DNA of 11,147 nt. It comes from Anaerolineales bacterium. GTDB lineage: Bacteria > Chloroflexota > Anaerolineae > Anaerolineales > UBA6663. Below are positions 1 to 11,147 of the stretch, one piece after another. How positions within the stretch are numbered: position 1 is the stretch's first letter; the number at the start of each line of letters is the position of its first letter. The notes beneath the pieces were generated by a model. The model was not told where the DNA came from and ran no database searches. It was given only the letters and a program-made list of their open reading frames with translations. The stretch is taken from assembly GCA_016789245.1 (NCBI GenBank), contig JAEURM010000042.1, forward strand, positions 1-11,147. The letters are read 5' to 3'. The position numbers were made by a program, and so were the translations under genes.

Positions 1-1
1 G

Positions 2-1987
2 CCCTCTCCAGAAACACTCCTCCAACTGCTCATTATTGGCCTCACCAATGGCGCGGTGATTGGGTTGAACGCTATTGCCGTCACGGTGATTTATGGCACG
101 GTGCGCACGCTGAACTTGGCTTACGGCGATGTAGTTGCGCTGACTACAATTGTGGTGACTTCACTGGTGAGCGCACTAGGTTTGAATGTGACGCTGGCGC
201 CACTGACTTTGGTAGGCGGTTTAGTGCTGACGCTGGCCGGTGGCGCACTGTTTGGCGGCGGGCTAAATCTATTGGTAGAACGCGCGGCGTTTGCTCCTTT
301 TAGGGGCCGTTCCAAAATGGCGCCGCTTATGGCCACGCTAGGGCTTTCATTTGTGTTCTATCAAATCTCGCTCCTCTGGCGCTACTTTTTGCCCAATTGG
401 TTGCCCGGCGAGCACCGCAGTGTGCCCGGCGTGCCAGAATTGCCGCGTGACCGCATCCCCGAACTTTTGCCCACTTACAATTTGCTGGGTGATTCACGCG
501 TGATACTGACGCCCAAAGAAGTGGCGGTGATGCTGATGGCACTGGCATGTGCGCTGGCCGTGTGGTGGTTTTTGCAGAGAACGCGCACGGGCCGCGCCAT
601 CCGCGCCATTTCTCAAAATGAAGAGTTGGCGCACATTGTGGGCGTGAATCCACCGGCCATTATCCGGCGGGCGTTTGTGTTGGGTGGCGCACTGGCGGGC
701 GTGGCGGCGTTTGTGTTTGCCGTGTATTACGCACGGCCCTTTGCCAACGCTGGTGCGCAAAGCGGGCTGATTGCGTTTGCGGCGGCCATTTTGGGTGGCA
801 TTGGCAACCCGGTGGGTGCGTTGCTGGCCGCGTTGTTGCTGGGCGTTGGCGCGGCGTTCAGTGATAGGTTTTTACTCACGCAATGGACGCCGGTGTTGAT
901 TCAAGCTTTGCTGATTGGGTTGCTGGTTCTGCGGCCCGGCGGCTTAGGGGGCGATAACGGCTCCGTGGCGGTGGGTTCAGAGCGGGATGCGGTGGCCATT
1001 ACGCCCAATGCTCAACGAAGCCGAACGGAATCCATTTGGCTCATGGTGGCCTTCACCGGTTTTCTTTTTTACCCAGTGCTTGACCAAGCGCTGGGTTGGT
1101 TCAAACTTTCTAGCATGACGAGCATTGGGATTTTTGTGGTGCTGGTGCTAGGCCTGAACATTTTATTGGGTTGGGCGGGTTTATTGAATTTGGGTTTTGC
1201 GGTGAGCTTTGGCATTGGCGGTTATGTGGCCGCCATCCTTGCCACGCAGGGCCGGGTGGAGTTTGGGTTGATTGTGCTGGCCAGCGCGGGCGCGGCGGGT
1301 TTGTTTGGGGCGCTCACTGGCCCGCTGACGCGCCGTTTGCGGAGTGATGAAGTGGCGATTGTGACGTTGGCGTTGGGAACGCTGGCGCGGCAAACCATTG
1401 TGAACTTGAGCAACTTGGCGGGCGATGGCGGAAGCATTGCGGCTGTGCCAGCGCCAGTGCTCTTTGGGTTTTCGCTCAGCACGCCGCAGGCGCGTTATTA
1501 CTTGGTGGTGGCCGTGATATTAGTTGCCGTGTTGGCTAGTTGGCGTTTACTGCGCTCACGGGTGGGGCGGGCGTGGCGCGCCAGCAGTGAAGATGAAGTG
1601 GCCGCGCAAAGTGTGGGCGTGAATGTGGGCCATTACCGCGCCTTGGCTTTGGTGGTGAGCGCGGGGTTGGCGGGCGTGGCAGGCGCGTTGTATGCCAGTA
1701 CGTTTACGTATATTGATGCGGATGCAGTAGATTTTAGAATCTCAGCCATGGCGCTGGCGATGGTGATTTTGGGCGGCGCGGGCAGTGTGCCGGGCGCGGT
1801 GCTGGGCACGGTTTTGCTGGCTTCGTATGATCAGATTTTTATTCCAGCGTTAGGCGCGTTATTGGCGCAGTGGCAAGCGGGGGATGTGCGGTTTGGCTCC
1901 GCGTTGGATGCGCGCGGGTTGAGCTATCTCAACTTTGGCTTGGCGTTATACCTCACCGTGCTTCTGCGCGCCCGCCGGCGAAGTTAA
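2..1987 (+). CDS. Fused LivH-LivM branched-chain amino-acid ABC transporter permease (5' end cut by window)
   Basis: Inner-membrane permease of a HAAT-family ABC importer for branched-chain or related amino acids. The frame is open from base 2, and its first residues (LLQLLIIGLTNGAVIGLNAI) match the first helix of LivH. The GTG at 56 is therefore internal and the true start lies left of the window. Counting from that GTG, residues 1-300 are LivH-like, with an early RTLNLAYGD segment and a GRAIRAISQNEELAHIVGVN loop at 179-198 that contacts the ATPase. A polar linker spans about 300-325. Residues 326-643 are LivM-like, with LGLNILLGWAGLLNLG at 365-380 and a second ATPase-contact loop at 504-523. 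LivH and LivM are usually separate proteins of about 300 residues each; here one chain would supply both halves of the channel. No ATPase (LivG/LivF) or binding protein follows, so these must lie upstream or elsewhere. The assignment is firm; the substrate is inferred. Confidence 0.92.
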   Translation, partial: PSPETLLQLLIIGLTNGAVIGLNAIAVTVIYGTVRTLNLAYGDVVALTTIVVTSLVSALGLNVTLAPLTLVGGLVLTLAGGALFGGGLNLLVERAAFAPFRGRSKMAPLMATLGLSFVFYQISLLWRYFLPNWLPGEHRSVPGVPELPRDRIPELLPTYNLLGDSRVILTPKEVAVMLMALACALAVWWFLQRTRTGRAIRAISQNEELAHIVGVNPPAIIRRAFVLGGALAGVAAFVFAVYYARPFANAGAQSGLIAFAAAILGGIGNPVGALLAALLLGVGAAFSDRFLLTQWTPVLIQALLIGLLVLRPGGLGGDNGSVAVGSERDAVAITPNAQRSRTESIWLMVAFTGFLFYPVLDQALGWFKLSSMTSIGIFVVLVLGLNILLGWAGLLNLGFAVSFGIGGYVAAILATQGRVEFGLIVLASAGAAGLFGALTGPLTRRLRSDEVAIVTLALGTLARQTIVNLSNLAGDGGSIAAVPAPVLFGFSLSTPQARYYLVVAVILVAVLASWRLLRSRVGRAWRASSEDEVAAQSVGVNVGHYRALALVVSAGLAGVAGALYASTFTYIDADAVDFRISAMALAMVILGGAGSVPGAVLGTVLLASYDQIFIPALGALLAQWQAGDVRFGSALDARGLSYLNFGLALYLTVLLRARRRS

Positions 1988-2173
1988 CCACGAGGGACAC
2001 GAAGTTTTTTTTGGAGGGATGTGGATTGATGTGTAAGCCGTCATTCCCGCGAGAGCGGGAATCTAACTCTATGCGATGGACACCCGCTTTTGCGGGTGTG
2101 ACGAAGACTTTGATTTAGCCGCAATCAGATTTTGATTTCGTGAAATTCGCGCAATTCGATGCTAAAAGGTTAA
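1984..2173. repeat. 190-bp spacer element bounded by inverted TTAACC ends
   Basis: The whole spacer between two convergent genes is bounded by TTAACC at 1984-1989 and its complement GGTTAA at 2168-2173. The left end continues with 9-base periodic units (CCACGAGGG, ACACGAAGT at 1988-2005). The right end carries three units starting TTCG at 2137-2163, and CACGAAG at 1998-2004 nearly complements TTTCGTG at 2136-2142. The TAA stop codons of both flanking genes fall inside the TTAACC ends. A two-hairpin unit sits in the middle. It resembles intergenic MITE/REP-like sequence. Calling it one composite element is inference. Confidence 0.5.
2039..2103. repeat. Two-hairpin REP-like palindromic unit
   Basis: The unit is bounded by CGTCA at 2039-2043 and TGACG at 2099-2103. 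The first hairpin pairs ATTCCCGC (2043-2050) with GCGGGAAT (2055-2062) around a GAGA loop. The second pairs ACACCCGC (2080-2087) with GCGGGTGT (2092-2099) around TTTT. The two ends are inverted copies of each other with two mismatches over 12 bases. This is the widespread 'attcccgc-n-gcgggaat' type of dispersed bacterial repeat. It lies just past the 3' ends of both convergent genes and could stop transcription or protect mRNA ends from both sides, but neither hairpin is followed by a run of T. Confidence 0.75.
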
Positions 2174-2709
2174 GGGAGAACCCACAACTCCGGCTCGGCC
2201 AGTTGCACAGTGATGTGGGCTTGCTTGAGTTTATCGTTCCGGTCAGCTTCTAGGCTCAACACAATAAATTCGGCGAGGGCGCGCGTATCATGCGGGCCAA
2301 CGGTAACGGCCGTGAACTTGCTGGGTGAGCCGTCTTGCAAATCGGGCGGCCTGAGCAATAAATCGCGCCCCACTTCTAACAAGGTTTCTAGTGGGCAGGT
2401 AAAGGCCGGCACAAAAAAGCGGCGCGGCACGCTCCAAAACTCTTGTGCGTGGCGGCTCTCATTGCCGCTGTACGTTTCCCGTTGCAAATTCACCTTGCCC
2501 TGCGCCACCCAAAACGGGCGGCCATGCACCTGTGGGTTTAGGCGGGCGCTGTAATGAATGGTGTGCGGGTCTAAACCATCCAGCGTGGCGTTAAGGTGCC
2601 AGCCAGCCCCGCACTGCTCACAGCGCCACGCCATTTCATCTGGGTAAGCGGGGAGCATGGTTTGGCATTGGCCGCACACCAGCGGCGCTAAACGGATTGC
2701 ATCAGTCAT
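2170..2709 (-). CDS. Zinc-ribbon protein of unknown function, soluble member of a three-gene cassette
   Basis: No function is recognised. The 179-residue product has an N-terminal zinc ribbon with Cys12, Cys15, Cys30 and Cys33 (C-X2-C-X14-C-X2-C), the same spacing as in the two upstream genes. After it come a GRPFWVAQGKV segment (63-73) and an RRFFVPAFTCPLETL segment (96-110). These resemble the PFWTLWGRV and GYVPLKL segments of the neighbouring 349-residue protein, so this looks like a shortened paralogue lacking the C-terminal membrane part. No signal peptide or membrane helix is apparent. The ATG at 2709 lies 3 bases after the upstream stop codon, which implies co-transcription and probably translational coupling. 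Its stop codon lies in the inverted TTAACC end of the 190-bp spacer element. It may assist the two membrane-bound paralogues. Confidence 0.8.
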   Translation of the reverse strand: MTDAIRLAPLVCGQCQTMLPAYPDEMAWRCEQCGAGWHLNATLDGLDPHTIHYSARLNPQVHGRPFWVAQGKVNLQRETYSGNESRHAQEFWSVPRRFFVPAFTCPLETLLEVGRDLLLRPPDLQDGSPSKFTAVTVGPHDTRALAEFIVLSLEADRNDKLKQAHITVQLAEPELWVLP

Positions 2710-2712
2710 AGC

Positions 2713-3762
2713 TTATTTCACCCACTTTGTGACTTGCTCCACGGCGTTGCTTATATTCATATTGCTCAGCATATCTTTCTTCTCGGCGCCATATTTCTGG
2801 AATTCGTACACTTCACCGTAGCGGAAACCGGTGTAGCCACCAAACATCATGACCGCGCCAACCACAAAGGCAATCAGCGCGCCCACCAGCAAACCCTCGC
2901 CATCATCACCCCGGGCGTTGGCGGCAAAGTACAACAGCAAGAGTGGGCCGTTGACGGCGAGGAATGCACCTACCGCCATGCCCGCCAACAAAATAAAAGC
3001 GCGGTACCACGTGTTGCCGGGCGCGCGGCCATAAATCACTTCGCCGGAGTAACCATCCACTACCATTTGGTAGGCGCGGCCCCGATACAAATAGCGCAGA
3101 ACCCACAACGGGTAGTACACCAAGCCCAACCGCTGATTGACCATGCGGGTGAAGGTTTGAGAAATTCGGTCTAATTTGCCTTGGCGTTGTACTCGGTTAG
3201 AAAAATAAGCGGAAGCGGTAGATTGTGCTTCGCTCTGTGAGGTCACCGGCTCAAACACTAAACCATTAGCGTGCAAAGCTTCGCCGTCAAACGCTTGCAG
3301 TTCATGCGGCTGAAGTTTGAGCGGCACGTAGCCCACGCCAAACTCGCTTACATCACAGGCCGGGCCAGTCCACACCATATCTTCGGCAATTTTGCGCTCG
3401 CGGGCCTCCCAGCGTCTGTTCTTGCTACTGCCCACCTGCTCTTGCCCAAACACCCAGCCCAGCACGCGCCCCCACAACGTCCAAAACGGCACGTAAGCCA
3501 AAAACAATTCGCTCACTTGCGCTTGAGAGCGGGCGTTGAAGGCAATGGCCCAATCTTTGCCGAGAAATTCTTTGAGTTTGCCGTTGGCCGCTTGCACATC
3601 GGTGCGGTGCGCCAGTTGGTAGCGGCGCACACCGCGCTCGCCCGTTACTAAACCGCGCATATCGCAGAACGGGCAGATGACCACCGCTTGCCCTTCCGGG
3701 ATGTTCACGGTTCCGCCACAGCGCGGGCAATTGAGACCTTGAGTGGTTTGTAAATCAGTCAT
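2713..3762 (-). CDS. Zinc-ribbon membrane protein of unknown function (larger paralogue)
   Basis: No function is recognised. ATG at 3762 gives 349 residues. A GTG at 3786 would add 8, but it lies in a palindromic repeat, so the ATG is preferred. The N-terminal zinc ribbon uses Cys12, Cys15, Cys30 and Cys33. A YVPFWTLWGRVLGWVFG segment follows at about 90-106, then FGVGYVPLKLQ at about 141-151. YYPLWVLRYLYRGRAY at 216-231 leads into VDGYSGEVIYG, a pattern resembling TFIIB-type zinc-ribbon membrane proteins of other bacteria. Two membrane helices lie at about 254-282 and 291-314, followed by a charged tail, so it is probably anchored with the ribbon on one face of the inner membrane. It matches the upstream 268-residue protein segment by segment, which suggests a duplication. 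The topology is inferred. Confidence 0.85.
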   Translation of the reverse strand: MTDLQTTQGLNCPRCGGTVNIPEGQAVVICPFCDMRGLVTGERGVRRYQLAHRTDVQAANGKLKEFLGKDWAIAFNARSQAQVSELFLAYVPFWTLWGRVLGWVFGQEQVGSSKNRRWEARERKIAEDMVWTGPACDVSEFGVGYVPLKLQPHELQAFDGEALHANGLVFEPVTSQSEAQSTASAYFSNRVQRQGKLDRISQTFTRMVNQRLGLVYYPLWVLRYLYRGRAYQMVVDGYSGEVIYGRAPGNTWYRAFILLAGMAVGAFLAVNGPLLLLYFAANARGDDGEGLLVGALIAFVVGAVMMFGGYTGFRYGEVYEFQKYGAEKKDMLSNMNISNAVEQVTKWVK

Positions 3763-3785
3763 TTCAACCGTTGTTTTGAGTGTCA

Positions 3786-3848
3786 CGTGTCAAAGTGTCA
3801 GGTGTCAGTCTATGCGGAGGACACTCGACACTTTGACACTTCGACACC
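3786..3848. repeat. GTGTCA-type palindromic repeat in the zinc-ribbon cassette
   Basis: GTGTCAAAGTGTC at 3787-3799 is the exact reverse complement of GACACTTTGACAC at 3827-3839. Further copies extend it: GTGTCA starts at 3787, 3795 and 3802, and GACAC starts at 3827, 3835 and 3843, so both arms are short tandem repeats with a 7-8 base period. The 27-base centre is unpaired. It occupies most of the spacer between the first two cassette genes and could form a long hairpin in their shared mRNA. Confidence 0.75.
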
Positions 3849-3872
3849 CGATACCCATTACCGCCACTAGAT

Positions 3873-4679
3873 TTAGACTTTCGCCGCTACCCACGCCGCA
3901 AAGCCAAACAAAACTGGAGCGGCCAAGCATCCCAAACCGGAGCAGAGGGCGAGGCCGGCCATATAACTCTCTTCACCGTTGCCCACCAACCCGGCAATGA
4001 GCGGGATAAAGGCCAGCACCACAAACACTGCCGCCGTCGCACAGCCGGCCAGCATATACGGCGCTTCGGCTTTGGCGGGGAACACGTTGGCAAACACTTT
4101 GCCGGTGGCGGCTTCTACTAACGCGGTGAAGGTTTTATTGTTGAACGTGTACTTGAAGGTGTAGAGCGGTATATGCACTAAAGCATTCTCGGCGAGTTGT
4201 TGCGCCGTGATGCCCCGCCCGGCCAGCCAACCCTGTGCAGTTTCCAGCGGCACACTGGGCGCATGGGCTTGTGAATCCAGCGCCGAATCATATTTTTGCA
4301 AATCACCAGCGGGCAGTTGCAGTTTGCGCAGTTCACTCACGGAGGTGGCCGCCGCTGGCTCTAACAGCACTTCTTCTTTGTTGCCTGTTTTGCGTTTGAA
4401 GTACCACAACGGGAAGTATTCAAAAGTTTGTTGGGTGATTTGCGATTTTTTATCTAAGTCTTTGACGGTAGCATTGCCCGCCATCCATTGGGCCAGCAGA
4501 GCGCGGGCTTTGTTGATATCTACCGTGGGCGCAAGGGAGTAGTGAAAAACGACGCGCGTTTTATCTAAGTACACCGTGCTTCGGCAGTTGGCACACGTGA
4601 CGAAGCGCTGACCTTCATCTGGGTGAAGCTCTGAACCACATTGCGTACAGCGGAGTTGCGAGGCGGGGAGGGAAGACAT
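3873..4679 (-). CDS. Zinc-ribbon membrane protein of unknown function (first gene of cassette)
   Basis: No function is recognised. ATG at 4679 (MSSLPASQ) gives 268 residues. The frame also contains an ATG at 4742, but the 21 extra residues would precede the ribbon with no family-like content, so the inner start is preferred. Neither start has a clear ribosome-binding site. The zinc ribbon uses Cys11, Cys14, Cys29 and Cys32, again C-X2-C-X14-C-X2-C. Further on are FEYFPLWYFKR at about 87-97, LQLPAGDLQKYDSAL at about 120-134, and VHIPLYTFKYTF at about 168-179 leading into a VEAATGKVFANVFP segment. These parallel segments of the next gene. Two membrane helices lie near 208-231 and 239-265, at the very C-terminus. 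The gene heads the minus-strand cassette, 110 bases upstream of the next start. Confidence 0.82.
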   Translation of the reverse strand: MSSLPASQLRCTQCGSELHPDEGQRFVTCANCRSTVYLDKTRVVFHYSLAPTVDINKARALLAQWMAGNATVKDLDKKSQITQQTFEYFPLWYFKRKTGNKEEVLLEPAAATSVSELRKLQLPAGDLQKYDSALDSQAHAPSVPLETAQGWLAGRGITAQQLAENALVHIPLYTFKYTFNNKTFTALVEAATGKVFANVFPAKAEAPYMLAGCATAAVFVVLAFIPLIAGLVGNGEESYMAGLALCSGLGCLAAPVLFGFAAWVAAKV

Positions 4680-4773
4680 ACGATAAACAGATAAATGGCT
4701 GGTGCGAATTAGGCCGATTTGTAATGAAACACCTAACCTCATTTACGGAAATTGCCGGGTGCGGGTTTCGCGC

Positions 4774-4839
4774 GGGCTGAAGCCCTTGCTTAGAACGTGA
4801 AAGCCCATCGGGCTGAATACTTGCCCCGCAAAGGGCTTC
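4774..4839. repeat. GGGCT/AGCCC palindromic repeat cluster
   Basis: Three short palindromes are packed together: GGGCTGAAGCCC at 4774-4785, AGCCCATCGGGCT at 4802-4814, and AAGGGCTTC at 4831-4839, which exactly complements GAAGCCCTT at 4779-4787. The outer arms can pair over the inner hairpin. It lies in the spacer between the MFS stop codon and the zinc-ribbon cassette start, on the expected leader side of the cassette. It resembles a dispersed REP-type repeat; no T-run supports a terminator. The rest of the 4680-4896 spacer shows no gene and no convincing promoter. Confidence 0.6.
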
Positions 4840-4896
4840 CATAAACTCAGCGAAGACTTTGGCCTGAGCTGACGCTTCTTTTCCCGAACAGCTGAA

Positions 4897-6051
4897 TTAT
4901 AGCCGCTCAAATCTTCGGGCGAGCAAGAGCAAGCCGAGCGCTACCAACGTTGCGCCAGACATGCTTCCAAACAAAACAGTTGCGCCGTAGGTTTGGTATA
5001 ACCAGCCGCCCAGCCAAGCGCCCGCCGCCGCGCCAATGCCGCCAAAGATAGCGCCGAAAATGGCTTGGGCTGTGGCGCTTAGGCCCGCCGGTGAGCGCTC
5101 ATCCACATACGCCACACCGCCAATAAGAAACATGCCAAAAGAAAGGCCGTGCGTGGCTTGCGTGAGTGTGGCGCTTAGCGGGTCTGTGAGCACGGCTACC
5201 AGCGCCCACCGCACGGTGTACACCACTGCGGCCACAATGGTGGCGGCCCAAGGGCTAAGCCGCTGGAAGATGCGGCGGGCAAAAACTAGAATAGGCACTT
5301 CGGCTACGGAGGAGAGTGCGCCGGCAATGCCAATAAGGAACGTGGAAGCGCCTAAATCTTGCAGGCGTAGCGGGAAAAATGAGATGGAAGCCTGAAACGC
5401 CAAACCGATGAGGAAACTGCCACCGAGGAAAAAAAGAAACGAGCCGCTCACCAGTAATTGACGCACCCCGGCGTTAAAATCAATTTGCAATTTGGCGCGC
5501 CGCGCGGGGAGGCCCAGTGCCACCACTCCGGCTAAGGCCAAGCACACGGCGTAGCCCACAAACGCCCAGTGCAAGCCCGCGCGCTCCACCAGCCAGCCAG
5601 CCCACACGTTCATAATGGCAAATCCAAACGTGCCGCCCAAACGGATGAGGCCGTACCCTTGTGAGTTCGCACCCAATAAATCCAGCGTGGCGCTATCGGC
5701 CAGCGCACCAATGGGCGCGGCTAAGGCGGCCATCAGGAGCATGAGCACCATTAGCGGCGTAAAGGAGGTGAAGCTGGGCATCACGAGGACGGGCAAGGTG
5801 AGGCCAAAGCTGGCAATGGGCAGTAGCCAACGATGCACATGAAAACGGTCTCCAATGGCGGCCCACACTGGCCCCACGACGAGTGTGCCCAACGGCAGTA
5901 AACCGGCGAGGAAACCAATCTGGCTTCCATTGAGGCCGGCTTTTTCAAAATACAAATAACTGTAAGGGATGAGCCAGCCGATGCCCCCGAAGTAGAAAAA
6001 ATAATAAGCGCGCGCCAAATTCAGCGCGCGCTGGTGTGAGGTTGGGTACAT
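4897..6051 (-). CDS. MFS transporter, HcaT/MFS_1-like group
   Basis: A 384-residue, very hydrophobic protein with about 12 predicted membrane helices, the usual size for the group. The N-terminus has the LacY/HcaT-like pattern: YFFYFGGIGWLIPYSYLYF at 17-35, then GLNGSQIGFLAG, then GPVWAAIGDRFHVHRW at 60-75 in the loop between helices 2 and 3 (a motif-A-like signature). LADSATLDLLG at 118-128 followed by YGLIRLGGTFGF at 133-144 is also typical of the MFS_1_like group. It should act as a secondary transporter in the inner membrane. The substrate cannot be read from the sequence: family members carry phenylpropionate, nucleosides, sugars or drugs. ATG at 6051 is the only reasonable start and has no clear ribosome-binding site. 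The gene lies 52 bases downstream of pyruvate kinase, across a strong hairpin. Codons 8-15 form a GC-rich hairpin followed by a T-rich run. Confidence 0.85.
   Translation of the reverse strand: MYPTSHQRALNLARAYYFFYFGGIGWLIPYSYLYFEKAGLNGSQIGFLAGLLPLGTLVVGPVWAAIGDRFHVHRWLLPIASFGLTLPVLVMPSFTSFTPLMVLMLLMAALAAPIGALADSATLDLLGANSQGYGLIRLGGTFGFAIMNVWAGWLVERAGLHWAFVGYAVCLALAGVVALGLPARRAKLQIDFNAGVRQLLVSGSFLFFLGGSFLIGLAFQASISFFPLRLQDLGASTFLIGIAGALSSVAEVPILVFARRIFQRLSPWAATIVAAVVYTVRWALVAVLTDPLSATLTQATHGLSFGMFLIGGVAYVDERSPAGLSATAQAIFGAIFGGIGAAAGAWLGGWLYQTYGATVLFGSMSGATLVALGLLLLARRFERL
5994..6032 (-). promoter_or_regulatory. Terminator-like hairpin plus U-run within first codons of the MFS gene
   Basis: In the mRNA sense (minus strand), AGCGCGCGC (6032-6024) pairs perfectly with GCGCGCGCT (6015-6007) around an 8-base loop. 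TATTATTTTTTCTAC then follows directly. The stem is 9 bp and nearly all GC. This has the form of an intrinsic terminator or attenuator, placed about 20-45 bases after the start codon. It encodes R-A-L-N-L-A-R-A-Y-Y-F-F, so coding constraint plus chance may explain it. A regulatory role is inference. Confidence 0.35.
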
Positions 6052-6064
6052 ATTCTGCTAGCTC

Positions 6065-6089
6065 GGACAGGTCTTCAAAAGACCTGTCC
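6065..6089 (-). terminator. Perfect 11-bp hairpin after pyruvate kinase
   Basis: GGACAGGTCTT at 6065-6075 and AAGACCTGTCC at 6079-6089 pair completely around a 3-base loop. It lies 15 bases beyond the pyruvate kinase stop codon in the direction of that gene and 14 bases before the MFS start. No T-run follows on the minus strand, so it is either a REP-like repeat, an mRNA-stabilising hairpin or a weak terminator. Confidence 0.45.
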
Positions 6090-6103
6090 AAGCTTAATTA
6101 TGA

Positions 6104-7534
6104 TTAGTTGCGCCCAACCGTATGGAGCAGGATGAAGTTGGCCGGAACGAGTTTGTTCGGCGGCAGGCCACCAATGAGAATGACTTGTTGGCCGGGCCGC
6201 ACCGGCGAGTTGAGGAGTAGGGCGGCTTCCACGTGCGCAATCATCGTTTCCACGCTATCCGCTTGCGGGATGAGATATGGCGTAACGCCCCAGAGCATAC
6301 TCATGCGGCCATGGGTTTTAGCGTCTGGCGTAAAGGCCAAAATTGGTACGCTGGGCCGCGCTTTAGAAAGCAAACGCGCATTACGGCCCGTCAGTGTGAA
6401 TACGGCAATAGCGCGTACATCGCGGTCATGCGCCAATTCACGCGCGGCGCGGGAGAGCGCAATGGAGTCTTCATTGGTCACTTCGTTGGGCACGCGCCAG
6501 CGGGTGTACTTCTCGGCGTTGGCTTCGGCTTCCTCGGCAATGGAGGCCATCATCTTCACCGCTTCAATGGGGAAATTGCCCGAGGCCGTTTCGCCGGAGA
6601 GCATCACCGCGTCCGTGCCGTCAAAAATCGCGTTCGCCACGTCCGAAACTTCGGCGCGCGTGGGGATAGGGGCCTTAATCATAGATTCCAGCATCTGTGT
6701 GGCCGTAATCACAATTTTGCGGTGGCGGTTGGCGGCTTCAATAATGCGCTTTTGTGCGGTGGGCACTTGTTGCGGCGAAAGCTCCACGCCTAAATCACCC
6801 CGTGCCACCATTACGCCATCCGCCATATCCACAATGGATTCAAGATTATCCAACGCGGAGGGTTTCTCCAACTTGGCGATGATGGGCATCTTCGAGGCGC
6901 GCGGGTCAATTTCCACGATGGCGCGTTTGATAAGGGCCACATCTTCCGCGCGGCGTACAAACGAGAGCGCCACGTAATCTACGTTTTGCTCAATGCCAAA
7001 CTTCAAGTCTTCGCGGTCTTTTTCGGTGAGGGAGGGTGTGTTGACCAGCACGCCGGGTAAGTTAATGCCTTTATGCTCTTTGAGCGGGCCGCCGTGTACC
7101 ACGCGCGTGTGCACTTCGGTGGGCGTCACCCGCTCTACGCGCAATTCCAGCAAGCCGTCATCCAGCAGAATCCGGTCACCAGCCTTCACATCGCCGGGCA
7201 AGCCTTCGTACGTGGTAGAAACCATCCGCACATCACCTTCCATCTCCTGTGTGGTGATGATAAGTTCCGCGCCGTCAATCAGCTCTACCGGTTTATGGTC
7301 TTTGAGCCAGCCAGTGCGGATTTTGGGGCCTTGCAAATCTTGGAGCAGGGCTACGGGGCGGTTGAGGCGGTTAGCTACGCGGCGGATGCGGCCGATGTTG
7401 GCGGCATGGTCTTCATGAGTGCCGTGCGAAAAATTGAGCCGCGCGACGTTCATGCCGGCTTCAATGAGTTGAGTCAGCTTTTCCTCAGTATTACAAGCTG
7501 GCCCAATGGTACAAACAATTTTTGTGGAGCGCAT
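6104..7534 (-). CDS. pyk: Pyruvate kinase
   Basis: Cytoplasmic glycolytic enzyme that transfers phosphate from phosphoenolpyruvate to ADP, giving pyruvate and ATP. At 476 residues it is the normal bacterial length without an extra C-terminal domain. The start is STKIVCTIGPA, then NVARLNFSHG with Arg32 at 29-38. The B domain lies at about 71-167. The catalytic signature IIAKLEKPS has Lys221 and metal ligand Glu223, followed by ARGDLG with Asp247, then ATQMLESM and PTRAEVSDVANAIFDGTDAV at 291-310. A regulatory C-terminal domain (about 345-476) ends in LLHTVGRN. The DLQGPKIRTG segment has Lys71 where potassium-dependent enzymes have Glu (Glu117 in rabbit muscle), which predicts potassium-independent activity. 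A GGAAAG ribosome-binding-like sequence sits 9 bases before the ATG at 7534, and an extended -10 promoter element lies upstream. All key residues are intact. Confidence 0.97.
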   Translation of the reverse strand: MRSTKIVCTIGPACNTEEKLTQLIEAGMNVARLNFSHGTHEDHAANIGRIRRVANRLNRPVALLQDLQGPKIRTGWLKDHKPVELIDGAELIITTQEMEGDVRMVSTTYEGLPGDVKAGDRILLDDGLLELRVERVTPTEVHTRVVHGGPLKEHKGINLPGVLVNTPSLTEKDREDLKFGIEQNVDYVALSFVRRAEDVALIKRAIVEIDPRASKMPIIAKLEKPSALDNLESIVDMADGVMVARGDLGVELSPQQVPTAQKRIIEAANRHRKIVITATQMLESMIKAPIPTRAEVSDVANAIFDGTDAVMLSGETASGNFPIEAVKMMASIAEEAEANAEKYTRWRVPNEVTNEDSIALSRAARELAHDRDVRAIAVFTLTGRNARLLSKARPSVPILAFTPDAKTHGRMSMLWGVTPYLIPQADSVETMIAHVEAALLLNSPVRPGQQVILIGGLPPNKLVPANFILLHTVGRN

Positions 7535-7569
7535 ATCAATAATCTTTCCAAATTGGGAATAACCTGAAA

Positions 7570-7578
7570 ATTATAACA
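7570..7578 (-). promoter_or_regulatory. Extended -10 promoter element for pyruvate kinase
   Basis: Read on the minus strand this is TGTTATAAT, a perfect TATAAT box with the TG dinucleotide of extended -10 promoters. It lies 35 bases before the pyk ATG and would give an untranslated leader of roughly 28 bases. No good -35 box is found at 16-18 bp spacing, which fits an extended -10 type. It is the most convincing promoter in the window. Confidence 0.6.
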
Positions 7579-7608
7579 CCCAGCTCTGTAAGCAGTTTTG
7601 GTAAGACT

Positions 7609-7624
7609 CTCAAATTTCTTTGAG
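7609..7624. promoter_or_regulatory. Short AT-rich dyad upstream of the pyk promoter
   Basis: CTCAAA (7609-7614) and TTTGAG (7619-7624) are inverted copies 4 bases apart, about 30 bases upstream of the pyk -10 box and past the stop codon of the transporter gene. It could be an activator or repressor site, or a weak hairpin at the end of the transporter mRNA. The stem is short and AT-rich, so the assignment is tentative. Confidence 0.2.
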
Positions 7625-7671
7625 CGGAAAGCCGTTAATCCTTACAGGGAACGGGTGGCTAGCGCCGGCCC

Positions 7672-8727
7672 TTAATCTTTGTAGCGGTTAAGGCTCTCGC
7701 GGATGCGGTCATCAAGCGGCGTGGTGGGGTGAATGGATTTACGGGGCCGAGGTGGGGGCGGGTTGATGAAATTGTAGACGCTATCAAACCAAGCGGTAAA
7801 GATGAGCAACCACGGTTTGGGGCGGGGAATAGCGCCCAACGCCTGCTCTTGGGTAATGAGGAGCATAGAAAGCGCCAAAAACGCCGCACCCAACCATTGC
7901 CAGCCGGTGAACGTTTCGTTGAGTAGGAAGATGGCGGCCAGAATGGTAACAAAGGCTTCGCTCAGATTGAGCAAAACGGCCTGCATGCCGCCCAACTGTT
8001 TGACGCCGACGAACAGCGTGATGCGGGCCGTGATGGTGACGAGCGTGAGCAGAAGCACCGGCGTCCAAGTAGCGGGCGTGGTGGGCAGGGGCGGCATCCC
8101 ATTAAAAACGTAGGCGATAAACACCGTGGCCGCCATGCCACTCAGCGTGTAGAGCGTCACCGTGGGAGCGGGCGCGTCATACAATGTGCGCTGATTAATC
8201 CAAATATGTAGGCCGTACATTGCGCCAGCCGCGATCATGGCGAGTGCGGCTAGCCAATTGGCGTTGCCCGGGTCTGACCATTTGAGCAGAAACACGGCCA
8301 CCAGCGCCAACCCCAGCCGCACCAACGTGAGGCGCGAAAGGCGGTAGCCATCCAGCCAAGAGAACAAAGTGAGGAAAACTAGATACAGCGTGAACAGCAG
8401 TTGGCTGAGCGAGGCGTTGAGCGTTTTAAGGCTGTTGTAAAACAACAGCGAGCCGAGGCCATTGATGATGCCGGCCACCAAACACGAGATAAAGGCGAAC
8501 GGATAAATGTAGATGTATTTGCGAAAGAACAACAGATAAATCAGCCATAAAACCCCCACTGCGCCGACCGTGCGCAACATCACCACCGTAAACGGCTCCA
8601 ACCCAGCTTCAAAGGCTTGTTTGCCAAAGATGGGCACAAAGCCAGACGCCACCGCCGAAAGCAAAGCCGCCACAATGCCTTGGGCTTGCGCCGATGACCA
8701 ACGGGAGGGTGGGGAATTCTCGCTCAT
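7672..8727 (-). CDS. EamA-family (DMT superfamily) inner-membrane transporter
   Basis: A 351-residue protein with about 10 membrane helices in two EamA repeats, at roughly 17-149 and 158-292. Repeat 1 begins ALLSAVASGFVPIFGKQAF. Repeat 2 ends with LLNETFTGWQWLGAAFLALS, matching the usual LxE-x(n)-G pattern before the last helix of EamA proteins. Members are metabolite or amino-acid exporters or importers; the substrate cannot be told here. Beyond the last helix is an unusual tail of about 60 residues (293-351) with a proline stretch at 323-328 and many charged residues. EamA proteins are commonly about 300 residues, so the tail is an addition. The ATG at 8727 has no ribosome-binding site and sits 13 bases from a palindromic repeat. 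It lies downstream of the PLP-enzyme-REC gene, so a role in exporting an amino acid is possible but only suggested by position. Confidence 0.87.
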   Translation of the reverse strand: MSENSPPSRWSSAQAQGIVAALLSAVASGFVPIFGKQAFEAGLEPFTVVMLRTVGAVGVLWLIYLLFFRKYIYIYPFAFISCLVAGIINGLGSLLFYNSLKTLNASLSQLLFTLYLVFLTLFSWLDGYRLSRLTLVRLGLALVAVFLLKWSDPGNANWLAALAMIAAGAMYGLHIWINQRTLYDAPAPTVTLYTLSGMAATVFIAYVFNGMPPLPTTPATWTPVLLLTLVTITARITLFVGVKQLGGMQAVLLNLSEAFVTILAAIFLLNETFTGWQWLGAAFLALSMLLITQEQALGAIPRPKPWLLIFTAWFDSVYNFINPPPPRPRKSIHPTTPLDDRIRESLNRYKD

Positions 8728-8740
8728 GACTGACAGATAT

Positions 8741-8805
8741 CAAGCACCCTGAGCTTGTCGAAGGGTGCGAACTCGGCCAAAAACGGCATACTTCGACAGG
8801 CTCAG
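8741..8805. repeat. CTGAGC-TGTCGAAG palindromic dispersed-type repeat
   Basis: CTGAGCTTGTCGAAG at 8749-8763 and CTTCGACAGGCTCAG at 8791-8805 are inverted copies with one mismatch in 15. Nested in it, GCACCCT (8744-8750) pairs perfectly with AGGGTGC (8762-8768). This sequence type is a familiar dispersed intergenic repeat in many bacterial genomes. It occupies half of the spacer between the PLP-enzyme-REC gene and the EamA transporter gene and could end or attenuate transcription between them, although no T-run follows. Confidence 0.75.
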
Positions 8806-8852
8806 CATGCCTGTGCATCGGATTTGGATCTTCTAGAAATAAGTCCTTAAAA

Positions 8853-10550
8853 TCAATTCAACATCTTATTCACATCGTCTAACAAATCATCATTCAAGAA
8901 CGAGCCTTTTTGGAGCAAGGAGTTGGCTTGCCCATCCAGCCGCGCCCGTTCATCCGGTGAGAGCGTTTTGGCCGTCACCACAATCACCGGAATTTCGTGC
9001 GTAACTGGGTCGGAGCGCATGGCGTCCAGCACGGCAAAACCATCCACTTCCGGCATCATCAAATCTAAAATCACCAAATCTGGCGTTTTGGCGCGGATGA
9101 GTTCCAAACCGGCGCGACCATCGTTGGCTTCGTACACGGTGTACTCGCCTTTGGCTTGCAAGATGCGGCGGATGAGCCGGACGGCATCAGGCGTGTCATC
9201 AATAATGGCAATGGAGCGCACGCGTTCATCCAAACGTTCTAGTGCGGCCAATAAGCCTTCTGGCTCTGGTTGGGCCGGGGTGGTAGTGGCTTCCGCTTCA
9301 CCAAATTCTTGCGCCCAACCTTCACCCAAAATTTCACTTTGCACGGGGAAGGTGTGGCCGGTGCAGGCCATCACAATGGTTTCATCCGGCCGGATTAAGT
9401 TTTGGTGCACCAGTTTGAACAATCCGGCAAACGCGGCGGCCGCGCCCGGCTCCATGCTTAAGCCTTCCATTTTGGCCATCACGTGCATGGCGCGGAACAC
9501 TTCATCATCCGTCACGGCTTCCATGGCGCCACCATGTTCCAAAATGTACGCGCGTAAAAGTTGGTAAGCGCGGCCCGGGTTGCCGGTGGCCAACGTGCCA
9601 ATGCGGGTGCGTGGTATAGCTACAATCTCAGCATGGTCTTGTGATTTTTTGAAGGCGGTCACCATCGGGGCACACCCTTCGGCTTGGATGCAGGCCAGCT
9701 TGGGCATCCGGTCAATCAGTCCCATCTCGTACAACTCCCGGAAACCTTTCATGGCACCCACTGGCCCCAAGCCGCCGCTAACGGATTGCACATACCAATC
9801 GGGTGCACGCCACGGCGCGGTGTGGCCTTGCCCGTTGGCTTTGGCGGTGAGTGGCTCAGTCGGCATTTGCCGGGCTAACTGCTCGGCAATCTCAAACGCC
9901 ATTGTTTTCATGCTCTCCACAGAAGCAATGCTCCGTAGGCCACGGTCATAATACATGCCGCGCTGGCGCGCAAACTCTTGCGCCAATTCTTTGGATTTAT
10001 CGTAAGTGGTGGTGACTTTGATAACTTGCGCACCGTACAACGCGCACTCGCGCATTTTTTCTGGCGGCACAAGAGAGGTGAGGAAGGCGTATAACTTAAT
10101 GCCCGCCCGCGCACAGTAGGCCGCATAGCTAATGGCCACATTGCCCGTGGAGGCCACCACGGCATCCGTAATGCCCGCTTCCTTCATCACGGAAACAGCC
10201 AACGCGGCTTGCCGGTCTTTGAAAGAGCCGGAGGGGTTTTGCCGTTCATCTTTGATGAAGATATTCGGGCGGCTCAACATCAGGCCGAGGTTGATGACGG
10301 GGAAGAGCGGCGTATTGCCTTCACCGATGGTGATGGCATGGGCTTGGTCACGCAACGGTAAAAGCTCATGGTAGCGCCATAGACCCGGATCTTTGCGGGT
10401 GTGCGCGCCGGAAAAGCTGGAAGCCGCGCTGGCGTAATCGTACTGTGCTTCCAGCCATTCGCTGTTACAGCGCGTACACTTCAATTGGTTAGGAGAAAAT
10501 GGGGCGCTCAAACCGCAATCCACGCACACCATTTGAATGTTACGGGGCAT
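8853..10550 (-). CDS. Threonine-synthase-like PLP enzyme fused to a response-regulator receiver domain
   Basis: A 565-residue fold-type II PLP enzyme with a C-terminal REC domain. An N-terminal zinc ribbon (Cys9, Cys12, Cys25, Cys28) is followed by the catalytic core at about 55-415: GEGNTPLFP at 76-84, NPSGSFKDR with PLP-binding Lys111, STGNVA at 134-139, SGGLGPVGA at 258-266, IQAEGCAPM at 288-296 and CTGHTFP at 396-402. This best fits threonine synthase, which makes threonine from O-phosphohomoserine. A Pro/Thr/Glu-rich linker (about 418-445) joins a complete REC domain (446-563) with acidic pair Asp451/Asp452, phosphoacceptor Asp496 (ILDLMMP), Thr526 and Lys548. The reading frame is continuous, with no in-frame Met between the enzyme and Met498, so the REC is unlikely to be made separately. 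PSG replaces the usual PTG before the lysine, and GHTFP replaces the usual GHGLKD, so substrate specificity is less certain than fold. Confidence 0.9.
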   Translation of the reverse strand: MPRNIQMVCVDCGLSAPFSPNQLKCTRCNSEWLEAQYDYASAASSFSGAHTRKDPGLWRYHELLPLRDQAHAITIGEGNTPLFPVINLGLMLSRPNIFIKDERQNPSGSFKDRQAALAVSVMKEAGITDAVVASTGNVAISYAAYCARAGIKLYAFLTSLVPPEKMRECALYGAQVIKVTTTYDKSKELAQEFARQRGMYYDRGLRSIASVESMKTMAFEIAEQLARQMPTEPLTAKANGQGHTAPWRAPDWYVQSVSGGLGPVGAMKGFRELYEMGLIDRMPKLACIQAEGCAPMVTAFKKSQDHAEIVAIPRTRIGTLATGNPGRAYQLLRAYILEHGGAMEAVTDDEVFRAMHVMAKMEGLSMEPGAAAAFAGLFKLVHQNLIRPDETIVMACTGHTFPVQSEILGEGWAQEFGEAEATTTPAQPEPEGLLAALERLDERVRSIAIIDDTPDAVRLIRRILQAKGEYTVYEANDGRAGLELIRAKTPDLVILDLMMPEVDGFAVLDAMRSDPVTHEIPVIVVTAKTLSPDERARLDGQANSLLQKGSFLNDDLLDDVNKMLN

Positions 10551-10567
10551 AAGTGAAACGTAAAAAC

Positions 10568-10606
10568 GTGAAAAATAATGCCTATCAGGTGGTGCGCGCT
10601 ACCTGA
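10568..10606 (-). terminator. Possible intrinsic terminator after the hybrid kinase gene
   Basis: On the minus strand TCAGGT (complement of 10601-10606) pairs with ACCTGA (complement of 10585-10590) across a 10-base centre that can add GC and GU pairs. A T-rich tract (CATTATTTTT) begins 4 bases later. It lies 18 bases past the kinase stop codon and would separate, at least partly, the kinase gene from the PLP-enzyme-REC gene. The stem is imperfect. Confidence 0.4.
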
Positions 10607-10624
10607 CTGGTCTTGCACTTGAAA

Positions 10625-11147
10625 TTAATGCGCGCCGTTGGAGCCGTTGTTCTTGCGGCTGAGCACGCGTTCTAGAGCGCGGGTTAAATCGGTTTCCAAA
10701 ATTGGCTTAATCAAATAATCTGCCGCGCCCAACTGTTTAGCCCGTTCGCGCTCATCGGTAATGGTGCACATGATGACGGGGATGGCTTGGGTTTGCGGCG
10801 TGCGCTTGAGTTGGCGTAACACTTCCCAGCTATCTTGGCCCGGCATCACCATATCTAATAAAATGGCATCCGGATTAGTTGCCGCCGCGTGGCTGACAGC
10901 GCCTAAGTTGGCTTGTGTGCTCAAGAGTTGATAGCCGTTGGGCTCCAAGTAGCGCCGGTAAAGGTTCAACAAACCCGCCTGATCTTCAATCACTAGCACA
11001 CGGGGCGTTTCCGGCATTTCAGGCTCAGGAGTGGCGATGGGCGTTCCTAACGTGATTTCTGGCTCTGGCGCTTCTGGCGTGGCTGGCCGTTGATAGACGG
11101 GCAGGGTGAAATAGAACCGAGCGCCTTGGCCGAGCACGCCTTCGCTC
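10625..11147 (-). CDS. Hybrid sensor histidine kinase, C-terminal part with receiver domain (5' end cut by window)
   Basis: The frame is open at the right edge of the window. Its first visible residues, SEGVLGQGARFYFTLPV, are the final glycine-rich box and last strand of a histidine-kinase ATPase domain, so the GTG at 11137 is not a real start. A Pro/Glu-rich linker of about 30 residues follows, then a full REC domain starting PRVLVIEDQ. Counting from that GTG, it has the acidic pair Glu51/Asp52, phosphoacceptor Asp95 (ILLDMVMP), Thr125 and Lys144 (YLIKP). The protein ends about 10 residues past the REC with no output domain. It is therefore a hybrid kinase that passes phosphate through its own receiver. 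The sensor and dimerisation parts are outside the window. The next gene downstream, 74 bases away, also carries a REC domain and is a natural candidate partner. Confidence 0.9.
   Translation of the reverse strand, partial: SEGVLGQGARFYFTLPVYQRPATPEAPEPEITLGTPIATPEPEMPETPRVLVIEDQAGLLNLYRRYLEPNGYQLLSTQANLGAVSHAAATNPDAILLDMVMPGQDSWEVLRQLKRTPQTQAIPVIMCTITDERERAKQLGAADYLIKPILETDLTRALERVLSRKNNGSNGAH

Follow-up and report, generated by a model that had tools for sequence, protein, structure and literature searches.

A single gene in the stretch of Anaerolineales DNA analysed here (11,147 nucleotides, hereafter the window) encodes a PLP-dependent enzyme domain and a receiver (REC) domain in one polypeptide. 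The fusion is conserved, with its cofactor and phosphorylation sites intact, and it seems reasonably probable that a histidine kinase encoded directly upstream controls the PLP enzyme through phosphorylation of Asp496 in the receiver.

The fusion gene occupies positions 8853..10550 on the minus strand, starts with ATG and runs for 565 codons with zero internal stops; homologous fusions are found in relatives. The sequence-only reading had described one unbroken frame with a PLP domain, a zinc ribbon and a receiver, which the open frame and Pfam confirm. The N-terminal zinc ribbon (Cys9, Cys12, Cys25 and Cys28; 10467..10526, minus strand) is recognised by conservation and by strands within residues 6–36 of the AF2 model. 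It is followed by a PALP domain, i.e., a fold-type-II PLP enzyme domain (residues 73–398; 9357..10334, minus strand; Pfam PF00291, 207.2 bits, cut-off 35), in which the codon for the PLP lysine, Lys111, lies at 10218–10220 (minus strand). The linker (residues 402–445; 9216..9347, minus strand) comprises a disordered stretch (pLDDT below 50 for residues 413–430 of the AF2 model) and then a conserved segment, EGLLAALxRLDERVRS. The receiver comprises residues 447–550 (8901..9212, minus strand; Pfam PF00072 Response_reg, 77.4 bits, cut-off 30.2, and conservation), and the codon for the phospho-acceptor Asp496 is at 9063–9065 (minus strand). Pfam yields PALP and Response_reg only, with no third output domain in the window protein.

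In an alignment of the window protein with 120 homologues, Lys111 is K in 121/121 sequences, and there is no variation at Asn137 or in the STGN, SGG.GP and GHT motifs. Together with the PALP score, the invariance of Lys111 and Asn137 points to an output domain with an intact cofactor-binding site. The zinc-ribbon cysteines are present in 114 (Cys9), 116 (Cys12), 117 (Cys25) and 117 (Cys28) of the 121 sequences, the remainder being gaps. In the same alignment the acidic pair of the receiver is Asp451 (D in 100, E in 21) and Asp452 (D in 121/121), while Asp496 is D in 121/121, Thr526 is T in 116, S in four and a gap in one, and Lys548 is K in 120 and a gap in one. Thus, the receiver is complete (acidic pair, phospho-acceptor Asp, Thr/Ser and Lys), and all six residues picked out beforehand (Lys111, Asp451, Asp452, Asp496, Thr526 and Lys548) are present and conserved. 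Among the fused ORFs from genome loci, a set that overlaps the alignment and in which shared members were kept, K111, D452, D496 and K548 are each found in 90/90. Since the phosphorylation site is wholly conserved alongside the PLP site, it can be argued that both sites are in use.

A fusion of this kind could be an annotation or assembly artefact joining two adjacent genes, an explanation to which we give practically no weight. A search for proteins with PALP followed by Response_reg had been proposed, and it reveals a widespread architecture. Both Pfam domains are present in 120/120 homologues (the best 120 of at least 7712 matches, E up to 0.001), and PALP and REC share one frame in 80/80 loci (the best 80 of 523 in a scan of genome contigs), the fusion ORF of locus L003 being cut by the contig end. 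Near-full-model matches occur in 42/400 genomes of the phylum of Thermanaerothrix daxensis, with two copies in 14 of the 42. In the class of T. daxensis, 143/396 sampled genomes have matches (E up to 1e-150), the weakest best E value being 2.5e-196; details of these class-genome matches refer to the matches listed, among which one has an internal TAA. The closest relative fetched, L001, has 75% identity to the window protein, and L092 has 62%. A further homologue, P0117, is 844 residues long and has a single PALP domain and then three receivers. The record titles of the 80 loci are Chloroflexota, with the exception of L044, a Chloroflexota-type locus on a contig titled Blastopirellula marina, which is perhaps mislabelled or from a mixed bin. 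In a search of plasmids, 1237 records matched, none with a place spanning 80% of the query.

Unfused orthologues were sought by searching with 301 residues of the window protein, under a length rule that left out full-length fusions. Even so limited, the search returned homologues in which an HMM found REC in 108 of 120 (the best 120 of 1812). The other 12, inspected by eye, either stop shortly past PALP or lose the frame in the linker or the receiver, and such truncated or out-of-frame database members are what favours an artefact; a genuinely unfused orthologue may be among them, some (e.g. P0128) having no contig data. Against this stands the unbroken frame in the window, in 80/80 loci and in full-length matches of many independent genomes. 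Because the same fusion recurs in homologues, loci and genomes, it is no assembly join: a frameshift or misjoin at residues 418–445, which had been named as a danger to the initial interpretation, is excluded, and the fusion is conserved in relatives rather than peculiar to the window.

Upstream of the fusion gene, and separated from it by 74 nt, is the 3′ end of a gene cut by the window edge (10625..11146, minus strand). Its visible part contains GQGARFYFTLP, by eye the final motif of a histidine-kinase ATPase, and a C-terminal REC (10673–10999, minus strand; Pfam Response_reg, 69.6 bits). From this motif and from the relatives, the gene, of which only the end lies within the window, is probably a histidine kinase. 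In relatives, the upstream ORF was defined as the longest one on the same strand with its end close to the fusion, giving a candidate in 72/80 loci; of the other eight, seven are on contigs that start within 370 nt and one (L009) has 9.7 kb of DNA there but no ORF within the distance limits. A kinase HMM is matched by 66/72 of these ORFs. According to our own HMMs, the layout is kinase followed by two receivers in 55, kinase followed by one receiver in five, kinase with zero REC matches in six (L008, L012, L017, L027, L051 and L080), REC only in four (L023, L045, L067 and L071) and neither kinase nor REC in two (L015 and L078). Pfam, run on the C-terminal ends (up to 690 residues) of the same 72 ORFs, finds HisKA in 62, HATPase_c in 63, Response_reg in 65, GAF_2 in 59 and GAF families in 57–59. 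In the 70 loci with a kinase or REC upstream, the gap to the fusion has a median of 21.5 nt and is at most 150 nt in 66.

Other ORFs of at least 150 codons in the same loci match the kinase HMM in 61 of 471 cases. Thus, adjacency to a kinase (66/72) far exceeds a local rate that is already high, although this same background means that signalling genes abound around the fusion regardless, which counts against the pairing argument. Among seven full-length kinases scanned, five have three to five GAF stretches, and those of L028 and L082 have a single GAF. The gene order in L001 (MASE11-GAF5-HisKA-HATPase-REC, PALP-REC, EamA) is that of the window. In L092, where the fusion coordinates, like those in L081, were taken from whole-genome searches without a gene-caller ORF, the order is GAF3-HisKA-HATPase-REC, PALP-REC, EamA, with REC-Trans_reg_C and REC-GAF-kinase genes on the opposite strand. 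It is probable, from gene order and domain content, that the GAF-containing, mostly hybrid kinase directly upstream is the cognate kinase of the fusion.

The gene 125 nt downstream of the fusion encodes an EamA-family (drug/metabolite) transporter of 351 residues (7672..8727, minus strand; Pfam EamA, 80.7 bits). Between the two genes, within 8728–8852, a palindrome-like repeat, ccctgagcttgtcgaaggg / cttcgacaggctcag, was noticed by eye. The next downstream gene in relatives (n=72) is EamA in 45 and REC-HisKA-HATPase in 22. Of the 43 loci whose downstream DNA extends to 4.5 kb or more, 20 have on the opposite strand a second REC-kinase and a REC protein of 200–300 residues; the latter in L092 is the REC-Trans_reg_C protein, which is of transcription-factor type, and a Trans_reg_C protein near the fusion in L052 has zero REC matches.

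Some loci carry a second PALP-REC paralog, preceded by a kinase and followed by a lone REC (L081, L082, L083, L089, L090 and L091). Its operon (L082, 8783–11996; L081, 7803–11067) consists of a kinase, PALP-REC, a stand-alone REC of about 127 residues and an unfused zinc-ribbon PALP, which in L082 is a member of NF006050 (564.6 bits). Another zinc-ribbon ThrC-like PALP of 417–422 residues is found in L087 (6137–7390) and L094 (6674–7942); nearby are an ORF that by eye looks glycosyltransferase-like and a second one, about 490 codons long, with a weak PALP match. Elsewhere in the window, positions 2–1987 (plus strand) encode LivH- and LivM-like branched-chain amino-acid ABC permease domains in one 661-residue frame that is open at the window edge. 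Three adjacent ORFs of 179, 357 and 289 codons at 2170–4742 (minus strand) have N-terminal-proximal CxxC pairs by eye, and Pfam gives no family above cut-off for them; just upstream of the 357-codon ORF is a 20-nt inverted repeat with a 13-nt spacer (3787–3839).

To relate the receivers of kinase and enzyme, 315 REC domains were extracted and 163 of them, chosen at random to a maximum of 28 per class and supplemented by named ones, were placed in a tree with few columns, many unresolved forks and a midpoint root. In this tree, 31 enzyme receivers, 28 rows of the second kinase receiver (REC2) and five others form one 64-row group (support 100/99), apart from the first kinase receiver (REC1) and the remaining sampled receivers. 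Inside the group, seven REC2 rows are placed with enzyme receivers (88/88) and 20 REC2 rows apart; thus, the two kinds are intermingled and do not form two clean sister clades. The consensus has Lys-Gly in the enzyme receiver and REC2, versus Lys-Pro in REC1. The receiver of the window's own upstream gene groups with REC1 (100/100). The simplest history would be that a receiver was exchanged or duplicated between the kinase gene and the fusion gene, in either direction, and the kinship would suit a shared phosphodonor. Given a kinase upstream and an enzyme receiver closest to the kinase's last receiver, the kinase most likely has the fusion as its enzymatic output.

The initial interpretation, a threonine-synthase-like enzyme under receiver control, has to be divided. 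That a receiver should have a PLP-enzyme domain as its output agrees with the kinase directly upstream in most loci and with the close relationship of that kinase's receiver, whereas the identification as a threonine synthase controlling threonine supply is not supported. That the protein is an ordinary threonine synthase, its activity tuned by phosphorylation, we regard as quite unlikely. The best solved-structure matches of the PALP domain are threonine synthases (the comparison also took in CapA-type enzymes, 9k3c CapA2), Thermus ThrC is 35% identical to it over 317 aligned residues, and the fusion shares with ThrC (EC 4.2.3.1; TIGR00260) the fold-type-II PLP fold, the PLP lysine in a GSFKDR motif, the STGN loop and the TGH motif. 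The window protein scores 150.2 bits with the ThrC equivalog TIGR00260 (cut-off 167.1) and 255.4 bits with NF006050 (cut-off 303), and the fused copies of L052 (10781–12466) and L082 are also under both cut-offs. Asn154, Ser155 and Arg160 of Thermus (Tt) ThrC, which we take to be the residues for the phosphate of O-phosphohomoserine, align in three alignments with R203, G204 and S210 of the window protein; thus, the presumed substrate-phosphate residues are changed. Within the family, residue 203 is R, M, K or others, Gly204 is invariant and residue 210 is mostly S, A or T. In addition, the fusion has SGGLGP where ThrC has VGNAGN and bears a C-terminal receiver. It is also separate from the thrB-side copy: in T. 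daxensis (L052, strain GNS-1), a second ThrC (300.6 bits) overlaps thrB (229.4 bits), and in 8/8 genomes examined other ORFs are above the thrC cut-off, one of which is located beside thrB. For these reasons (scores, phosphate residues and other ThrC elsewhere in the genomes), a housekeeping threonine synthase is disfavoured, and the label "threonine synthase" on PALP-REC proteins is probably wrong. Zinc-ribbon PALP enzymes are also grouped in NF006050 (PRK08197), which bears the name threonine synthase; they share the N-terminal zinc ribbon and PALP with the fusion but have no receiver, and comparison with the fused copies of L081, L082 and L086 gave 27–34% identity. Cysteate synthase (TIGR03844) was rejected at 99.1 bits against a cut-off of 324.9.

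The fusion protein would then be a response regulator with a PLP-dependent enzyme as its output. The upstream GAF kinase, mostly hybrid, would sense an intracellular cue and autophosphorylate, and the phosphate would be passed to Asp496 of the fused receiver, either directly or via the kinase's own receivers. Phosphorylation may alter the packing of the receiver against the PLP domain, or dimerisation, across the flexible linker, and this would set the activity of the PLP domain; the linker being disordered in the AF2 model, contact between receiver and PALP is a prediction only. The reaction would be on an amino-acid-like substrate, probably other than O-phosphohomoserine. The EamA transporter encoded by the next gene may export the product, or a compound related to it.

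The flow of information could also run the other way, with the PLP domain acting as a ligand sensor: a bound amino acid or PLP would change the receiver, and the receiver would serve the neighbouring kinase as a sink for phosphate or as an adaptor. MocR/GabR regulators retain an aminotransferase-like PLP domain as a sensor and so provide a precedent, although Pfam finds neither their DNA-binding wHTH nor the aminotransferase-like domain in the fusion. The rest of the locus being mostly signalling genes, the proximity of the enzyme receiver to the kinase's own REC2 and the changed substrate-phosphate residues all suit a sensor. Conservation of Lys111 is insufficient as proof of catalysis, because PLP-binding sensors can retain the lysine. 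However, Lys111, Asn137 and the three motifs are all invariant, as catalysis would predict, and Pfam finds no other output domain. We consider a sensor possible but unlikely, and favour an enzyme controlled by the kinase.

No description of a PALP- or threonine-synthase-receiver fusion was found in the titles and abstract beginnings listed by searches of open-access papers. Receivers with metabolic-enzyme outputs are already a known kind: in excerpts of PMC5847659, fusions of REC to metabolic enzymes are noted as a class in bacteria and archaea, with narrow distributions in archaea. The present protein resembles these in joining REC to a metabolic-type enzyme and, as far as those excerpts go, differs in that the enzyme is PLP-dependent, the receiver is C-terminal, the fusion is common in a class and it goes together with a kinase whose own receiver is close kin (PMC5847659). 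The alpha-hydroxyketone loci of Legionella and Vibrio (Lqs/Cqs) similarly encode a PLP enzyme and a sensor kinase together, and in Lqs a receiver protein too, according to excerpts of PMC3376566; there, CqsA/LqsA is aminotransferase-related and separate from the receiver protein, and its product is a known signal.

On a much more speculative note, the locus might be a small-molecule signalling device, in which the kinase-gated fold-type-II PLP enzyme would make an amino-acid-derived messenger, EamA would export it and the GAF kinase would sense either the messenger or the condition in which it is needed. We hold this to be improbable; if true, it would be a convergent counterpart of the Lqs/Cqs loci in which the synthase itself is the response regulator.

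DNA binding or second messengers are the usual outputs of two-component systems. Were a receiver to act directly on a PLP enzyme, a single phosphotransfer would suffice for a cue to set the flux of a metabolite. The fusion, encoded beside its probable kinase in many Chloroflexota, suggests that these bacteria may raise or lower the rate of a small-molecule reaction directly, bypassing genes.
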